Origin: an uncultured Selenomonadaceae bacterium
GTDB taxonomy: Bacteria; Bacillota; Negativicutes; Selenomonadales; Selenomonadaceae
DNA: 64,000 bases
Assembly: GCA_905234235.1 (NCBI GenBank)
Contig: CAJOHN010000005.1
Location: forward strand, 62,001-126,000
Direction: 5' to 3'
The notes under the pieces were generated by a model. It was not told where the DNA came from. It did not search any database and worked only from the letters and a program-made list of their open reading frames with translations. Positions within the stretch are counted from its first letter, which is position 1; each line of letters begins with the position of its first letter. Positions 1-64,000 of this stretch are shown piece by piece. Position numbers and translations under genes: made by a program.

Positions 1-681
1 CGACACGTCAGAATTTGCGGCTTTGAAGACGGCGGCAACTTCGTCGGGCGGATTCGCTAACATACCGCCCTTAATCGGCTCCATGATGACAATCGGCTTG
101 CCATGCTTGCGAGCGACTTCATAACAACCGCGCGATTGAATGGCAGGATTTTCCCAGTCAGCGTAATTTATTTGGAGCTGAACAAATTCTGCTTCAGGGT
201 GCGCCGTTAAAATTTCGTCGAGTTCAGCGGGCGTCGAGTGGAATGAAAAGCCTACGTGTTTAATTTTGCCCTCGCGTTTTTTCTCCGCGACGAAGTCCCA
301 CATCTTAAAGCGTTCAAAAAATTCCGTACGCGTTTCGCCGAGATTGTGCAGGAGATAAAAATCAAAGTAGCCCGCGCCCGTTTGACGTAACGACGTTTCA
401 AATTGTGCGATTGCGTCTTCGCGAGTCTTGCAATTAATCCACGCCGCATTTTTTGTTGCCAACTGAAATTTTTCACGCGGATAACGCTCGACTAACGCCT
501 GCCGGATTGCGTCCTCACTGCCGGGATATGCCCACGCCGTGTCAAAATACGTGAAGCCCTTCGACAGGAATAAATCGACCATCTGTTTGACTTGCTCAAG
601 GTCAATGGTCTCGTCGTTGAGTCGCGGCAACCTCATCAGCCCGAAGCCCAACTTTTTAATTTCTTCGCCGAGATAAGCCAT
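1..681 (-). CDS. aldo/keto reductase, 3' end truncated by window edge
   Basis: Minus-strand translation MAYLGEEIKKLGFGLMRLPRLNDETIDLEQVKQMVDLFLSKGFTYFDTAWAYPGSEDAIRQAL...FDFYLLHNLGE; AKR motifs. Not in the ORF track because it is open at the window edge. Confidence 0.85.
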   Translation of the reverse strand, partial: MAYLGEEIKKLGFGLMRLPRLNDETIDLEQVKQMVDLFLSKGFTYFDTAWAYPGSEDAIRQALVERYPREKFQLATKNAAWINCKTREDAIAQFETSLRQTGAGYFDFYLLHNLGETRTEFFERFKMWDFVAEKKREGKIKHVGFSFHSTPAELDEILTAHPEAEFVQLQINYADWENPAIQSRGCYEVARKHGKPIVIMEPIKGGMLANPPDEVAAVFKAANSDVS

Positions 682-735
682 GTTAAAATCTCCCAAAAAA
701 AATTTTACACACACGCTGATTTTATCATTTGAAGT

Positions 736-1113
736 TTACTTTTGGTCAAGGTCGGGACGCAAATTTTTCGCGCCGCCCAAGTACACGTGATGAATTTTAT
801 TTTGCTCCTTATCGGTTTCCGCCAAGACTAAAACGCGAACGCAACGCGCCAAAGAATCCTCAACTGCAGGCTCTCGCGTGTCGAACAGCGGCACTAATCT
901 CAAGGCGGGCAGTTGTCTTATGGCGGAGCTCGGAAAGGCGGCTGTTAAATCTTCCGTCGTCGAAAAGATTATCGCGCCGATATTTTCTGCTCTCAATTCG
1001 TTCAGCGATAAAATTTTAGTGACGAGATGCCGCGCAGATTGCCAAATTTTTTCCTTTGAATTTTCGTCGACCGTAACCGCGCCCCGAATCCCGCGCATTG
1101 CCATTGAAACCAC
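736..1113 (-). CDS. aroH: chorismate mutase, AroH type
   Basis: MRGIRGAVTVDENSKEKIW...ENIGAIIFSTTEDLTAAFPSSAIR...VPLFDTREPAVEDSLARCVRVLV is typical of monofunctional AroH. Confidence 0.9.
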   Translation of the reverse strand: MVSMAMRGIRGAVTVDENSKEKIWQSARHLVTKILSLNELRAENIGAIIFSTTEDLTAAFPSSAIRQLPALRLVPLFDTREPAVEDSLARCVRVLVLAETDKEQNKIHHVYLGGAKNLRPDLDQK

Positions 1114-1116
1114 TCC

Positions 1117-2190
1117 TTAAATCTTGTACTTCTCTTTTATCTGCAACTTGACAGTCTCATTCGCCAAAAAGTCGTCGTAGCTCGAAATTCTATCAACCGT
1201 ACCTTGCGGCGTGATGTCGATTATTCGATTGGCGATGGCGCGGATAAATTCTCTGTCCTCGTCGACAAAAATAATCGTGCCGGGAAATTCAGCCAAACTT
1301 TTCTCCAAAGCCTCAATCGTCGGCAAGTCGAGGTTGGCAGTCGGATTGTCAAGCAATAAAAAATTCGCCGTGCCGTCCGCTAACTTTTCAAACTCAGCCT
1401 TAGCCGCCGCGCCCGTGTATACTCTCGGCAAGTAAAAAATTTTCGCGCCGTCAGAAAATTCTAACCGCCCGCGTTGACAACCGCCCGTCGTGTCGTGATT
1501 CTGATAAGCCGTCGCCAAAGCCTTAAGCAATTTCGATTTGCTACGCTCGTTGCGCCCGACGAACGCTACCTTTTGCCCCTGCCGTATCGTGAAACTTACA
1601 TCTTTGAATAAAGGCTCGCCGTCGCGGTGTTTAAGTAAACTGTTCGCCTCAAGGACAGCCGGAACTGCGCCCGATGGCGTCGGCGGTAAAAGCTCCGCGC
1701 AATTAATTTTTATCGGCTCAATTTGTTCGTCGCCCAACTTAATCAATCGCGAACAAGTTTCCTTCAAAAAATATCTGTCGCTGCTGACGATGACGCTCGT
1801 TAAAGCTTCGTGTTCGTTTAGGAATTTTATCAGCCAATCGACGCCATCCGCGTCAAGATTTTTAGTCGGTTCGTCGAGGAGTAAAATTATATCGTTATCG
1901 CTGAGTCCGCGCAGTGCCCGCTTAAGTTTTTCAATCGCCGACATCTCCGCCATGCGCACTTCCGAAAAATCGGCGTAGACATTCCCGTTGACCGAATGAA
2001 CTTCGCCCGAAATTTTAACGTCGCCCGCTGAAGGCATGATTCGCCGCGCCATGATGTCCAGCAAAGTAGACTTGCCCGAACCTTCGCCGCCGACTACGCC
2101 AACTTTCTCTCCGCGTCCAATTTCTAAGTCTAAGCCCGAAAATATTTCGCGCTTGCCAAGTTTCAGTTCCAGATTTTTTATTTGTATCAA
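1117..2190 (-). CDS. ABC-F-like duplicated ATPase, short and degenerate
   Basis: Two NBD halves; Walker A GGEGSGKST and Walker B IILLLDEPTKNLD in the first half; second half degenerate (GRNERSKSK, LLLDNPT). Confidence 0.75.
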   Translation of the reverse strand: MIQIKNLELKLGKREIFSGLDLEIGRGEKVGVVGGEGSGKSTLLDIMARRIMPSAGDVKISGEVHSVNGNVYADFSEVRMAEMSAIEKLKRALRGLSDNDIILLLDEPTKNLDADGVDWLIKFLNEHEALTSVIVSSDRYFLKETCSRLIKLGDEQIEPIKINCAELLPPTPSGAVPAVLEANSLLKHRDGEPLFKDVSFTIRQGQKVAFVGRNERSKSKLLKALATAYQNHDTTGGCQRGRLEFSDGAKIFYLPRVYTGAAAKAEFEKLADGTANFLLLDNPTANLDLPTIEALEKSLAEFPGTIIFVDEDREFIRAIANRIIDITPQGTVDRISSYDDFLANETVKLQIKEKYKI

Positions 2191-2206
2191 GATTTTTCAC
2201 TCCCTT

Positions 2207-2971
2207 TTATTCAGCCAACTTGATGAACGGGGCAGTATAATTGAAATCGACATATTCGACGGCGTGCGGATTCATTTCGAGGTCGCGCAGGAAATCTTCA
2301 GTGAGACGTGCCTTTTCGTCGAGACGTTCCAATTTCCCGATACGAATCTGAACCGGTCGCTCCGTCGCGCTGTACATGACGATATAATCCGACTCGACAA
2401 TCGCAATTTCGGACAAAAGATTTAAAGTTTCCTCGTCGAGCCGCTGAAGGAAGTCGAGAATTTTTTTGACGTGTTCATCCTCCACCGCGTCGCCGATATA
2501 CAAATCGCGAACCGCCGCGCCCGTTATCATCGGGATTTGCATCGTCTTCAAAGTTTTGTAGCTGTCGATAATCACGCCGTTACGGTCGAGATCGAGGTAG
2601 CCGTAATCGCATGACACTGTTGCCAACGGTCGCCGCTCCTTTATTTTTATTTCGAGGGTGTGCGGCAATTTTCGGCGGACGCTTACCTCCTCAATGCGTA
2701 AATCTTTCGACAGGCGACTTTGTACAACGTCAGTCTCCAAACGGAAAAGTTGTTCGCCCATGTAAATGCCGCCGACGCGCAGAATGTCTTCCTCCGTCAA
2801 ATATTTTGCGCCGTCAAGTTTTATTTCGCTGAGTGTGAAGAACGGCACGTAGACAAAGAAACCAAGCACCGCCGCGCTTACGACAATAAAAATTAATCCT
2901 CTGAAGAATCGCCTTAAACTTCGTCGACGCCGACGCCTTATCACAGCCATAACTTCACCCCTTTGCACCAA
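2207..2971 (-). CDS. ftsQ: cell division protein FtsQ/DivIB (POTRA)
   Basis: N-terminal basic stretch plus one TM, FTLSEIKLDGAKYLTEEDILRVGGI POTRA pattern, next to murC. Confidence 0.85.
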   Translation of the reverse strand: MVQRGEVMAVIRRRRRRSLRRFFRGLIFIVVSAAVLGFFVYVPFFTLSEIKLDGAKYLTEEDILRVGGIYMGEQLFRLETDVVQSRLSKDLRIEEVSVRRKLPHTLEIKIKERRPLATVSCDYGYLDLDRNGVIIDSYKTLKTMQIPMITGAAVRDLYIGDAVEDEHVKKILDFLQRLDEETLNLLSEIAIVESDYIVMYSATERPVQIRIGKLERLDEKARLTEDFLRDLEMNPHAVEYVDFNYTAPFIKLAE

Positions 2972-2980
2972 GCTGAACTT

Positions 2981-5302
2981 TTAAAAATCGGCGAGCCCAA
3001 GAATTTTTTCGCACAGTTCGGGGAACTCAATGCCTGCCGCTCTTGCCGCGTCGGGAACTAAAGAAGTTTCCGTCATGCCGGGCACCGAGTTGACTTCGAT
3101 AACGTAAGGAACATTTTCCTCCGACAACATCATATCGACGCGAGCGACGCCTGCGCATTTACAAATTTTGAACGCCGCAATCGCGAGGCTCTGAACTTTG
3201 GCGGTTAATTCTTCGGGAATCTGCGCGGGGACAATGTGCGTCGACATGCCCTTAGTGTATTTGGTTTTATAATCGTAGCGACCGGTTGTAGTGGTAATTT
3301 CAATGACGGGCAAAGCTTCCGCCTCGTCCTCGTTGCCCATAACAGCAACCGTCAACTCGCGCCCCTTAATAAATTCCTCAACCAAAATCTCGTCGCCTAA
3401 AGCAAATGCGTTATCAATCGCCTCGTCAATGTCCTCAGAATGCTCAACGATACTCACGCCGATACTCGAACCCTGCGCGGCGGCTTTAATCACGACGGGC
3501 AAGCCGAATTTCTTTTCAATGTCTGCGGCAAGTTCCTCTGTCCTGTCGACTTCGCGATAAACAGTAAACTTTGGCGTAGAAATCTGCGCGGAGTTCAAGA
3601 AATGTTTCGTGGCGACTTTATCCATAGTCAGCGCGGCGGCAAGCACTCCCGAACCCGTGTAGGGAATTTTCATCATATCGAGCGTGCCTTGAATCAAACC
3701 ATCCTCTCCGTATTTGCCGTGAACCGCGTTGAAAACGATCGCGCAATTTTTTTCTCGAATGGTACCGGCAAAAGTCTGCGGATTAAGTTCCAAAAGTTCG
3801 ACGTTGTAATTTTTAGATTTGAGAGCGTCGGCAACAGCCTTACCCGTGCGCCGCGAAACTTCCGCCTCCGTAGAAGTCCCGCCGCATACGACGACAATTT
3901 TTTTCCGGCTCCAATCCTTAAGTTGTTCCAAAAGTTCTTCGCCCGTCTTGTAAATATCGCCCGCGCCCATCGTGATAACTAAATCGCCCGCCGTCAACTG
4001 GTCTTTAATTGCGGCGGCAATGTTTTCGCGCTTCGGGATATACGATACCGCTTGATTAGTCGTGCTTAAAACTTCTTGCAGAATCGACTCGCCACTCACG
4101 CCCGCAATTTTTTCTTCGCCCGCCGAATAAACATCAGTCAAAATCAACATGTCGGCATTCTTAAACGCGCCGCCAAATTCCTTAAGCAAAAGTTGAGTGC
4201 GACTGTATCTGTGCGGTTGGAAAATGCAAACGACTTTGTTAGGCTTAGTCTCGCGGGCGGCTTTTAATGTCGCGGCAATTTCGGTCGGGTGGTGCGCGTA
4301 ATCGTCGACGACTAAAATATTTCTGACACGCCCTTTAACTTGGAAACGTCTCTTCGCGCCGTGAAAGTTGCTTAAGCCTTCGGCAATGCGTTCAAAGCTC
4401 ACACCAACCTCCAAAGCCGTCGCGATTGTCGCCAATGCATTCAAGACGTTATGCCGCCCGTGAATCGCCAACTGAATCTTACCTAACGTATCCGCGCCGT
4501 GCACAACTTCAAAATTAACTCCCTTAGTCGTCGTGCGAATGTTCCGCGCAGTATAATCAGCCTCGTTATCAATCGCGTAGGAAATAATTTTGCGGTCGAT
4601 ACCCTTTGCAAGCCCGCGCAGATTATCATTGTCGTAGCAAAGAATCGCAACGCCCGAATCGCGTTTGATATTCTCGATAAAAATTTTGAACGCGGCGCGA
4701 ATCTTCTCAATCGTGCCGTAATGGTCGAGGTGGTCATCTTCAACATTGGTGACGACGGCTATCGCGGGCTTAAGTTTGATAAAGGAGCCGTCGCTTTCAT
4801 CCGCCTCAGTGACAAGCCAATCACTTTTGCCGAGAATCGCACCCGTGCCCAAGTCAGTACTTTCGCCGCCGATTATTATTGTCGGGTCGACGCCCGCGCT
4901 GTGCAGAACGTAACCAATCATCGAAGTCGTAGTAGTTTTCCCGTGCGAGCCCGCGACTGCAATTCCTTTCTTGGCGTTAAGAAGATAGGCGTTGATGTCG
5001 GAGCGGTGGAGCTTCGGGAGCTTGAACTTACTCGCCGCGATTATTTCGGGATTATCGGCGGGGATAGCCGACGAGCAAACAATCGCTTCTACGGGGTTGC
5101 CTTTATCGTCGAGAATATTTTTAGCTTTATGCCCGACGAAAACTCTCGCGCCGAGATTTTTAAGCATGTCGAGCGTCGGAGAATCTTTAGCATCGGAGCC
5201 GCTGACTTCAAAGCCGCTTTCAATCAAAATTTTAGCGAGCGCACTCATGCCCACGCCGCCTATTCCTATAAAATGAAATTTCTTCAAGCCGTCAAGTTTC
5301 AA
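2981..5302 (-). CDS. murC-ddl: MurC-Ddl fusion: UDP-MurNAc-L-Ala ligase / D-Ala-D-Ala ligase
   Basis: HFIGIGGVGMSALAKIL and AGSHGKTTTTSMIGYVL (MurC) followed in frame by VVCGGTSTEAEVSRRTG...GSSIGVS...YVIEVNSVPGMTETSLVP (Ddl). Confidence 0.92.
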   Translation of the reverse strand: MKLDGLKKFHFIGIGGVGMSALAKILIESGFEVSGSDAKDSPTLDMLKNLGARVFVGHKAKNILDDKGNPVEAIVCSSAIPADNPEIIAASKFKLPKLHRSDINAYLLNAKKGIAVAGSHGKTTTTSMIGYVLHSAGVDPTIIIGGESTDLGTGAILGKSDWLVTEADESDGSFIKLKPAIAVVTNVEDDHLDHYGTIEKIRAAFKIFIENIKRDSGVAILCYDNDNLRGLAKGIDRKIISYAIDNEADYTARNIRTTTKGVNFEVVHGADTLGKIQLAIHGRHNVLNALATIATALEVGVSFERIAEGLSNFHGAKRRFQVKGRVRNILVVDDYAHHPTEIAATLKAARETKPNKVVCIFQPHRYSRTQLLLKEFGGAFKNADMLILTDVYSAGEEKIAGVSGESILQEVLSTTNQAVSYIPKRENIAAAIKDQLTAGDLVITMGAGDIYKTGEELLEQLKDWSRKKIVVVCGGTSTEAEVSRRTGKAVADALKSKNYNVELLELNPQTFAGTIREKNCAIVFNAVHGKYGEDGLIQGTLDMMKIPYTGSGVLAAALTMDKVATKHFLNSAQISTPKFTVYREVDRTEELAADIEKKFGLPVVIKAAAQGSSIGVSIVEHSEDIDEAIDNAFALGDEILVEEFIKGRELTVAVMGNEDEAEALPVIEITTTTGRYDYKTKYTKGMSTHIVPAQIPEELTAKVQSLAIAAFKICKCAGVARVDMMLSEENVPYVIEVNSVPGMTETSLVPDAARAAGIEFPELCEKILGLADF

Positions 5303-5316
5303 GTTATTTTTACCTC

Positions 5317-6408
5317 CTAAGTCAAGTCTAAGATTAAGTCCGCGATTTCGTTTGCGGCGTTGGGTTTGCCGAGTGATAAGCTTGCCGCCGCCATTGATTT
5401 TAATTTTTCGGGCGAGACTAAGAGTTCGTCGAGGTTTTTTTGTAAAAGTTCAGCCGTCAAATCTTTATTGAGAATCATGCGAGCGGCTCCCGCCTCGACT
5501 AAAGATTTTGCATTGAATTCTTGATGATTTTCCGCCGCGTAAGGATACGGGATTAAAATTGCCGGAACGCCTCGCGCCGTCAATTCTGCCAAGCCCGTTG
5601 CACCTGCGCGGAAGATTGCTAAGTCAGCCATCGCCATAGCTCGCGGCATGTTGTAAAGGTAGGGAACAATTTTTATATTGGGCGCGTCGAGGTCGGCTAA
5701 TTTTTCTTTGACGGAATCGAATTCGCCCTTGCCCGTGACGTGAAGGAACTGCGCGGAATTTTTTTTGGCCGCCGCTTTTAAAACGTCAATCATCGCGTTG
5801 TTGATACTGCGCGCCCCGCGACTGCCGCCTGAAATTAAAACTATCGGCTTATCGTCGGTGAATCCGAATTCTTTAAGCCCGTCGATTTTTTTAGCGGCGA
5901 GGACTTCCTTGCGAATCGGGTTGCCGGTGTAAGTCGTCTTATCGGCTGGGAAATTTTTCAAGGCGTCGCGAGTGCCGACGGCGATTTTACTGACGAACTT
6001 GGACAGAATTTTATTGGTGACGCCCGCGACGGCATTTTGTTCCTGAATCAACGTAGGAATTTTCATAAGGCTGGCGGCGAGGAGAATCGGTCCGCAGACG
6101 TAGCCGCCCGTCCCGACGACAACATTCGGCTTAAAATTTTTTACAATGTCGCTGGCAGATTTTATACTCCAAATTGCATTCGCGGCGCGAGAAATATTTT
6201 CCAAAGTAAAGCGACGTTCAAGCCCGCCCTCCAATTTCAGCGCAGTAAAATTTATGCCCGTCTTCGGGACGATGTCAGCCTCCAAACCTTTTTTTGTGCC
6301 GACGTATAAAAATTCTGCGTTGGGGCGTTTATCTTTAATTGCGTCAATGAGCGTCAGCGCAGGGTAAATGTGTCCGCCCGTGCCGCCGCCCGATACGATT
6401 ATTTTCAT
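5317..6408 (-). CDS. murG: UDP-GlcNAc transferase MurG
   Basis: MKIIVSGGGTGGHIYPALTL; GGSRGARSIN; AENHQEFNAKSLVEAGAA. Confidence 0.95.
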   Translation of the reverse strand: MKIIVSGGGTGGHIYPALTLIDAIKDKRPNAEFLYVGTKKGLEADIVPKTGINFTALKLEGGLERRFTLENISRAANAIWSIKSASDIVKNFKPNVVVGTGGYVCGPILLAASLMKIPTLIQEQNAVAGVTNKILSKFVSKIAVGTRDALKNFPADKTTYTGNPIRKEVLAAKKIDGLKEFGFTDDKPIVLISGGSRGARSINNAMIDVLKAAAKKNSAQFLHVTGKGEFDSVKEKLADLDAPNIKIVPYLYNMPRAMAMADLAIFRAGATGLAELTARGVPAILIPYPYAAENHQEFNAKSLVEAGAARMILNKDLTAELLQKNLDELLVSPEKLKSMAAASLSLGKPNAANEIADLILDLT

Positions 6409-7730
6409 AGTGCGTGAACAATCCTCTTAAAATCTCTGCCGCGCTCCTCGAAGTCGCTGTACATATCGAAACTCGCGCAGGCAGGACTCAACAATACAAC
6501 TTGCGGCGGACGAGAAATTTCTTTGGCGAGCGCAACTGCCCGCTCCATTGAATAGCCCGCCTCCAAAATTTTTTCGACTGCAAAACCATTTTCAACCGCG
6601 CAGGTTTTAAATCTTGCCGCCGCGTCTCCGACTAAAATTAAATAATCGACGCGCTCCTTGACGAGATTTAAAAATTCTGTAAGGTCAGTGCCCTTATCGT
6701 CGCCGCCCGCGATTAAAATTATATGCCCCGCAAAAGTTTCAAGAGCTTTAATCGCCGAATCGGTGTTGGTAGCTTTGGAATCGTTGTAATATTTCACGCC
6801 GCCAATTTCTCTGACGAATTCAATCCTATGTTCGACGCCTTGAAAACTTTTCAGCACGTTAGAAATTTTATCAGCCTCGACGCCCGCCAGATACGCCATA
6901 AGCGACGCCGCCAAAGCATTCTCGACATTGTGCCCGCCTTTAATTCCGAGTTCGTCAATCGTGCAAAGTTCGTGAGTGCCGTTAAATTTTATGACGAGCC
7001 GATTATTTTTTATGAACGCGCCTTCGCTAAGCTCACGTTGCCTGCTGAAGTATAAAACTTTGCAAGCGGCACGATTAATCATTTCGCGGGTACGTTCGTC
7101 GTCAAAGTTCAGAATCAAAAAATCTTCGGCGGTTTGTTGAGCAAAAATTTTCTCCTTCATGAGCTGATAAACTTCCATCGAGCCGTGACGTTTGAGGTGG
7201 TCGGGCGTGACGTTAAGAATCGCTGAGATGTGAGGTTTGAAATTTTTCGTCGCTTCCATTTGGTAACTTGAAATTTCTGCCGCGATACAGCCGCCCGCGC
7301 CGACTTCCAACGCAACTTCCGACAAGGGCACGCCGATATTCCCGCCGACGCCGACGCGAGAAAATTTTTCCTTAAGCAAAAGTCCAAGCAAAGTTACTGT
7401 CGTCGTCTTGCCATTGGTGCCGGTCACCGCGCAGATTGGAGACTTCGCTAAGTCGTAAGCAAGTTCAACCTCGCTGATAATCGGAATATTTTTACTCGCC
7501 GCTGACTTAAGCAGAGGAATTTTTATCGGGACGGCGGGCGAGACAATTATTTTATCAACGCCATCCAAAAGTTCATCGGTTTGTTTGCCAAGTTTTATTT
7601 CTATGCCGCGCAGATTAATGTCGAGTTCCGGCTTGCTGTCGCTTATAATTACTTGTGCGCCGCGTTCGCTTAAAATTTTCGCCGCCGCAATGCCGCTTCG
7701 TGCCGCGCCAATCACTAAAATTTTTTCCAT
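6405..7730 (-). CDS. murD: UDP-MurNAc-L-Ala-D-Glu ligase MurD
   Basis: VTGTNGKTTTVTLLG, NDSKATNTDS, overlaps murG start. Confidence 0.94.
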   Translation of the reverse strand: MEKILVIGAARSGIAAAKILSERGAQVIISDSKPELDINLRGIEIKLGKQTDELLDGVDKIIVSPAVPIKIPLLKSAASKNIPIISEVELAYDLAKSPICAVTGTNGKTTTVTLLGLLLKEKFSRVGVGGNIGVPLSEVALEVGAGGCIAAEISSYQMEATKNFKPHISAILNVTPDHLKRHGSMEVYQLMKEKIFAQQTAEDFLILNFDDERTREMINRAACKVLYFSRQRELSEGAFIKNNRLVIKFNGTHELCTIDELGIKGGHNVENALAASLMAYLAGVEADKISNVLKSFQGVEHRIEFVREIGGVKYYNDSKATNTDSAIKALETFAGHIILIAGGDDKGTDLTEFLNLVKERVDYLILVGDAAARFKTCAVENGFAVEKILEAGYSMERAVALAKEISRPPQVVLLSPACASFDMYSDFEERGRDFKRIVHAL

Positions 7731-7742
7731 TAAAAAGACTCC

Positions 7743-8696
7743 TCATAACATCGCCAAGCCGATAACGCCTGCTATAAGCCCGACCGTCCAGAATACGAAC
7801 ACGACTTTGACTTCCGACCAGCCGCCCAGTTCAAAGTGATGATGTAGCGGACTCATGCGGAAAATTCGCTTGCCCGTCGTCTGAAACGATATGACTTGCA
7901 AAATTACCGACAACGCCTCGCACACGAAGACAAAGCCGATTATCGCCAATAAAATTTCTGTGTGCGTTAAAATGCCGACCGCCGCGAATGCTCCGCCCAA
8001 TGCTAATGAACCCGTGTCGCCCATAAAAACTTTCGCCGGGTGGAAATTGAACTTTAAAAAGCCTATGCAAGCTCCGACCGTCGCCGCGCAGAAAATCGCT
8101 AAGTCTTCGTGCCCCGTCAATATACAAATCACAGCGTAACAACTCGCCGCTATCGCCATGCAACCGGAAGCCAAGCCGTCAAGCCCGTCCGTTAAATTAA
8201 CCGCGTTCGACGCACCAACCATTACAATCAGCATGAAAGGCAAATATAATTTCCCCGCGTCAAGCGTCGTGTCGATTATCGGCAACCAAATCGTCGGGCT
8301 GAAATTCGTAAGCAATTCGCTTGCTACAAACGTCGTGACGATTGCGATTATAATTTGCCCAAGAAGTTTGTATCGGGCGAGCAAACCTTGATTGTGCTTG
8401 CGGACGACTTTTAAATAATCGTCGATAAAACCTAAGATGAAATGTCCGAGCAGTATAAACAGCGCGATGAAAATTTCCGCATTCCAATCGGCGAAAACCA
8501 ACGTCGCCGCGACAATCCCCGCGATTAAAAATATCCCGCCCATCGTCGGCGTGCCGCTTTTCTTCTGATGACTTTTGGGACCTTCCTCGCGAATGCTCTG
8601 CCCAAATTTCAATCGGTGTAAAATCGGTATGCAAATCGGAGCCAAAATCATCACGACGACTGCCGCGACTGCTCCCGCTATTAAAATTTTTTCCAT
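7743..8696 (-). CDS. mraY: phospho-MurNAc-pentapeptide transferase MraY
   Basis: Multi-TM protein with GTPTMGG, NLTDGLDGLA, VFMGDTGSLALGG, PLHHHFEL. Confidence 0.95.
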   Translation of the reverse strand: MEKILIAGAVAAVVVMILAPICIPILHRLKFGQSIREEGPKSHQKKSGTPTMGGIFLIAGIVAATLVFADWNAEIFIALFILLGHFILGFIDDYLKVVRKHNQGLLARYKLLGQIIIAIVTTFVASELLTNFSPTIWLPIIDTTLDAGKLYLPFMLIVMVGASNAVNLTDGLDGLASGCMAIAASCYAVICILTGHEDLAIFCAATVGACIGFLKFNFHPAKVFMGDTGSLALGGAFAAVGILTHTEILLAIIGFVFVCEALSVILQVISFQTTGKRIFRMSPLHHHFELGGWSEVKVVFVFWTVGLIAGVIGLAML

Positions 8697-8708
8697 TAAA
8701 AATTTCCC

Positions 8709-10067
8709 TCAGATAAGCTCAATAATTTTTTCCATGTGCATGACGTGCGAAGCCTTGAACAAAATCGTATCGCCGTCGCGGACAAGTTCCAAAATTTTTC
8801 TAGCGGCGTCTTCGTGCGTGTCGAAGCTGTAAATATTTTTCAAACCGGCATCACGCGCCCCAGCCGCAATGAACTTGCCGAGCTCTCCGAGTGTTATTAA
8901 CGTGTCGAATTTGTATTCAACGAGATCCACGCCAATCTCCCTGTGAACTTTTTCGGAAATATTTCCAAGCTCCAACATGTCGCCCAAAACCGCGATTAAT
9001 CGTCCGTCATAAACCTCAGAAGTCGTCCGAATCGCTGCACGCATTGAAGCCGGACTCGCGTTGTAAGCGTCGTTAATTATCGTCAAGCCGTCGCGCCGAA
9101 TCACTTCGTAGCGCATTTTAGTTGTCGTCAACGTTGAAAAGCCGCGTTGAACTTCGGGCACCGTCAATCCGCAGGCATAACCCGCCGCTATCGCCGCCAA
9201 CGCATTCGAGACATTATGGCGACCGAGCATTGGGATTTCAAAATCATAATTTTTGCCGTGAAAGTCCAAAGTAAATTCCGTCGACACGCTACCGATTAAA
9301 ATGTCCTTCGCGACAAAATCCGCGTCCTTATCCAAAGAGTAAGTCAAAACTTTAACGCCGTCGCCCGCAATATTTTTCATTCCCAACGTGTGCTGATTGT
9401 CTGCGTTCAAAATAATCGTGCCGCCCGCTTGAATCGCCTCGACAAGTTCGCCCTTAGCCTTTGCGATATTTTCTATCGAGCCTAAAAGTTCAATGTGCGC
9501 CTCGCTGACGTTCGTGACAATGCCAATCGTCGGCTTAACAACTTCGGCGAGCGATTCAATCTGTCCAAGCCCGCGCATTCCGATTTCGACGACGGCGGCT
9601 TTATGTCTATCGTTGAGTTCAAGCAACGTCATCGGGACGCCGACCTCGTTATTAAAGTTGCCGGAAGTTTTTTGAACGTGCCCTAAGCCATTCAAAGCGG
9701 CGGCTGTTAAATCTTTAGTTGTCGTCTTGCCGTTGGAACCGGTGACTGCGACGATCGGAATTTGGAAACGGTCGCGCCAAGCTCCGGCGATTTGCCGATA
9801 AGCCTCCAAAGTATCGTCGACTTTCAAAACGATGCCGTCGGGAATTCTTTTAGCGGTTTTACTCACGAGAACTGCCAATGCGCCTTTTTTGAACGCGTCT
9901 TTAGCAAAGGATTCGCCGTTGCAATTCTCGCCTTTAAGCGCGACGAACAACATACCTGCTTTAATTTTCCTGCTGTCAGTGGAGACGCCCTCGAAAAAAA
10001 TTTCAGCGTCCGAATTTACTTCCGCGCCCGTAACTTGCGCGACTTCTTTTAAGCTTAACTTATCCAT
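8709..10067 (-). CDS. murF: UDP-MurNAc-tripeptide-D-Ala-D-Ala ligase MurF
   Basis: VTGSNGKTTTKDL, NDAYNASPASMRAA. Confidence 0.94.
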   Translation of the reverse strand: MDKLSLKEVAQVTGAEVNSDAEIFFEGVSTDSRKIKAGMLFVALKGENCNGESFAKDAFKKGALAVLVSKTAKRIPDGIVLKVDDTLEAYRQIAGAWRDRFQIPIVAVTGSNGKTTTKDLTAAALNGLGHVQKTSGNFNNEVGVPMTLLELNDRHKAAVVEIGMRGLGQIESLAEVVKPTIGIVTNVSEAHIELLGSIENIAKAKGELVEAIQAGGTIILNADNQHTLGMKNIAGDGVKVLTYSLDKDADFVAKDILIGSVSTEFTLDFHGKNYDFEIPMLGRHNVSNALAAIAAGYACGLTVPEVQRGFSTLTTTKMRYEVIRRDGLTIINDAYNASPASMRAAIRTTSEVYDGRLIAVLGDMLELGNISEKVHREIGVDLVEYKFDTLITLGELGKFIAAGARDAGLKNIYSFDTHEDAARKILELVRDGDTILFKASHVMHMEKIIELI

Positions 10068-11521
10068 TGTCTTATTGCCTCCTGCGCAATCTCTCTGTCG
10101 TCGAAATGAATAGTTTTATCTTTAAGTATCTGATACGTCTCGTGCCCTTTGCCGAGAATTAAAACCACGTCGCCCGCCTTTGCAAGCTCAATCGCTTTAA
10201 AAATAGCCGCTCGCCTGTCGATTATGCGCTCGTGAATTTTATCGCCAATGCCGCGTTCAATGTCGTCTAAAATTTTTTCGGGGTCTTCGGTACGCGGGTT
10301 ATCCGAAGTCGCAATAACAATGTCGCTGAATTGCGCGGCAAGCTTGCCCATAATCGGACGCTTTGAATGATCTCTATCGCCGCCGCAACCAAACACCGTT
10401 ATAATTTTGCCCTTAGCAATCTGCGCGGCAGTCTCTAAAACATTTTTTACACCGTCGGGCGTGTGCGCGTAGTCTACGATAACTTCAAACGGAACGTCGG
10501 CAAAAATCCTCTCGAAACGACCGGGCACGCTTTTAAAATTTTCCAATGCACTCTTGATAACTTCGGGCGAAATATTTTCTGTAAACGCCGCGCCAATCGC
10601 CGCAAGCACGTTATAAACGTTGAACAGCCCCGTGATGTGCAAACTTAATTCGAGTTCGTCGCCAATCTTAAAGTTCATGCCGCCGGATTTTATTTCAAGC
10701 TCATTTCCGCGCAGGTTGGCAAGATTTTCGACGCCGTAAGTAATTTTCTTACACAGACAATGCTTAAGAATTTCTGCGCTTGCCGCGTCGTCGACGTTGA
10801 TTATCGCAGTTTTATTTTGCTTACGACCGCGCCGCGAAACCATATCGAAAAGCTTACACTTCGCCCGCAAATAATTTTCCATCGTCCCGTGAAAATCCAG
10901 ATGATCTTGCGTCAAGTTCGTAAAAATCGCCGTATCGAATTCGACGCCCGCAACTCGATTCTCCGCCAACGCGTGGCTCGAAACTTCCATGACGACGACT
11001 TGAATATTTTTATCGCGCATGTCGGCTAAAATGTGTTGCAAATCGATAACGTTAGGCGTGGTGTTGCGAACGGGAAAACTTTCGTCGCCGATAAGAATTT
11101 GAATCGTACCGATAAGCCCGACCGTCAAGCCCGCGCTCTTAAAAATTTCCCGCAATAAATATGTCGTGGTAGTCTTGCCGTTAGTGCCCGTGATTCCGAT
11201 AACTCGCATCGCCCGCGCAGGATAATCGTAAAAATACGGAACGATAACCGCCAGTGCGTTCAACATATCGGGGACAATCAGCGCGGAAGTATTTTCGGAC
11301 GGAATAAAATTTTGTCGCGCCGTGAGGATTGCAACTGCGCCCTTAGCCGTCGCTTGCGGTATGAAATTATGCCCGTCAACGTGTGCGCCTTCCATACACA
11401 CGAATAAATTATTTGCCGTAACCTTGCGCGAATCGTGCTCAATGCCGCTAATCAAAACGTCGTCGCCGATAATACGGGCGTCGGGGATGAGCAATGCCAG
11501 TTCGCTGAGTTTTTTAATCAA
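10055..11521 (-). CDS. murE: UDP-MurNAc-tripeptide ligase MurE
   Basis: GITGTNGKTTTTYLLREI, VDYAHTPDGVKNVL, TSDNPRTEDP. Start likely TTG at 11521, preceded by AGGAGGGAGG; the ORF track extends to 11575. Confidence 0.92.
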   Translation of the reverse strand: MIKKLSELALLIPDARIIGDDVLISGIEHDSRKVTANNLFVCMEGAHVDGHNFIPQATAKGAVAILTARQNFIPSENTSALIVPDMLNALAVIVPYFYDYPARAMRVIGITGTNGKTTTTYLLREIFKSAGLTVGLIGTIQILIGDESFPVRNTTPNVIDLQHILADMRDKNIQVVVMEVSSHALAENRVAGVEFDTAIFTNLTQDHLDFHGTMENYLRAKCKLFDMVSRRGRKQNKTAIINVDDAASAEILKHCLCKKITYGVENLANLRGNELEIKSGGMNFKIGDELELSLHITGLFNVYNVLAAIGAAFTENISPEVIKSALENFKSVPGRFERIFADVPFEVIVDYAHTPDGVKNVLETAAQIAKGKIITVFGCGGDRDHSKRPIMGKLAAQFSDIVIATSDNPRTEDPEKILDDIERGIGDKIHERIIDRRAAIFKAIELAKAGDVVLILGKGHETYQILKDKTIHFDDREIAQEAIRQWIS

Positions 11522-11675
11522 AATTTCGCCTCCCTCCTGCCGCCAATTATAATTGAACTTTGCATGAAAACACAAGCCGCGCAGAAAAATTTCGTGACTT
11601 TGATAAATCTGCGCGGCTGTGGTAAAATATTTATGCTGTTAAAATTTTATCTGTTTCAGTAAGGTGGTTTAATCC

Positions 11676-12479
11676 ATGAGCATTTTATCTCGTAAAAAAA
11701 AGATTTTGAAACTCTATTTGAACGGCGAAATAACTTCCAACGCTTCAAAATTCAGTAGCGATAATTCAGTCCAGAAGTTGAAGGAAGAATTACTTGAAGT
11801 AAAGCAGACGAACAAAGACAATTACAAGGGCATTCTTTTGAAGATAAATTCGCCGGGTGGCGCGGCTGCTACCAGTGAGGAATTATCCAAATTGGTTCTC
11901 AGCTTACGGCAGGAGGTTCCTATCGTCACTTCGATTGGCGACAGTGCTTGTTCGGGCGCGTATATGGTTGCCGCCGCCTCGAATTATATTTTTGCCAACA
12001 CATTGTCTTGGACGGGCTCAATCGGCGTGATTATGACGTTGCCGAACTACCAAGAGCTCTCGAAAAAATTGGGGATGTCCGTAAAGACGATTAAAGCCGG
12101 CAAGATGAAAGATTTGGGCAACCCCTTCCGCGAAATGACGCCCGAAGAAGAAAATTACCTTGAAACGCTCGTCAAGTCGGCGCACGAGGAATTTATTAAC
12201 TTTGTAAGGCTCACGCGCCCGAATGCAATTAATCTTGAAGAATTAGCGGACGGCAGAGTTTTGGATGCTCGCACCGCTCTTGAAAACAATCTTATCGACG
12301 CACTCGGCACTGAGGACGACGCGTTGAACTATTTGATGACAGAGATTCTTAACGGCGACGAAAAAGATTTTACTGTAACCGACACCGCGCCCAAGCCCAG
12401 CTTTTTGAAACGAATACTCGATATGAATTCGCCGATTACAATTAAATTCGAGCTACCGGATAATTTCCGTAGGTTTTAA
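11676..12479 (+). CDS. sppA: S49 (SppA-type) serine peptidase
   Basis: LKINSPGGAAATSEEL, SIGDSACSGAYMVAAAS (Ser) and TIKAGKMKDLGNPFREMT (Lys). Confidence 0.85.
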   Translation: MSILSRKKKILKLYLNGEITSNASKFSSDNSVQKLKEELLEVKQTNKDNYKGILLKINSPGGAAATSEELSKLVLSLRQEVPIVTSIGDSACSGAYMVAAASNYIFANTLSWTGSIGVIMTLPNYQELSKKLGMSVKTIKAGKMKDLGNPFREMTPEEENYLETLVKSAHEEFINFVRLTRPNAINLEELADGRVLDARTALENNLIDALGTEDDALNYLMTEILNGDEKDFTVTDTAPKPSFLKRILDMNSPITIKFELPDNFRRF

Positions 12480-12494
12480 CTAAAAAATTGCTCC

Positions 12495-12540
12495 GACTAA
12501 GAAAGCCCTCCGACAGTCCCGCCGAAGGGCTTTTATTTTG
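12495..12540 (+). terminator. rho-independent terminator
   Basis: AAAGCCCTCCGACAGTCCCGCCGAAGGGCTTTT hairpin plus T-rich tail after sppA. Confidence 0.7.
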
Positions 12541-12662
12541 CGAAGCAACAATTGATCATTTATTTTCAAATTCTTTCATAGCTTTAATTAAAGGATTCAG
12601 ATCGCCGTAAACACTTCGATCAAAAAATTTTCATTTAAATTTACAACGTAGTTAAGTAGTAT

Positions 12663-12749
12663 TCACACTAAAGAATCAACAATCAAGATGAGAAGTATAA
12701 AATTGGCAAAAAGAGCATCTAATTTGTCATAGCGAGTGCTCTGGGGCAT
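12663..12749 (-). pseudogene. C-terminal remnant of an IS5-like transposase
   Basis: Minus strand MPQSTRYDKLDALFANFILLILIVDSLV*, resembling the C-terminal RYDKLD..F..F end of IS5-family transposases; no rest of the gene present. Confidence 0.45.
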
Positions 12750-12803
12750 GATATTTTCGATTAAGTCTGTTAACTGTGATGTATGTATAAGCGATAGTTT
12801 AAG

Positions 12804-14261
12804 ATGACGACTTTAAATAAAAAAATTACTTTATCCAGATTGTTAATCATAGTGATGACGTTTTCCATGTTTTTAGGTGTAAGGTTATCACTTTCGTTTG
12901 CTGAACCGCGACTTTTTGAAGGCTATGGCGAATGTGAAATGGGCAATACTGGCGTAGAAAGTATAGATGTTGCACAACGAAAAGCTCGAGATGAAGCTTA
13001 TCGTAACGCAAGTGAGAAGGCTGGTGTTTTTGTTCATTCAATATCTGAAATGAAGGATCATGAGTTAACCAAAGATCAAGTAACTGTTTTATCTGCACAT
13101 TTCTTAAAAATAGAGTACTCTGAGCCGGAAATTGAGCCTATTCCAGGAACGAAAAGTACTGTCAGAGTTAAATGTCACGCTAAGGTTTGGATTGACCCAG
13201 AAGAGTTTATGCAAAAAATAGCTACTTTCACTAGGGAAAAAATTGAAGACCAAGTCAAAATGAGCAAAGATCAAGATAGTTATCGTGAAAAGAATGAAGC
13301 AGAAATTGTTAATTTGCGAGAGCAGTATGAAGAGAATGATGATGAAAATAAGCGGCAGGAAATTGCTGTAGCTATCAAGCATAACGAAGAAAAATTTACT
13401 GCTTCACATTTTTATAAGAGCGGTTCTGAGTTCTATAATAAAGGTGACTTGGCTGAGGCTATAAAATGGTATAATAAAGCTATAGAATTGGATGACAAAT
13501 ATGCGGCTCCTTGGACTGGACTCGGTTGGATTTATAACGACCAAGAGCAATATGCGAAAGCTGTGGAGTGTTTCCAAAAATCCATAGAACTGTATGATGC
13601 TTTCGCTGTTCCTTACAATGGTCTGGCATATGCTTACAATTACAATAAAAACTATGATAAAGCCATAGAGTATGGCAGTAAAGCTGTTCAACTCGATCCT
13701 GACTACGCGGCTGCTTGGAATAATATTGGTCTTGCTTATAACAATCTGGGAGAATATGCCAAAGCTACTGAATACTACAAAAAGGCTATCGCGATTGCCC
13801 CCAATGATGACGTACCTTTGGCTAATCTCGGTAACGTCTTTTATAAGCAAAAAGATTTTGAAAAGGCTTTCGAGCTCTATCAGAAATCAACGCGTATAAA
13901 TCCTAATCATGCAAGCGTTTGGTATAACCTAGGAAATATATACGGTCAGAAGAATGAGTTCGACAAAGCGATTGACAGTTACAAAAAGGTTACTTCGCTT
14001 GATCCCCAGAACATACGTGCTTGGATTATACTGGGATATTTGTACAACGACCAGAAAAAGTTTGAAGATGCCAAGAAATGTTTCAAAAAGGCAATTAAAA
14101 TCAATTCAACCGACGCACTGGCATGGGCAGGTTTGGGTTTTGCTTATGATGGCTCTGAGGATTATGCCAATTCATACGAGGCATATAAGAAGGCAAGCGA
14201 ACTGGATCCGACTAATGAAAATTTCAAAAAGAGCTTGGAAATTTCTAAGCAAAAATTGTAA
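12804..14261 (+). CDS. secreted/anchored TPR-repeat protein
   Basis: N-terminal signal/TM, then at least 7 TPR units (e.g. AIKWYNKAIELDDKYAAPWTGLGWIYND). Confidence 0.85.
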   Translation: MTTLNKKITLSRLLIIVMTFSMFLGVRLSLSFAEPRLFEGYGECEMGNTGVESIDVAQRKARDEAYRNASEKAGVFVHSISEMKDHELTKDQVTVLSAHFLKIEYSEPEIEPIPGTKSTVRVKCHAKVWIDPEEFMQKIATFTREKIEDQVKMSKDQDSYREKNEAEIVNLREQYEENDDENKRQEIAVAIKHNEEKFTASHFYKSGSEFYNKGDLAEAIKWYNKAIELDDKYAAPWTGLGWIYNDQEQYAKAVECFQKSIELYDAFAVPYNGLAYAYNYNKNYDKAIEYGSKAVQLDPDYAAAWNNIGLAYNNLGEYAKATEYYKKAIAIAPNDDVPLANLGNVFYKQKDFEKAFELYQKSTRINPNHASVWYNLGNIYGQKNEFDKAIDSYKKVTSLDPQNIRAWIILGYLYNDQKKFEDAKKCFKKAIKINSTDALAWAGLGFAYDGSEDYANSYEAYKKASELDPTNENFKKSLEISKQKL

Positions 14262-14293
14262 TGTTGTAATGCTACTTGTAAAAGGAGGACATT

Positions 14294-16333
14294 ATGTTCA
14301 AGCTATCATCCGGTCGACTATCTATGCATAAGAAATTGGCACTCGCGTTAGCTTTAAGCAGTAGTGGCTATTTATTTGTTCCGACAAGCGTCGCATTTGC
14401 CGCTGAACAAACCGCTGGCGAGGAAGCGTTGCCCACGAAACAAACCGCTGGCGAGGAAGTATTGCCTCCGAAACAAACCGTTGGAGAGGAAGTATTGCCC
14501 TCGAAACAAACCGCTTACGGTGATGAAGTATTTCCCCCGAAATATCTGGATTTCAGCCAATTCGTCATTACAGCGGATCGTATACCGGTAAACAAATGGG
14601 CGACTCCCGCGAACGTAATAACCATAACCGACAAAGACATTGAAGCCAATCATTATCAAAACATTGCAGAAGCATTAAATCACGTAAATGGCGTAATCGT
14701 TCCCGCAGGGGTGGACATTCCCATTGTAAACGGGTTGGAAAAAGTCTTGGTGTTGATAGACGGTCACCAGCTTTATAATGATGGTGTGGACTATCGCGAC
14801 ACTGTGGAGCTGTCCGCAATCCCCTCAATGAAAAATATTAAGCGTATCGAGATTGTTAAGGGCGGCGGCTCTGCGCTTTACGGTAGTGACGCTGTTACAG
14901 GCATAATCAACATAGTAACCAAAAAAGGTGAACGCAACGAAACAACTTTCGACTTTAACACAGGCTCTTGGCATCAACATAACTATGAGCTGACAAATCA
15001 AGGTGTAGTCGGAGATTTCAGTTGGTTCGTTACAGGCGGCATTCATAAAAGTAAGCCTTATAATTATCCGGGCAGTGTCGAGCGTAGATATAATTCTCGC
15101 TCACGTGAAAGTGATCTTAGTGATAATGCTCTTACAGTCAGATTGGACTATAAAATCAACGAACGCAATTCGCTCACACTTAGTGGACAGCATGTTGCTC
15201 ACAAATACAACAGGGTCTACGAATATACAAACGGTGATCGCTATAAATCGATGTTGTACAATAACGTTTCTCTGGTATACAATTTCAAAGAAAATTCTCA
15301 AACTCCTGGTTGGTTGCGTTATTTTAACGATTATAAAGCCAGAAACGGTTATGACCAAGCTCGTAATAGATCCGAAGTTGGAGACAACAGAGTTTCTAGT
15401 TTCCGTGCACAAGGTCTTGATTATCAGAACAGCTGGATATTCGGACAACATAAAATCGTTACAGGTCTTGAGTGGCATCAGATGGGTACGAAGCATTGGT
15501 CATGGGGTTATGATAATCGAAAGACAATTAACCGCGCTGCCTATTTACAAGATACGATAAGCTTGGGTAAAAAATGGAAAGTCCTTCCGGGCGCACGTTA
15601 TGACAATAACAGTGAATTCGGACATCAGTGGTCTCCAAAATTGGCAGTGAACTACAGAATGGACGATCAAACAAAAGTCTACGCTTCGTGGGGGCGCGTC
15701 TATAAAGCCGCTACGCCTTATCAATTGTACGTTCATCAAGACGATCTCGAAGGTAATCCTCATTTGCGTCCGGAAAAGGGGCATACCGAAATTTTGGGTA
15801 TCGAGCATGATTTCGGCTCTAAGAGCAGTGTGAATGTGAACTTATTCTACGTTGACTTAAATGATGCAATAGATGTTGAAGAGGGTGCTGATGGTAAAGG
15901 TCACTTCATCAATGTCAAAAATGAAAAATCTCGCGGCGTGGAAGCAACTTTTAAACAAAAAATTGACGGTGATTGGAGCTACGATCTCGGTTATGTTTAC
16001 ACTAAAGTAGACATCGAGGGGTTTAACGCCAGCGGCTCATTTACTCAACCGAGAAACTCTTACAGAGTCGGGGTTCATTATAAACATGGCATTTGGCAAG
16101 CTAATTTGCTCGGCATTATGGGACACGGCGGGTTAAATTCAAGTTCTTTTGATGCTACCAGATATGCTGTTTTGGATTTCAATGTTAACTGCAAAGTTCA
16201 CGATAATGCGACGGTTTATCTAAAGCTCAATAATCTTACCAATCAAAATTACTCTTACTATGGTAAAAATGGCACTAGTGTCTATACTTCGCCCGGTCGT
16301 TCATTCCTTGCCGGTGTGGATTTTAGATTTTGA
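14294..16333 (+). CDS. TonB-dependent outer-membrane receptor
   Basis: Signal peptide, plug (VNGVIVPAG...RIEIVKGGGSALYGSDAVTGIINIVTKKG), C-terminal beta-barrel ending FLAGVDFRF. Confidence 0.92.
   Translation: MFKLSSGRLSMHKKLALALALSSSGYLFVPTSVAFAAEQTAGEEALPTKQTAGEEVLPPKQTVGEEVLPSKQTAYGDEVFPPKYLDFSQFVITADRIPVNKWATPANVITITDKDIEANHYQNIAEALNHVNGVIVPAGVDIPIVNGLEKVLVLIDGHQLYNDGVDYRDTVELSAIPSMKNIKRIEIVKGGGSALYGSDAVTGIINIVTKKGERNETTFDFNTGSWHQHNYELTNQGVVGDFSWFVTGGIHKSKPYNYPGSVERRYNSRSRESDLSDNALTVRLDYKINERNSLTLSGQHVAHKYNRVYEYTNGDRYKSMLYNNVSLVYNFKENSQTPGWLRYFNDYKARNGYDQARNRSEVGDNRVSSFRAQGLDYQNSWIFGQHKIVTGLEWHQMGTKHWSWGYDNRKTINRAAYLQDTISLGKKWKVLPGARYDNNSEFGHQWSPKLAVNYRMDDQTKVYASWGRVYKAATPYQLYVHQDDLEGNPHLRPEKGHTEILGIEHDFGSKSSVNVNLFYVDLNDAIDVEEGADGKGHFINVKNEKSRGVEATFKQKIDGDWSYDLGYVYTKVDIEGFNASGSFTQPRNSYRVGVHYKHGIWQANLLGIMGHGGLNSSSFDATRYAVLDFNVNCKVHDNATVYLKLNNLTNQNYSYYGKNGTSVYTSPGRSFLAGVDFRF
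14408..14542 (+). repeat. four tandem ~33-bp repeats encoding QTAGEEVLPPK-like units
   Basis: QTAGEEALPTK / QTAGEEVLPPK / QTVGEEVLPSK / QTAYGDEVFPPK between signal peptide and plug. Confidence 0.9.
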
Positions 16334-16418
16334 AGATGACGCGGTAGACGCATGTTCCAAAAATATTCCGTGTTCGTCTCGTCTCGGCTTCGTCGACGTG
16401 TTACAGAAGGAGGTGTTA

Positions 16419-16592
16419 ATGATGAAAAAATTTTTAATCGCAATGGCAATCTGCGCGGGGATGTGTGCGTTCGCTAATACTAGCTTTGCAGAAGCAGCGG
16501 ATCAGCAAACGGCGGAAGCTGTCTCACTTGCTCCGAGCACGTCTGTCGACACCCAACAAATGAGTACTAAGACTAGAGAAGACGATTGTTAA
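16419..16592 (+). CDS. small secreted peptide ending in Cys (57 aa)
   Basis: RBS AGAAGGAGGTG; MMKKFLIAMAICAGMCAFANTSFA signal sequence; ...TREDDC*. Confidence 0.65.
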   Translation: MMKKFLIAMAICAGMCAFANTSFAEAADQQTAEAVSLAPSTSVDTQQMSTKTREDDC

Positions 16593-16631
16593 AAACATGA
16601 CGAATGTAATCAAATGGTGATTGTTTTCATA

Positions 16632-16662
16632 TTCTGCGGATGATGCGTCCGCAGATTTTTTT
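16632..16662 (+). terminator. rho-independent terminator
   Basis: TCTGCGGATGATGCGTCCGCAGATTTTTTTTT. Confidence 0.8.
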
Positions 16663-16756
16663 TTACTAACAATTGATAGGGAAAGGGTAGGACACATGCG
16701 GATTGAAACGATAATGAGTTCATCCGTCGGAAGGGGTCGACAGACAAGCCGCTAAC

Positions 16757-17441
16757 ATGATTCTCGTTGTCAACAAAATGGATAGAACAAATCTCGGAAA
16801 CACTGACGAGCAACAGAAAGTCATTGCCAACGATTTAACTAAAGTTATTGAGTCTTATACGCCAAATGATTTATATCTCTCGTTTTTGAGCACTGAGGAT
16901 TATTTTTCCGCGCTCGATGAAAGTGACGAAGAAATAAAAACAGAACTGATTGAACGGAGCGGCTATAATATTTTCGTTGATAACTTGAATAAATTCGTCA
17001 CGGAACATGCAATTCTGGCTAAATCAAGAGTTACCGATGGCATAAAAATTTACGACGGTTCCTATGGAGACGATAACTAAAGAAGTTCCAAGCGCATTTG
17101 GCGAAGTTGCCGGTAACATTCTCGGAAAAATGGCTGATGCAACTAATACGGTCACATTAGCTGGGGAAATTGGTTCTTTATCTAAAGTTGTTGGCTCAAA
17201 AGTTAATGACGGCGTGAATTTTATTGTGCAAAATACTTTTACCGACACGATAACGACGACCATCCCGAAAACCGCTGTTTTGCCGCCAAGTACAACGAAT
17301 AAAATCGCCAGTTTTATCTCTCAAAAGTTTAAAGTCGGCAATCAAATCCGAAACGCGTTCAGGAAGTCGAAACATTTTATTTTTGTGAGTAGGTTCGGCA
17401 AGCGCAAATGTCAGTCACATCAAGTTTCGGGTTGCCAATAG
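16757..17441 (+). pseudogene. dynamin-like GTPase remnant (G4 motif onward)
   Basis: MILVVNKMDRTNLGNTDEQQKVIANDLTKVIESYTPNDL...; starts at the NKMD G4 motif without G1-G3, and shifts frame near 17070. Confidence 0.65.
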
Positions 17442-17627
17442 TCTCGGCGTAAATCAATTTTGTCTTTTCTCTGCGACGCTTTGAATAGTGCCGAGTTGCT
17501 CTGCCGTGAAATGCCCGCCGACACATTTCAGCCGCATGGAAAAATAATTCTGTTGACGTTGACGCATGAACCCGCCCTTTTTGAGTTCTTTGTAATTCAC
17601 GCTCATGTTAATCGCTCTCCTAAAATT

Positions 17628-18794
17628 TCACACGTCGATATTCAAACTGCCGGTTCGATAACCTTGCAAATCCAATGTGACATAATCAAAGCCAAGCTCC
17701 TTTAGCCGCGCAGATATTTCCTCTCGAATTTTTAAAAGCTTAGGAAAATCTTCGGGCATGACTTCAATCCGCGCAATTTTCCCGTGAACTCGCACGCGCA
17801 ACTGATTGAATCCCGCACTTAACAAAAATCCTTCCGCCATTTCCACCTGCGAAAGTTTTTGTGCCGTCAAAGACTCGCCGTAAGGAATTCGAGACGCCAA
17901 GCACGCCATTGACGGCTTATTCCACGTCGACAAGTTCATTGCTTTTGATAATTCGCGAATTTCAGATTTGCTTAAGCCGACGGCACGGAGCGGACTTTTG
18001 ACGTTGAGTTCAGCCAAAGCTCTCATGCCGGGACGATAATCGCTCGCGTCGTCCGTGTTGGAGCCTTCGACTAAAATTTTATCGTCGGCAAGGCGCAGAA
18101 AATTTTCAAACAGCGCACGCTTGCAAAGATAACAGCGGTCGACGGGATTTTTGGCAACGCCTTCGACGTTCAAAACGTCCGCATTTTCCGCGCAGAATTT
18201 GTTTGACGTGTCGAGTTCTCGGTAGGGAACGAATACACTTGCCGCCGTCAATGCTACGGCTTTATCGCCTAACGTATCGTGCGCGACTTTAAGCAGGAAA
18301 GTTGAATCGACGCCGCCCGAAAAAGCGACTGCCACTTTTCCCAGCCCGCGCAGATAATTTTTCAACCGCTCCAACTTTTTGGCAAGCTCCGCCGTCAATA
18401 TCATTTCCGGAAAAATATTTTTATCGCGGTCAAAGGTAAAACTTTTCAATGTCGGCTCCTTTTCAAGCGACAAAATCAAATAGCTCAACTTTGTATCAAA
18501 GACGAGGCGTTTATCTTCTTCTGACGGGCGTGCAGGGCTTTTCGGGTGCGAATGGAAATTTCCCAAAAGTTGCCAACCGTTTAAGCGCATATCTTTAACT
18601 GCGGCGAATTGTTCGGCGGGTTCCGTTGAAAAATGTTCGGGGCTTGCGTCGGTATTCGTGAGGAAGTAGATTTTTTCAACGGTTTTAACGTCACCCGAAA
18701 TTGTGCCGCCCAAAAGTCCGCAATCTTCGTTCGGTAAAATTTTTTTCGCGTGCTCAACCAGCGAATCAAATTGGTCTTTGCTCAAAATTATCAT
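17628..18794 (-). CDS. JAMM/MPN+ metalloprotease fused to LarE-like sulfur transferase
   Basis: JAMM: EDCGLLGG...NFHSHPKSPARPSEED (HxHx7Sx2D). LarE: VAVAFSGGVDSTFLLKVA, NPVDRCYLCKRALF, KPSMACLASRIPYG. Confidence 0.85.
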   Translation of the reverse strand: MIILSKDQFDSLVEHAKKILPNEDCGLLGGTISGDVKTVEKIYFLTNTDASPEHFSTEPAEQFAAVKDMRLNGWQLLGNFHSHPKSPARPSEEDKRLVFDTKLSYLILSLEKEPTLKSFTFDRDKNIFPEMILTAELAKKLERLKNYLRGLGKVAVAFSGGVDSTFLLKVAHDTLGDKAVALTAASVFVPYRELDTSNKFCAENADVLNVEGVAKNPVDRCYLCKRALFENFLRLADDKILVEGSNTDDASDYRPGMRALAELNVKSPLRAVGLSKSEIRELSKAMNLSTWNKPSMACLASRIPYGESLTAQKLSQVEMAEGFLLSAGFNQLRVRVHGKIARIEVMPEDFPKLLKIREEISARLKELGFDYVTLDLQGYRTGSLNIDV

Positions 18795-18798
18795 GTCG

Positions 18799-19623
18799 TC
18801 ATGCTCCAAAACTGCAAGTCGGTTGCTCATAGTCGACGAGCTCAGTAATCGTCGGATTGTCTGAACAGACCGCACATTTTTTGTTACGCGGAATTCTAAT
18901 CTTGCGAAAAGTCATTGTCAGCGCGTCGTAAGTGAGCAAGTAACCCGTAAGCAGTTCGCCGATACCCAAAATATATTTCAAAGCTTCAGTAGCTTGAATC
19001 GTGCCGATAACGCCGCCCATAACGCCCAAAACTCCTGCTTGACGGCAAGTCGGAACGGCGTCTTTCGGCGGCATGGTCGGGAAGACACAACGATAACACG
19101 GACTTTGGTCGGGGACGTAAGTCATAGTCTGCCCTTGAAAACGAATAATCCCTGCGTGCGAATAAGCCTTCTTCAGCAGGACGCAAGCATCGTTAATCAA
19201 AAACTTTGTGGGAAAGTTGTCCGTGCCGTCGATTATGAAGTCGTAATTTTGGTCGTTAATGATGTCGCGAATGTTTTCCGAAGTGATTTGTTCGTCGTAA
19301 GTATGAACTTGAACGTCGGGATTCATTTCGTTTATAGTTTCGCGTCCCGAAATAATTTTTTCCTTGCCGATGTCCGCCGTTTGGTGAATAATTTGCCGCT
19401 GAAGATTAGACAAATCTACCGTGTCATAATCAACCAAGCCGATATGACCGACGCCCGCCGCCGCAAGGTACATTGCCGCAGGTGCTCCAAGCCCGCCAGT
19501 GCCGATTATCAAAATTTTTGCGTCGAGGATTTTTTTCTGACCCTTGCCACCGACTTGCTCAAGGATTATGTGACGGCTGTAGCGTTCGAGTTGCTCATTG
19601 GTGAGTTTAGCCAAGCTGACCAC
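18799..19623 (-). CDS. MoeB/ThiF/HesA-family adenylyltransferase
   Basis: LTNEQLERYSRHIILEQVGGKGQKKILDAKILIIGTGGLGAPAAMYLAAAGVG; CYRC and CAVC zinc pairs. GTG (19623) or TTG (19614) start. Confidence 0.88.
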   Translation of the reverse strand: MVSLAKLTNEQLERYSRHIILEQVGGKGQKKILDAKILIIGTGGLGAPAAMYLAAAGVGHIGLVDYDTVDLSNLQRQIIHQTADIGKEKIISGRETINEMNPDVQVHTYDEQITSENIRDIINDQNYDFIIDGTDNFPTKFLINDACVLLKKAYSHAGIIRFQGQTMTYVPDQSPCYRCVFPTMPPKDAVPTCRQAGVLGVMGGVIGTIQATEALKYILGIGELLTGYLLTYDALTMTFRKIRIPRNKKCAVCSDNPTITELVDYEQPTCSFGA

Positions 19624-19845
19624 CGCCCATGAAGTACAAAAATTCAATCTCATCGCCGTTATGCACAAAAATTTTGGCAAAATCATCGCGACCAACGACT
19701 CCTCAAACAGTTCTGCGCGGAAATTTTGCTCGCCATTAGTAAAAATCGTGCCCTCAGTCGCCGTTTGCTCCGATTTTAGGATAATTCCGCCGCCCGCCAC
19801 GTCGTAACCGTCAATTAACACAAATCGACCAGTCGCCGATTATCA
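19607..19845 (-). pseudogene. CysN C-terminal tail plus ThiS/MoaD-like carrier remnant
   Basis: TGRFVLIDGYDVAGGGII (CysN-like C-terminus) runs on in one frame; another frame gives RDDFAKIFVHNGDEIEFLYFMGGGQLG* (ThiS-like C-terminus). Confidence 0.55.
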
Positions 19846-20803
19846 GCACGTCACTCGAATATTTTTTCGTCATATTATCACCGACTCCCTGCAATCCGCG
19901 CAAAAGTTGCCCTTTGACCTCAATATCTATCTGAATCACGCTCCCGCGAAAATATGTGCCGCGAATTATTCCTTTTTCCGTCGTTACGGGCATTGGTTGC
20001 GGCATTTCCTCTATCGTCGCTCCGATTTCCAAAAATTCAGGGCGCAAAATTCCTTCGTGCGGCTCGTAGTCTTCAAATCCTTTGAAAATCGTATAATCCG
20101 CCACTTGCACGCTTTCGCCGATAAATTTCGCTACAAACGGCGTCTTCGGGGCTTGATAAATTTCTATCGGGACGCCCGCTTGCTCAATTCGCCCGCGATT
20201 CGTGATTATTATCTCGTCGGCGACTTCTACTGCCTCGTCTTGGTCGTGCGTCACAAATATTGCCGTGATTCCCAGTTGATGTATCGTTTTTTTCAGCCAG
20301 CCGCGCAATTCTTGCCGAACTTTCGCATCTATCGCCGCAAACGGCTCATCAAGCAATAAAAGTTCCGGATTCGGGGCTAAGGCTCGCGCAAATGCCACTG
20401 ATAATTGCAACGGATAACGCCGCGTGAAGTTTTTTAGCCCGATTAACTCCGCCAATTCCTCGACGCGGCTTTTTATTTCGGCGTCGGATTTTTTTTGAAC
20501 CGTCAAGCCGAACGCTATGTTCTCAAAAACCGTCATGTGCTTAAATAGCGCGTAACTTTGGAATAAAAATCCGATTCCGCGTTCGCCCGGCGGTAAATCG
20601 TTCACTTTTCGCCCGCCGATATAAATTTCTCCGCTGTCGGGCGTTTCAAGTCCCGCTATCATTCGCAATATCGTCGTTTTTCCACTTCCTGAAGGTCCGA
20701 GCAAGCCGATTAACTTCCCGCGTTCAATTTCAAAGCTCACGTTGTCCGACGCCTTGAAGTTTCCGAAAGTCTTATTCACGTTGCGGACTTCGACTTCAAC
20801 CAT
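19811..20803 (-). CDS. cysA: sulfate/thiosulfate ABC transporter ATPase lacking LSGGQ signature
   Basis: Walker A GPSGSGKTT, Walker B LLLLDEPFAAID, H-loop VTHDQDEAVEVAD; the signature region reads RRYPLQLSVAFARALAP. Confidence 0.88.
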   Translation of the reverse strand: MVEVEVRNVNKTFGNFKASDNVSFEIERGKLIGLLGPSGSGKTTILRMIAGLETPDSGEIYIGGRKVNDLPPGERGIGFLFQSYALFKHMTVFENIAFGLTVQKKSDAEIKSRVEELAELIGLKNFTRRYPLQLSVAFARALAPNPELLLLDEPFAAIDAKVRQELRGWLKKTIHQLGITAIFVTHDQDEAVEVADEIIITNRGRIEQAGVPIEIYQAPKTPFVAKFIGESVQVADYTIFKGFEDYEPHEGILRPEFLEIGATIEEMPQPMPVTTEKGIIRGTYFRGSVIQIDIEVKGQLLRGLQGVGDNMTKKYSSDVLIIGDWSICVN

Positions 20804-21674
20804 TCGCTACACCAACTTTCAAATCGGCAGCCGGCTCAGCAATTTCCTCATGTTCAACGTCTTTGCCGTAATGTTCAACCACGTTGCGCAGAATCAAAAC
20901 GAGAATGGCAAGCATGACCAGCACCGACGCTACCGCAAATGCCGCCGTGAAGTTGTACTCGTTGTAAAGGATTTCAATGTGCAACGGCAATGTGTTCGTT
21001 TTTCCGCGTATATGCCCGCTTACCACGCTTACCGCTCCAAATTCGCCCATTGCTCGCGCTGAACAGAGAATTATTCCATATCCTAACGCCCATTTTATGT
21101 TCGGCAACGTAATTTTGCTAAAAATTGTCCAACCACTCGCGCCAAATGTCGCCGCCGCCTCTTCTTCCGAACGTCCTTGACTTTCCATGACCGGCACAAG
21201 TTCGCGTGTTATGAAAGGGAACGTCACAAACACCGTCGCCAAAATTATTCCGGGCACCGCGAATACGATTGCCACGTCATATTCCTGCAAAATCGGATAA
21301 AGCGGACTCATTCGCCCGAACAGCATGATAAAGAATAAGCCTGCCACTACCGGACTTATCGCGAACGGCAGATCTATCAGCGAACCAAGAAACGTCTTTC
21401 CTCTGAAGTCAAATTTCGTTAAAAGCCACGCCGACGCCAACCCGAACAGCGTATTTAGCAAGACCGCCAAAATCGTCGCCTCTATCGTCAAATATAATGC
21501 CTTCAGCGCAAATTCGTCCGTCAATGCCTTGAAGTAAAACTCGACGCCGCGAGCCAATGCCTCCTTTGCCACCAATATCAGCGGCATTACCAACATTACG
21601 AATAAAAATCCCGCAGATATTGTTATCAATGCCATTTTCAACCAAATCGGTTCACGCACCGACGACACCTCCAA
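20796..21674 (-). CDS. cysW: sulfate ABC transporter permease CysW
   Basis: Multi-TM; EEEAAATFGASGWTIFSKITLPNIKWALGYGI EAA loop; ARAMGEFGAVSVVSGHIRGKT. Confidence 0.88.
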   Translation of the reverse strand: MEVSSVREPIWLKMALITISAGFLFVMLVMPLILVAKEALARGVEFYFKALTDEFALKALYLTIEATILAVLLNTLFGLASAWLLTKFDFRGKTFLGSLIDLPFAISPVVAGLFFIMLFGRMSPLYPILQEYDVAIVFAVPGIILATVFVTFPFITRELVPVMESQGRSEEEAAATFGASGWTIFSKITLPNIKWALGYGIILCSARAMGEFGAVSVVSGHIRGKTNTLPLHIEILYNEYNFTAAFAVASVLVMLAILVLILRNVVEHYGKDVEHEEIAEPAADLKVGVANG

Positions 21675-22239
21675 TCTTTTTCAACTGCCGAGACTGCCAG
21701 CCATGAATTCCAAGCAGAATTGCCAGCGAAAGGCTCATCATCACGATTGCGATAGCCGCCGCGCTCTGGTAGTCGAATTGCTCAAGCTTAATCCTAATCA
21801 TAAGCGGCGCGATTGTGATTCCGAGCGGAGAAAAGGCAGTTTCGATACCGATTTGATAAAAAAATTGACCGAGCAAGCCGTTTTGAGCGTAAAGAGTGGT
21901 TAAAGCAATGCCCGCGACCGCCGTCGGCAACGCGAACGGCAAATCAATCAGCGCATCCATAATTTTTTTGCCTTTGAAGTCGTATCTGACCAAAACCCAA
22001 GCGATAATCAGCCCGAAAAGCGCGTTAATCAGTCCAGCAGCCAATGCGCAGAAGAAACTGACGCCGTAAGCATGAATATTTCGCCAATCGGTGACTGCGG
22101 AGCAAAATTTATCGATTCCCATGCCGCTGGCGAACAAAATGAACGCCGCAAGCGGAATGAACAGGAATAAACTGACAAAAGTCATCGTGATACCCAAAGT
22201 TAAGCGTTTTCCTGGGATTACATTGCCATTTTGAAACAT
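21652..22239 (-). CDS. cysT: sulfate ABC transporter permease CysT with internal deletion
   Basis: Start MFQNGNVIPGKRLTLG at 22239. GLLGQFFYQIGIETAFSPLGITIA joins directly to APLMIRIKLEQFDYQSAAAIA with no EAA loop. Confidence 0.8.
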   Translation of the reverse strand: MFQNGNVIPGKRLTLGITMTFVSLFLFIPLAAFILFASGMGIDKFCSAVTDWRNIHAYGVSFFCALAAGLINALFGLIIAWVLVRYDFKGKKIMDALIDLPFALPTAVAGIALTTLYAQNGLLGQFFYQIGIETAFSPLGITIAPLMIRIKLEQFDYQSAAAIAIVMMSLSLAILLGIHGWQSRQLKKIGGVVGA

Positions 22240-22249
22240 TTTAGCTCCC

Positions 22250-23158
22250 TCACTTTGAATAAATCTGGTCGAAGGAGCCGCCGTCAACAAAATGCTCGTG
22301 AGCCTTGACCCAACCGCCGAAAGCCTCATCAATCGTGAACAAATCCAGCGGCGCGAACGTCTCGGAGTATTTTTCGAGAATTTCTTGATTGCGAGGGCGA
22401 TAAAAGTTCTGCGCGGCGATTTCTTGACCTTCAGGCGAGTACAAATAGCGAATATATTCCTCTGCGAGGTCGCGAGAGCCTTTTTTATCGACAATTTTAT
22501 CTACGACGGCGACAGAAGGCTCGGCGAGAATGCTTAAACTGGGCGTAATGATTTCAAAATCGTTTGGAGAGCCTTTTTTTGATAATAAAGCCTCATTTTC
22601 CCACGCGATGAGCACATCACCCTGTCCGCGTTGCACAAAACTGGTTGTCGCGCCTCTTGCACCGCTATCGAGGACTACGACATTGCCAAAAAGCTTTTTC
22701 ATGAAGTCGCGAACGAGATTTTCATCGCCATTGAACTTTCTGCGAGCAAATTCCCACGCGGCAAGGTAATTCCACTGCGCCCCGCCCGAAGTTTTCGGAT
22801 TCGGAGTGATAACGTCAATGTCGTCGCGGATTAAGTCGTCCCAATCGCGGATATTTTTCGGATTGCCCTTACGCACGAGGAAAACAATCGTTGAAGTGTA
22901 CGGCGACGAGTTATCGGGAAATTCATTCTGCCAACCGCCTTGAATCAGTCCGGCATTTTTAATTTCGATAACGTCATAAGCCAAAGCGAGCGTCACGACA
23001 TCAGCTTCGAGACCTTCAATAACTGCGCGAGCCTGTTTACCGGAGCCGCCATGCGACTGATTCAACGTCACTTCGCCATTGCCGAGTTCCTTAGTCCAAT
23101 GCTCATGAAATTTTTCATTGTACGCAGCGTAAAGTTCACGAGTCGGATCGTATGACAC
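22250..23158 (-). CDS. sbp: sulfate-binding protein without signal peptide
   Basis: [17 protein letters not shown]...[33 protein letters not shown] start with AAGGAG RBS; in-frame stop 8 codons upstream. Confidence 0.8.
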
Positions 23159-23559
23159 GTTCAGAAACTCCTTCGAGTCTTATCGAATCACTCTTAATTT
23201 TCGTATGAAGTTATGAATGAAATGATAGCCCATTTGTCTCTCGTTTTCAAGAATTTTTGTGCTTACATCAACAATAAGCCAAAATCGCCATCCATCGGAC
23301 TAAAGCGAAAACATCAACGAACCAACTCCACGAATCTTTTTACTTTTTTTACACGAAGGGAAAGGTAGCGGCACCTATGGGCAACAATGCGTTGTTTTTG
23401 AACGTATTTTATACTCGAAACCTTTTGCCAGTGATATAAGTCTCAAAGTCGGAATTGGAGCAACGGTGAAAAAACAACGTTATTTTTCCCTTTGCGGTAA
23501 AGATCTGTAATAAATTTGAGATTGTCAAGGGCATTGGGCAGTAAGTTTTGCTGATGAGC

Positions 23560-24075
23560 ACGAACCACAAATGGCGAAATCCTCAGCAAGCTTGAAGTCA
23601 ATTTTGCGAGTGGAAAGCTCGTCGGCAAACTGAGCGAAGAGGCATTTAGAAATTGTGAACGAGAATATAGTCGGGATTATGCGTTTTGGAGCCGTTGAAA
23701 ATGATGACTTGAAGGTTTTCGGCTCACCCCTACGACTTACGGAATAGCTTGCGAAGTTTCACGTTTGCTATAGATAGAATTGGAAGCGAGATGTTCGACG
23801 AAATTATCAGAGATGTTATCGTAAACCTCGTTCGATTCAGTATGGCAGAAATAATCTTCGAGAGCTTTCCAGATGTTATTGCTTTTTTGTAATTTGGACG
23901 ATACCTTGCAATTCAGTCCGTAAACGTTGCCGAAAGTTTTCCCACTTCACACCATACAAGCGACTTTCACCGCATACGATCTTACCGTATCTGTTTTTTT
24001 CAGGTCGAGAGATTTGGCAACAGCGCGGAGCGTTGATAGGAATATACATCTTTTCACTGGCGGCCACCCGTGCAG
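23560..24075 (-). pseudogene. remnants of recombination-module genes (ERF/zinc gene and PD-(D/E)XK gene)
   Basis: LFAQFADELSTRKIDFKL is identical to a peptide of the 48.9-50.2 kb gene; IFLSTLRAVAKSLDLKKTDTV parallels MFLPTLRAVANSLDRKLSEPTV of the 50.4-51.3 kb gene. Confidence 0.7.
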
Positions 24076-24189
24076 ACATCGATTTGCGTAAGAGCGGCAA
24101 TTAAACATTTCGCTTGCTTTTAAAGTTCCGCCGATTATTTACAAGCTTGAATTTCAGCAATAATATTTTCTGTTTGATGAAGAAGCTGA

Positions 24190-24759
24190 GCAAGTTTTTC
24201 GCTCTTAATCTTTTCGTTGGCTTTTCACGGATTCGACAGCTTTTATTTTTTCGTTGAACGCTAAAATAATCGATTCAACATTCTGTGTCATGAAATTGCG
24301 AACTTTTTGAGCGCAATCTTCGGTAGAAAGTTTAACATGTTCTTGCGCGTCGGAAAATTTTCTCTCATCCTCAACTTAGTTGTACTTTTCAAAAGAAATA
24401 CTCTCAGCCGTCTCGCGCCCGCGTCTGGAAAGGAACGTTGCCGAGCGCAGTTCGGTATGGATGCCGGGCGTGTCGATGATTTCCAAACCGTTCCACTCGT
24501 AAGGCGTCGAATCTTGTTGCGTAGTGATAGTCGCACCAATTGCAACGTCTTCGCTCGTGAACATTTTTATGATACTCGATTTGCCCGCGCTGTATTGTCC
24601 AACGAAGACAAGCTTAATCTTGCCGCTGTCATCGGGAAAAGTTTTCGGAAGACGTGAAGAATCAATGCCGAGCCGCTTAAATTCCTCTGTCACGCCGCAC
24701 ATGAGTTGTGCGCCTTCCTTTGTAAATTTACTTAACTGAAATTCTTCCATATCGTTCAC
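24190..24759 (-). pseudogene. dynamin-like GTPase, interrupted
   Basis: G1 GQYSAGKSS, G3 DTPGIHTELR, then TAA; in-frame VEDERKFSDAQEHVKLSTEDCAQKVRNFMTQNVESIILAFNEKIKAVES follows the stop. Confidence 0.7.
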
Positions 24760-24819
24760 CTCACGATAATCGGGACGCCCGCGATTTATTGAGCGAGTTT
24801 AAAGCTCGTCGCGTTGACT

Positions 24820-24957
24820 TTATTTTTTGGGAAAACAGCATGTGCGTATTTTTGTCTTTTCGGTTTCCTTATCAAAATCGAGCGGATAAGAGTCAACGTC
24901 CAAATCACTGACCAAAATTTTTCTGACAGTATCGGGAAGTTTTTCCTCCGTCTTCAT
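24820..24957 (-). CDS. hypothetical 45-aa protein between two GTPase genes
   Basis: MKTEEKLPDTVRKILVSDLDVDSYPLDFDKETEKTKIRTCCFPKK*; below ORF-track size cut-off. Confidence 0.35.
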   Translation of the reverse strand: MKTEEKLPDTVRKILVSDLDVDSYPLDFDKETEKTKIRTCCFPKK

Positions 24958-24966
24958 GACTGAAAC

Positions 24967-26090
24967 TCATATTGACTTTTGCTGAGACGCACCAGCATAT
25001 TTTGCTTTACGGATTTTCTCTTGCTTATTTTCAAACAAAAACGAAATCAACACACTGCCGACGCCGATTGCGATTCTCGCTCCCCAGCCTATACCGGGAA
25101 TAAGTACAAGAAGATTAGACGCGGCAAATAAATATTTTCCCCAAGTCGTCGTTCTTTCAAGTGTAATGTTGGTACTCGTGTTACCGCTGAAGTCGTAGGA
25201 AAGTTCTTGCGTCAATTCGTCGCTGAGTTCCTTGCGTTTGCGTTCGCATTCGTCCTTTTCTGTGGAGCGTGCATTAAATTTTTCAATCCACTCGTCGAGC
25301 TGACGACGCTTATCAAACCAAACATCGCTTGCCTGCAGAGACGCGGCACTTTGTTTATAAATCTCCAAGATTACATTGCTCATGAGAACGGCTACGGCGT
25401 CGGCGAAAGTTTTTATTCGCAAAAATCTGCCGTCGTTGCGCACCTTGTCCAGAATAAAATCTTCGACTTCGGCAAAGCGACTAATCTTGAAAACTTTTAG
25501 ATTTTTATCTTGCGACTGGTAAGCCGAAAGCAAATGCGTCGCTACAAATTTTATGCCGCTCCAATCTTGATTGTGATTTGCGGAAAATTTTTTGAACTGA
25601 TTAATATCGTGGCGTCAATGGTTGAGGTGTCGGCAAGCTTGTCCTGCAAATCCTCAATGTCCAAGTCGTCGTTAATGTTAAAGCTCATCTTGACGTTGAT
25701 AACGCCGAGAACAGGTTTGCCGAGACTCCTGAGTTGCGCCAATTTTTCCGCCTCGTCGGGTTGAGGTGCATCGCTCGTCAGCAGAAATGAAATTAAATCT
25801 GCCTTCTTCTCCACCTCCAAAGCCAAACTTTCATCGACGCGAGCTTCTTTTGCGTCCAAACTGAATGCACTAATGCCCGGCACTTCGGTTATCTGTAAAA
25901 CGTTCCAATAGTAGTCGCGCACGTCGAATGTTGTACGTTGCGAGCCTTTGCCGATGGATTTTCCGTTGCCGTGCGTCAAAATTTCCATGAGCGTCGACTT
26001 GCCCGCCATTGTCCGACCGTAAACTACGATAGAAAAATCTTTCATACGTCCGCGCAGAACACTCACTAAGCGATTCAATATTTGCAACAC
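24967..26090 (-). pseudogene. second dynamin-like GTPase, split by a -1 frame change near 25590
   Basis: G1 VYGRTMAGKSTLMEILTHG, EVPG, VINVKM; second frame continues FVATHLLSAYQSQDKNLKVF...GIGWGARIAIGVGSVLISFLFE. Confidence 0.7.
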
Positions 26091-26185
26091 CTAAAAATTC
26101 GGTTAAACGGATTTTTTATTTAGCGCCTCCAAACTCGTAAATTTTTGTGTTACAATGCTCCAAATTCACTTCGGGAGGCTTTCAA

Positions 26186-26569
26186 ATGATTTTTAACGAC
26201 GAAAAGATTATTAAACTCCTTAAAGACGCTCCAAACGGCTCCGAACTCAAAGTTTTCTTCTACATCGCCGCAAATCAGCCTCAAGACGGCATTTATGGCT
26301 TTCGCACAACTAAATTTCAGCTCGCCGGCGATTTAAACTTGAAACGTACTGCTATTTTTAACGCTATCAAGTGGTTGAAGTACGAAAATCTTATTCAGGA
26401 ACTTAAATGGCTGATGACTCCGATTTTATGGTTAATCTTCGTCATGAATAATTGCGACTTTGAAACCAGAAAAGCCGAGTGGGCGCGCCGTTGTCGCCGC
26501 GATATGCAACGCGAACTCCGATTGAGAGAACAAAAACGCCGTCGCAACCTTAAAAACCCTAAAAAGTAA
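26186..26569 (+). CDS. winged-helix replication-initiator-like protein (RepL-like)
   Basis: MIFNDEKIIKLLKDAPNGSELKVFFYIAANQPQDGIYGFRTTKFQLAGDLNLKRTAIFNAIKWLKYENLIQ wHTH pattern, basic C-terminus. Confidence 0.45.
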   Translation: MIFNDEKIIKLLKDAPNGSELKVFFYIAANQPQDGIYGFRTTKFQLAGDLNLKRTAIFNAIKWLKYENLIQELKWLMTPILWLIFVMNNCDFETRKAEWARRCRRDMQRELRLREQKRRRNLKNPKK

Positions 26570-26570
26570 A

Positions 26571-26608
26571 AAAATCGCCCCGACTCCGCGTCGAGGCTTT
26601 ATTTTTTT
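26571..26608 (+). terminator. rho-independent terminator
   Basis: AAATCGCCCCGACTCCGCGTCGAGGCTTTATTTTTTT. Confidence 0.6.
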
Positions 26609-26680
26609 GAAATTCTTTGATAGAATGCGCCTGTCGTTGTCCGACCCCGTAGTTCGTTTGGGATAAAGGGGGTGATTACG

Positions 26681-26782
26681 ATGTTGAAGCTGATCCTTGA
26701 AGTACTTGAGAAAATCGTTGAGAGCATCATCAAACGCTCAATATACGACTGGTTCAAATCCTTATTTGAAGACAACGATTGA
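26681..26782 (+). CDS. 33-aa amphipathic peptide
   Basis: RBS AAAGGGGGTGATTACG-ATG; MLKLILEVLEKIVESIIKRSIYDWFKSLFEDND*; followed by a strong terminator. Confidence 0.55.
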   Translation: MLKLILEVLEKIVESIIKRSIYDWFKSLFEDND

Positions 26783-26807
26783 ACCAAAATTGCGCTGATA
26801 TAGCGCA

Positions 26808-26854
26808 ACCCCCGAGAGTCTGTTTCCGGCAGATCATCTCGGGGGTTTTTGCTT
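26808..26854 (+). terminator. rho-independent terminator
   Basis: AACCCCCGAGAGTCTGTTTCCGGCAGATCATCTCGGGGGTTTTT. Confidence 0.85.
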
Positions 26855-26919
26855 TTGTGATAACGATGCTGAAGTAATCCTCAATCTTCGCCGTAATTAT
26901 ATCAGCTCAAAAAATTTTT

Positions 26920-28644
26920 TCAAGCGTCGAAGTTGATTTCGGGCAAATTTTCTACGATGTCCAGAGTTTTTAGGCTGACGGTTATCGAACTCAAGATTAA
27001 ATCTAAAATGTAGCGCGGCTTGTCGTGTTCGGTCGCCCAATCGTTCGGATTATTGATTATTCCGCTCGCCGTGTCCGTTTTTATCTGGTAGCGGTCGATT
27101 ATCCACTCCAACGGACTGCGACCATTTACTACATACTCAAAACTGCGCGGCGGTATGTTTTTTATCGTGATGAAGTCGTTGTAAATCAAGGTCGTGCGGT
27201 CGTCGCGGGCAAATCGCAATTTTTTTACCCGAAAATCGCCGCCACCGATAATTTCAACCTTCGCGGGCGGCTGTGTCTCGTAGTTCAGATGAATTTCCGC
27301 TAAATCTCTCCCTGCGCGGCTAAATTCCCAAAATCGCTCGCTCAATATGATTCGCGGCAAACTTTTCTTCAACTCCGCACTAAATTTCTCCCGATAACTT
27401 CGCAAATGTAAAAATCCATACACGTAATAGAAAATATCTTCCTTGCTCACGTCGCCAAAGCGTTTTCGCGCCTCTGTCAAGATATAATCGCTGATTCCGT
27501 CCCGCCGCTCCAAATTTTCGCCAAATAAACTCCCCTGACCACTTCGCTCGTAATAATAAAGCGGATAACATTGCGTGTTAAAGTTCATTTGATAATCTGT
27601 GATTCGATTCGTGATTAAAACCGAAAAATCTTTTGAATTGCCAATGCCAGAGACGCAGATTAAGAGATTCTCCGCTCCATTCGGAAAAAGTTCGCGCATT
27701 TTGCCAAGTCGTTCGTTCAATAGCTCGTCGAGATAAAAATTTTGCTTGCAGAACGGGCGATTAAAGCTTTCAACGATTTTCGCGGCGTCAAATTCAATTT
27801 CAAGCCCGCGATTTTTATTTTTAACAGATGAACTGTTCCAAACAAACTTTGTAGGGTCAATTTCCATCGTCGAATGCGTGTTGTAGTAATCAATCGTCGT
27901 TCGGATATTTTTTTCGAGTTCGGAGCGCGAAAAATTGTAACACCATGCGTCTCGATTGGTTTTTAGCCCGTTTGAACGTGTCATGAACCAAATCCATATA
28001 TATGGATTTGAACTTTCGTGCAACGAAATGAACTTTTCAAACTCATTTCCGCGCTGATTTATCCAATCACACCGCTCATTCGGATAAATTTCCTCAAATT
28101 CGCCGCCAAACACTCTTGCACGCGAAATTATCGCCAATTTCTCCTCCCGACTCAAATATTCGCCGATGTCGCGGTAAAATATCTTCGCAGAGCCTTCGTG
28201 AGCACTTTTTACCAGGATTGTTATCGCTATCGGCGCTCTCGAACCACTTCCAAACACTTTTCCACCCTCTCGACGCGACATTTCGCCTTGCGTACGCTGA
28301 TTTCCGCGCAAATTGAACACATATATCTCGCTGAACTCGTTTTCAAAGCATTTTCGCAAGCCATCCATCGCCGCGCCGTCTATCCAGCCCGCATTCGTCA
28401 CAAATCCGATTATTCCCTCGTCAATTCGGTCGCTCGCCCAGCGAAATGCCTTGATATAGCTGTCGTACAGCGAATTTTTATTCGTCGCGGCTGTTTTGGC
28501 GGCATAAGTCGCTGAAATTCGATTTTCAAGGCGCGGATAGTAATTTTTAATCTTAAAACACTTTTGAGGACGATTTTTCAGCTCAAAATACAAAATCCTA
28601 TATATGGGATTTCGTAAAATGAACAACAAAAAACCCTCCGACAA
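26920..28644 (-). pseudogene. C-terminal part of type ISP restriction-modification protein (N6-MTase/specificity part)
   Basis: NYYPRLENRISATYAAKTAATNKNSLYDSYIKAFRWASDRIDEGIIGFVTNAGWIDGAAMDGLRKCF...; upstream motifs missing. Confidence 0.75.
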
Positions 28645-29001
28645 GTCGCCGAAGGGAATTTTTATTGCCGTGATTTATTTTCACTCAAGCTATTATGTCA
28701 ATTCCGTTAGAAAATTGCGCGTGTGCTTTGCGATAGGTATCATTATCCTTTTGACGAAGTTCATTTTCGATTTGGGCAAGTTGTTTTTGTAGATTGTACT
28801 TCAATAGTATACTGACTTTTTTTGAATCGTCAAGTAAAATACATGCGTTTATTGTTCTAATTCGATTTTAGCGGCAGAAACTTTATCGAGCGATTGATAA
28901 ATCGAGAAAATTACAGTCATAGCGTCGTTAAAAGTTTCCATGCGGCTTAAAATTTCGTTTGGATTGGTCGTGGCGGGCAATGGCAGGTTTACGGAGTGGA
29001 T

Positions 29002-29793
29002 TTAGTCGTCATTTTTCTTAGAAACGGTTTCATCGGAACAAACGCAAATATAATTGAACGGATTTTCGGAATAGGTAGCCCATTCGTGAAGAATTTGACC
29101 TAAAAGCGAGATTGACGGCACCAAAAATAAAATTTTACCGTTCGGAAAGAGTTTTTCGGCGATTTTTAAGCTGGTATAAGTTTTACCGGTGCCGCAACTC
29201 ATGATTAACTTGCCGCGCTCATGATTTTGGAAATAAATTTGCGTGGCGTTAATGGCATTGAGTTGATGCGGAAGAATTTCGCGAAATTTTTTGATTGCGC
29301 CTTCGCCAAAAGTGCCCGCGTCGAGTTTTTCCCAATCGACGGCGGCATTTTGCAAATCAGTCAGAGAAATTCTTACAACGGGCGGATTTTGATTCTGGAT
29401 AGCGCGTTCAGCCTCAGCGTTCCAATTATTTGTCGTAGAAATCTAGAGTCGCACGGAAAATTTTTGTCCGTTGAAAGTCTTTGAACTGGTTGCAAGGAAG
29501 GTATCGACCGCAGATTTAGTGATTGGCGTCGTTTCGGCGTAAAATTTGCATTGCACCGCCAAAAATTCTCCGTCAACAGTCTTGCAGACAATATCAATGC
29601 CCAAATCAACGGTGCCGAGTTCATTTTTAAACGGAAAATCATTCCACAGCCACACATCGGAAAATTTCCCTTGATATTCGGGATAAGTGAGCAGAAAATT
29701 TTTCATCAGCCGTTCAAAAGCTTTTCCGCAGTCAACTTTGCTATCGAACGCACGATATTTGGTTAAAAGTTCGTCAATCGTCATTGGCAACAC
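29002..29793 (-). pseudogene. N-terminal part (Mrr-like nuclease + helicase start) of type ISP RM protein
   Basis: MTIDELLTKYRAFDS...DLGIDIVCKTVDGEFLAVQCKFY...FSVRL* then in frame ISTTNNWNAEAER...LPHQLNAINATQIYFQNHERGKLIMSCGTGKTYTSLKIAEKL; in-frame TAG near 29443. Confidence 0.8.
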
Positions 29794-29881
29794 CTCCGAT
29801 AAAAATTTTATGCGATTATATCACATTCAAACGGAAAAAGCCCCGCAAGTTAGCGAGACTTTGTTAATTTTCGATATTGGT

Positions 29882-29926
29882 TGGTACGCTCGGCGCGACT
29901 CGAACGCGCGACCCACGGCTTAGAAG
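29882..29926 (-). repeat. tRNA-Arg(TCT) 3'-half, candidate att site A
   Basis: Minus strand CTTCTAAGCCGTGGGTCGCGCGTTCGAGTCGCGCCGAGCGTACCA: anticodon loop to CCA, D-arm absent. Confidence 0.8.
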
Positions 29927-29978
29927 TTCGATTGGAGCCGATTTCGTATTGTCCGCATATTCCGAGAAGTCTTGTATA

Positions 29979-31145
29979 TCAAGGTTCCGTCGAGTTCGTC
30001 CGTTGCAATTTTTCCGCCGAATTCGGCGATTTTTTCTGCTGTAGACCCACAAATGGACCCACTAAAATTTCTGATACAGACGAATTGACGTTGAGAAATT
30101 TTACGCCACGACTACAATCTCCGTGTATGTTAGACAATACGCGAATCCCTGCAGAGGAGATGTACTCAAGCTTTGAACAATCAATTTCCACTCCATCAAT
30201 GACATTAACGTTCTTTTCCGATTCCCACGCCGTCAAAATCTTCGGCGCGGATATGCTGTCAACTCTGCCGCGCAAAGTCAGCCGTAAAATTCCGTTTTCG
30301 AGAGCGTAACTCATCTCGAAATGTTGTTGCTTTTGAACTGCTTGAGGCTTTCGCGTGTCGTCAAGAATGATGACCCAATAATTGCAACGGCTCATGGCTT
30401 CTTTGAAGCGCAGAATTTGTTCCGACGTGAGCTGATTATAAACGCTGAGTTCGGACATATACTCCGCCAAATTGATTCGTTCGGCTTTCAGTCCGTGTTT
30501 TGCCAAAAGAGCATTCGCCGTTTTTCGGGAGCCGATTACGTCCGCCTCGTCCAAGATGAAGGAATTGAATAATTCGACAATGCCCGACTGTCTACTTGCG
30601 GCGTTCCCAGTTGTCGCCAGCTTAGCAAGCGAACTTTCGCCGAACACTGAACAAAAAGTTTCGATAAACTGCAACTTAACCTCCGGATCAGGCGTTATCC
30701 AGCAACCGCCGTGAATTTCCAACAAATTGCGGACGTTGTCGATGACGGTGTCGACTTCGTTTTCAGTGAAGTACATCATCATGCCTTCCGTCGTAATGCA
30801 CAGCGGCTCGTCAATATCACGCAATGCCGCTTCAAGTGATTCGTAATTTGTGGCATCAACTTCGCAAAAGGTCATACGCTCCGAATGATTAGCAAGGGAG
30901 CGAATAATCGGCGCAATTTCCTGCACAACGATTGGCAAATCCAGTCCGACAAAACGCAGACCTTTTCGAGTTAAATGAAGAGCTTTCGGCGTGTAACCGC
31001 AAGGCAAATCCACGCATGTACGATAACCGCAATCCTCAATCAATCGGCACATGGTGCGATATTTTGCCTCAACCACAATGGCATTTCCGAGAATCGTATC
31101 GGAATCCGCCATGCTTCGGAGCGGCTGATTGTCTTCCAGTTCCAA
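29979..31145 (-). CDS. SAM-dependent methyltransferase (LCMT-like) fused to STAS domain
   Basis: CVDLPCGYTPKALHLTRKGLRFVGLDLPIVV...; C-terminal ILRLTLRGRVDSISAPKILTAWES...IDCSKLEYISSAGIRVLSNI. Confidence 0.7.
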   Translation of the reverse strand: MELEDNQPLRSMADSDTILGNAIVVEAKYRTMCRLIEDCGYRTCVDLPCGYTPKALHLTRKGLRFVGLDLPIVVQEIAPIIRSLANHSERMTFCEVDATNYESLEAALRDIDEPLCITTEGMMMYFTENEVDTVIDNVRNLLEIHGGCWITPDPEVKLQFIETFCSVFGESSLAKLATTGNAASRQSGIVELFNSFILDEADVIGSRKTANALLAKHGLKAERINLAEYMSELSVYNQLTSEQILRFKEAMSRCNYWVIILDDTRKPQAVQKQQHFEMSYALENGILRLTLRGRVDSISAPKILTAWESEKNVNVIDGVEIDCSKLEYISSAGIRVLSNIHGDCSRGVKFLNVNSSVSEILVGPFVGLQQKKSPNSAEKLQRTNSTEP

Positions 31146-31247
31146 GCAACGGACGATTGAATCAGCGTCGGAAATTCCCGATTGCTGTTTTTGCCGTCAA
31201 GAATACAGGATTGGTTCGCGCCTGTGCGCTGTAATCAACTTCATGAT

Positions 31248-31496
31248 TCATGATGTCAAACTCCCGCTTGTCATTCCGTATTCGAGATTTTCGGGCGTGG
31301 TGTAGATCGTCTGAATGTCTCCCGTGCGTATTTGCATTTCCAAAAGTTCGCTTGAAGATTTGCCCGTAAACTTGACAACTGCAGAGCGAATGTTTGCACC
31401 GTCCTCCCAATCAATGTCGGAAAGACCTATCCATTGGTCGGGATACTTTTCTGCTATCTCGTTCCATGTCAATCTTTGCTTATCCATGACGCTCAC
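31248..31496 (-). CDS. hypothetical 82-aa protein
   Basis: MSVMDKQRLTWNEIAEKYPDQWIGLSDIDWEDGANIRSAVVKFTGKSSSELLEMQIRTGDIQTIYTTPENLEYG. Confidence 0.6.
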   Translation of the reverse strand: MSVMDKQRLTWNEIAEKYPDQWIGLSDIDWEDGANIRSAVVKFTGKSSSELLEMQIRTGDIQTIYTTPENLEYGMTSGSLTS

Positions 31497-31498
31497 CT

Positions 31499-31854
31499 CC
31501 GAAAAATCTGTAAGCGGATTTTATCATAAAAATTTCTTTGTGACCACTGATTCAACAAGAAATTAAAAGCGATGCACAAATTCGTCCGTCGCGCTTGAAA
31601 TTTTGCATTGATCCACGCCTAAAAAATCGGCTGATTTCGTCCACTGTCTGTCAAAAACCGTTCCATTGCTTATATTCGGCGGACGAAACGGACGAAACGG
31701 ACGAACGGACGAGCCGCCAATTCAAAAGTGAATCACTTTACTTGCGACGCCTGTCAAAAAGTGATTCACTTTTCGACAAAAAATAAAAGCGGACGAGTAA
31801 TTAGCTCGTCAACCTTAAACGTAAGTTGTCATCGAAAAATACCCTGCAGAGCGT
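31499..31854. repeat. ~360-bp direct repeat, copy 1
   Basis: Shares GCGATGCACAAATT.GTCCG, GCTTATATTCGGCGGACGAAACGGAC, GTGAATCACTTTACTTGC.ACGC.TGTCAAAAAGTGATTCAC and ATCGAAAAAT.CCCTGCAGAGCGT with 38554-38929. Confidence 0.9.
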
Positions 31855-33763
31855 TGAAGATACAAATATTCCTCCATTCACGTGGAGCAAGTTTGGATTG
31901 AAAAGCCGCCTCAAATATTTCGTAGAGTTTCTCGTAGCGAAGATGATTTTTGATGATATTCTTTAAGTCGTCAATTTGCAGTGGAATAATCTTCATGCCC
32001 TCAATAAAATTGTTGTCGTCAGCTGTATCGTAGTATCGTTGATTTTTACGTCCTCTAAAATCAGAGACAACATTGATGTTCAAATCGTTTGTAGCAAAGA
32101 CACAGTAAGAATTCAAATTGTGAGTGCGGAGTATGTGATTGCCGAGATGTCTGGAAACAGGCTCCATTTCCATGCGCCGCTGATTGGTTCGGTCAGCCAG
32201 TGTCGCTTCAAGCAAAAGCGAATGAGCAGGATATACGGCAGATTTCGGAAAATCTGCGTCAAGCGAAAGTTTCATGTAGTCAAGAATCTTTCCTTGCCGA
32301 TTGCTGATTTTATACCAGAGAATACCGAGGACGTATTCAAAGATCGTCGGAATGTCGGCGTTGTCAGTTACCAGCTTTTGAATTTCGTCATCAGATCTTT
32401 CGGCGATAAGGTTTAAGAGGCTCAAGATTTTCTCATCGGTGAACTTGGAATCAATCAAGTGGTTAAGTCTGATGTAGCGTTGACGGTCTAAAATTTCTCC
32501 GGTGTCTTTCAGCGACTGTAACTTCAGTGCGAATTCTCGGTTAATGCCGTCAAGAATAACGTTTTCATTTGGACGAAGGAACGCCGCAATGTCTTCCAAT
32601 CGACAATTCTCTTGCAATAACGGAGAGTCATCAAAGGCAATATCCAATAACCTGTCGCAAATCGGAGCGAAGTAATGACGCGGAACAATGTCGAGCACGA
32701 CTTTTCCATCGGCAAACAGAATAACGTCTGCGGTCTTCATGTATCTGCGGTTGAGGTCGAAATAATCTTCGAGGCTCCGCTTGGCTTTAATTACGTGCAT
32801 TAGGGCGAAAAACGTCCGACGAAATTTTTTCTCTGTGTCAGCGTCATCAAAGCTGTTGATTTGCAGACATTCCAACGGAGCTTTTTTTATTTTGGCAAGG
32901 CTGTTATCGCCGAAAAGATACCGTTGCCAAAGCTTGCCGGTGTTCGTGAGATGTTTAAGTGCAAGAACTATCTCGTTGACGGCAATTTCATTGCGTTCCA
33001 AATAAAATTTGTGGAGCGCGTCGTAAAGCGGAAAATAAGCTTTGTCGTACTGCCGACTTTTTCTGTTTATGCCGACGTTGGCGATAACATCTGCCGTTAC
33101 AGTTTCGGCGCGAAGGAAATATTTCAGCGCGGTCTTGTAATTGTCCTTTGCCATAAGACGCGCCAAAATTATTTCGTCAATGGTGGTCAAATTATTTCGC
33201 AAAGCTTTTATCTTGTCGACGGCGTCTAATGTGCTTTGCCTGTTAATGCTCAACGGCAACAAGTAAGTGAACTCTTCATACGATAGCCCGCCAAGTTTCG
33301 TGATGAGATAAACCGTGACGATGAAGGGGCGCACTTGATCCATGTCGACTTTGACGGACGTTTTCAAGAGTTGCTTGAGGTAGATAAAACTGTCGGCGGG
33401 AATGCCCAACGAATTATCGACGGAAAAATCATTTCGTTTGCTAATGTTCAAAAGTTGTTTGCCGACTTCGGTAAGCCTACGATTGTCGTCAATTAATCCG
33501 AGCGACACCAAGCCGGATGTCTTTTCGCGAGCATCTTTGGGCTTATTGTTGGCGTTTCCGGAAATGAATCCGACTTCGTGCAGAAAATTATAGTAAGCTG
33601 TCTGAATTTTGTCGTTGCCGTTCCAGTCTTTGCCGACGTTTTCTTTCAGCGACCAAAAATCGCGTAGCAAAGCAAGTTGCTGTTCAATCTTTTTGTTGAA
33701 ATTTTTTGTGCGGAAGCTGGTAGTGCCCAAGCTCCAATAAAAACTTTTGTATTGCAGATTCAA
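31829..33763 (-). CDS. AlwI-family type IIS restriction endonuclease
   Basis: YWSLGTTSFRTKNFNKKIEQQLALLRDFWS...; overall AlwI-family composition; paired with two D12-class methylases. Confidence 0.85.
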   Translation of the reverse strand: MNLQYKSFYWSLGTTSFRTKNFNKKIEQQLALLRDFWSLKENVGKDWNGNDKIQTAYYNFLHEVGFISGNANNKPKDAREKTSGLVSLGLIDDNRRLTEVGKQLLNISKRNDFSVDNSLGIPADSFIYLKQLLKTSVKVDMDQVRPFIVTVYLITKLGGLSYEEFTYLLPLSINRQSTLDAVDKIKALRNNLTTIDEIILARLMAKDNYKTALKYFLRAETVTADVIANVGINRKSRQYDKAYFPLYDALHKFYLERNEIAVNEIVLALKHLTNTGKLWQRYLFGDNSLAKIKKAPLECLQINSFDDADTEKKFRRTFFALMHVIKAKRSLEDYFDLNRRYMKTADVILFADGKVVLDIVPRHYFAPICDRLLDIAFDDSPLLQENCRLEDIAAFLRPNENVILDGINREFALKLQSLKDTGEILDRQRYIRLNHLIDSKFTDEKILSLLNLIAERSDDEIQKLVTDNADIPTIFEYVLGILWYKISNRQGKILDYMKLSLDADFPKSAVYPAHSLLLEATLADRTNQRRMEMEPVSRHLGNHILRTHNLNSYCVFATNDLNINVVSDFRGRKNQRYYDTADDNNFIEGMKIIPLQIDDLKNIIKNHLRYEKLYEIFEAAFQSKLAPREWRNICIFNALQGIFR

Positions 33764-34704
33764 GTTGCGTCACCGCCCTTGCTCACATCGTAGTTGACGA
33801 CGAGGACTTCATCACTCGCCGAAATTTTGTCCGCCTTGTGATAGTTGGAGTTGGCGTAGCTGTGTTTCAAGTGAATGACCTTGTAGCTGTTCACGTTCCT
33901 GTCGAGCCAAGCAGATAAAATCTGATTGCGGTTGCCTTTACTGCTGAGAACGTTGGATAGAGCGAATCTTATTCCGGCGACGTGGATTGAATCCAAAAAC
34001 TTCAGCAGGTCGTGTTCGTCGCAGTCGTTCCAGCCGCCATTTTCATTGTAAGCCGCGCATGTTATCAGATACGGCGGGTCGGCGTAGACAAAATCATTTT
34101 GAGTAAGCGTCGCGGTATCAAATTGGCGGAAATCGCTACAGATGAACTTACAGCTTGTCGAGTGAATGCGGTCGATAAACGCACTGAGCTTTGAATGCAT
34201 ACGAGAATTGAAGTCGCGCTTGCCGACGGGCAGATTAAATTCTCCGGCAGAGTTGAAACGAATCTGATTGTTGAAGGCGTGAACGATTATGACGTACATC
34301 ATCACGTAATAGCGATAGTCAATGACGGCGCAGTTATTGAAATCCTCGCGCAGACGATTAAAAGCGTCGCGATTGTAAGCACCGAGACCGACACTGCTGT
34401 CACAACCATAGAACTTGTAACCATCGCGACTGACAAGCGAAAGTCTGTATTCCGCAATGATGTCGTAAATCCACTCGAAAACAACTTTCTTCTCAAGGTG
34501 TTGAAAAGTTTGGTATAGGTATATCAAATGCTCGTCGCGGTCGATGAAAATATTTTCCTTGCAGTCGACATTTATGCCGACATTGCAACCGCCGCAAAAA
34601 AAATCAAAGAAACGGTCAACGTTCTTTGGGAAAAGCGGAAGTATCTGCGGGAGCAACTTGAATTTGCCGCCCGTGTAGTTCAGCGGAGATTGAATCATAG
34701 GCAA
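33760..34704 (-). CDS. DNA adenine methylase, D12/Dam class (1 of 2)
   Basis: QSPLNYTGGKFKLLPQILPLFP, FFDFFCGGCNVGINV, NDFVYADPPYLIT. Confidence 0.9.
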   Translation of the reverse strand: MPMIQSPLNYTGGKFKLLPQILPLFPKNVDRFFDFFCGGCNVGINVDCKENIFIDRDEHLIYLYQTFQHLEKKVVFEWIYDIIAEYRLSLVSRDGYKFYGCDSSVGLGAYNRDAFNRLREDFNNCAVIDYRYYVMMYVIIVHAFNNQIRFNSAGEFNLPVGKRDFNSRMHSKLSAFIDRIHSTSCKFICSDFRQFDTATLTQNDFVYADPPYLITCAAYNENGGWNDCDEHDLLKFLDSIHVAGIRFALSNVLSSKGNRNQILSAWLDRNVNSYKVIHLKHSYANSNYHKADKISASDEVLVVNYDVSKGGDAT

Positions 34705-35834
34705 TTCCTCCGACGAACTTTACAAAGGAAAAGTCGTTCTTCATTTCCGCGAATGTCGGACTTGCCCGTTGTGAAGGGTTTATATTTCTTCGCGAAGACT
34801 TCAACATCTCCTTTGGCATTTAGAATACGGAAAATATCTTCGTCCGCGATACGAGCATTGGAACGAGCGTCGCCTTTGTTCGCCATGTTGTTGTAGGAAA
34901 ACAGGATATACTTGGTGTCGCAGTGTTGAATCAAATCTTCAAAGGCGTCGGTTGCCTTGATCGTGCAGTAACTGCTTTTCAGCCCATTACGGTTCATTTT
35001 GCGGGCGACCCCGTGCACGGGCGGCTTTTGCCAGCGGGCGACGTTTTCCAACAGGTGATATGTGTCGGAGTATTGGCGAGAGTTATACGGCGGGTCAATA
35101 TAAATCAAATCCGCTCTAATGTGTCTGACGAGTTCGTTGGCGTCTTCGTTGAAGCATTGATTCTGCTTGTTATTATCTGCCGGAACATTTAGCACAGGCA
35201 AAACTAATCGGCGTTCAAAATTTGCCCCGTGCCTCCAAGCGTCATAATGACCGCAAGTATTCGCGATTCTGTCCATGGCGTAAATCAGCGACGCGACGAG
35301 AATAGCACGCTCCCGTTCGTTGATAATGCCGAGCCGATATTTTTCTTCGACATCTTCACGAACAAAGCCGATCTTAGTGCAGTCTTGCTTGCTGAAGTAT
35401 GTGTCGGCAAAATTCTCGGTCATATAATTTGTCGGTAGATTTTCAGCCTGATTGTACTCAGCGATTAAATTTTGTAGCAGATGAAGACTCACCTTCTGGT
35501 TGCCGAACCAAGCGATGTTGCAAAGATAATTGCTGTAGAGCAAGTCGTTCGTTATAATTTTCTTATCCGTAAACGCCGACGCGACCGCGCCTGTCCCTGA
35601 AAAAATGTCTGCAACCGTTTCGATTGCAGAGCAATTTTCATCCACAACATTTCGGAGGAATTTGAGGAGCTTAAACTTATTTCCCAGATACCGTCGATTC
35701 CGAATGTCAGCTGTTTCATTATGGCGCAAACGCGAAATTATGTTGGCGGAGATATTCGCTTGCCGCATAAGAGCCGTACTCGTCATGTTTTGACTTTGCA
35801 TCAAATGGAACGACTTGTCGTAAGCGATTGCCAA
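34695..35834 (-). CDS. DNA adenine methylase, D12 class (2 of 2), with N-terminal XRE-like HTH
   Basis: RRYLGNKFKLLKFLRNV, DIFSGTGAVASAF, IYIDPPYNSRQY; N-terminus LAIAYDKSFHLMQSQNMTSTALMRQANISANIISRLRHNE. TTG start at 35834 preceded by GGAGG. Confidence 0.82.
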   Translation of the reverse strand: MAIAYDKSFHLMQSQNMTSTALMRQANISANIISRLRHNETADIRNRRYLGNKFKLLKFLRNVVDENCSAIETVADIFSGTGAVASAFTDKKIITNDLLYSNYLCNIAWFGNQKVSLHLLQNLIAEYNQAENLPTNYMTENFADTYFSKQDCTKIGFVREDVEEKYRLGIINERERAILVASLIYAMDRIANTCGHYDAWRHGANFERRLVLPVLNVPADNNKQNQCFNEDANELVRHIRADLIYIDPPYNSRQYSDTYHLLENVARWQKPPVHGVARKMNRNGLKSSYCTIKATDAFEDLIQHCDTKYILFSYNNMANKGDARSNARIADEDIFRILNAKGDVEVFAKKYKPFTTGKSDIRGNEERLFLCKVRRRNCL

Positions 35835-35868
35835 CCTGTTCACCCTCCATTGTCGTAGTGCCGTCATA

Positions 35869-36804
35869 TTATTGCGACCATCTTTTCAAACACTTTACGA
35901 GGTAATCGATGAGTATACCGCAGTATGGTCGGTACTCACCATTTTCGTAATGCTCAATTTTTATTTTGTCACGGATTCTGTTCATACAGTAAGCGCACAG
36001 ATAACCTTGCTCCTCCAACAGCGATTGACGCAAAGTGTCTTTAACCTCTGTTGGCATATCGTCGAAATGAGCTTGAGGATTTTGCAGTTTAAATTCTTGA
36101 AATTTCTTTGGCGAATTACTCTTTTGAATGTGAATCATTGCAGACCTCAAATTCTTTCCAAATCGAGAGTGACCTGTGCTCCGACGACTTCCGAATCCGT
36201 ATCGCCCAACTGTGTTCGCAATTTTGAAAGGTTTCGCGCTGAGGCAATTAACATAGCCATTCATTTGCGACAAGAAAGAAATTTCATTTGGTTTAGGATC
36301 ACCCGATTTATCCCATTGCCTGCGCATTCCATAGTACACAATTATTGGACAAACTACACTCTTACCATTGCTTATTCGATTCTGCAGTTCGCGCACATAC
36401 ATTCCAACTTTATCGACACCATTATATTTGAATGAAGCGTGGGAAAATAATTCATGAGTCCAAGATAACGATTGCCCCGTAGAAAATTCTGCGGTCACGC
36501 TTACAGCTAAAGGATAGCAGGATTCTTTGTTTATCGTGCTACCGGCGATGACGGTTTTTATTTTCGCGTCACTCTCTTGAAGTTTAATGTTGTTTATATA
36601 AGCAAAACCTTTACGTGCATCGCGTTGAGATAAAGAAACAAAACCATCTATGATTATCCGCAGAGCGTCCAGAATGGAAGATTTACCGGAACCGTTGATA
36701 CCAATCAAAACCGTGTAGGGTATCGAAAAATTTATAGTCAACTCTTCAAAGCAACGGAAATTTTTCAATTTCAATTCTTTAATTATCAACTCGTCCACCT
36801 TCAA
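35869..36804 (-). pseudogene. PtuA-PtuB (Septu-like) ATPase/HNH fusion remnant
   Basis: IKELKLKNFRCFEELTINF...LIGINGSGKSSILDAL (AAA N-terminus) then MIHIQKSNSPKKFQEFKLQNPQAHFDDMPTEVKDTLRQSLLEEQGYLCAYCMNRIRDKIKIEHYENG (PtuB-like HNH); ATPase Walker B region missing. Confidence 0.65.
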
Positions 36805-36982
36805 GCTATTTTTTCATACAAGACGACTCGAACAAAACAATTTTTCTTTCGAGTGATTCGTGATGTCGATTTTTCAACTCGTCTTTAAATTCTTCAGGTC
36901 GTCGACAATAGCGTATCAAATTCTTTTTAGAAATAATCCTGCTATAGCTGACAGATTGAGCGAGATTTTTTTTTTAATCTTT

Positions 36983-37342
36983 TCAAGTACTATGCTTCAG
37001 ATTAAATTTCTCGCACAGATTTTTGCATTCCAATACATACGACAATTCGTCTTCAAAATTTTTGTTCTGAATCAGTAGGAAAACATTTCCAGAGCAAATA
37101 CTCCTAAGCATTTTTACATTATGGAATAAAGTATCGAAATTAGTTGTTTCTATGCAATCGGTATCCAAAACACAATAGACTTTATCCCTGAAGCTCTTCA
37201 AAAGATCGTTTGAGCGTAAAAGTTTTGTTTGCATTAAGTTGAATTTCCTAAAACGACCAGGCTGGATAAAATCATTTTGATTCAAAAAACCAAAGAAACG
37301 TTCCTCAATTTCTCCTTCACCAATATATAAAACCTTAGTCAT
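36983..37342 (-). CDS. RloB/TOPRIM-like partner protein, apparently truncated
   Basis: VLYIGEGEIEERFFGFL...VYCVLDTDCIET...NVFLLIQNKNFEDELSYVL; gene-like sequence continues in other frames past an A10 tract. Confidence 0.5.
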   Translation of the reverse strand: MTKVLYIGEGEIEERFFGFLNQNDFIQPGRFRKFNLMQTKLLRSNDLLKSFRDKVYCVLDTDCIETTNFDTLFHNVKMLRSICSGNVFLLIQNKNFEDELSYVLECKNLCEKFNLKHST

Positions 37343-38522
37343 TGTTTCTTTCCTCTAAAAACTTGTCCAAAACACTGTAGTCTGGCAAAACTCCAAAATA
37401 ATCGTTTTCGTAATGCATCCTGAGATTTCTTATGTTCTTGCGGAGAACTTCAGAAGGGTATATTACTTCATTAAAACCTTCTTCGCTACGCCTAAAAAAC
37501 AGAAATGAAGTTATCGGTGCATTCAATTCTAAAAGCTCCGCGTTGTGTGTCGTAAAAAAAATTTGACTGTCAGAGGATTTTTTTGAAAATGCTTGGTATA
37601 TGAGATACGCTTCAAGCTCTGAATGCATGTGAGAAAGACGTTCATCAATATAAAATAAATGAGTAGTCTTCTCATTCAGTTCATTAAAAAGGCACAAAAA
37701 ATCTATTGCCTCAAAGGTTCCGTGAGAAAGCCTATCTCCACATCGACGAAGATCACCATCGGGGACAGTTAAAATTTCGTTATTCTTGAAAGTAATCTGA
37801 TATGATTTTGTCTTGACTGATTCACCGTCTTCTCCTTCGACGATTAAACGTTTCACACTTATAACGGAATTGTCAATTTTTGGAAGCACATTGTTTAAAA
37901 ACTCAATATTCGTTTCGCCAAGATAGGTTGAAGAGTTTAGCGGGAGCTCGGAGAAGCTGAACCAGAAACCGATTTTTTTACGTAAGTCTCTTAATTCTTT
38001 TGATGAAGCAAAGGCATAAGATTTACAGCCAATATCGAACAAATTTTTCACGGAGTCATACTTTTCAATTGTATCGCCCTCTGCCAATTTTTTTCTCAAG
38101 GTTTGTATGTTGTAAGACTTATAAATTTTTTGTCTAAAAATTTCCTCTGTATACAAACTATCATTGCGGAAGCACGCTTTTAATAAATAAGCCGTATCCT
38201 CAATGACAAACTCTACCTCGAAACTTGAGTTCTTAGACTTATCATATCGCGCTGAAGGAATGCTAAATGAGCCGTCGCCTAAATCTTTGCCGTAAACGAA
38301 ATTAAGAATCATGCAAAGCAATTTACCGAAAGTTGTTTTGCCAGAAACATTTGCCCCCATAACTATGAGATTCTTTCTGACCTTAATTTTTGAGCCAGCG
38401 AACAGTCTGTCATTCTCCGAGATATAGTGATTACTTTTGCGTTCGTACGTAAAGTCCACTTCAAAGTTTTTGAACATGTAAAAATTGTCGCAAGCTACCC
38501 TCAAAATAATCATCGAGTTCAC
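37335..38522 (-). CDS. SMC/RecF-like AAA ATPase (abortive-infection type)
   Basis: Walker A VMGANVSGKTTFGKLL, LSHGTFEAIDFL signature, HLFYIDERLSHMHSELE Walker B, IFFTTHNAELLEL H-loop. Confidence 0.78.
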   Translation of the reverse strand: MNSMIILRVACDNFYMFKNFEVDFTYERKSNHYISENDRLFAGSKIKVRKNLIVMGANVSGKTTFGKLLCMILNFVYGKDLGDGSFSIPSARYDKSKNSSFEVEFVIEDTAYLLKACFRNDSLYTEEIFRQKIYKSYNIQTLRKKLAEGDTIEKYDSVKNLFDIGCKSYAFASSKELRDLRKKIGFWFSFSELPLNSSTYLGETNIEFLNNVLPKIDNSVISVKRLIVEGEDGESVKTKSYQITFKNNEILTVPDGDLRRCGDRLSHGTFEAIDFLCLFNELNEKTTHLFYIDERLSHMHSELEAYLIYQAFSKKSSDSQIFFTTHNAELLELNAPITSFLFFRRSEEGFNEVIYPSEVLRKNIRNLRMHYENDYFGVLPDYSVLDKFLEERNND

Positions 38523-38553
38523 ATTCCTTCAAAACCTTGGTTGCGGTATTTTT

Positions 38554-38929
38554 CTCCGAAAAATCTACGCAGAGATTCTACCACAAAAATTTTGCTCTGA
38601 CTACTGCCTCAACGAGAGCTCAAACGCGATGCACAAATTTGTCCGTTGCGCTTGCAAACTTGCAGTGATCCGCACCTTAAAAATTGGCTGATTTAGTCCA
38701 CTGTCTGTCCGTCCGTGGAAAAAATCCCTGGCTGTCAACAACCTTTTCCTTGCTTATATTCGGCGGACGAAACGGACAGTCGGACAACTCTACAATCTGA
38801 TAGTGAATCACTTTACTTGCAACGCTTGTCAAAAAGTGATTCACGTTTCGGCAAAAAATAAAAGCGGACGAGCAATTAACTCGTCCACCTTAAGCGTAAT
38901 CTGTCATCGAAAAATGCCCTGCAGAGCGT
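38554..38929. repeat. ~375-bp direct repeat, copy 2
   Basis: Partner of 31499-31854 in the same orientation. Confidence 0.9.
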
Positions 38930-40091
38930 CGACTGCTTGCCGTTGCATGTCGGGCAAAACGTGGCTGTAAGTGTCCATCGTGACTTTGATTGAGCTGTGA
39001 CCTAAACGTTCCTGAACGATTTTGGGATTGACGCCTTGCCGCAGAAGTAACGTCGCGTGAGTGTGGCGCAAGCCGTGAAAAGTAAAATCCGAGCTGATGT
39101 CGCATTTCTTTAACAGCGGCTTGAAGTATCGTCTGCTGAAATTCGTCGGGCTTATCGGTTCGCCGAACGGGCTGGTGAAAACGAGATTATGCCCCGCAAA
39201 CAAATCGCCCAGCTCTTCGGAATAGTTTTCCTGCCACTTTTTATAGACGCGAAGATTTTTAATGTCTTCCGGCATGAGCAAAATGCGTCTGATACTGTTT
39301 TTGGTCTTGGGAGCTTGAAAAACCGCGCCTTTGCCTATGACGTGAGCCAACGAGCGGCGAATAAACAGGCAGGATTTTTCAAAGTCAACGTCTTCCCATT
39401 TGAGCCCGAACACTTCGCCTTGACGCATTCCGGTGTGAACAGTCAGAGAAATTATCTGCGGCATAACGACGCTCATGAACTGATGATCAATTTCTTTTGC
39501 CGCGTTGATAAGCCGAGCAATTTCATCTTTCGACAGGACGGCGATTTCTTTCTTGCTCAATTTCGGAGCTTTCGTAAGGCGAACGACATTCGACGATACA
39601 AGCCCTGACTTAACTGCGTCGTCAATGCACATGCTGAGATAACGCCGCGTTCCTCTGACGGTCGAACTTGATAAGCCTGTGCCGTCCGTTCGTCCCGTTT
39701 CCAACAGCCGATTGAAATTTTTCTGCAAATCTGCCGCAGTCAATTCGTTAAGCAGAACATTTTCAAAGACTGGCAGAATGTACGCCTTCAATGTACCGGA
39801 ATATTTTTCGTAAGTTCGCGGTCTGACATTCGGCTTTGCATAATTCTCCAACCAATTTCTAATCCAGTTTCCAACGGTTAATTTTTCGTCATCGTTTGCC
39901 GTTCGATTAAGGCTGTCGATAAACTCTTTGCCCTTCTGCATTGCCTCGCGCTTAGTCTTTGCGGCAAATTTTTTGCGGCCGCGATTTCCGTAAGCGTCGG
40001 TGTAACGGAGCTGGTAAATCCAAATTCCGCGTTTAACGTCGTGAAAGAAGCCGCCCTCGCCTGAATTTCTCTTGCCCATAATTGCCTCCAA
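38904..40091 (-). CDS. int: tyrosine recombinase / phage integrase
   Basis: TGMRQGEVFGLKWEDVDF, HGLRHTHATLLLRQGVNPKIVQERLGHSSIKVTMDTYSHV catalytic box. Confidence 0.95.
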   Translation of the reverse strand: MEAIMGKRNSGEGGFFHDVKRGIWIYQLRYTDAYGNRGRKKFAAKTKREAMQKGKEFIDSLNRTANDDEKLTVGNWIRNWLENYAKPNVRPRTYEKYSGTLKAYILPVFENVLLNELTAADLQKNFNRLLETGRTDGTGLSSSTVRGTRRYLSMCIDDAVKSGLVSSNVVRLTKAPKLSKKEIAVLSKDEIARLINAAKEIDHQFMSVVMPQIISLTVHTGMRQGEVFGLKWEDVDFEKSCLFIRRSLAHVIGKGAVFQAPKTKNSIRRILLMPEDIKNLRVYKKWQENYSEELGDLFAGHNLVFTSPFGEPISPTNFSRRYFKPLLKKCDISSDFTFHGLRHTHATLLLRQGVNPKIVQERLGHSSIKVTMDTYSHVLPDMQRQAVDALQGIFR

Positions 40092-40160
40092 TTAAAACGA
40101 ACGGGCAGAAGCGCAGTTGCTTCCGCCCAAAACGGAACGATTGATTTTTGTTGCAAATAG

Positions 40161-40313
40161 TTATTTGTCGTCAACGAAGCTCGCGGGAATTAAGATGCGC
40201 CCCATGACGCGGCGATGGGGAATTTTTCCCTGCTGAACACCGGCGTAAATCAGAGACTTACTGACGCCGAGAATTGCCGCAACCTCTTTGACGGAGTAGA
40301 ATTTTTTCGTCAT
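40161..40313 (-). CDS. excisionase-like HTH protein (50 aa)
   Basis: MTKKFYSVKEVAAILGVSKSLIYAGVQQGKIPHRRVMGRILIPASFVDDK*; below ORF-track cut-off; directly upstream of int. Confidence 0.8.
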   Translation of the reverse strand: MTKKFYSVKEVAAILGVSKSLIYAGVQQGKIPHRRVMGRILIPASFVDDK

Positions 40314-40315
40314 GC

Positions 40316-42591
40316 TCAACCCTCCTTAGGCGCGATTAAAAACTGCGGACAGACGAAAGGCAAATTGCCGACAGCGGGCAGATGTTGTTGCCACCATTGC
40401 CGATAGTGAATCGGCACGGCGGTATTGAGGGGCACGTTCATTATGTATTCGATTGGATCCGTGACGTAAGCCGACATTGCGAGCATGGGAAGAACGAGTC
40501 TTTCGTTAAGCCAAAGCTTCGCGGCGTCCGCCGAAGAAAACTCCTTCAGCCCACTTGGCTTGAAATGTTCCACGAACTCGACGGCACCTTGTACAGTATC
40601 GTAAATGCCGATGTAATCGGGACTGACAGTCGCGAAGAACCTTTGCGCGGGAATTTGCGCGACGAAATTAGGAGCATGGTAAGGCGACTGAAGTACGTCC
40701 TCAAATTTGGGCAAGAACGGTTGATGATAAGGATTTTTTGTCCACTCGTCCCGAACAAATTGAGTGCAGGTGTCGAAATAAGCCTGCTCAACGTTCGGTG
40801 CCTCGACAACGTGAATGCCGCTGTTGTTGTTGATGAGCCACGTTAAAAGCTCGGTGCTGTTCGCCTTGCCGCTGATAAAAACTCACGACGAATTTGTAAG
40901 CGTCGTCAAAGCGTAGCCAAGCGGTATTCGTAGTTTTTTCGCGGAAGCCGATAAAACCGGACGAATCAGCGACATATTCTGATTCTGTTGCCGCAAGTCC
41001 GTTGTATTTTGTGGTGCCGATACTCTGTTTAAGCGCGTGCAAGAACCGAACCTCCGGCTTGCTTTCCTTCGTGCTCGTCAAGTTTTGCCGCATAATATTT
41101 TCAACGGCATTCAGCGCGTGCTCCCGATACGCTATCATTTCCGCGTCACTCATTCCGCAGTATATTCCGAATGCCGCAATCAAATTGATCTCGACAGCCA
41201 TCGTTGCAATAGCATCGATAAAGCGCGGAACAGAAAATTTTTGTTGGTAAAGCTCGCGATACTCTGCAAAACGTGATGCACATTCCCCGACGACACTTGA
41301 GCCGTATTCTGTGAGAAATTGGATTAACAACGCGAAGTGGATCAAAAGTCCCTTCGACGATTGGAAGGACAATTAGCCTGTACAAACTGGATTCGCTCAA
41401 GCCCAGCTCGTCTTCGCCTGTCATTACGATCACGCATTGAACGTCATCGGCACGTCCTGTAGATAAGTCGTTGACGTTCATCTTGCCAGAAAACATTCCG
41501 TCGCCGACAGCACGTATCGCAGTCTCGGCATTATCGCGGGCAAGGTTATTGCTTGCGCCGACCGTATTCGAGAAGTCATCGAGCAAGACAACAGTATCGC
41601 GCATCTTCGTAACGAATTCCTGCGTGTAAGCTTTGGTTGACGTGAGGCGCATGCTTGCTTTTCGGCGGTTCTTGGCGAAGATATTCGCGATGAGCGACAC
41701 GACCGTCGTTTTAAACAAGTTAGTCTTGCCTTTGACGAAAATGACGCTCCGAAAATCGACGCCAAACTTCCTCAGCCAGAACAAAGACAACGCGATATGA
41801 GCGACGAGCCAGAGAATTTCGATGACGCCATTTTGATGCCCGATTTCTCTAAACCTCGAACCTTCGGTGAAAATTTCTCGCCTGTTCAAATAACCGACGC
41901 TCGGCAAGATGATTTCCATGCCCGTATAAAATCTGTCCTCGCCGATGTAAAATTTAGGTGGCACTCCCTCGAATTCGACCCAGCCGCTAAGGTCGGAATA
42001 ATACTCAACCTCCACCGTTGATGCGTCGCGTTGGTAAATTCGTGTCAGATATTCATCCTTGGCATCCAAATCGCCGAGCGACGTGTACGCAGACGGCAAT
42101 TCTCGACGAATGACCTCGAAAATTTTTTTGAAATCGTGCGCGGGAATTTTGAGCGTTTTTGCAACGGTGCCTTGTTCGTCATTGAAAGAAACTTTGACGT
42201 GGAAAACTTCCTTAATCTTTTTGCCTGACCAGCGTCGCTCAATCTTGTTGATGGTGAGCGTCGTGTTGGCAATTTTTCGCCCCTGCTTGTCGCCGTCTCT
42301 GAGCTGATACAGACCGCCTTCGCCGACGATAAAATTTTCGCCAGTGAGTGATATGGTTGACGTTGCCGTAGCGGGAATATTTACGATCGCCTCCCACACG
42401 CCGAAGTTCTGATTGAATCGCGCAACCATGGGCTGAATATAGCCGAAACATTGCGTGCGATGTTCCTCCGGAAGGATATGCGGCGTTTTCGGATTCCACG
42501 GCGGCAAAACTTCCGGAAGAGGAATTTTGACGGGTTCACCTTCTTGTTTTTCAAGTATGCCGAATTCCGCTGTGCCGAATTTAATCGCCAC
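40316..42591 (-). pseudogene. DUF927/P4-like helicase and downstream domain, broken by two frame changes
   Basis: VIFVKGKTNLFKTTVVSLIANIF (P-loop-like), VVLLDDFSN; reading frame changes near 41345 and near 40875. Confidence 0.65.
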
Positions 42592-42907
42592 GCCGATCGC
42601 CCCCTTTCAGAATTTCCTCGTTCGTGTTATTAAGTTCGACGAAATCTTCTAGGAACTGCGAATATCTAATCAGCGAATCAGCTACTTCTTCATTGAGCGG
42701 CTTGCTCTGTAGTAGTTGCCGAACGAGAGTTTTAAGCTCCTGCACGGCGTTTAGCATGTCTTGCCCGACGACGACGATAGAAATTTTCTTGCTCCTGAGC
42801 CGAAGATAAATCAGCCTACTAACAGAGATTCCCGATTCTTCCGCGAGGACTTTGTAGTGAGCAAGCATGTCCGGCGGCAGTGAAACCGAGATTCGTTTTT
42901 TTCGCAT
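42581..42907 (-). CDS. ribbon-helix-helix / MobC-like protein
   Basis: MRKKRISVSLPPDMLAHYKVLAEESGISVSRLIYLRLRSKK; start at 42907 more likely than 43006. Confidence 0.6.
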   Translation of the reverse strand: MRKKRISVSLPPDMLAHYKVLAEESGISVSRLIYLRLRSKKISIVVVGQDMLNAVQELKTLVRQLLQSKPLNEEVADSLIRYSQFLEDFVELNNTNEEILKGGDRRGD

Positions 42908-43169
42908 TTGAATGCTCCCTTCTGTAAAATTTTCGTCAAGCCGCCCGCGCAGGTTTTCACCCCCTTCAAATCTATGGTATATTTTCAAGCGGTCTGACTT
43001 TGACAATGCAGATTATAAATGTTTTCATTGGTAATCGTTTCTTCCAGCAAAGCAGTGCAAAAAACTGCAAAATTCGTAACGAGGGCGTCAGGACGCGATA
43101 TAAAAAATTTTAGACGCCAAAAATTTTCTTTGAAAAATTTGCAACCCGTGATAGAATTATCAAAATTTT

Positions 43170-44968
43170 TTGGAGTCCACGGTGATAACCATGAAAAACG
43201 ACTTGCATGACGCTTTTGACGAAGTCATATTTGATAAGTTGGGCGAGTGGAAAAATAACGTCGACAAAGAGTTTAACATTAATCTTGTCGACGCCTTTTG
43301 GCTCATGCACTTAGACTTTGAACATTTCAAACGTCATCTTCGACCTACTCCTACAGACAAAAAAAGGAACGCAATCACGTTCCATGAAGATATTGAGAAC
43401 ATCAAACATAAAATTCTTGAGCATTATTCCCGACGGTTTGAAGATGACTTCCAAAACTACCCGACAAATATGTTCGACAAAATTGACTACGAATTTCGTA
43501 ACTTATATTTGGAAAAATCTGTTTCTATCGGCAACAAGCTACTTTCAAAGACCCTTGATCTTGCAAAAAATGTCAAAAGTTTGTTCAAAGAAATTAGGGA
43601 ATTCCAAAACAGATACGGTCAAGAACTTCAAATACAAAAGCCAATTTCATCGCTCTCCGATATAGAGAAATTGCAAACTTCATTGACCAAAGATGAATTG
43701 AGTCCGGAGACAAGAAAAAATTTAAGCTTAATCTCGACGAAGGCTACCGACTTAAAAGATCAAATTCGAGAACTTACGCTTAATCCCGATGAAACCGAAT
43801 TTAATGCCGCAATAAAATTTTGTGACGAACACGCGAGCAAACTCGGAGAATTGGGCAAGCCTTTGAAAGATTGCTTGACTGCGATTTATTATTTGCTCGA
43901 TCATTCGTTTAATGTTGAACTGATTTTGGTTTTCCTCTTCGGTAAATTTGATCGTGCGGGAGCCGGCGAAGCTTTGACGCTTGTTATTGAACGGCATGAA
44001 AAATTTTTTCTATCCCTGTATAACGAACTCAAAAGTTTTTATCACGAAATCAATGCATTGCTCGAAATTGTTACCAACGATTGTCCGCGAGCGTTTGAAG
44101 AGGAATATTATCAGTGGTTACCTAAATTTTCCCCGCCCGACGAGCCGCGTGCCATACTTTTCAAACTTAAGAAACTGATTAACCTTTACAAATTTTATTG
44201 TAAGGCTCAAAAAGTTTCTCGCTCGAAATGTATTGAACATGTTCTGTTCACCTACGAAAAGATTCTTATTGAGACCCGCTTCACAGAATTTCATTATGCT
44301 CCAATGTGGAATAACCTGCCCAATTATATGATGCATTTTTTCGGATTAAATCAATCAGATTTGGCGAAAATATTAGGTGTCGGCAACCACAACATAACGC
44401 GAGAAATGAGCAAAGGTACTTTGGTCACCAATCACAAAGTTTTATTTCAAGCCGCCACAGATTTTTCTTATACTTACATCCTCGGAGAAACAACTATTCC
44501 TTATTACGGAAAAAATTATTCTCACGAAACAAAATATATGTTTGGGGTTGCCATACAGATGGCATATGCTGAAATGTTTTTGAACTATATTGACGCTTTA
44601 GTAGAGTACAGAGAGGAAATAGCGAACACTTCACATATATCAAAGAGTAAGCTTTCTTCAAAAAACGAATACACATTGAAAATGTCGGAGCAAATACAAA
44701 TTATGGTGAGACGTATTCAAGAAATGCGTGAATCCGTTTTTGATTGTCGCACGATACCTACCTACGACAAAATTCAAACGGCAAAAAAAAAAAGTTCACA
44801 GATGCGAAATCGCAACGCAATAAAGCCTATGATCTCGACAAGGCAGATGAAAAAATTGGAAACTTGCAACGCAAATATGAGTCTTTGAAGAAAGAATTTG
44901 AGATTCGTCCGAAACTACAACAAGAACTTTTGGATAAACTTGAACAATGTTTATTCCCTTTGAAGTAA
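43170..44968 (+). CDS. uncharacterised protein with internal XRE-like HTH; frame change at A11 tract
   Basis: 572-aa ORF; FGLNQSDLAKILGVGNHNITREMSKG HTH; after A11 (44783-44793) the coding-like frame is KFTDAKSQRNKAYDLDKADEKIGNLQRKYESLKKEFEIRPKLQQELLDKLEQCLFPLK*. Confidence 0.6.
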
Positions 44969-44984
44969 TTTTTTCACGTAAGAA

Positions 44985-45032
44985 TAAAAAAGAACAGGAG
45001 CACTTTGGTAGAAATTCCCGTTCTTTTTTTGT
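44985..45032 (+). terminator. rho-independent terminator
   Basis: AAAAGAACAGGAGCACTTTGGTAGAAATTCCCGTTCTTTTTTT. Confidence 0.55.
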
Positions 45033-45044
45033 TAACAGTACAGA

Positions 45045-45962
45045 CTATTTTTGATTGAAATATTCGCAATAATAAGGGGCAACTTCGTCGTTGTAAATTT
45101 GCCAGAGGATTTCATCACCGAATTCGGCACGAAAGGATTCGAGTTCGTTGACGGAATAGAAGTCGAGCAAGAATTTGTAGATGTCGCGTAGGTCAGCGGG
45201 AACTCTGCGCGGCAAGTAAAGCGATTCGTTACGGCTAATAGGCTTGCGCAATTCAACCGGCTGAATGTGTTCGATGTACTCGAATCGCGGCAATTTGGAA
45301 GCGTCGTTGATGATGTTAATAACCCTGTCGATTGTGCCGTCAAGTTCGGCACGATTGATGTACTCGTGAAGCGTGTGAGCCGCGTGATAACTGCTAGAGA
45401 GATTGACGGCGGCGACACCGAGTTCGGGCGCAATAAGCGAGATATCGGAGAAAGAACCTTGCGCGGTCTTGAAACCTTTGCCGTTGATGTAAGTTTCAAA
45501 CTCTTGATTGGCGCAGTGATAGTAAACAGCGTCGTTGGAGTCGCGCCGATCAATCTCGATGATAAACTTGATTGAATCAATTTCTTTGGGCAGTTGGTGC
45601 TGTTTGTGGGCGCGACAAAAAGCTTTAGCCCCGATACCGCCGACTTCCTCGTCACACGTAAAGAGAAGCCAAGGTTTAATCTTTGCAGACGTGTAGATTT
45701 TGACGAGAGCAAAAACGCCGCAGCGATCGTCGCCGCCAATACCCTGCGGGCTCATGAGGATATTACCGTCAGCCGTTTTGCAGATGTCGCGAACGGGTTC
45801 TTCATGAATGGTATCGAGATGGGAGACCAACATAACAGGAGCTTGCCCGCGAACGAGGATAAAGTTACCCTTGCTGATGAGAGTCTTGCCCTTGAATTTC
45901 TTGCAGAGCCGCTTGAAGAGTTGCTTTTGCGTGGGGCGCAGGAAGTCTTCCAAGGTTTTCAT
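45045..45962 (-). CDS. phage-type zinc peptidase (M20/M28/M42-like)
   Basis: APVMLVSHLDTIHE, GIGGDDRCGVFALVKI, LFTCDEEVGGIGA, FIIEIDRR. Confidence 0.72.
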   Translation of the reverse strand: MKTLEDFLRPTQKQLFKRLCKKFKGKTLISKGNFILVRGQAPVMLVSHLDTIHEEPVRDICKTADGNILMSPQGIGGDDRCGVFALVKIYTSAKIKPWLLFTCDEEVGGIGAKAFCRAHKQHQLPKEIDSIKFIIEIDRRDSNDAVYYHCANQEFETYINGKGFKTAQGSFSDISLIAPELGVAAVNLSSSYHAAHTLHEYINRAELDGTIDRVINIINDASKLPRFEYIEHIQPVELRKPISRNESLYLPRRVPADLRDIYKFLLDFYSVNELESFRAEFGDEILWQIYNDEVAPYYCEYFNQK

Positions 45963-46422
45963 GCGGAAGCCTCCTTTTGAGCAAGGCACGATTCGCAAAG
46001 GTAAATGGTTTTACCGTCAGAGTCGACAAAGGGCACGAGTTCGTCGGCAAGGAAATATTGGTCGCAATCGAAATCATTTTCCAGACACCGTTGGCAAACG
46101 GAACTGCCGTCGGCGACGGTAGTAAATTCGCTTTTGGGATGATATTCCTCGCAGTGTTCGCAGAAGCGGTAGTAGTTGTCCAAGCAGCGAGCACAAACGC
46201 GAATGAAATCACCGCGATAATTAATGACTTCCCAAGTTTCGTAGCAAGCTTGCTCGCACTCTTGGCAGAATTCGTGGTCATCATCAGGGTCGCAATCGGA
46301 GCAGTAAAGCCCATCGGAAGTTTCGCACCCGCAGGAAATGCACAAGCCGTAAGTAGCGACTTTGAAAGACTCGAAGTCGTGAGAGTCGCGAATGGAAATC
46401 TTGGCGTTGAAATCGGGATATA
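45959..46422 (-). CDS. 3' exon of intron-split gene: cysteine-rich zinc-ribbon domain
   Basis: YPDFNAKISIRDSHDFESFKVATYGLCISCGCETSDGLYCSDCDPDDDHEFCQECEQACYE...CARCLDNYYRFCEHCEEYH. Confidence 0.7.
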
Positions 46423-48965
46423 GTGATAGGTAAGGCTTTGAGGTAATCGCCGCCTTTTCCCCCACTCCACACCGTACGTGAGAGTTTCCCCTCATACGGC
46501 GTTCCATCTTTGATATTTCATTTCAATCTAATCAATCTACCGAAAGGGTATTGTTACCGATAATTTGTCTTAACACATTGAGCTTTTTGAAATTAGGTTT
46601 ACAGGCTTGCAGGTATTTTTGAATTGTTTTGATATTGGTTGCGTGAATGAGGTTATGAACGGTTGCCGTAACAAGGATTAGGTTTTGATAATCGTCCGTT
46701 CCGCCTTGAGATTTTGGAGTTTTGTGGTGGCAGTGGATTTCGTCCGTTGAAGTGAATTTCTCACCCGTGACAGCGCATAATCCCTTTTGAGCAAAGTAGA
46801 GAGAAATACGGTTGTTCGCATATTCGAGACTTCTGTCGAAAAGCGGTTGACGGAAAAGTTTGAGTTTGATTTCGTCAATCGCTTCGACTGGTGCCTGATT
46901 GCTATTGCACCTTGCAAATTTGTGCTGAACGTAACCGATAGGATAAATAGGCTCATCGGCGAGGTAACGTAGCATTGCCGATTTGCCGTAGCGTGTTCGT
47001 TCGGACGGAGTAAGTTTTCTTCCCTTTCTGCTGATTCCTTTAAGCCTGTTGGTGATGACAGTCATAATAGCCCTGTTGAGTTTGCTGGCGTCTTTGCTGA
47101 TGTTGGTTGCGATTTGGTAATAATTTTGAATTCCCAAAACCATTTTGTTGAAGAGAAAAATTTCTCCGAGCTGTCCTTTTTCCGGTCGAGGGTTCCTGAT
47201 TCGTTTAATTTGTTCAACAAGGACTTTACGTTTTGCCGTCAGTTGTTTGTCGCTGATGTGCGACTGTACTACCTGTTTATTGCCTCTGGAATGGACTTTT
47301 ATTTTAAAGCCTAAGAATTCGGAATATCTGTGCTTAACGTTGACGACGCGAGTTTTTTCTTGCGAGACTTCCAACTTGAGTCTTTCTTTGAGCCATTGCG
47401 TGATAGCAATTTTTGTCTTTTCAGCCGCAGTTTTTGTCCTGCAAAAGATACGGAAGTCGTCGGCGTAACGCACAATGTACATTTCTTTGAGATTGGTGTT
47501 GCGCATAGCTCTGTAAGCGTGACTTTTAATTTTAGTTCCCTTCGCGTTTGTTCTTTGCGAATATTTGTAAACGACGGGATTTTCTTCCCAGTTGCTTTCT
47601 ACCCAATGGTCGAGTTCATTTAGCACAATGTTTGCCAGAAGTGGTGAAATGATTCCGCCTTGCGGTGTTCCTTTTTGCGGATATATGAGTTTGCCGTCGG
47701 GCAGTTTGATAGGGGCTTTGAGCATACGCAAGATTTTTCCGAGTAAGTGTTTATCTCTGATTCCCAGCGTCCACATTTGCCGAATTAGTTTTGAGTGGTT
47801 GACGTTATCGAAAAATCCCTTGATGTCAAATTCGATAACGTAATGCAGGTGTCCGAGTTGCATTCGCATTCCTGCTTCTGCAATGGCATTTTCTGCAGAG
47901 TGGTTCGGTCTGAAGCCGTGGCTGTGCTTGCTGAAATGAGCTTCACAAATCGGCTCCAATACTTGCTTGAAACATTGCTGAATCATTCTGTCCCAAATGC
48001 AAGGGATACCGAGCGGGCGCGTGCTTCCGTTGGGCTTAGGAATGTCCTTCCGTCTGACAGGTTTAGGTCGGTAGCCTCTTTTTGTGCCAGAAATGATGAA
48101 ATTGATTTTAGCGGTCACTTCTTCGGGCGAAAGTTTGCCGATGTCCGCGATTGTCAATTTATCCGTTCCGGCGGTATTGCTCCCTGTGTTGTTCTTGATG
48201 TTCCTGTACGCAAGCAGAATATTTTCTCTGCTAAGGACGAGCGGCATTAAGTTTGTGAAGTGTTCGCCGTTCTTCGCCCGTTCGTACAGGTCGTTGTAAA
48301 TGTTTTCCTTTGGCATAAGGCATCACCCCCTTAGGAGTGACCCTTTTGGTCTTGCTCGAATCCTTATTCGATTGAGTGATTGATATGAAATTGTCAAAGA
48401 CTTGTGCCCATTCCTCCAGCCCCATTACAGAGCCTTCATAGGTTCGAGCACTACTTTTCAGCGTCGATTCAGCCGCTTATTTTTCTTCGTCGGCTTACTG
48501 AACTGTTCGACGCCTTTCCTTGTTCCGATAATCCTATCTTTGCATATGGCTTTAGGTCTTTGCTATGAGCCTGTGAGCTTGACAATGCCTGTAACATTGT
48601 ATGGCTTTCTGTAGGACACATTGAGTCAGCCACACTCACGACGATTTAACGCCAACTGCATTTCTACAGCTTCGACTTCTAGACCCGTACATTCGCAAAT
48701 TCGTCAGTCCTTATTCGGGACATTCTAACTATAGCCAATTTGTAGACCTCCGGCATATAGATGACACCAACCGCCTCCGGTCAGCTTTCCTCGGCTTTAA
48801 CCGTTAGGGTCATTGTCTGCCGCCTTTACCGAGCTTCGGACGAAATCGCCCGTCGGAGTATTAAGGAGAGCGTTTTGGGGCGTTACTCCCGCATTCCACT
48901 CTTCGGATTATCAGTTCGCTTGATTACTCAAGCGCAACGTCTTTTCAACGTTGAACAAGTCGCAC
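46423..48965 (-). mobile_element. group II intron
   Basis: 5' end GTGCGACTTG at 48965; near the 3' end GAACGCCGTATGAGGGGAAACTCTCACGTACGGTGTGGAG (domain V-like); 3' end CCTATCAC; encodes LtrA-like RT-HNH. Confidence 0.85.
46532..48316 (-). CDS. ltrA: group II intron reverse transcriptase/maturase with HNH endonuclease
   Basis: RPLGIPCIWDRMIQQ, GTPQGGIISPLLANIVLNELD, YIVRYADDFRIFC, C-terminal CAVTGEKF...IHCHHKTPKSQGGTDDYQNLILV. Confidence 0.95.
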   Translation of the reverse strand: MPKENIYNDLYERAKNGEHFTNLMPLVLSRENILLAYRNIKNNTGSNTAGTDKLTIADIGKLSPEEVTAKINFIISGTKRGYRPKPVRRKDIPKPNGSTRPLGIPCIWDRMIQQCFKQVLEPICEAHFSKHSHGFRPNHSAENAIAEAGMRMQLGHLHYVIEFDIKGFFDNVNHSKLIRQMWTLGIRDKHLLGKILRMLKAPIKLPDGKLIYPQKGTPQGGIISPLLANIVLNELDHWVESNWEENPVVYKYSQRTNAKGTKIKSHAYRAMRNTNLKEMYIVRYADDFRIFCRTKTAAEKTKIAITQWLKERLKLEVSQEKTRVVNVKHRYSEFLGFKIKVHSRGNKQVVQSHISDKQLTAKRKVLVEQIKRIRNPRPEKGQLGEIFLFNKMVLGIQNYYQIATNISKDASKLNRAIMTVITNRLKGISRKGRKLTPSERTRYGKSAMLRYLADEPIYPIGYVQHKFARCNSNQAPVEAIDEIKLKLFRQPLFDRSLEYANNRISLYFAQKGLCAVTGEKFTSTDEIHCHHKTPKSQGGTDDYQNLILVTATVHNLIHATNIKTIQKYLQACKPNFKKLNVLRQIIGNNTLSVD

Positions 48966-50190
48966 GAATCCAGTCGCAATAGCCGCCGAAGCCGTTACCA
49001 CAGCGAATGTAAACATCGTGCTTGTTGCCGCAGTATTTTTCAGTGAGCCAAAGATTGGGAACGCCTTCGAGTTCGGACAGTTCGCGCTGAACCAAATCGC
49101 GGTAAAGATTAGACTCAACTTGATTGCCGCAGGTGCCGCCGTGAGTGTTGTAAAGTCGACTTTGCAAGAGCAACCCGTTGTTCGGTTTGTACATGAAGAG
49201 CTGACGACTGGTCTTTCGATTGTTGAGCGTTTCGGGGTTGTCGGGGTCGGCCGCCGTGAAGACGATAAAAGTCACATTGTCGCGAGCGTAGCCGCTACAG
49301 CCGCAATTATATTCGCCGTCGACGACGTTGAAGGAGTGGCAAGAGGTCAACATAGAGCCGCGTTGGTCGTTCTTGGGATTGCTCATGGTGATGAAGTGGC
49401 ACGGATTAATAGACATGAAAAGCTTGAAGTCGATCTTGCGGGTGGAAAGTTCGTCGGCGAATTGAGCAAAGAGTTTCTGGAACTCGGAGCCGGCAGAATT
49501 GTCGGTGATGCCGAGGGAATCGCAGATAGCCTTGAAAATTCGGCTACGCTTTTTTCGAGGAGCATAGGCAAAGGGAGCAAGTTGATTGATAGCGTCGATG
49601 TATTCTTCGGCTTTGTCATTGGGTCGAGAGAAGAAGCAGACAGCGCGTTCAATCAAAGTGAGTTTATCGCAATCGGCGTTCAACTTGACGGGGCGAAGAA
49701 TGGAATTAGCGAGATTGTGAACGAGAAGATTGTTCGCGGGATTGTTTTTAACCTGCGCGGGTTTGGGTTGCATGACTTCATCGGTATGGCGGTCGGCTTC
49801 GGGGTCGTCGTTGGTGGCGATAGCGAGGCTGTTAAGATAAGCATATTTGATAGCCATAGTTTGCGCCTTGGCGATGCTTTTATCGCCGGAATCTTGCCCG
49901 GAACCGAGACCCTTGAGAGTAAGAGTTTCGCCGGATTCGCTGTCAATAAGCGTGATGACAACTTCAACGGTGGCAAGCTGTTCGACGTTGCCTTTGGCAG
50001 TGGTGACCTTTTCGAGCACGTCAGCGGCAGTTGCGTATTTATACTTATGGAAGTCGTTAGTTCCGTTTGAGAAAATTGAGCAATTTGGGAAATTGAGCTT
50101 GAGCGAAATGCCAGAGCAAGTGAACTTCCTCGCGCTCCAGTCCGACGAAACTGCCCTCTTCATCAGATTTCGCGAAGACGACAGAGCCAA
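48966..50190 (-). CDS. 5' exon of intron-split gene: ERF-like single-strand annealing domain plus phage domain
   Basis: NDFHKYKYATAADVLEKVTTAKGNVEQLATVEVVITLIDSESGETLTLKGLGSGQDSGDKSIAKAQTMAIKYAYLNSLAIATNDDPEAD is ERF-superfamily-like; ends ...FGGYCDWI at the intron. Confidence 0.65.
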
Positions 50191-50440
50191 AGATGATCAA
50201 GTCGTCATCGATGTAGAGATTGGGGGCAGGATTAGATTTGAGCAAAGCCTCATCGTCGCTCCAAACGTCGAAAAGCTTGCCGTTGACTTCGATTTGGGTG
50301 CAGGTGACGCAATCGCAGTTGATGATTTTGTACAGGTCTTTGAGGACGGTGGCGGGCGAAATGTAGCGGACGTGCGGGGAAATGGTTCGGGTTTCGTCGT
50401 CACATTCGAGAGTAAAAACCCTAAGCGGAGAGCTGTTCAT
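50057..50440 (-). CDS. DUF3846-like protein (paralogue of 60562..60957)
   Basis: IEVNGKLFDVWSDDEALLKSNPAPNLYIDDDLIIFGSVVFAKSDEEG parallels IEVDGKFFDIYCDDEFLLKEKPVPTLFLSDEQVLCGNLVFTTCDEEG. Confidence 0.7.
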   Translation of the reverse strand: MNSSPLRVFTLECDDETRTISPHVRYISPATVLKDLYKIINCDCVTCTQIEVNGKLFDVWSDDEALLKSNPAPNLYIDDDLIIFGSVVFAKSDEEGSFVGLEREEVHLLWHFAQAQFPKLLNFLKRN

Positions 50441-51290
50441 CGATAATCACTTCCTTAACTAGCTTTTGAGCGTGCGGGCAATTTTCACGAGCGGCGCAGT
50501 AACCGAGGCATTTTCTGGCGCCCCAACGTTCGCGGACAGAGCAAACAGGCGGCAAAGTATTCGAGCCGATAGCCTCGCGCAGAACGTTGGCTTTGTGCTG
50601 GAAGTAGAGTTGGAGCCAGTGGTCGCTGATTCTGTTTATCTGAATGATGTAGATTGACTTGGTAATTCCACGTTCATCGGCAATGCGCAAACCCGAATCG
50701 CGGCACAGGGCTTGAATGTACATTCTGCGCACGTTGAAGCCGATGCGTTCGAGCAACATGCGGTAGTAATTCAGCTGGATAGCCCAGTCGAGTAAGTCAC
50801 GCACGCCGTCGAAACGGAGTTCATTTCTGAATTTGGGCAAGCCCTTCTTCGCGCCAGTCTTATAGACTTCGCCTGTGTCAACTTTGGTTTTGTAAATGCC
50901 GAGAGCTTTCATGAGCCTGAAACTGGACGTGACTTTCAAATCGCCCAGCACACCGTCATCAGCGTCGAGAATCTTGCCGAACAAATCGAATTGACCGCTG
51001 GTGATGTCATCTTTGAGGCGTTCTTCGGAGAGAATATCGCCTTGAGTGTGCCGCTCGTTGATTGAGTGAACGGCTTGTCCATGGAGTGCGTAGAGAACGG
51101 ACGCGGGGTCGACGGCATAATCGCTCGTTTTCTTGAGGAAAGTTTCGCGAGTGCCAGCGATAAGTTCGGTTACAGTTGGCTCGGAAAGCTTGCGGTCGAG
51201 AGAGTTGGCGACAGCGCGTAAAGTCGGCAGGAACATACAGCGTTGGGTGTGCGGGCATATAAGCACCTCCAAATGAAAAGCTCCGACCAC
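50421..51290 (-). CDS. PD-(D/E)XK (RecB/Cas4-like) nuclease
   Basis: VLYALHGQAVHSINERH, SGQFDLFGKIL, GVLGDLKVTS; C-terminal Cys set CSVRERW..RKCLGYCAARENCPHAQ; adjacent to the ERF gene. Confidence 0.68.
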   Translation of the reverse strand: MVGAFHLEVLICPHTQRCMFLPTLRAVANSLDRKLSEPTVTELIAGTRETFLKKTSDYAVDPASVLYALHGQAVHSINERHTQGDILSEERLKDDITSGQFDLFGKILDADDGVLGDLKVTSSFRLMKALGIYKTKVDTGEVYKTGAKKGLPKFRNELRFDGVRDLLDWAIQLNYYRMLLERIGFNVRRMYIQALCRDSGLRIADERGITKSIYIIQINRISDHWLQLYFQHKANVLREAIGSNTLPPVCSVRERWGARKCLGYCAARENCPHAQKLVKEVIIDEQLSA

Positions 51291-51314
51291 AGTCGCAGTC
51301 GGGGCAGATTAAAT

Positions 51315-51587
51315 TCATGACGCAACGGAAAGTTCGTCGTCTTCGTCCTGCTCAATCTGAACTGTGAGATTTCCGAAGTGCTGTTCGTCGAGCAGGTTGG
51401 CGAAGTCGATTTGAGTGAGCGCAACGCTCAGATACTTGACCAGCGTGCGAACTTGCAGAGGATTGAGAGTGATATGGACGGACGTGTTCTTGTTTTTGTC
51501 GTCGAGAGCGAGGAAAACGACGTGCCTGTCAAGTCGAATCGTGGCGTCAATGTCCTCGTAGGCGACGCAGTTAAAGAAAGTGCACAT
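51315..51587 (-). CDS. hypothetical 90-aa protein
   Basis: MCTFFNCVAYEDIDATIRLDRHVVFLALDDKNKNTSVHITLNPLQVRTLVKYL, co-oriented in module. Confidence 0.6.
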   Translation of the reverse strand: MCTFFNCVAYEDIDATIRLDRHVVFLALDDKNKNTSVHITLNPLQVRTLVKYLSVALTQIDFANLLDEQHFGNLTVQIEQDEDDELSVAS

Positions 51588-51599
51588 AAAATCATCTCC

Positions 51600-52721
51600 T
51601 TAAGCGGGAACGGATTCGTATTCGGGCAACGACTGCCAGGACGCGACGGTCGGCGGCGGCAACAGGTTTTGCGGCATCGGCAGAGACAAAATTTCGCCGC
51701 CAATGCGCTCCAAATCGGTCGCTCGTTCGTAAGACTTTGCGATTTTGCTGGCGGCAGTGATGGCGTTGATGAGCCCGTAGCGCGAATTGTCGGCACCGAT
51801 GAAGAGTTGGCGCAGTATATCGCCGCGTTCGTTTTCCGTCAGCTGGAATTTATCCGCAAGCAGTTCAACCGATTTAACGGGATCGTGCTTGAGCGGGATT
51901 TGAGTAGCTTCGCGCAGTTTGTCCACCGTGATAGCAAATTTAGCTTCGTCAACGGCGCAACGAACCACGTCTTGAACTTTCATGAAAAACGCCTTGTCAT
52001 CTTGCGCAAGTGTCTCGTCCGAGTACAATTCGTAAGCGGCGTCGTCGGAAACATTGACCTGCCGCCCGACGTGATATTTCTTCTGCGCAAGGTCTTTGCA
52101 AATCAAGCCATTCTTGCACACGAGGCGGAAGACGAGCGGTTCGACGCGCAAACTGCCGAGTCCCACTTCGCTGTTTGAAACGACAAAGCCGGCTTGCACC
52201 ACATCGCCCACTCTGACTTCCGCTTTGAACCGCCGATTGACGACCTTCAAGTAGAGATGAGTGGAAGTGACTTCGCAAGATTCGATGTTTGCGCCTTTCA
52301 TCTCGTTGATGACTGGTAAGACTGCCGCGCACAATTCGAGGTTGTCGAGTCGACGATAGCGGTCGGAAAGGAACGCACGGACATTGCCGTCGAGGACGCG
52401 AATCATGCGGCGTTCGGGCGTTTGATTGAACCAGCGATTAACATTCTGGTCGAGCAGGTCGGGCGCGGTCGTTTGCATTTTCTGATAATAACGGAACGGA
52501 ATGTTGAGGCGCGAGGCGATTTGCTGATGAGCAACGTCTCCGACCGTGAAGCTGTAGTTATGCCTGTCGAGCGACAAGCGCAGAATCGAGCCGCACGAAT
52601 CCGACTTCATTTCCAGCGAGCGCGTGTCGGCAAGGAAGTCTTGCCGATTGAGTCTTTGGCGTTGCAGCTCCCTGCCAAGCTCCGCCAATGTCTTGCCTTG
52701 TTTCAAAGCTATCTCCTCCAA
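51600..52721 (-). CDS. DUF932 phage/plasmid-like protein
   Basis: GDVAHQQIASRLNIPFRYYQKMQTTAPDLLDQNVNRWFNQTPERRMIRVLDGNVRAFLSDRYRRLDN... Confidence 0.85.
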   Translation of the reverse strand: MEEIALKQGKTLAELGRELQRQRLNRQDFLADTRSLEMKSDSCGSILRLSLDRHNYSFTVGDVAHQQIASRLNIPFRYYQKMQTTAPDLLDQNVNRWFNQTPERRMIRVLDGNVRAFLSDRYRRLDNLELCAAVLPVINEMKGANIESCEVTSTHLYLKVVNRRFKAEVRVGDVVQAGFVVSNSEVGLGSLRVEPLVFRLVCKNGLICKDLAQKKYHVGRQVNVSDDAAYELYSDETLAQDDKAFFMKVQDVVRCAVDEAKFAITVDKLREATQIPLKHDPVKSVELLADKFQLTENERGDILRQLFIGADNSRYGLINAITAASKIAKSYERATDLERIGGEILSLPMPQNLLPPPTVASWQSLPEYESVPA

Positions 52722-52722
52722 T

Positions 52723-52968
52723 CTAACTTAAAAGCAACAATAGGATCAAAATTGCCACCGACAGACAGCCTAAAATTGGATAACACCACCTGATGATTGC
52801 TATAAACAGCAAACCTTTAAGCACCGTCGCCACGTCGACTGTCAATATCACCCATTCCAAGACGTTTTCCAAAACGCAATCAATTAATGCTCGCACTATT
52901 GACTTGCCAATTTTCCTCACCTTCTTTCTAAATCGCAGACAATATAAAAGCACAGGCACCTTGAACAC
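52723..52968 (-). CDS. small membrane protein
   Basis: 81 aa with two hydrophobic segments: VLKGLLFIAIIRWCYPILGCLSVAILILLLLLS. Confidence 0.4.
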   Translation of the reverse strand: MFKVPVLLYCLRFRKKVRKIGKSIVRALIDCVLENVLEWVILTVDVATVLKGLLFIAIIRWCYPILGCLSVAILILLLLLS

Positions 52969-53010
52969 CTGTGCTTATTCAAATTTATAGTATGCGATTC
53001 AAATAGTCGA

Positions 53011-53676
53011 TTACTTGAGCAATTTGGTATCGTTGCCGCCGCGCAGAGCATTGTTCGCGAAAGTCGGCGAAATATATTGGCTTGCGTTCGTCATCGTGTT
53101 TTCGGTGATTCGTTGCACGCTGTCCATCATCTTTGAAAAATCAGCGTCGATTGTCCGCATGAACCGATCCGACGTGTCGATAATGTTGTTGAGCTGTTTT
53201 TCGACCGCGTTTTCCATAATCGTCCGCGCACGTGTCTCCGTCGGAAATTTTTCGTAAATGCGTTCGAGTTGAGCCGCCGCCTTGTCCATTGCCGCTTCTT
53301 GCAACGCCGAATATTGTTTCTGTTTATCTTCGACCAAAGCCGTTGCGCGTTCGCGAAGTTCGATATTCATGTTGCCGAGCGAATTTCCGATTGAAACAGT
53401 GCACTCCGCCATCGTCCGCTGATATTTTGCAATCGCTTCCATGACCAGAGAGTTTCGCTCAATTTCCTTGCGAGCAACCATGTCGTCGAGTTCAGCGTTA
53501 AATTTCTGGCGGTCGAACTCCAGCTTTTGCATGAATTGCGCCTCTTCCTGCCGGAGTTTTTGATCGTGAGCGGCGTTTTTGCGTTCCTGATAAAATTTCA
53601 GCTGATTGTCAATGATCTCAAGCGGCTTGTCGATAATCGAGCCGCCGACGAGTTTCAAAACTTTCATCAAGCTCAT
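53011..53676 (-). CDS. coiled-coil protein of the GTPase operon
   Basis: 221 aa, charged helical: FYQERKNAAHDQKLRQEEAQFMQKLEFDRQKFNAELDDMVARKEIERNS; stop of one gene overlaps start of the next. Confidence 0.7.
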   Translation of the reverse strand: MSLMKVLKLVGGSIIDKPLEIIDNQLKFYQERKNAAHDQKLRQEEAQFMQKLEFDRQKFNAELDDMVARKEIERNSLVMEAIAKYQRTMAECTVSIGNSLGNMNIELRERATALVEDKQKQYSALQEAAMDKAAAQLERIYEKFPTETRARTIMENAVEKQLNNIIDTSDRFMRTIDADFSKMMDSVQRITENTMTNASQYISPTFANNALRGGNDTKLLK

Positions 53677-53867
53677 AATTTTTTTGCCTCCTCAATTTCG
53701 CGGTCGAGCAATTTTGTTTCGCGAATAAATGACATTTCCAGTTGGTCGAGTTGCGCCGGCCAGCGTTGATTCGTGTCGATTAGTACGCCGAGCGATTCGA
53801 TTTCCGCGTTGAAAAAAATGAGTCCGTCGATTTGTAGCCCCACGCCTCCAAAAATTTTTGATACCAC
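53673..53867 (-). CDS. short helical protein of the GTPase operon
   Basis: IFFNAEIESLGVLIDTNQRWPAQLDQLEMSFIRETKLLDREIEEAKKL; true start uncertain. Confidence 0.45.
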   Translation of the reverse strand: MVSKIFGGVGLQIDGLIFFNAEIESLGVLIDTNQRWPAQLDQLEMSFIRETKLLDREIEEAKKL

Positions 53868-54136
53868 CGCAAAAAAATTTTCAGTATCTCACGGCGCGTG
53901 GCAACTGGAATTTCCGTGTCGTCGAACAATTTTTTGCACTTCGACCAATGCGCCTCCAGCCATTTGAGTTCGTAGCGTTTTTTGTACAGTGCGCGGACGC
54001 TTTCGTTTTTGTCCTCATACAGGAAGCGGAAAAGTTCGGGATTGCCGCTCAAAACATCTTCGACGAGCTGACGGCGGCATTCTCGCGTTATCTCGATAAA
54101 ATTTACGAGCGCAAAAACTTCCCTTTCGCTTTTCAC
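53780..54136 (-). CDS. hypothetical helical protein of the GTPase operon
   Basis: 118 aa MKSEREVFALVNFIEITRECRRQLVEDVLSGNPELFRFLYEDKNESVRALYKKRYELKWLEAHW. Confidence 0.6.
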   Translation of the reverse strand: MKSEREVFALVNFIEITRECRRQLVEDVLSGNPELFRFLYEDKNESVRALYKKRYELKWLEAHWSKCKKLFDDTEIPVATRREILKIFLRWYQKFLEAWGYKSTDSFFSTRKSNRSAY

Positions 54137-54525
54137 AAGACACCGCCCCCGAATATTTTTTCACGAAGAGCCGCGTTGAACTCCTCGACTTTTTTCGTGG
54201 TGAGGACGCCGATAAAATGCCCGCTCATGTCGAAACTTTTGTTCATGTGCTGTTCAAGGTGCTTGAGCCATTCGCGGCGCACATCGTCGGCAATCGGTTC
54301 CGCCTCTAATTTCTTCATAATCGCGGGCAAATCGTTCGCATAAAAATTTTTGACTTCCCGCGTGTGCGTCGTGTGCAAGTCGTTGATGAATTCGATTTCG
54401 TGCCGATAACTTTTCACGAGCCGCATATAATGTTCCTCGTAATCGAAAAGCATTTCTGCAGTCGTGTCTGAACGCGCAGACGATTTTCTGTGAAATTTAT
54501 CGAAAACACTGCCGCCGCTATTCAT
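54133..54525 (-). CDS. hypothetical helical protein of the GTPase operon
   Basis: 130 aa MNSGGSVFDKFHRKSSARSDTTAEMLFDYEEHYMRLVKSYRHEIEFINDLHTTHTREVKNFYANDLP. Confidence 0.65.
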   Translation of the reverse strand: MNSGGSVFDKFHRKSSARSDTTAEMLFDYEEHYMRLVKSYRHEIEFINDLHTTHTREVKNFYANDLPAIMKKLEAEPIADDVRREWLKHLEQHMNKSFDMSGHFIGVLTTKKVEEFNAALREKIFGGGVL

Positions 54526-54769
54526 TGCTCTCCTCCAATATCAAGTAAACAAGTTTCGCTTTATTTTGCGTCATAAGACGTCTTAGGATATATTCTGCAG
54601 TTCCGCTACCGACCGAAGCCACGCGATATTTGCCGTTGCGAATTCCGTCGTGAATGATTTGATAATTTGTTGACGCCCGCGGTTTGGGCAATTCGGCACC
54701 GAGATAGTTGTCTTCAATGTCGGCGACTAAAGCGTCGATGCTGTCGAATTTTTTGTCGCTCAACTTATC
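54518..54769 (-). CDS. hypothetical ~80-aa protein of the GTPase operon
   Basis: (TTG)SDKKFDSIDALVADIEDNYLGAELPKPRASTNYQIIHDGIRNGKYRVASVGSGTAEYILRRLMTQNKAKLVYLILEESNE; TTG start overlaps the TGA of the upstream gene. Confidence 0.55.
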   Translation of the reverse strand, partial: DKLSDKKFDSIDALVADIEDNYLGAELPKPRASTNYQIIHDGIRNGKYRVASVGSGTAEYILRRLMTQNKAKLVYLILEESNE

Positions 54770-55563
54770 ACGAAGAATATTATCGCTAGAATCACGACTA
54801 CCGCCGCGCAAATTAAAATTATCGGACTGCCTTTTTCCTCCGAAGACTTCGGGCTTTGGTTGCGTTTGCCTTGAAAATGTTCCGTAGCTTTGTCTTGGCG
54901 CGATGACGACGGAGGGGGAGTTTTTTTTTGAGCCTCGGCTTGCAGACGATTGATCACGCTTTGCGGCGCAGTGATGATTTCGTATTTGCCGTTCTCGAAA
55001 ATTTTCACAGCGTCGACATTTGAGCAAAAATCTTTCTGTGTGGCAAGACACTGCTCAAAAATTTCAACGTCTCCGCGCTCATCGGACGGATAAAATTTGT
55101 CGAGAGATTTTTTTTCGACGGACTTAATGCCGCAACTTTCGTAGGGCGCAATGACGGTTTCGACGGTTTGACGCTCCCATTCCGGTGCAAGATTTTTTTT
55201 GAACATCTGCCAAAGTTTGGAGTCGCTCACGTCGGGAACGCCACTGCCTTTAAATGCGTAACCGAGAAAAATTTTGACTTCCCTGTTGCGTTCATCGTGA
55301 AGATAATTTTCAGCCTCCGTGCGTTCGTCAGCTGACAGATAATTTTCAGCGAAGTAGCGGAAGTTACACGCAATACCCGCGACACAAATTTTGCCGTCAG
55401 TGGCGACGACGCGGCGCACGCCGTTTAATATGTCGACGTCGCTCATGGCGGGCAAAATTTTATTCATCGCCCACTGAACGTTCAAATCGTCAGGACGCAC
55501 CGCGAAATTCGTATTGAAGTCGCAGTAAAATGTTCGGCTGTGAATGAGCGGAGCAATTTCCAT
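54760..55563 (-). CDS. C-tail-anchored membrane protein of the GTPase operon
   Basis: Soluble 240-aa N-terminus, then SPIILICAAVVVILAIIFFVIS*. Confidence 0.68.
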   Translation of the reverse strand: MEIAPLIHSRTFYCDFNTNFAVRPDDLNVQWAMNKILPAMSDVDILNGVRRVVATDGKICVAGIACNFRYFAENYLSADERTEAENYLHDERNREVKIFLGYAFKGSGVPDVSDSKLWQMFKKNLAPEWERQTVETVIAPYESCGIKSVEKKSLDKFYPSDERGDVEIFEQCLATQKDFCSNVDAVKIFENGKYEIITAPQSVINRLQAEAQKKTPPPSSSRQDKATEHFQGKRNQSPKSSEEKGSPIILICAAVVVILAIIFFVIS

Positions 55564-55578
55564 TGCGCTAATCCCTCC

Positions 55579-56811
55579 TTAAAAATTGTAGTCGGCAATG
55601 CTCTGAACGTCAGCCCAAAGTCTTTTTATGCCGCCCTTGTTTAACCACGTGCCGTTGGCAAAAATCATTTCGAGCGCATCCAATTCGCGATTCATGCGCT
55701 TAAGACTTTTCTTGAAGTATTTGACGACTTCGCGATTATTGCGAATGGCTTGTTCGGTATCGTTAATTTCCTGCCTCAGCGCGTCAGGATCATATCCGCC
55801 GAAAAACCAGCGAGTTATTCCCCAGCGGTCATCCTCGATGCGCTTTTGTTCGCGTGCCCAATCAAGATTTTCGCGTTGCTGTTCAATAAGATATTTCCCT
55901 TCATAGAGTTGGTCAATCAGCGCGAAGTTAATTCCCATGAGAATCGGCAGGTGAATGTTTATCGGATCCAAATCGCCTTGATAGCTGTCGTCTTGCAATG
56001 TGTCGCCGAGTGAAACCGGAATTATCGCGATAATATTTTGGTTATCCTCTTCGCCGAAAAGACCTTCAAAAGCTTCCTCGACGATTTCGCGAATTTCATC
56101 GGGGTCGGTGTCGTCTTGGCACATGTCGTATTTCGTGATGAGCATTCCGATCGGCGGCAGACCAACTTTGCCCTCGTCCTTGAATTTGTTGCGCAGTTCG
56201 GTAAGATATGGATTGATATGTTTGGCGCAACGAGTCTTGACCTTGCGAATTTTGTTCCGCGTGCCGCTGCCGACCAAGTTCGCGCCGTCAATGCAGATGA
56301 AAAGCATTTCAGACTCTTTAATCGATTTTTCAACTTCCTTGTATTGCTCGCTTCCGACATCTCGACGCGTGGCGTCCAGGAAACCACCGGGATAATCTAC
56401 CCACGTAAACGGCAAAATCGTTTCGTAATCGTACTGCAAATTGAAGTTGAATTTCTGCACGTCGTCGGTGCCGGCGGGAAATCTGTTTTGCCCGCGCGAT
56501 TTGTCTTTGAGCATTTCATAGCGCAACGTGAGATTTTTATCGGCGTCGGGGTCGGTGGCAATGACCGTGTAGCCCGCAACGCTCATGCTCATTTCGTAAT
56601 ACATGCCGAGCAGGTAACACGTCTTGCCCGAACCCGTTTCGCCCAAGATCGTAAATTTTCTTCCGTCCATGTCGTTATCTCCTGTCGAATTGTTTGTGGC
56701 GGGAACCGTAAGTGTTTGCCCGTCAGCCGTGAAAATAATGTCGCCGAAATCTTTGTCATTGGCGACGACAAACGCTACGGTGCTACTCACTTGAAGGTTT
56801 ATGGCGGCCAA
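55579..56811 (-). CDS. P-loop GTPase (TRAFAC/double-GTPase-like)
   Basis: G1 FTILGETGSGKTCYLLGMYYEM, G3 FTWVDYPGGFLD, G4 GMLITKYDMCQ. Confidence 0.78.
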   Translation of the reverse strand: MAAINLQVSSTVAFVVANDKDFGDIIFTADGQTLTVPATNNSTGDNDMDGRKFTILGETGSGKTCYLLGMYYEMSMSVAGYTVIATDPDADKNLTLRYEMLKDKSRGQNRFPAGTDDVQKFNFNLQYDYETILPFTWVDYPGGFLDATRRDVGSEQYKEVEKSIKESEMLFICIDGANLVGSGTRNKIRKVKTRCAKHINPYLTELRNKFKDEGKVGLPPIGMLITKYDMCQDDTDPDEIREIVEEAFEGLFGEEDNQNIIAIIPVSLGDTLQDDSYQGDLDPINIHLPILMGINFALIDQLYEGKYLIEQQRENLDWAREQKRIEDDRWGITRWFFGGYDPDALRQEINDTEQAIRNNREVVKYFKKSLKRMNRELDALEMIFANGTWLNKGGIKRLWADVQSIADYNF

Positions 56812-56829
56812 ATTTTGATGATTTTCGAT

Positions 56830-57240
56830 TCAGTCGCCTTCGCCGACGAAAACTGTACCCAAACCGAATTGAATAATAAGTTTGATGCCGTCATTCGATT
56901 CAATGACAAGTCCGTCATCGAGAACTTGGAGCACACGCCCGTTGAACGGCGAAATAATTCTTCCGGTGCAATTATTTTTAATTGCGGCACCGCGACATTT
57001 TCCGCGCGAAAAATCTTCGTCGCCAAGTTCCACGAGGTCACCCTCTGCGGGAGCCGACAACAATATATTCCGTTTGGATTTTGGTTCGGAAGGTGTGTCA
57101 ATTTTTTCGCGAACGTCGGGCGGTACTTCCGAGGGCGGAATTTCTCTTGTCGTCGTCGTATCCGAATTTTTCTTATCGTCACCCGAAAGTGCCAAGCCCA
57201 CCAAACCTGCCGCCGCCGCGCCTATGAGTAAAGGAATCAT
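56830..57240 (-). CDS. membrane-anchored EIIA(Glc)-fold-like protein without catalytic His
   Basis: MIPLLIGAAAAGLVGLALSG anchor; PAEGDLVELGDEDFSRGKCRGAAIKNNCTGRIISPFNGRVLQVLDDGLVIESNDGIKLIIQFGLGTVFVGEG follows the PTS EIIA_1 pattern. Confidence 0.6.
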   Translation of the reverse strand: MIPLLIGAAAAGLVGLALSGDDKKNSDTTTTREIPPSEVPPDVREKIDTPSEPKSKRNILLSAPAEGDLVELGDEDFSRGKCRGAAIKNNCTGRIISPFNGRVLQVLDDGLVIESNDGIKLIIQFGLGTVFVGEGD

Positions 57241-57257
57241 CTTATCACTACCTTTCG

Positions 57258-57410
57258 CTAGTTCTCGAATTTGCGATTGATTGTCCAAACGTGCGGTTTG
57301 TCGCCTTGCCGACGCGGGCATTTGCCGGGTTGTGGCTTACCCAGCGACACAAAGCGGATTTCTTTCTTGCCGCAGTGACTGCACATATACTCGATTCTTT
57401 TCGTTGCCAT
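57258..57410 (-). CDS. 50-aa zinc-ribbon protein
   Basis: MATKRIEYMCSHCGKKEIRFVSLGKPQPGKCPRRQGDKPHVWTINRKFEN*; below ORF-track cut-off. Confidence 0.65.
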   Translation of the reverse strand: MATKRIEYMCSHCGKKEIRFVSLGKPQPGKCPRRQGDKPHVWTINRKFEN

Positions 57411-57530
57411 TAGATCAATCCTTTCAAACAATCGCACGACTTATTAAGTAAAAAAGTAGCGGTCGATCTTTCGTCTAATCGGTCGCACGCAAACAAACAG
57501 CTAAGTGCAAGATAAGTCATCTTACCAAAG

Positions 57531-57941
57531 TCAAATTCCCTTTTGGTGTTCTGCCGGAACACTGGCGACGGAATTTTCGTCCTCGGATTCCTCTTCTTCA
57601 TCATCCTTGAGTTCAGAAGGCAGAGGATTCCACCACATTTGTTTCTCCATCTCATTGAAAGTCACCAACAAGGTGATGTCGATTTGCAGTGCTTCAGCAA
57701 TGTCCGACAGGGTTATCACCGAAACGTTGTCGTGATACTTACCTCGCTCGATTCGGCTCAATGCACTGCGGCTGAGATATACCCGTTTTGCCAATTCAGA
57801 CTGGCTCATATCGCGCAGGGTTCTGTAATAGGCAATCTTCGCGCCGATCTGCTTGAGCAGTATTTGCTTTTTAACCTCCAAGTTCCCAACCTCCCCAGTT
57901 TCCTCGTAATTATCGCATATTGCCGCGACCTTTGCTTGCAC
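57531..57941 (-). CDS. XRE-family HTH regulator
   Basis: IGAKIAYYRTLRDMSQSELAKRVYLSRSALSRIERGKYHDNVSVITLSDIAEAL, acidic tail. Confidence 0.88.
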   Translation of the reverse strand: MQAKVAAICDNYEETGEVGNLEVKKQILLKQIGAKIAYYRTLRDMSQSELAKRVYLSRSALSRIERGKYHDNVSVITLSDIAEALQIDITLLVTFNEMEKQMWWNPLPSELKDDEEEESEDENSVASVPAEHQKGI

Positions 57942-58062
57942 AGACTAGCCCAAATGGTGTTCAAACGTCACTTTTAAGAAACGTTCCGCTCCGCAATGAG
58001 TAAGTGGCTCATTTCCATAGTATGTGGTTCATATAACCCGCATTTACGAAGTGAAACAAAAG

Positions 58063-58095
58063 CAGGGGCTGTCACTGCGACAGCCCCTTTTTTAC
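58063..58095. terminator. rho-independent terminator
   Basis: AGGGGCTGTCACTGCGACAGCCCCTTTTTT. Confidence 0.85.
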
Positions 58096-58163
58096 TGGTT
58101 ATCGTTATGCGTAGAGATGATGAAGAATGTTGGTCACTAATGCCTATTCACCGCCGTGTCGGG

Positions 58164-58832
58164 TCAAACTACCGGCTTGCCATTTTGGTAAACAATGAGC
58201 TTTGTCGTTACCGGCAACTCGTGTTCTTCCAAGTCCTCAAAGAGCTCTTTGTCCCTCGGCGTCTCTAACTTCAATGTCGCCGTTGCTTGCGGGGCGAAAA
58301 GCATTCCGTACTGCTCTCGTAGCAGATATTCAAACCACTTAGTGGTCGCCACGGGCATCATTACGTCTAACGGCAAGTCAGGGCAAATCGGCGTACGCTG
58401 ATAGGTGGCGACTTCCATTGGGTGTTGACACATGTACCCATACGCAATTATTGCTCTGGCGTCCTCTATGTTCACGGCTTCGACGACTTCGGCGAAGGGG
58501 AGCCTCTCAAGAACGTCTACCAACATTTCCTCATCGATGAATATCCCGACGTACCACGGGTGCATTACCGCGTAGATACACCGATAATCGATAACGGGTG
58601 CCACGTAATCCGGCTTAAAGAAAAGCGGACGCGTCAGCATTTCCTCGTAGGTCGGAACCGTTACACCGCCCGAACGAGCTTGGCATTCATTGTAAGCCTG
58701 GACATATGCGTCGACAGGAGTGGCGAACTCCATTATGTGAACTCTCTCGACTGTCGGCATAATGTCAAGAAGCTCGTGTGCCGAATTTGCCAGTTTGAAG
58801 CCGCCGTCGAAAACCATGCTGAAATACCTCAT
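58164..58832 (-). CDS. uncharacterised element protein (possible viroplasmin-like N-terminus)
   Basis: 222 aa MRYFSMVFDGGFKLANSAHELLDIMPTVERVHIMEFATPVDAYVQAYNECQAR... Confidence 0.6.
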   Translation of the reverse strand: MRYFSMVFDGGFKLANSAHELLDIMPTVERVHIMEFATPVDAYVQAYNECQARSGGVTVPTYEEMLTRPLFFKPDYVAPVIDYRCIYAVMHPWYVGIFIDEEMLVDVLERLPFAEVVEAVNIEDARAIIAYGYMCQHPMEVATYQRTPICPDLPLDVMMPVATTKWFEYLLREQYGMLFAPQATATLKLETPRDKELFEDLEEHELPVTTKLIVYQNGKPVV

Positions 58833-59023
58833 TGTTCATTCCTCCTATTGCTCTGCTTTTGCAGATAATCCTGAACAGCTTTCTGCGAGACGAGCCATTT
58901 GCGATTAAGGTGAACCGCCTCGATTTGATTCGATTTCAACAGCCGATAAGCCGACGTGCGACCGATTCTAAGGAATTCGCACAGCTCGTCGACCGTCAAG
59001 AAACCGCTTTTTCCTGTGTCCAT
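58829..59023 (-). CDS. excisionase/HTH_17-type DNA-binding protein
   Basis: GFLTVDELCEFLRIGRTSAYRLLKSNQIEAVHLNRKWLVSQKAVQDYL. Confidence 0.85.
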   Translation of the reverse strand: MDTGKSGFLTVDELCEFLRIGRTSAYRLLKSNQIEAVHLNRKWLVSQKAVQDYLQKQSNRRNEQ

Positions 59024-59044
59024 AGGACATCACCTTCCTTTACC

Positions 59045-59128
59045 GATATGTACGATGGTTATTGAAAGCCAAAATCAGCACCGGTTGACCGCTAACATCA
59101 TTTGCCACTGCCGATTACCTATATGTAC
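59045..59128. repeat. 84-bp direct repeat, copy 1
   Basis: GATATGTACGATGGTTATTGAAAGCCAAAATC...TAACATCATTTGCC...GATTACCTATATGTAC. Confidence 0.85.
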
Positions 59129-59300
59129 CGTTGCAAATCAAAATCTGTTCCTGCGATCACGTCGGACAAGCTTTATCAAATTCAGAATCTGAGGCAATAA
59201 AAAAGGCAACCTTGGTGTTCTTCCAAAAGCTTGCCTCTTTCGTTTTATACGGAGATACGTTTAATCGTGAGAATAGGAGATTGAACCTTTCCTTCCTACT

Positions 59301-59384
59301 GATATGTACGAAGGTTATTGAATACCAAAATCGACACGAGTTTACCATTAACATCATCTGCCGGTGCTGATTACCTGTATGTAC
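59301..59384. repeat. 84-bp direct repeat, copy 2
   Basis: GATATGTACGAAGGTTATTGAATACCAAAATC...TAACATCATCTGCC...GATTACCTGTATGTAC; same length, ungapped. Confidence 0.85.
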
Positions 59385-59576
59385 GCTCTACATTCAAACA
59401 TAAATGAGAATCGTCAGCTCGTCACCGCCTGCAACCTTTGAAATCGCCGCTTGTTATCTTCGTTTCAAATATCGTCCGTTTGTCCGTGCCGTCCGTCGAT
59501 TTTATCAGTGGACCCACAAATGGACCAACAAAACGGAAAAAGCCCCAACCGAAGTCGAGACTTTGTTGATTTCATA

Positions 59577-59622
59577 TGGCGCGCCCGGCGTGACTCGAAC
59601 ACGCGACCCACGGCTTAGAAGG
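59577..59622 (-). repeat. tRNA-Arg(TCT) 3'-half, candidate att site B
   Basis: Minus strand CCTTCTAAGCCGTGGGTCGCGTGTTCGAGTCACGCCGGGCGCGCCA; no 5' half adjacent. Confidence 0.82.
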
Positions 59623-60003
59623 ACTGCTATATTAATTTTACGTTTTCTGCAACAACTATTTAGTCCTTGCCGTTGCTACTTTGGTTTTATCGTTCCGTCG
59701 TAAATTTTGCTCGCAGAAACATTCCTGCTTAAAATTCCTTGCCAAACAAGGCTTTTTAGTTACATACAAATTACATACTCGCCTGCAGGAACTCGTTTTT
59801 TCTTGCAGGTGTTTTAAATTTTAAAACACCTACCGTTTGCTGAAATATTGCGTTGCAGATTTTGTTTCTCTTGATTCCAAAATTTTTAGTGCAAGCTTTT
59901 GTATTAACTACAATTTTTATTGCCCACCGAATAAGCAAAATTTTTTCGTTCCTCGTTATATTTTTCGTTTCTCGTCATATTTCTTTGATGGAGGTGAATT
60001 ACT

Positions 60004-60495
60004 ATGCAAGAAATTCCTTTAGCCGCGAAAAGAAAATGTAAAAACAGCGGCAAATATTTTGCTCGCGTCGATGATGAACTGTTCGATGAGTTGAATAAAT
60101 ATCATTGGAGCATATCGACAAACGGTTATGCTCAGCGGCGTGACGACAAAGGGGCAATAATCCTTATGCACCGCCAGATTATGAATCTCACTTTTGGCGA
60201 TAAACAATGTGTTGATCATATCAACAGAGATCGTCTTGACAACAGAATATCTAATCTCCGACTTTGCACGCGAACCGAAAATAATCACAACATGAAACTC
60301 AGCTCTCGAAATAAATCCGGTGCCAAAGGCATTTATAAAGATAAAAATCGTCTTCGTGTGAGTATCATGTTCAACAGAAAAAAAATTTATCTTGGCACTT
60401 TTCCTAACACCGAACAAGGTTTCAAAGAAGCGACAAAAGCTTACAATGAGGCGGCTATCAAATATTATGGTGAATTTGCTTATCTCAATCCGTGA
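60004..60495 (+). CDS. HNH homing endonuclease with AP2-type DNA-binding domain
   Basis: MHRQIMNLTFGDKQCVDHINRDRLDNRISNLRLCTRTENNHN...SGAKGIYKDKNRLRVSIMFNRKKIYLGTFPNTEQGFKEATKAYNEAAIKYYG. Confidence 0.92.
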   Translation: MQEIPLAAKRKCKNSGKYFARVDDELFDELNKYHWSISTNGYAQRRDDKGAIILMHRQIMNLTFGDKQCVDHINRDRLDNRISNLRLCTRTENNHNMKLSSRNKSGAKGIYKDKNRLRVSIMFNRKKIYLGTFPNTEQGFKEATKAYNEAAIKYYGEFAYLNP

Positions 60496-60561
60496 CGTTT
60501 GAAAACCTGCATAAAAAATCCGACCGAAACTTTAATGTTCAATTTCGCGTCGGATATTTTT

Positions 60562-60957
60562 TCATTTCGCGAGGTTAATATGTAGTTTAACCGTCTGAAC
60601 AAGGATAAAGTCTATCAGCTTACAAATATCTTCTTCTGTCACGCCGCCGAGCTTGCCTTCTTCGTCGCACGTCGTGAAAACTAAATTTCCGCAAAGAACT
60701 TGTTCATCACTTAAAAATAAAGTCGGCACAGGTTTTTCTTTCAGCAAAAATTCGTCGTCACAATAAATATCGAAAAATTTTCCGTCGACTTCAATCCGTA
60801 CAAGGTCTATCGAGTCACAACCGATTATTCTGTACAATTCTTCAAGTGTCTTTTCTGAATCAATAAACCGAACGTGTGGAATAATCGCTTTGATTTTGTG
60901 GTTTACTTCCAGCGTCAAGACTTGAATTTGTTTCATGTCATTAAGCCCTTTTTTCAA
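60562..60957 (-). CDS. DUF3846-like protein
   Basis: Paralogous to 50057..50440. Confidence 0.7.
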   Translation of the reverse strand: MKKGLNDMKQIQVLTLEVNHKIKAIIPHVRFIDSEKTLEELYRIIGCDSIDLVRIEVDGKFFDIYCDDEFLLKEKPVPTLFLSDEQVLCGNLVFTTCDEEGKLGGVTEEDICKLIDFILVQTVKLHINLAK

Positions 60958-61531
60958 TGAAGATGAGATTAAGCTTGGTAAAATCTTTCTCAGGCGCGTC
61001 TGAAATTGTCAGCAAATGCCACGCCCAAATCCCAACGTTTTCAAAGCCGATATTGCCTTCGTGGAAGTCTCCGCCGCCGCGTCCATTTCCTACCGCTGTG
61101 AGCAAGGGCAAAGGGTGAATGCACCAGCCGTGTTTGTCTATAGACTTCGCCCTGTACTCATTCAAATCCACGTATTCTTTCGTGTCATAATTGATGAGAA
61201 ATTTTCCGTCGAGGGTGAAGACTGTAGAAGTTGAGCCCAACATCTTAACATTGTCGCCCCACACTTCACGATAGCACGGAATGTAACTCGCCGAGCAATT
61301 CGGAAAGTTAAAGTCGTCGGGTTCGCCGGCATAATCGCCTACCCATGCCACGCGACCGAGCTTGTTATAAAGCCTCTCCGAAAACGAGTTGACGAACGAA
61401 TTTTCCCACCAACTATGTTCAAGCAGTTTCGCGAACATATATTCGCCGTCTACCGAGCGATTGAAAACTTTGCAGTCAGTGCCAAACTCGTTGCCCAAAA
61501 CCGCCATGTAATACTGTCCCATACACATCAA
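60941..61531 (-). CDS. uncharacterised protein
   Basis: MGQYYMAVLGNEFGTDCKVFNRSVDGEYMFAKLLEHSWWENSFVNSFSERLY...; overlaps DUF3846 start. Confidence 0.65.
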   Translation of the reverse strand: MMCMGQYYMAVLGNEFGTDCKVFNRSVDGEYMFAKLLEHSWWENSFVNSFSERLYNKLGRVAWVGDYAGEPDDFNFPNCSASYIPCYREVWGDNVKMLGSTSTVFTLDGKFLINYDTKEYVDLNEYRAKSIDKHGWCIHPLPLLTAVGNGRGGGDFHEGNIGFENVGIWAWHLLTISDAPEKDFTKLNLIFIEKRA

Positions 61532-61668
61532 TTCCTTTCATTTAGTTTACGAGCTTATTATGTCGTGTATTGGCGAAAATTATACGGAATTTGGCAACTT
61601 TTTTATTAGAATCGCACTAAAAAAACTCCCACATTTCTGCAGGAGCTTTGTTTTCGTTTCAGCTGATT

Positions 61669-62256
61669 TTACTTTTTAACTTCGGTTTTGGTTTCAGTTT
61701 TCTTTTCTTCGTACAGACTCATCACCCAAGCTTCAAACCGTTTAATCTGCTTTTCGTATAAGTCGTTCGTCACCCAGAACTTTTTGTCGCCGATTTGAAT
61801 AACCGTCGTAGCGTATCTGGCGTGACCGCTGATTTTTCTGTCGTTCGGATTCTTCGTAACAGGCTTGAGGAACGCGTACCTGATATTGAGCGTCTTCTTC
61901 GTGTCGTCCGTGCTGAGGAGCAACTTCACAACGTCGGCGGTGATTTTGCCGTCGGCGAGGGCTTTTGCAAAGAGTTCGCGAATTTGTGCGCCTGCCGATT
62001 TTTTCTTGAGCTTGCTCGCGTTGACGACATTGTTCATAACCTGTTCGCTGATGATTGGCGTGCTTTCAACCTTCGCGCTCTTTTCGGGCTTAACGAGATT
62101 GACTTTGGTCGTCGTCGTTTCGTTCGTCACCGTCGCGATTTTGCTTGCCAGTTTCGTGGTTTCGGTTGCTGTGGCAATCTTGACTTCACTCGTCGCTTTG
62201 GCTTTGCCCTCAACCTTAGTTTCTGTCGTGGTCGCTACTTTCTTTGTTTCCGTCAT
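61669..62256 (-). CDS. T/K/E-rich N-terminus with conserved C-terminal domain, uncharacterised
   Basis: MTETKKVATTTETKVEGKAKATSEVKIATATETTK... then IRELFAKALADGKITADVVKLLLSTDDTKKTLNIRYAFLKPVT. Confidence 0.65.
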   Translation of the reverse strand: MTETKKVATTTETKVEGKAKATSEVKIATATETTKLASKIATVTNETTTTKVNLVKPEKSAKVESTPIISEQVMNNVVNASKLKKKSAGAQIRELFAKALADGKITADVVKLLLSTDDTKKTLNIRYAFLKPVTKNPNDRKISGHARYATTVIQIGDKKFWVTNDLYEKQIKRFEAWVMSLYEEKKTETKTEVKK

Positions 62257-62450
62257 TTTTATCAGTTCCTTTCTTTGTGCAAGAGGTTTTATTTATCTTA
62301 TGGGCTTATATTAACGCGTCTTCACGGAAAACAGATGGAAAATGAGATTTTTTTATTAGAATTTGGCTAGAATCAGATTAGAATTACACGGAATTTCTAC
62401 GGAAACAAAAAAAGCAGGATTTCTCCCGCTTAAAGACTTTCTGTTTTAAG

Positions 62451-62903
62451 TTAAGTCGATAATTTTCCGTGCTGATGACTTTCGCGCACGAGCATAGCAC
62501 AGATTTTTCTCTGATACGGATTGTCCATTGTAAGTTCCTGCCCTTTTGGGAAACGCCGCGATTCGCGGTAGACTACCATATATTCTTCCGTTGACGGATT
62601 GTAAAACATTCCATAGCCGCCGTTCGGTCCGACAGGGTGTTCCTCAACGCTACCGTTAGATTCAATTTCGTAGACATCGAAAACTATGAATTCTTGATAA
62701 CGAAAAGAACTTCTGAAGTTCATATCCAGCATTCGCGCCGAGCTGATTCGGAAAACCATTTTCGAGCCGTCATTGCGTTCAACCCATATCGGCAAATCAG
62801 AATCACCCTTCCAATAAACCGTATCACTTGACGCCGCATTTGCCGAACTCGTGACCGCAACGAACAGCGCGAAGATCATAGCTGTAAAAATTTTTTTCAT
62901 AAG
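62451..62903 (-). CDS. secreted protein, uncharacterised
   Basis: LMKKIFTAMIFALFVAVTSSANAASSDTVYWKGDSDLPIWVERNDGSKMVFRIS: Sec signal peptide. Confidence 0.65.
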   Translation of the reverse strand, partial: LMKKIFTAMIFALFVAVTSSANAASSDTVYWKGDSDLPIWVERNDGSKMVFRISSARMLDMNFRSSFRYQEFIVFDVYEIESNGSVEEHPVGPNGGYGMFYNPSTEEYMVVYRESRRFPKGQELTMDNPYQRKICAMLVRESHQHGKLST

Positions 62904-62924
62904 CACTACCTCATTCGCAGACAA

Positions 62925-63128
62925 TTATCTCAAAAGCAAAATGTAAGCTGCAGTAGCTTTCAATCTCAGCGACCACAAAGAACCAGAAGGAACTTCAACA
63001 CGTCCAATAGGATTTCCGCCGTATTCACTGTTGAAAATTATTCCGTTTTTGTCGATACGCCCGACGGTTCTGCCGCCATACTCGCTGTTAAAAATTATTG
63101 CCGCCATAAAAAAACCACCTTCAATCAA
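62925..63128 (-). CDS. small repeat protein
   Basis: MAAIIFNSEYGGRTVGRIDKNGIIFNSEYGGNPIGRVEVPSG: two near-identical units. Confidence 0.55.
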   Translation of the reverse strand: MIEGGFFMAAIIFNSEYGGRTVGRIDKNGIIFNSEYGGNPIGRVEVPSGSLWSLRLKATAAYILLLR

Positions 63129-63138
63129 AAATTTTATT

Positions 63139-63978
63139 TTAAACTAAGTTTTCCTTGATTGCTCGCGTAACACCAAGGATACCGGTAATTGCTCCGCTGA
63201 CAGGTTGCAACAGATTACACGTGTCTTTTATAAGTAAAATCTTGCCCTGTCTGTCAGCAAATGATGTCATTTCGACAAAACTACTTTTAAACAGATTTAT
63301 ATCTTCTTTAAGTTTTCCCGCTTCCCTTAATCCTATGTATATTTCTTCAGATAGATTTGAAGTTATGTTCAGATCGGCAACTTCGCTTACTTTAAGCGTC
63401 TTACGAACTTCTTTCATCATATTCCTTACAACTTGTATCCCTTTGAGCGAATCGGAAATATTTTTTTCGTCTCTCGCCGCCGCCGAAATTTTCAGTATTT
63501 CTTTAAAGTCCTCGATAATGTTATTGACACCAGACGACAGCGCATTGAATAAATCTTTTTCGACAAGTGAAAACGCTTTTTGAACCTCTGGATCATCTTG
63601 TGTGGACGACGTGGCGATGGGACGACTTACACTGCGGTCGGGCGAAGAATCCAAACGTTTTAAAACTTCCAGACACTCTTGGCGATTTTTAACGAATCCG
63701 CTGTTTATGAACGTCTTGATTTGCTGATAAAAAGTTTCGTTGTACTTGAAGGTGACGCTTACTTGCATTAGCGGAACGGAAATACTCGGCAAATTGTAAC
63801 CGGGCGCAGTTTCCAAATAAAGGGGCGTTGTATTATCTCGAATGAATTGGTCGGCTTGATTGATGTCATAAAAATTTCCGTGTTTAAGGTGAGTGTGTTG
63901 ACTTCTTGCGAAATAAAAATATTCTTCAACGCTTCTAAGTTTCTCGTCTACCGTCTTGGCGTCCAAAATTATCTTCAA
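63139..63978 (-). CDS. uncharacterised helical protein
   Basis: 279 aa ORF MKIILDAKTVDEKLRSVEEYFYFARSQHTHLKHGNFYDINQADQFIRDNTTPLYLETAPGYN...; may extend past the window edge. Confidence 0.6.
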   Translation of the reverse strand: MKIILDAKTVDEKLRSVEEYFYFARSQHTHLKHGNFYDINQADQFIRDNTTPLYLETAPGYNLPSISVPLMQVSVTFKYNETFYQQIKTFINSGFVKNRQECLEVLKRLDSSPDRSVSRPIATSSTQDDPEVQKAFSLVEKDLFNALSSGVNNIIEDFKEILKISAAARDEKNISDSLKGIQVVRNMMKEVRKTLKVSEVADLNITSNLSEEIYIGLREAGKLKEDINLFKSSFVEMTSFADRQGKILLIKDTCNLLQPVSGAITGILGVTRAIKENLV

Positions 63979-64000
63979 GATTTTTCTGGCACGTTCATCA

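Follow-up and report, generated by a model that had tools for sequence, protein, structure and literature searches.

A DO-GTPase2-like GTPase and a partner protein with a new N-terminal domain in a candidate accessory operon of rumen Selenomonadaceae

DO-GTPase systems are predicted conflict systems centred on a GTPase, in which GAP1 is the defining partner (Kaur et al. 2020, PMC7159879). A protein of the DO-GTPase family also occurs in some psp operons, with a predicted role in membrane stress (PMC11237479). The gene chain analysed here, from a rumen bacterium, is compactly arranged on the minus strand at positions 53011-57410 of the window, i.e. the whole analysed stretch of 64,000 nucleotides. 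Like the DO-GTPase/GAP1 systems, it comprises a GTPase that scores close to the DO-GTPase2 cut-off (just under it in the window, over it in intact relatives), a partner gene just downstream, a zinc ribbon and membrane helices, with tandem GTPases in some relatives and an Hsp70 or kinase gene nearby in the cyanobacterial ones. Unlike in those systems, the partner family has a different domain without a GAP1-N2 match, no GASH or FNIII domain is matched by Pfam in the window proteins or the family of the helical protein h155, a PTS EIIA domain is fused as input, and three Firmicutes-specific helical proteins are present. The initial annotation had called the chain the best candidate for an undescribed system. 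This holds in so far as the set is not named in PADLOC or Pfam, but needs qualification since the GTPase lies in or at the border of the DO-GTPase2 family, which is tied to predicted conflict systems (PMC7159879).

Gene organization and lesions

The compact minus-strand chain of the initial annotation is confirmed at the level of its open reading frames, which encode a zinc-ribbon-like protein, an EIIA-like protein with a hydrophobic N-terminus, the GTPase, a protein with a hydrophobic C-terminal helix, small helical proteins and a coiled coil of 221 residues. The proposed number of about nine genes is too high, and the statement that the genes look intact is incorrect for two of them, both of which are split by lesions. 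Judged from its relatives, the conserved core of the operon consists of five genes, encoding the GTPase, its partner, the helical proteins h130 and h155, and the coiled-coil protein. An XRE-type HTH regulator of 136 residues (57531..57941, minus strand; Pfam HTH_3, 1e-13) lies directly upstream on the same strand, and at least three related loci (L032, L040 and L074) have a homologue of it (cluster c17) in the corresponding upstream position. Therefore the unit probably starts earlier than first annotated, with this regulator as its probable first gene. It is followed by the zinc-ribbon-like protein of 50 residues (57258..57410, minus strand, ATG at 57410), which matches an FmdB-type zinc ribbon at 0.0016, below the cut-off, is 90-94% identical in L024, L026 and L033, and has a dN/dS of 0.02-0.05. 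An accessory protein of 81 residues (54518..54763, minus strand), the TTG start of which overlaps the stop of the partner gene, was found only in the closest relatives (L024, L025, L026, L033 and L035).

The region 56830..57240 (minus strand) encodes a hydrophobic N-terminal segment and a truncated, degenerate EIIA domain of the PTS glucose/beta-glucoside type, which matches PF00358 with 28.0 or 29 bits (cut-off 27.2) over positions 4-77 or 4-79 of the 127 in the model. It is the same domain as in the PTS, but captured by a GTPase instead of being part of a transporter. The EIIA-like and GTPase reading frames, counted as two genes before, are the remnants of one fused EIIA-GTPase gene, which is a single reading frame of 577-617 residues in L024/L038 and of 490-502 residues in L030/L044. 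In the window, the open frame upstream of the GTPase start codon reaches 56811 and retains the last EIIA strand (VVANDKDFGDI). Both active-site histidines are lost from the window copy, which does not hold a full PF00358 domain, whereas both are present in the EIIA domains of genomes G050, G055 and G040 (162.7, 124 and 120 bits, respectively) and in the fusions of L038, L044 and L032. The fused EIIA shares 71% identity with the corresponding domain of a PTS-type protein encoded by a genome of the genus, and HPr genes are found in the host genome. The EIIA input is lineage-specific and most relatives are without it. No description of an EIIA-GTPase fusion was found in a search of an open-access library that lacks most subscription journals.

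The second lesion affects h155 (53673..54136, minus strand), which is split by a one-base frameshift into reading frames of 118 and 64 residues. These are the halves of one gene of about 154 residues from which a single T is missing: most relatives have a single reading frame of about 154 residues, the h155 profile gives two separate matches in the window genome, and the frameshift lies at a run of seven T (53812..53818, minus strand) where L029 has eight T and an open frame. The adjacent genes encode h130 (54133..54525, minus strand), with 22-91% identity among the five-gene loci and a dN/dS of 0.06-0.18, and the coiled-coil protein of 221 residues (53011..53676, minus strand), the last of the core, with 23-93% identity and a dN/dS of about 0.1-0.2 where estimable. 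As the EIIA input has degenerated and the h155 frame is broken, the window copy may be non-functional, unless the h155 frameshift stems from misassembly or is bypassed.

The GTPase and its partner protein

The GTPase (55579..56670, minus strand) likely starts at the ATG at 56670, which is preceded by AGGAGA, giving 363 rather than 410 residues. It contains the motifs G1 (GETGSGKT), G3 (DYPG) and G4 (TKYD), and residues G57, G62, K63, T64, D139, Y140, G142, T226, K227 and D229 are invariant across 32 GTPase sequences. Against PF19993 (DO-GTPase2) the window protein scores 24.6 bits, 2.4 under the cut-off of 27, while its orthologues in L038 and L044 reach 27.3 and 28.3 bits and cyanobacterial paralogues about 57 bits. 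These scores place the GTPase putatively in the DO-GTPase2 family or at its border. A conserved glutamate in Walker B is part of the DO-GTPase2 description (PMC7159879); the segment of the present GTPases reads W-x-D-Y-[P/R]-G-G, and no invariant glutamate was seen in the alignment, so far as the published position can be matched.

AlphaFold models cover two proteins, the GTPase and its partner. In the GTPase model (pLDDT 86) the G domain is followed by a long C-terminal helical hairpin (H288-328/H342-377), the hydrophobic tip of which is kept in the aligned relatives that retain the hairpin, those from cyanobacteria included. Foldseek matches of the GTPase are generic, their TM-scores (by query length) not exceeding about 0.35. 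Mitofusins 1 and 2 are among the first PDB matches, but with TM-scores of only 0.23-0.30 by query length, pointing mainly to the shared G domain, and EF-Tu, Gα and MglA match about equally well. At the limits used, sequence profiles of the GTPase and partner identify no solved relatives.

The partner protein (54760..55563, minus strand; pLDDT 88) consists of a new N-terminal alpha/beta domain, a low-confidence linker and a C-terminal hydrophobic helix (residues 248-266). Among the matches listed, no Pfam family was found for the partner domain, neither with the window protein nor with 37 partner proteins and 10 N-terminal domains, a set in which GAP1 is likewise absent from the matches listed. 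By hhalign, comparison with six GAP1-N2 sequences gives P = 0.09-0.19, similar to controls. The top Foldseek match is the N-terminal domain of TagF, a regulator of the type VI secretion system (probability 0.85, E 0.023), and in the profile alignment of the two the motifs come in the same order (DF...P..F...W...D..GR). Significant sequence support is absent: the hhalign probability against TagF is 0.25%, no better than for unrelated controls, and TagF_N is not among the Pfam matches listed for the partner proteins. On inspection short of a systematic search, T6SS genes were not noticed in the vicinity either. At the level of profile alignment, homology to GAP1-N2 or TagF was rejected, TagF remaining a structural lead.

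Distribution and selection

Of 120 sampled close relatives, 13 have the GTPase gene and 11 have h155. All 11 genomes with h155 also carry the GTPase, and the two genes are adjacent in those examined, so the chain is more than a chance assembly. The neighbourhood check thus bears out the chain as a set, its genes being found together in other genomes. Synteny of the five-gene core is seen in rumen Selenomonadaceae, in Lachnoanaerobaculum and Ruminococcus, and in one MAG each from the Veillonellaceae and the Clostridia. The GTPase and the partner with its new N-terminal domain form a conserved pair that recurs across phyla: partner relatives follow the GTPase gene not only in Firmicutes but also in cyanobacteria and a Thiotrichaceae MAG, in the latter two beside kinase, Hsp70 or dynamin genes. 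In Firmicutes, h130, h155 and the coiled-coil protein are co-inherited with the pair.

The system is rare and patchily distributed, occurring in 12 of 381 genomes of the class and 1 of 399 of the phylum. The same mobile-element-like genes adjoin it in six loci of the genus, and several copies are decaying, with stops or frameshifts also in L040, L032 and L074. The rarity, the lesions and these neighbours together argue for an accessory character. Some copies are located outside a mobile-element context, such as that in L043, which adjoins an aspartyl-tRNA synthetase-like gene. Direct repeats resembling tRNA 3' ends, 29.7 kb apart, may flank the window locus.

Where estimable, dN/dS in pairs of reading frames is mostly 0.05-0.2, i.e. 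strongly synonymous, and the chain genes appear to be under purifying selection. The values remain low in the split pieces (0.12-0.19), suggesting that the lesions are recent or assembly errors.

Possible function of the operon

Searches for known systems gave no assignment. PADLOC 2.0 has no match for the window proteins apart from weak NTPase and coiled-coil cross-hits, and a known defence system was rejected. A structural phage module was also rejected, since neither INPHARED nor IMG/VR holds a relative and PHROGs gave no significant match. The membrane-associated GTPase switch initially proposed fits the anatomy of the proteins. With about even confidence, we regard the operon as a rare accessory one that codes for such a switch, with the window locus as a copy that is damaged in part; it would be conflict or stress-response cargo and represent the predicted DO-GTPase systems in a variant lacking GAP1. 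Anchored in the membrane through its C-terminal helix, the partner would bind the GTPase and read or set its nucleotide state, while the hydrophobic tip of the GTPase hairpin would contact the membrane or the helical proteins, and a complex of h130, h155 and the coiled-coil protein would carry the output. The inputs may be interchangeable: several rumen Selenomonadaceae have EIIA joined to the GTPase, Ruminococcus has different N-terminal extensions, and cyanobacteria have a gene for a Ser/Thr kinase or for Hsp70. The system most likely serves in conflict or stress response and is retained as accessory cargo; a role in defence is suggested by guilt by association.

No effector with recognisable toxic activity is present among the system proteins, which is also compatible with a regulator of envelope or nutrient status, in which the GTPase and partner would use EIIA to adjust surface structure, secretion, envelope stress or another such membrane process to sugar supply. 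The fusions with both histidines, the HPr genes, the copies off mobile-element context and the psp-associated DO-GTPase-family protein of PMC11237479 are consistent with this possible but rather unlikely role, whereas the rare, patchy distribution and frequent decay suit accessory cargo better, and the EIIA input is confined to certain lineages, most relatives lacking it. Equally doubtful is that the locus is what remains of an integrative element, degenerate and functionless in this strain: the two split genes, the lesions in three further loci and the putative flanking repeats would fit such a relic, but the low dN/dS of even the split pieces and the five-gene copies elsewhere, most of which look intact, argue against it. 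A membrane-remodelling machine, in which a mitofusin- or dynamin-like GTPase would use the hairpin as a paddle and the helical proteins as a stalk, is improbable. The hairpin with its hydrophobic tip, the mitofusins among the first Foldseek matches and a pair of dynamin-family genes close to the copy in Anabaena would fit it, but the low TM-scores and the absence of a dynamin Pfam match in the window proteins led to rejection of a dynamin or mitofusin identity, the G-domain similarity being generic.

Returning to the accessory GTPase switch, a more speculative extension, to which we give a low probability, is that in rumen Selenomonadaceae the PTS gates a conflict-type GTPase. The captured EIIA would then report, by its phosphorylation, the carbon-flux (PEP/pyruvate) status and set the threshold of the membrane switch, with the partner domain as the functional counterpart of GAP1.

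That lesions accounted for two apparent extra genes of a single MAG serves as a warning. The compact five-gene version makes the system experimentally tractable, and the EIIA-GTPase fusion is a rare case of sugar-uptake signalling being tied directly to a GTPase switch. If the proposed reading is true, the predicted DO-GTPase systems would be extended beyond GAP1, and a partner domain for which Pfam has no model, recurring from Firmicutes to cyanobacteria, would be supplied.

Composition and distribution of the operon

The gene chain described in the initial annotation is present on the minus strand (53011-57410) of a genome whose assembly measures 2.1 Mb. Directly upstream, on the same strand, lies an XRE-type regulator (57531-57941), homologues of which are found upstream of the system in three loci of relatives (L032, L040 and L074). 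The count of nine intact genes has to be revised: the GTPase and the EIIA-like part form one polypeptide in the relatives' loci L024/L038 and L030/L044, and the helical protein h155 is a single protein of ~154 residues in most relatives, so that the nine genes correspond to seven ancestral ones, two of which are broken in the window. In the window the final EIIA strand still stands at the beginning of the GTPase open frame, and the central part of the domain is gone. h155 is replaced by ORFs of 118 and 64 amino acids, and its profile matches the source genome in two separate pieces. One T is missing from the T-run at 53812-53818, which in locus L029 has eight T and leaves the frame open. This run (T7 in the window, T8 in L029) is a homopolymer; phase variation may explain the difference, or else an assembly error. 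Because the dN/dS of the h155 pieces is still 0.12-0.19, the damage is either recent or an assembly error. The window's own copy of the operon is partly broken.

The operon is a real, conserved and rare GTPase-based system. A scan of species genomes yielded 37 loci, and profile searches iterated from the proteins of the window reveal two layers of distribution. The GTPase and its partner, the protein encoded just downstream, occur in Firmicutes (Selenomonadaceae, a Veillonellaceae MAG (L046), Clostridia MAGs (L045, L050), Lachnoanaerobaculum (L047) and Ruminococcus MAGs (L049, L059)), in many cyanobacteria, plasmids included, and in a Thiotrichaceae MAG (L073). With these profiles, the full set of five genes, in which h130, h155 and the coiled coil join the pair, turned up in Firmicutes only. 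Same-genus relatives correspond to Selenomonadaceae contigs recovered from the digestive tracts of ruminants, among them goat (omasum and duodenum), roe deer (rumen) and sheep (omasum). The GTPase is present in 13 and the h155 gene in 11 of 120 sampled relatives, all 11 of the latter carrying both, and the two genes stand together in the loci examined. At class level 12 genomes out of 381 carry the system, and in the phylum sample a single one out of 399; among phages and viral contigs no encoded relative was detected at the sensitivities used.

GTPase, EIIA domain and partner protein

The G1, G3 and G4 residues are invariant across 32 GTPase sequences. Against the DO-GTPase2 cut-off of 27 bits, the orthologues in L038 (27.3) and L044 (28.3) score above and the window copy scores 24.6; some cyanobacterial paralogues reach ~57 bits. 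In the AlphaFold model (pLDDT 86) the G domain is accompanied by a long hairpin formed by helices 288-328 and 342-377; the tip of this hairpin is aromatic or aliphatic in the aligned relatives that keep it, cyanobacterial ones included. Mitofusins are among the first Foldseek matches, with low TM-scores and alongside EF-Tu, Galpha and MglA; for this reason the modelled fold is read as a generic G domain plus hairpin. The relatives' genomes G050 and G033 contain a tandem GTPase duplication (L024/L038, 2049-2993), the second copy lacking the helical hairpin. In L050 (6288-7769) and L073 (7254-8993) a protein of 493 and 579 amino acids, respectively, with an N-terminal coiled coil and no Pfam family, is encoded upstream of two tandem GTPases and the partner.

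The fused EIIA domain of G050 scores 162.7 bits; G055 reaches 124, G040 120 and G065 46, against 29 for the window copy. The G050 domain shares 71% identity with the EIIA domain of a PTS-type protein encoded by a related genome; the GTPase therefore captured its EIIA from a transporter-type protein. In the alignment both active-site histidines are kept in G050 and G055 and lost in the window and G065, and HPr genes are found in genomes with the system. These sequence features support a putative PTS-fed input to the GTPase in some strains, which would have been lost in the window.

A Pfam search with the N-terminal domain of the partner gave no significant match among 37 members. Its AlphaFold model is confident (pLDDT 88), with a terminal helix that fits a membrane anchor, and TagF is the first Foldseek match (prob 0.85, E 0.023). 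The partner-TagF alignment shows motifs in the same order, though without significance against controls. In profile comparisons alongside unrelated controls, neither TagF_N nor GAP1-N2 was significant; the likeness to TagF and GAP1 is consequently a lead, not a finding.

Genomic surroundings

Four neighbour families (c2, c4, c6 and c7) are common to six loci of the genus and by eye include DUF932-like and nuclease-like proteins, both of which also lie beside the window operon. In other loci, the GTPase-partner pair adjoins Hsp70, Ser/Thr kinase or dynamin-family genes. The window contains tyrosine-integrase-like (ORF 38904-40091) and group II intron sequences, the latter (46420-48919) comprising a reverse transcriptase/maturase-like ORF of 594 amino acids surrounded by Rfam matches to D1-D4-5 and Intron_gpII. 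The operon probably travels on integrative elements. Two tRNA-3'-end-like direct repeats (29829-29926 and 59531-59621; 78% identity in a gapped alignment of 101 columns) lie ~29.7 kb apart, and ARAGORN found no whole tRNA; with the integrase-like ORF they may mark an integrative element, which would include the operon.

In cyanobacterial loci (L002, L003, L053-L071), mutually non-homologous operon members (a Ser/Thr kinase, Hsp70, a second GTPase and partner proteins) have in common a C-terminal tail whose last residues are [DENS]WF or, in Calothrix, DIWEL/DVWDL. The pattern occurs in 32 of 334 ORFs, all but one within or adjoining the system, and is absent from the window proteins. It is possibly a docking tail or a degron.

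Proposed role

The membrane-associated switch proposed initially is well supported as anatomy; its function as a switch we infer. A role in defence is the leading guess, as yet unproven. The operon is a DO-GTPase-related system in which no GAP1 could be detected, the partner domain is new and the inputs are lineage-specific.
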